Assembly (NCBI GenBank): GCA_016196565.1
Contig: JACPXK010000109.1
Span: forward strand, 1 to 9,954
Direction of reading: 5' to 3'
DNA: 9,954 nucleotides
Origin: Candidatus Omnitrophota bacterium
GTDB lineage: Bacteria; Omnitrophota; Omnitrophia; Omnitrophales; Aquincolibacteriaceae
The notes under the pieces are model-generated. The model was not told the origin of the DNA. It ran no database searches and saw only the letters and a list, made by a program, of their open reading frames with translations. Positions 1 through 9,954 of this stretch are shown here, piece after piece; position 1 is the stretch's first letter, and each line of letters starts with the position of its first letter. Position numbers and translations under genes: made by a program.

Positions 1-1
1 A

Positions 2-562
2 CGTTATCACCGCCGCGCGATCAATCAATACGCTGAAATTCTTGCCAAGGACTGGACTCCTCAATCTCTTGGCTTTTGGATCGGTGTCAGAGTTCCCATG
101 AAAGAGTCCGATCGAGTGGAACATTTTAAAAAGAATATGTTTTCAATTTATCAGCAAGTCCAGAACGGAAGGCATAAAACACTTTTCTATCCCGCTGCCA
201 GCCAAGATACTTTGAGAGTATTGCTGGCTTACGATGCTTCCGAGATAACCGCGGTGGATCTTAAGGATCCTCGTCTGGAAAGGGAATTAGAGAGAATTAA
301 TATTCGATTCAAATTGAGAACTTATCGCGAGGATAATTTTCAGGTTAAAGAATTTAGATTTTGGCTGGCCGGGAAGCGGCGCCTGATTCGTTATTACGTC
401 GGCGATGCTACGCAAAAGAATTTTCTCAATGGAAATTCGTACGATGTGATTCATGTGTTCCGTCCGGACGATTCATTTTCATACACCCTCACAAAAGAAG
501 TTTATGATGCGGTGAATGACGGCGGTTTTGTTTCTTATGATGAAGAGCCCGTCACTATATCA
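2..562 (+). other. Rossmann / SAM-methyltransferase-like domain (N-terminally cut)
   Basis: Residues 1-187. The order of elements matches a class I methyltransferase fold. A first strand and loop reads LFYPAASQD (residues 61-69), where the family has a glycine-rich loop. A helix follows, then strand 2 ending in the acidic residue of ITAVDL (D86). Next comes YYVGDAT (residues 131-137, D135), like the motif before the adenine pocket, then YDVIHVF (147-153) as strand 4, and a late DAVNDGGFVSYDE that resembles the 'L.pGG.l' turn. The glycine-rich loop is replaced by Pro-Ala-Ala-Ser, so cofactor binding may be weakened or lost. The domain start lies upstream of the window. The substrate cannot be inferred. 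An alternative is another Rossmann nucleotide-binding fold that is not a methyltransferase. Confidence 0.55.
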
Positions 563-3500
563 AGTGAAGTGGCGTCGGACGATATGCCCGGAACCGCCGT
601 AAGCTTGGTCGTTCATGGCCGGTTTAATCCGGACGAAGTCCACACGATTTATCAAATTCAAAAAACCCCGGCGGGTTTGGCCCGTTCTGAATATAGAAAA
701 CCGCTTAAAAGGTCTACCCAATTAGCCTTGATCGGAGGCGTGGAAACACTTGCGCCTTTCGTGGAAGATCTTGCGCGGTATGGTTTTGTTTCCGCCGGAG
801 GACTCATCGAGACTATCATTCCTTTCGGATTCAATGCGGGAAATTCCAGCCTGCTTCAGGAAGATATCAAGTTAGTTTGGGAAGCGGAAGGCCCGGTATT
901 TTTACGCAAGACCGGCAGAGGAAAATGGGTCCCTATTACCACGATCCCAAGTCCGGGCGCTTTTATGTACGCCTTGGGTGCCGGGTATCAAAATGACAAA
1001 ATCCAAAAAATTATGCGTTATCGCTCACGGGAAAATAGTTTCTCCGCCGCAAAAATTGTCGAAGAGGCCGAAGCGGAAGTCCGCGCAGACAATGTTTATA
1101 CTTTACAAACAAAAAGTGTGAGAAGGCTGTTTCAGCAATTAAAAAAATATGCAGTGATTGTAGACAGGCAATTCACCAAAAGTGGTGTGGATTTTCGAGG
1201 TTTGCAAGGGGTGGTGAATTGGCAAAATCGGGCAATCACCATACAAAATATTCTTTATCTCGGGGCCATGCTTGAGGCTGGCGCCTTGAGGCCGGGAGGC
1301 ATTCACCCTGAAAAATATCGCCAGGCAGTCGAGCGGCTGGTAAGAATTCTCGAAGCCCCCAGCATGCCGGTACACTCTTCTTTTTGGTCCCATGAAGAGG
1401 CCCAGACCGTAGTTTATTTGAAAAGGGCACAGACATTTACTCTGCCCAATAAGGAAAAAATCAACACCAACCGCATTGTGGGACAGCATACCTGGAAATC
1501 CCTGCGGTCTCAGCTGGAAAAAGATAATCGAGTGACTAAAGTCCAGCTTGAAGCCAAACAAAAAAGTCCGCAAGACCGTCCGCGCGTTGTCCGTCCTCCC
1601 GCCACAGAAGATGTTTTACGAATCATTCGCGAAGCAGAACAGCTTAATTTTATTCCAGAGAATTTGGAAACCGAATTACCCATGCTTTTAGGGTCGCCTG
1701 AAATTGCTGAAGCGCTGAGACAAAGAAAAAGAAACGGAAAAATTACCAACCTTATTCTTCCCGCCACGACCAGTGACGGAAATCCTCCCGTGATTGGAAG
1801 TGAATGGGCAAGGGCGCTTGAAAGAGGAACGGGCATTGCTTTGCATGAATGGGTGACGCATTTGTGGGCCAATCAATTTTCAGCCCATCCCAATCCGGAT
1901 GTCAGGGAAGAAGCCAAGCAGCTTCTTCAAAGCGAAAGAGAAAGGACCGGCGCAAAAGTAAGAACGACTTCGTTAGACCCGGATTTTGTCCGTTCTTTAA
2001 GCGCGCTCAAAGGCCGTAAACAAATTTCCGTTTTTCAAGGCCCGCTTGCCCAAAAAGTCCAGATCCCCAGCCGCCAGCCGGGCCTCGCCGAGCCGGATGA
2101 TGCTTACCGGATCTCTCCGGCGCTCGTCGGTTTTGTCTTAAAAATGCAGGAAATTCTTTATAAGCATGGTGTGGCGCCGGTCCTGACCAGTGATATTGAC
2201 GGAAGTTTGAAAATTTCAGGCTCTAAGCTGTTAGGAAAACTTGAAGCTCAGGAAATCGCGGACATATTGCGCGCCTTTGCACCGATGGTTCTTTTGACGG
2301 GCGGCGCCGCCGACGTCGTCCAAAATTTGACCACCAAAGTCATTCAAGGAAAATTAAAACCCAAAGAATATGCTTTGATGCAGCGCCTGCTTCTTCAGGC
2401 TGTGGCCGGCTCTATGACTTTGGTGTTTAACCCCGATCGCGCCAAGGAACAATACGCTTATGAAATGATGGCAGGCGTTAATTTGCAGGACGAATTAACG
2501 CCGCAGCAACTGGCTAAGGTGCGGGAAATTTTTGATGAGCTGGCGGAAAAATATAAAGATGAATTAAAGAAAAGTAATCACAAGTATTCCAACTTTAAGG
2601 GGATTGATGGTAAAGGGCTTAACGCGCAGGGATTTTTCGGGGATGTCTACGATTACCGCATTGCCGGCATCACTTTTGCCGCGCTGGGTAAAGAAGCCGC
2701 CTCTGAAGTCGCCAAGCTTTACGGCGCAGAACCCGGCAGCAAAGAAAGAATGAAAAAATACCGGGATTTTCTTAAAAAGCGGTTTGCTCAGGAAAAAATT
2801 CCTCTCGATTTGAGAATGGGCAGTGAACATCAAATCGACGCCACTTTAAAAGGCTGGAACAAAGGCCAAGCCCTGAGATTTCTTTCAGGACTCACCGGAA
2901 TTGTCACAGCGGCCATGCTTTTTGGCGGCGATAATATTGTCTCCAATGAGGATGGAACTGCCGGCAATGATACTCCCGGCGCTCAAGAAGCCGCTTTGTC
3001 CATTAATCTGAACGCCATCTTGATGAAAATTCTCGAAGGCAGAATCGTCATTACGGCAGCCAATAAGGGCGATGACGGGGGAATGCTGCCTTATCTGCGT
3101 TTATACCGTCTTTTTTATGAACAGCTTGTGCCGGCCGCTAAAAAAGATTTTCTCAAACGTTTAATGAACGGAGTTAAAAGAGAAAAAGAATCGCAGAAAA
3201 AACGCTCGCTCGCCTGGGCCCGGAAACAACTTTTAAATTTCAAGAAAGTTTCTTCTGCCGAAATCACGTCAGCGCTTCATTATATTGAAAACCTCATTCT
3301 TAAAGGGGATGACGAAGACGCTTTTCTGGCTTACCGGGCCTTAAAGAGTTTATCGCTCATGAAATTGACGTCTAGCGCCATCCATGATGTTGAGAAACAA
3401 TTCCGCAATTATGCCAGAAGAATGGGGAAGGAAGAATATCAGGAATATGCAAAAAAATATCAGGATTCACCTCCTGCCCTGAGTCTGGAAACAAATCGTA

Positions 3501-6500
3501 CTGCCGGCACCGCTTTTATCCCGACGGAAAATATTCCCGACTTGGACCCCGAGGAAGCGCCTCAGCTTCAAGAAATCGGACGGCAAGCCCTGCAGAATAC
3601 AAAAGTGGGCTATGTTATTTTATTTGATGATGAAACGGTGGACGAGAAGGCCCTTGCCGCGCAAATGAATCATATCCGCAGGCTTCAGCAAAATTCAAAA
3701 AACGGTCTTATTCCGGTCACGCTTGTCGCCAATTTCAAAAAGCACATTCAACCAGACGGGACCGTGGAAGGGGCTTATCATCATCAAAGACTGATCGAAG
3801 TTTTAAGAAAAAACCGGTTTTTCGGTCTCGATCCCCAACAAATTGAAATCGAATTTCAGGGTATGTTTCACACCATGGACGCCGAACATCGCCAGCCTTA
3901 TGTTTTTAGGGCCGCGGGACGGCATTTTCATACTCCCGGTACATTGAACGGTTTTCTCACGCCCGCTGTCCATCAAGTTTATGAAAAATGGACAGAGCAG
4001 GGAGTGGATTATGTGATTGTGTCAGATATGAAAGCAGCGCTGCCTTCGGCAAAGCAAATCGAAGTTCTCGATCAAACCATGGTCGGACGATTGATGCATG
4101 AAGAAAAAGAAATGGTGACTTTAGTGACCGGTAAAAGGGCGGAAAGTTCCGGCCGTGCGGCACTTTATTATCACAGAACCGTAAAACGCTATGAATTAAT
4201 TCAAGAAAGTACTCTCACGGAACCGGGGAATGCCCATTTGGTTGATTTTGGAAGGTCCGTGGTTTCTCTTCAAGCCGTTTTAGGCCGTCTTTCGCTTTCT
4301 TCAAAAACGAAAACAAAAGTCAGTCAAAGCCAGCGGCAGCAGAAAGTGCTTCAGCTGTCTCAAAAACTACGCCGCTTGCCTTATGTGCAGCGCCAAACCA
4401 TACGTGAAAGCAAAATCCGTAGTGTTCAAATTGACACCTTTGACCGTCCGTTTTCTTTACTGACCAAAGAATTGGACACGGATTTTCTGGACATTCGTTC
4501 TTTCACGGCGCTTCGTTCCAGCTCAGAAATGCGCCGCGGCCGGCAGGGATTTCTCGAAAATAATCAGATTAAACAAGTTGTCGAGCAAATTAGGAAGCGA
4601 AACAAAACTCGGGCATATGCTAATTTTTTTATTCGGTTTTTATGGGATTCGATAGATGCGTTATTGCAGTGGAAATTGTCCCGATGGATCCTTGCTCGTC
4701 TTAAGCAACTTAGGCAAAAGCCTTATCCAGATTTGAAATGGAAAAATTCAATCGAGGGTGATTTTTCCCAGGCCGAGATCGATACGATTAAAAGAAGAGG
4801 GGATTTATTGGCCTCTGTCTATTCTAAACTGGGCCCCGAAGCCAAAAAAGTGCTGCTCATCCCATCCTTTTTGCTGGTTTTTATGGGAATCAAACCGATT
4901 TATATCCGCATCCCAGAGATCGGAGATCCTGATCCTAAGATTTTGTTAGAAGAGCTTCAGAAAAATCTTGGAATGGGAACCGGAATGAACCTTCTTTTTC
5001 AGGAAGATAATTCGAATAGGGATGTTTTTGACCCCGAGCAAATTATTTCAGCCTTGTTAACAAGGATGGATTTTTTGGAAGAAACAGGAGTCTTATATCC
5101 GGGAGATAATTTTTCGGGATCTATCGATAGGGTAGTTACGCAGATTCGCACTATCAGAGACATGATAGAACAAAAAAGGCGGATGGATGAGCTTGGGAGC
5201 TCCTTAGTAAGCACTTTTTTCCAAATAGCACAGGGTAATTCCGCTATGCAAGACATTATTTTTGGAGTTTTGTTGAAATATCCTGAAGCAGCCATTCGTG
5301 CCGGGGTAGGCAGGCAGAATTATGTTCCCGGAAATTATGCTTATCAGCTGACGCCCTATCCCAGAATTCAACTGGTGGTGGAACAGGATGATCAAGGAAG
5401 AATTAGCGAAGGCTCTTTAGAATATTTGGCGCGCATGGTGGATACGCTGGATTACGCTTATTCACGCATTCGCCGTGAAAGTGATTTTTCAAGCATTGCC
5501 GGCGAAATTCATTTGCCGGAACGTGCTTTGAAGGCGCCTCCTCAAGATATTTTTTCTCGCACACCATTAGAGCAATTGACCGAACGAGAAATTGAAAAAG
5601 CCGATGAAGGTGAACTTAGAAAATGGATAAGCCTTATCAATGCGCATTCAGACGACATCGCTATTGTTGATCAGGGACAGAATATTTTACGCCGGCTTGA
5701 TGAAGGAGATCGAACGCAAGCGGAGTTTGGAGCGTGGGTTAATCGCACATTAGAAGGGATGCCTTCACGCGGACCGGCTGATGTTTATTCTTTGCGCAAG
5801 CCCCTAGAAGCGGCCCGTATTTTTGTAAGCCGTTATGTTTATACGCTGCCTTCTTCGGCTTTAAGAGAAGAGCAGCATGAAGGCGTTCGACGAATACTCG
5901 AAGAGGTCGATCAATGGCTTCCCGAATACCGTGATCTTATCAAACGTTACCACGCCGTTGAGGAGCCTGATGAAGCCTTAGTCAAAAATATTAAAACTTT
6001 GACCGGAAAGATAGCCGCTCAAGGAAGGACCGGAAGACTACCCTATGGCTATAGGCACGCTGTTCCCGAAGCTCTTGGGAAAACGGTTCTTATAATCCAT
6101 GGTTATCTTGCTGAAGGTCCAGACGGAGGCTACATCAGGATCAAAAATAAAAATAGCTTAAATAAATTAATTTTTCAAATTGAAGCGGTACGGCTTTTGC
6201 TCAATGCAAACATGATTAACCGCATTGACGAGCGAATCTTTTTTGACGGAAATGAATTTGATTTAGAAGCAATTCAAAGGGCCGTTTTGGTCCGGTCTGA
6301 ATTGAGAGCGCAACTAAGCGTTTCTGAAACAGATCAAAAAATGGCGCGTTCCGTTATTTGGTTTTTTCTCAGAAGAGGAGTCTATTTTAGCGTAGACATG
6401 GAAGACGTTTATCAGGAAATTTATTTAGCATTTGCCAATGCTCGGAGTCAAGGGCAGGTCCCGGAAGAGAAAACGTTGTGGTTTGAGGGAGTCAAAGCAG

Positions 6501-9500
6501 TATCTAGCTTGGTCAACAACCAGACAAAGTATAAACGTCTCGTTCGGAGAATCAAATTAAATCCTAAAATTATAACGCCGGTTGGAGATCAAAATTTTCC
6601 CGCAAGGCTTCAGAACCTTATGGATCGTCAGGCATGGAATAACAAAACCCTTGGGGAGGCTGTAGGGGTAGATCAGAATACTGTATCAAATTGGCGAAAT
6701 GGAATTCAATTTCCTCGGCCATTTCAAATGAAGAAACTGGCCAAGGTTTTAAAGGTTGACACGAGTTTTCTTATGGTGGGTGTTTCTCGTGAGGAACTCT
6801 TAGGCGTGCGCATTGATGATTTTGAAAGCTTGGAGTATAAGAAAATTTTCGGACTCAAGATCAAGCTTTTAAGGTATGAAAAAGGATTATCGTTGAGGGA
6901 GTTAGCTAATAAAGTTGGTGTTAACAAGGCCGCTGCCATTGACTGGGAGAATGGAAGGTTTAAGAAATTACCTTATCCTTCCAATATGAAAAAGTTAGCG
7001 GTTTTGCTAGGGACTACGGTGAGTCAGCTCCTTGCGGGAATGACAAAAGATGTTTTGTTAAATCAAAAAGCCGAGGATGAAGAATCACCGGAATTTCGCA
7101 AATGGTTTTCCTTAAAAATCACTGTTTTAAGGTATGAAAGAGGATTGACTCAAGAAGAGCTTGGTTCCAAAGCGGGCCTGAGTTCTTCGTCCATCAACCT
7201 TTTAGAACGCGGAGGTTTTCCAAGGAGAAACCAGTGGTATGTCCCCAATCTCGCTGCCGAATTAAGGACCTCTGTAAGCCAGCTTGTTGCGGGAGAGGCT
7301 GAAGAATCATTAATGCAAGCTGTGCAAAACGCGCCAACGGCAAAAGAGAGAAAAAGATTCGGGTTGAAAATGAAAGTGCTGCGTTTGAAAAAAGGATGGA
7401 GCATGCATCAACTTTCTCGGGAAACAGAAATTGACCGGCGTATCCTTGGATGGCTGGAAAAGGGCAGGCCGACCTTTGGTTACAGTTTTATGAAACGGTT
7501 GGCGAAAAGCCTTGGTGTTTCGATCAGCCGAATTGTTGCCGGCATGCCCGAAAATGATTTAATGAACATGGCATTAGTGTTACCTGGGCAAAACGTGGTG
7601 AGCATGAGCCGTGAATCAAGACGAATGCTGACGCTTAAAGTAAGAGTTTTATGGTATAAAAAAGAATGGAAATTGTCCGATTTAAGCGATGCCATTGGCG
7701 AAGGTAGAATTGTTCATTCTGGAATGACTCCCGGTGTCCATTCTGTCCGTCGCTTTGCTAAACAGCTGAATATTTCTGTCAGCCGGCTGTTGACCGGGAT
7801 GAGCGAAGCAAAGTTGATGGCGGCTTCAGCCAATGAATCTGATCCCGATGCTGCGAAAAAATGGATAGGATTAAAGTTGCAAGTCCTGAGGTATAAAAAA
7901 GGCTGGAGCTTGCACCGGTTATGGCAGGAAACGGGAATAAGTCGCCATGCCCTTGATCGTTTTGAAAAGGGACGTGCTTTGCCGCCAGTCTCGACGGCAA
8001 ATCTTTTGGCCCAAAAATTGGGGTCTTCTAGCGATAGAATTTTTTCAGGCGTCACGTTGTCCATGGCCAGTTCAGAAATGCGGGGGACAGAGATTACTCC
8101 TTCCATCATTGATGAAAGAGCCGAGCAATTGACGCAGATAATGCTGGCTCCGATGACAGAGGACAGCGCCATTTTCGAAATTGAAAATGCCCCGATTCAC
8201 GCATTTATTTTTTCCAATGTTAAATTAATGGAACCAGCCTTCACAAGATTTGTATCAGGGCTTGCCGGCACGGCCCGGCAGGCTGCGGATTTTTATTCCG
8301 CCTATTCAGACAATGAGCTTAATGCATCTGAAAGAAAACTTAGGGAAGACATGCTCCGTCTTGGAATTTTGATCGAAGATCAAGGAAAATATCGTGGGAA
8401 CGAAAATCATTCTTTTCTGGCCATAGTTCCCCGTAAGGATGTGTCAGCAGCGACTGAAGAACTTGCTCATACCGTCTTTGTTTCTTATCCGGATTATGCC
8501 GCCAAAGTTCGCGAGCTTTGGAAAAGCTTGGATGCAAAACTCAGAGATGAATTTGTAAAATTTTTGGGAGAAGACGGGGTTTATAGCGGCGTTTCGGAAA
8601 GCCCAGAAAATTCGGCAGGCTACGAATTTTTAATTGCGGAATTCGCAGGGAAAGTAAGGGACCCCCAAAATAGATTTTATGGATCCCGGTCTCGCGATCT
8701 TTCGCGGGAAGAGAGATTTAATGAAGTGCGAGGCCGCCTGCGTGAGCTCGAATCGGAAATCCATCTTGGAGAAGTCATAAGTGTTCCCCGCTCCGAAATG
8801 CGAAACTTAGAAGATGAAATTCAAAATGGCCTTTCTGGTCTTAATGATGACCAAACAGACGTTGTAAGTGCTCATATTAATATGCTGGATAAGCTTTTGA
8901 TTAAAGCCGACGGAGTATTTTTAAGATCTCATGATAAATTAACTAAGAGAGTGATCGAAGCGCTTAAGAATAATCTTAATCATGAATATAGGGATATTGC
9001 AGAAGCAAGCACAATGACTATGGCTTATCTTTTTAATCAGCTCAACGGGAGGTTTATTCTATTAGATCCTGGATTTTTTAAGGGAGTGATTGAAGCGCTT
9101 CAAAAGAATTTAAATTCTGAAAACGAGCATATATTTCGGGCGACAACGATCGCGTTCCAAGCCCTTTTTCAGCATCTTGACGAAGAATTCATTCGAACTT
9201 ATCCCGCACTTTTTGAGACAATCGTTAAAACATTCAAAGATAAGCTCAAAGATACAAATGCAGAAACAAAAAGAGCAAGCGCTCTTCCTTTAGGAGCTCT
9301 TTTTGGCCGTATGGGTAAGCAATTTGTTTTAGCGCATGCTGATCTTTTTGAAGAAGTCCTAAAGGCCCTCAAAGATAATCTTAATCATGAAAATACAGAC
9401 ACGCTCAGAGCAAATATTTCTGCACTCGAGGCACTTCTGCCCCAGATCGGCGAAAAATTTATTTTAAAGCGGGAGGAACTTTTTGAGCAAATTATAGCAG

Positions 9501-9952
9501 CGGTCCAGAGCAATCTTGATCATGGAAGAAGTATCGTTGACGGATCTGCGAGAAAAGAAGCCGCACAAGCACTCGCAGCCCTTTTTGAATACTTGCCGGA
9601 AGATTTTGTTCAGGCCCGGCTGGAAATTTTTAAACAATTGATTGTGTTGGCTGCGCGCAACCTTAGTTATGCTAGCCAGTATGTCAGGAAAGCCAATGCT
9701 GATGCTTTGACCGCTTTTGCTGACCGCTTCCCAGGAATTTTTCTAACGGAAGATTATTTAAAAACCTTGTTGAATATTTGGTATGACGATTGGGATGACA
9801 CCTGGTATTTGGTCACTAAAGAGAAAGCTCAAATCATAGAATTATTTGCTGCAAAAACAGGTGAAAGTGCTATGGCCTCGGCCGCCAAAGCTATTGCCAA
9901 AGCACTGGGGGCTACCAACTCTCCAGTTTCTACGACTCGCGAAATGGCTCAA
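2..9952 (+). CDS. Giant multidomain protein, partial at both ends
   Basis: One reading frame runs through the entire window without a stop, giving 3317 complete codons. At equal base use the chance of this is roughly 10^-69 (back-of-envelope, (61/64)^3317), so it is real coding sequence. I followed the frame through all lines and found no frameshift. Neither the true start nor the stop is inside the window, so no ribosome binding site can be judged. Recognisable modules, in order, are methyltransferase-like, HAD phosphatase/phosphomutase-like, UDP-sugar pyrophosphorylase-like, sigma-region-2-like, six XRE helix-turn-helix repeats, a degenerate zinc-peptidase-like module and an ARM/HEAT solenoid. 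Short SEMR motifs separate several of them. No cysteine codon occurs. No convincing signal peptide or transmembrane helix is seen, but the N-terminus is missing. Giant ORFs of this mosaic kind are known from Omnitrophota; that placement is inference. The overall function is unknown. Confidence 0.96.
563..2149 (+). other. Unrecognised segment of the giant protein (residues 188-716)
   Basis: I do not recognise a family here. The first part (188-350) has alternating beta-like stretches, for example VSLVVHGRFNP and LALIGGVETLAPFVEDLARYG. The rest is mostly helical and rich in Lys, Glu, Arg and Gln. A Pro/Arg-rich stretch around residues 520-532 looks like a flexible linker. A His-Glu-x3-His pattern sits at residues 615-620 (LHEWVTH) and is followed by a His-Pro-Asn-Pro. 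It resembles a metal-site helix but is one residue longer than the classical HExxH motif. The segment contains an ARSEYR variant of the recurring SEMR linker motif near its beginning. Confidence 0.5.
680..697 (+). other. SEMR-like linker motif variant (ARSEYR)
   Basis: Residues 227-232 read Ala-Arg-Ser-Glu-Tyr-Arg. They sit about 40 residues after the methyltransferase-like domain, in a Pro/Lys-rich context that looks like a linker. The site matches the SEMR motifs further along except Tyr for Met. Taken alone this could be coincidence. Confidence 0.35.
2150..2998 (+). other. HAD-superfamily (type IIB, phosphomannomutase-like) domain
   Basis: Residues 717-999 carry all four HAD motifs in the correct order. 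Motif I is TSDIDGS, with the nucleophile D731 and acid D733. Motif II is VLLTGG, with T766. Motif III is KGWNKGQAL, with lysine K954. Motif IV is FGGDN...GND, with D977 and D990. The roughly 185 residues between motifs II and III would hold a C2-type cap. HAD enzymes of this class hydrolyse or transfer phosphate on sugar phosphates through an aspartyl-phosphate and Mg2+. The 'KGW(D/N)K' and 'GG.ND' signatures resemble eukaryotic-type phosphomannomutase and sugar-phosphate phosphatases more than generic Cof proteins. The key residues are intact, so activity is plausible, unlike several other modules in this chain. The substrate is not determined. A sugar-nucleotide pyrophosphorylase-like module follows in the same polypeptide. 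Confidence 0.82.
2999..3601 (+). other. Charged helical linker region (residues 1000-1200)
   Basis: This stretch connects the HAD and pyrophosphorylase-like modules. It is predicted to be largely helical, with long runs of Lys/Arg/Glu around residues 1050-1075 and a Pro-rich, acidic spacer at about 1155-1190. I recognise no catalytic motif. Its first 40 residues may complete the HAD fold. Confidence 0.45.
3602..4300 (+). other. Diverged UDP-sugar pyrophosphorylase (UDPGP)-like domain
   Basis: Residues 1201-1433 follow the layout of the UTP-glucose-1-phosphate uridylyltransferase family. A beta-strand and helix start is followed by TPGTLNGFLTP (1311-1319), in the place of the 'PpGhGd.y.aL' sugar/nucleotide loop. 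Then comes QGVDYVIVSDMKAAL (from about 1334), in the place of 'G.kYvfvsn.DNLga'. VTGKRAESSGRAALYY (around 1378-1390) aligns with 'KT..ekGG.l....g'. Finally NAHLVDFGRSVVSLQAV resembles 'FNTNNLWV.L'. Known members make UDP-sugars from a sugar-1-phosphate and UTP. The N-terminal uridine-binding loop and the Asn of the 'DN' pair are not conserved, so the domain is probably inactive or has a changed substrate. The call rests on pattern memory, not an alignment. Confidence 0.5.
4301..4516 (+). other. Basic linker before first SEMR motif
   Basis: Residues 1434-1505 are rich in Ser, Lys, Gln and Arg, with stretches such as SSKTKTKVSQSQRQQK and KLRRLPYVQRQ. They contain no recognisable domain and lead directly into the SSSEMR motif. 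The composition suggests an exposed, flexible or protease-accessible connector. Confidence 0.5.
4514..4534 (+). other. Recurring linker motif, copy 1 (RSSSEMR)
   Basis: Residues 1505-1511. This site falls exactly where the recognisable left half of the protein ends and a different, unrecognised segment begins. The codons are TCA GAA ATG CGC. The same tetrapeptide Ser-Glu-Met-Arg occurs at residues 2691-2694 and 2931-2934. It may be a processing site or a trace of module fusion; neither is shown. Confidence 0.6.
4535..6289 (+). other. Unrecognised segment between SEMR motif and sigma-like module (residues 1512-2096)
   Basis: I recognise no family. A hydrophobic stretch at residues 1617-1633 (VLLIPSFLLVFMGIKPI) is too short and too interrupted by Pro and Gly for a confident membrane helix; a buried strand/helix is likelier. 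The part around 1690-1760 is helical (TQIRTIRDMIEQKRRMDEL). A compact beta-like stretch near 1790 reads YPRIQLVVEQDDQGRI. Acid/base-rich helices follow (1830-2010). A small globular part near 2035-2095 contains TVLIIHGYL and RIFFDGNEFDLEAI. Aromatic and hydrophobic spacing is normal for folded protein, so this is not simple low-complexity filler. Confidence 0.5.
6290..6307 (+). other. SEMR-like linker motif variant (RSELR)
   Basis: Residues 2097-2102 read Val-Arg-Ser-Glu-Leu-Arg. They sit just before the sigma-region-2-like helical module. The site differs from the three exact SEMR copies only by Leu for Met. It could be part of a helix by chance. Confidence 0.3.
6323..6520 (+). other. Possible sigma-70 region-2-like helical module
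   Basis: Residues 2108-2173. The stretch FSVDMEDVYQEIYLAFANAR (D2132, E2134, D2135, Q2138, E2139) closely resembles the core-binding helix 'D.eDl.QEvflrlw.a' of sigma-70 family region 2.1-2.2. It is preceded by a basic helix with paired arginines and followed by a helix with aromatic and hydrophobic spacing (LWFEGVKAVSSLVNN), like region 2.3-2.4. The aromatic/basic promoter-melting residues are not clearly retained. The module directly precedes the XRE repeat array, an order that recalls a sigma factor followed by helix-turn-helix domains. It may equally be an unrelated helical bundle. Confidence 0.35.
6596..8062 (+). repeat. Array of six tandem Cro/C1 (XRE-type) helix-turn-helix repeats
   Basis: Residues 2199-2687. 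Units are at nt 6596-6805, 6839-7066, 7094-7318, 7346-7567, 7616-7822 and 7853-8062. The shared pattern is a first helix such as F.LK..vLRY.KG, then [LT]..eLa...G[VIL]....i...E.G as the helix-turn-helix, then a helix such as mk.LA..L, and a tail [VS]S.L..GM....LM. Spacing between equivalent residues of units 2 to 6 is 86, 84, 90 and 79. Family members normally carry one such domain, dimerise and bind operator DNA. Unit 1 (TLGEAVGVDQNTVSNWRNG), unit 2 and unit 3 look canonical. Unit 5 has lost most of the recognition helix. Units share the pattern but differ strongly in DNA sequence, so the duplications are old or fast-evolving. Six fused copies could bind a long DNA tract or serve as a protein scaffold; this is inference. 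Confidence 0.88.
7616..7822 (+). other. Degenerate XRE repeat (unit 5 of the array)
   Basis: The first helix (LTLKVRVLWYKKEWKLSDL) and the C-terminal tail (NISVSRLLTGMSEAKLM) fit the other units. Between them the spacing from the conserved Trp to the last helix Leu is 33 residues, against 39 in unit 6. The turn and recognition helix, with its usual '...E.G' end, are replaced by EGRIVHSGMTPG. The unit probably cannot contact DNA in the usual way but keeps the array's spacing. Confidence 0.6.
8066..8083 (+). other. Recurring linker motif, copy 2 (ASSEMR)
   Basis: Residues 2689-2694, immediately after the last XRE unit. The codons are TCA GAA ATG CGG. The context ASSEMRGTE matches copies 1 and 3 only at the core, which suggests a short conserved protein signal and not a longer DNA duplication. 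Confidence 0.6.
8084..8788 (+). other. Module between two SEMR motifs; possible inactive zinc-peptidase-like fold
   Basis: Residues 2695-2930 are bounded by SEMR motifs on both sides. The core is HSFLAIVPRKDV followed by TEELAHTVFVSYPDYAAKV, then a helix with ELWKSLDAKLRDEFVKFL, and later YEFLIAEFAG. This order resembles small zincin peptidases: a strand, HExxH, a helical spacer and a downstream Glu in an 'nEf.Ay' helix. Here the HExxH position reads E2819-E2820-L-A-H2823, so the first zinc ligand would be Glu in place of His. The downstream acid would be E2880. If the comparison is right the module is a catalytically dead relative. The C-terminal part is a charged helix (REERFNEVRGRLRELESEI) acting as a stalk before the next motif. 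Confidence 0.35.
8786..8803 (+). other. Recurring linker motif, copy 3 (PRSEMR)
   Basis: Residues 2929-2934 read Pro-Arg-Ser-Glu-Met-Arg, directly before the helical repeat array. The codons are TCC GAA ATG CGA. The serine and arginine codons differ from copies 1 and 2, so the peptide is conserved while the DNA is not. Confidence 0.6.
8813..9871 (+). repeat. ARM/HEAT-type alpha-solenoid repeats, 45-residue period
   Basis: A partial first unit is followed by units beginning at nt 8924, 9059, 9194, 9329, 9464, 9611 and 9746. Spacing is exactly 135 nt except the unit at 9464, which is 147 nt long through a four-residue insertion. The consensus is [LR]....LF..vi.AlkdNLnhe......rA...al.aLf..l...F[IV]. 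Each unit has two amphipathic helices with conserved Leu/Phe/Ala positions, a frequent Asn-Leu-Asn turn and a terminal Phe-Ile/Val. Such solenoids bind proteins through their concave face. A 17-base stretch is identical between nt 8970-8986 and 9375-9391, 405 bases (three units) apart, which points to duplication of units. The seventh unit (9746 on) is divergent and Trp-rich (IWYDDWDDTWY), probably a capping repeat. Confidence 0.82.
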
Positions 9953-9954
9953 TA

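Follow-up and report, generated by a model that had tools for sequence, protein, structure and literature searches.

A pentapeptide marks module borders in giant open reading frames of Omnitrophota and may be a processing site of bacterial polyproteins

The tetrapeptide SEMR, found three times in part of a giant open reading frame (ORF) of a Candidatus Omnitrophota bacterium, is one form of a wider motif, R-[S/A]-E-[M/V/L/I/A]-R. In several lineages of Omnitrophota this pentapeptide appears to punctuate giant ORFs built of many modules, and we consider it probable that it serves as punctuation between modules, most likely as a processing site at which enzymes would be released from a bacterial polyprotein. 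The enrichment of the motif, its conservation as an in-frame peptide, its avoidance of domain interiors and its match with several module ends were computed directly.

The window, that is, the whole stretch of 9,954 nt analysed here, is a single stop-free frame of 3317 codons on the forward strand (nt 2-9952) that is open on either side. A preliminary description of this DNA had located exact SEMR copies at residues 1508, 2691 and 2931, and all three were confirmed (nt 4523-4534, 8072-8083 and 8792-8803). Its estimate of about 0.03 expected copies also agrees with the 0.025 that we obtained from composition against the three observed and, as it had stated, the Ser and Arg codons vary (TCA, TCA and TCC; CGC, CGG and CGA), so that the copies differ at synonymous positions. 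The scan pattern it proposed, [AR]SEMR, proved too narrow: the residues preceding the copies are S, S and R, the leading Arg being absent in two of the three, and such a scan would therefore miss these two. Taken within the window alone the repeat is not compelling, because 35% of 500 shuffles of the window contained at least one tetrapeptide present three or more times at an expectation of 0.06 or less; the recurrence, weak on this basis, is strong once other genomes are included. Two sites of the wider motif had been overlooked, RSEYR at residue 228 and RSELR at residue 2098; at each of them an alignment to a giant ORF of another genome begins.

In 50 long ORFs of relatives (289,580 aa), R[SAH]ExR occurred 423 times against 15.1 expected (about 28-fold), these being the motif-carrying ORFs among 55 sampled, with the five motif-free ones left out. 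Seven scrambled forms gave 11-48 occurrences each in the same 50 ORFs. The choice of contigs was mostly non-random: C1-C19 of genome G084 were taken blind, C61 of G084 and the contigs of G005, G017, G055, G108, G127, G163 and G243 were chosen for their match to the window, and the remainder for SEMR matches. The absence of enrichment that the preliminary description had named as evidence against its idea is the opposite of what relatives display. The median spacing of the motif was 295 aa, and across 27 genomes of one family the RSEMR codon pattern was found 735 times versus 25 for the reversed pattern. ORFs shorter than 900 aa (54,095 aa) showed no enrichment (3 versus 2.5 expected), and some giants are nearly or wholly devoid of the motif (two copies in G243, one in G108, none in G163 and G127). 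A loose phylum-wide pattern had a high background; with it, an excess over the control was seen outside the RSEMR family (e.g. 454 versus 151 in G055), and many genomes fell below the control.

Other lineages follow the same scheme with RAEAR, RAEVR or RHELR, and the commonest forms were RSEVR in the sampled ORFs of G014 and G037 and RAEAR/RSEAR in those of G055. The motif is conserved in frame as a peptide while its synonymous codons drift. Of 86 occurrences of its DNA pattern, 84 were in sense frame 0, no conserved nucleotide flank was found across 89 sites, and Ser (n = 87) was encoded by TCC (59), TCT (10), TCA (8), TCG (6) and AGY (4). The Glu codons were divided between GAG (48) and GAA (41), and yet no Glu substitution was found among the one-step neighbours of RSEMR. 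Since the peptide is maintained in this way, the earlier suggestion of a leftover of module joining is disfavoured. A protease site, also suggested then, is the best reading, with cleavage as its prediction.

Alignments showed that modules common to the window and its relatives begin or end at lineage-specific variants of the motif. The degenerate RSEYR (residues 228-232, nt 683-697) stands where the alignment to contig C6 of G005 begins (residue 227), and module A (residues 228-1496, nt 683-4489) is homologous to residues 4197-5580 of that ORF with 27% identity. SSEMR, which contains SEMR copy 1 (nt 4520-4534), begins 10 residues past the end of this alignment, and in the G005 homologue RHELR begins 8 residues past its own. 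Module B (residues 1588-1858, nt 4763-5575) is also present in G017, G084 and G055, where RSEVR, RSEMR and RSEAR lie 4, 7 and 35 residues past the alignment end, respectively; downstream of it in the window, the next motif is only at residue 2098. This RSELR (residues 2098-2102, nt 6293-6307) is aligned to RAEMR of G017 contig C24 and opens module C (residues 2098-2684, nt 6293-8053), made up of an N-terminal part and the XRE/Cro HTH array already described, which Pfam and NCBIfam placed at about residues 2199-2676. SEMR copy 2 (nt 8072-8083) lies 14 residues past the last HTH match, and module D (residues 2695-2929, nt 8084-8788), for which a search with words from its sequence found no protein relative, is located between copies 2 and 3. 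The latter is an exact SEMR match within RSEMR (nt 8789-8803), and module E (residues 2935-3317, nt 8804-9952), previously taken for a solenoid, continues beyond the window. Neither a HEAT/solenoid nor the pyrophosphorylase-like region of the preliminary description was matched by Pfam (E 0.01) or NCBIfam (0.1), and a single-sequence structure prediction of residues 2601-3100 was uninformative (mean pLDDT 43.7).

Window modules match giant ORFs of Omnitrophota, and a genome scan for [AP]RSEMR yielded 118 loci, five of them in this phylum. Among 5.8 billion proteins no homologue of the window other than itself was found, nor did two window pieces searched separately against proteins yield any; genome and viral contig scans with whole-ORF patterns, and phage records queried with one window piece, were likewise without match. 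No match was obtained with Rfam on nine sources, with NCBIfam (1e-12) on two G014 pieces, or with Pfam (1e-4) in four of seven G084 ORFs (L258, L249, L269 and L268). The first ORF of G014 contig C22 contained a single Pfam domain, and PDB searches gave one weak match for part of that ORF and two for part of G070 contig C173.

The motif lies almost always outside conserved modules and named domains. Occurrences spread inside domains had been proposed as evidence against a border mark, and in relatives we found avoidance: 3 motifs versus 45.9 expected within modules conserved across genomes, and 0 of 207 versus 16.6 expected within 29 named domains. The flanks are rich in A, S, P and T, and order-promoting residues beside SEMR amount to 18% versus an ORF mean of 32.6%. 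PDB and Pfam matches revealed several different enzymes, complete or nearly so, within single ORFs. A DHQS/EEVS-like (DHQ-synthase-like) cyclase is located between motifs with a gap of 6 residues on each side, RtcA begins directly after RAEVR, a malic enzyme starts 38 residues after one motif and ends 62 before the next, PFK is also found between motif copies, and Adk and GalE modules retain the P-loop or YxxxK. For many named domains the closest motif is over 100 residues away (for GalE, 522 before and 150 after), and the motif is missing from the junctions of RtcA, guanylate kinase and a MESH1-like domain in G037 and of two MutS-like domains in G084. The number of alignment ends near motifs (46 of 468 versus 30.8 expected, sd 8.4) was not significant. 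There is a short conserved sequence at junctions and outside modules, although some junctions lack it. In the 60 residues after SEMR, a loose Tat-like expression matched at 15 of 157 sites (two stretches being counted twice, and about six resembling real Tat signals by eye) versus 5.6 at random and 5 before the motif; hydrophobic (transmembrane) segments were not enriched there (4 versus 3.9 expected).

We believe that these results are best accommodated if translation of the giant ORF yields a polyprotein in which the motif sits in short polar linkers that would join independently folding, often complete, housekeeping enzymes. A putative endopeptidase would read the Arg-Ser-Glu-x-Arg linker and cut it, probably next to one of the two Arg, and the predicted cuts would free single enzymes or small enzyme groups; for modules starting with Tat-like signals, such release would have to precede export. 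A co-occurring protease had been proposed as a check, and none emerged among four families that were tried and did not track the motif: C14 was present in 6 of 285 genomes, C11 in none of 285, C25 in none of 27 (where the C25 control was also silent), and S8 in 94 of 285 and absent from the motif-rich G084, G014, G037 and G070. Nor did the scanned ORFs contain a recognised protease module. The broader proposal, that in several lineages of Omnitrophota part of the metabolism is expressed in the form of giant polyproteins, with many unrelated enzymes joined in a single chain and set apart by a lineage-tuned pentapeptide that a dedicated putative protease would read as a cut mark, we regard as evenly balanced. 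If true, protein-level punctuation would stand in for stop codons and intergenic regions, and many "giant proteins" of Omnitrophota would be precursors.

A possible, though rather doubtful, alternative is that the pentapeptide is an uncut linker or a docking tag, the chain remaining whole and the motif binding a scaffold, chaperone or partner, or acting as a flexible joint of a megacomplex. The avoidance of conserved modules and named domains suits it as well, the A-, S-, P- and T-rich flanks resemble flexible linkers, none of the four protease families offered a candidate, and peptides of V. archaeovorus map to a giant ORF regarded as one protein (PMC10066038, section 11). Nevertheless, a joint requires a composition and not a fixed pentapeptide, and we would argue that modules starting with Tat-like signals, like the Adk and GalE modules with their P-loop or YxxxK retained, fit release better.

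That RSEMR is the functionless footprint of a short mobile DNA element spread in frame through giant ORFs is unlikely. It is true that G084 and G037 contain a 57-bp element with two hairpins and RSEM[R/P] at its borders, with 27 profile matches in the sampled loci, all in sense frame 0 (26 places, L169 and L249 being one, and 11 matches being the in-frame seeds of the profile), that all 10 of its predicted pairs show changes on both sides, and that other in-frame repeats adjoin some motif copies. However, the unconserved nucleotide flanks, the peptide kept through synonymous drift and the filling of the same scheme by RAEAR, RAEVR and RHELR in other lineages all disagree with a footprint, and the linker may simply be a place where the element can insert safely. 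Internal translation starts, by which the ATG within RSEMR would begin each module as a separate protein, are rejected as very improbable: some sequences after SEMR do resemble natural N-termini, but no Shine-Dalgarno-like conservation exists upstream of the motif, and the forms commonest in G014, G037 and G055 have no Met. Chance, to which the shuffles of the window could have pointed, is refuted by the enrichment in the long ORFs of relatives, by the excess of RSEMR over its reversed pattern and by the presence of the motif at the same module boundaries in the window and relatives.

The processing-site reading can be compared with several known systems. Viral polyproteins are single chains that a virus-encoded protease cuts at specific short sequences at module borders; they constitute replication cassettes, whereas the Omnitrophota ORFs hold cellular housekeeping enzymes and, in those scanned, no recognised protease module. 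Rickettsia palindromic elements are in-frame hairpin DNA repeats inside ORFs, and the 57-bp element beside some RSEMR copies resembles them. In contrast, the pentapeptide is conserved as protein and mostly lacks that element; with a hairpin at a minority of copies and unconserved flanks at 89 sites, it is not a repeat of this type. A literature search that covered papers other than preprints found none joining Omnitrophota and polyprotein, nor the phrases "bacterial polyprotein" or "prokaryotic polyprotein", and the few matches to motif strings seemed unrelated judging by their titles. Omnitrophota include some of the longest ORFs reported, according to a review on huge proteins (PMC11573180). 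In Velamenicoccia, including V. archaeovorus, such ORFs are very long, have few recognisable domains and are treated as single giant proteins for coat, adhesion and predation, their function being an open question; the term polyprotein is absent from that paper (PMC10066038). A sentence of the review considers that some huge proteins, in any organism, could be precursors from which smaller functional proteins are cut, recognised cleavage motifs being unknown (PMC11573180). Because a boundary mark can be read in Omnitrophota ORFs, such cleavage becomes testable: the giants can be divided into units, each annotated, and processing sought at named sites. A further likeness is with Euglena RBCS and other euglenid plastid polyproteins, in which several mature proteins per ORF are separated by short conserved decapeptide linkers whose protease is unidentified (PMC4938576). 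The Euglena RBCS polyprotein is eukaryotic and consists of tandem copies of one protein; its linker of 10 residues is taken out in the plastid, and blots show the processing, whereas the Omnitrophota ORFs, known here from sequence, are bacterial, combine many different enzymes and carry a motif of five residues, and so do not belong to the decapeptide-linked type.

The window is spanned over its whole length by a single stop-free frame (nt 2-9952, + strand; 3317 codons), in which SEMR stands at residues 1508, 2691 and 2931 (3 copies against 0.025 expected), as was stated in the preliminary description, where these copies were taken to mark module borders. Since a tetrapeptide of expectation ≤0.06 was present three times in 35% of shuffles of the window protein, a wider test than the window was needed. 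Domain searches of the window yielded solely HTH-type Pfam matches, which together with those of NCBIfam spanned approximately residues 2199-2676; XRE/Cro HTH domains are arrayed there in one chain (nt 6596-8029), and similar stretches occur in the Omnitrophota genomes G017, G243 and G108. Among 5.8 billion protein sequences, the search for relatives returned the window protein alone or nothing, depending on the query. Residues 318-3317 matched one of five Omnitrophota genomes, namely G005 (frame of 6546 aa; E 1.7e-98), and 62 of 285, several within giant frames, with many weaker matches being to the HTH region in frames of about 70-300 aa. By this homology, Omnitrophota is the most probable source of the window.

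A scan of 84,980 species genomes with the [AP]RSEMR DNA pattern gave at least 118 matching loci. Omnitrophota accounted for 5 of these 118 (phylum as in the record title, which in a few cases names none); the open frames at three of the five reached 1708, 1798 and 2273 aa and contained 1, 3 and 6 SEMR, the remaining two had frames of 298 and 310 aa, and the other 113 carried one SEMR per frame of 7 to 715 aa. When the [R]SEMR pattern was counted in 285 Omnitrophota genomes against its reversed form, most had 0-3 matches, and ten rich genomes (G084, 179/1; G037, 83/3; G070, 79/0; G014, 47/0; G027, 47/1; G006, 39/1; G051, 35/2; G002, 35/0; G061, 30/1; G068, 30/0) all belonged to one family of 27, which summed to 735 matches versus 25 reversed (2 to 179 per genome). 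G029, with 14/0, lies outside this family.

What recurs is a peptide motif, of which SEMR is only a part. Of 86 occurrences of the DNA pattern in sampled contigs of G084, 84 lay in sense frame 0, and no conserved nucleotide flank was found around its sites. The Glu codon was GAG in 48 and GAA in 41 G084 copies, and Ser was encoded over 87 copies by TCC (59), TCT (10), TCA (8), TCG (6) and AGY (4). RSEMR amounted to 82 copies in the sampled contigs against 0.028 expected, and its one-step neighbours were RAEMR (15), RSEMP (7), RSENR (5), RSEVR (4) and others in smaller numbers, none of them changing the Glu. Untargeted 4-mer counts disclosed the wider scheme: RSEVR plus RSEMR in G014 and G037, RSETR in G070, RAEAR/RSEAR/RAEVR in G055, RAEVR in G017 and RHELR in G005. 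Over 409 sites, the motif was preceded by Ala/Ser/Pro and followed by Thr/Ser/Asn.

We regard it as practically certain that this motif punctuates the giant ORFs, as a lineage-tuned peptide-level mark at module borders. From 55 ORFs that were 900 aa or longer (305,757 aa in total; some of the relatives' assemblies being in many short contigs), five without R[SAH]ExR were excluded. The 50 left (289,580 aa) held 423 copies versus 15.1 expected and 11-48 of each of seven scrambled forms, a density inflated because most contigs were chosen for SEMR hits or a window match, which leaves the inside/outside contrast unaffected. Within stretches conserved across genomes, whose modules overlap among comparisons, there were 3 copies versus 45.9 expected (binomial 1.9e-17), and the scrambled forms did not avoid these stretches (20/171 inside versus about 18.5). 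In 17 ORFs with 29 matches to named domains or solved structures, counting the best stretch per match alone, 0 of 207 motifs fell within a match (16.6 expected), and order-promoting residues made up 18% next to SEMR (157 sites, 44 ORFs) versus an ORF mean of 32.6%. Clustering of alignment ends within 20 residues of motifs, a weaker test, failed (46/468 versus 30.8, sd 8.4), and in 188 ORFs below 900 aa from sampled G084, G014, G037, G070, G017 and G055 contigs there was no enrichment (3 versus 2.5 expected).

When the window is set against its relatives, several shared junctions bear variants of the mark that differ by lineage. Module A aligns from residue 227, adjoining RSEYR 228, with RQELR just upstream of its start in G005; it ends at 1496, followed by SSEMR at 1507 and, in G005, by RHELR 8 residues past the alignment end. 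Module B (1588-1858) is followed by RSEVR in G017 (4 residues), RSEMR in G084 (7) and RSEAR in G055 (35), and in the window by no motif before 2098, where RSELR opens module C and aligns with RAEMR 4220 of G017, the upstream sequences being unrelated.

Enzymes lie between motif copies. In G084, a DHQ-synthase-like cyclase (contig C21; chain residues 31-399 of 420) has RSEMR 6 residues away on either side, and an adenylate kinase with its P-loop retained (C72) begins 22 residues past RSEMR, the next motif being 657 after. RtcA of G037 (C58; 6-325 of 347) begins immediately after RAEVR and is followed by guanylate kinase and a MESH1-like domain with no intervening motif, the next one being 566 residues beyond RtcA. 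In G014, RSEVR flanks a malic enzyme (C22; 38 residues before, 62 after), GalE (C22; 7-329 of 332, YxxxK retained) lies 522 residues past the preceding motif and 150 ahead of the following one, and C21 holds 35 motifs, with a hydroxyacid dehydrogenase, a GlcN6P-deaminase-like protein, PIG-L, PFK and two phosphoglucomutases among them. Of 157 SEMR sites, 15 had a loose Tat-like pattern in the following 60 residues, two stretches being double-counted, versus 5.6 at random and 5 before; about six stretches resembled real signals by eye (loci L251, L258, L267 and L268, G037:C17, G070:C173).

Flanked by RSEM[R/P], an in-frame element of 57 bp that forms two hairpins with GGA-type loops is also present in the giant ORFs of G084 and G037 (L251:1110-1181, L262:4426-4554, L263:3169-3240 and L314:2179-2250, among others). 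Its 27 profile hits represent 26 places, all in sense frame 0 (11 being the profile's own in-frame seeds), and compensatory changes were seen in 10/10 predicted pairs; Rfam at gathering scores gave no match in nine sources including contigs with the element. Further translated REP-like repeats adjoin RSEMR in frame (L242, L251, L268, L306), for example LSPPRNAGEGREGE and IASSPFSLLAMTN..GATRSEMR. Contigs C1, C2, C61, C69 and C71 of G084 (8-10 kb) each consist, entirely or almost so, of one open frame; thus, assemblies appear to break within giant ORFs, of which gene callers would detect fragments only. Giants of the same phylum may be motif-poor: G243:C2 (57,722 aa) has 2 R[SAH]ExR and G108:C2 has 1 in 46,432 unmasked aa (its frame length of 70,450 aa counts masked bases too). 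These are either single giant proteins or marked otherwise.

A protease site, a tag and a joining leftover had been proposed for SEMR. We infer, with somewhat better than even confidence, that the giant ORF would be a polyprotein processed at the pentapeptide mark. Of the protease families tried, 285 genomes yielded C14 in 6 (2 within the 27-genome family), S8 in 94 (7 of the family) and C11 in none; C25 was found in none of the 27, its control being silent too. Our literature search, covering neither preprints nor most subscription papers, found no paper on bacterial polyproteins or on Omnitrophota with polyprotein, and strings matching the motif were, by title, apparently unrelated. In PMC10066038, giant ORFs of Omnitrophota are handled as single proteins of unknown role; PMC11573180 places Omnitrophota among the phyla rich in huge proteins, and its discussion considers that some such proteins could be cleaved into smaller functional ones, the motifs being unknown. 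Among known systems, PMC4938576 describes a Euglena polyprotein joined by decapeptide linkers.
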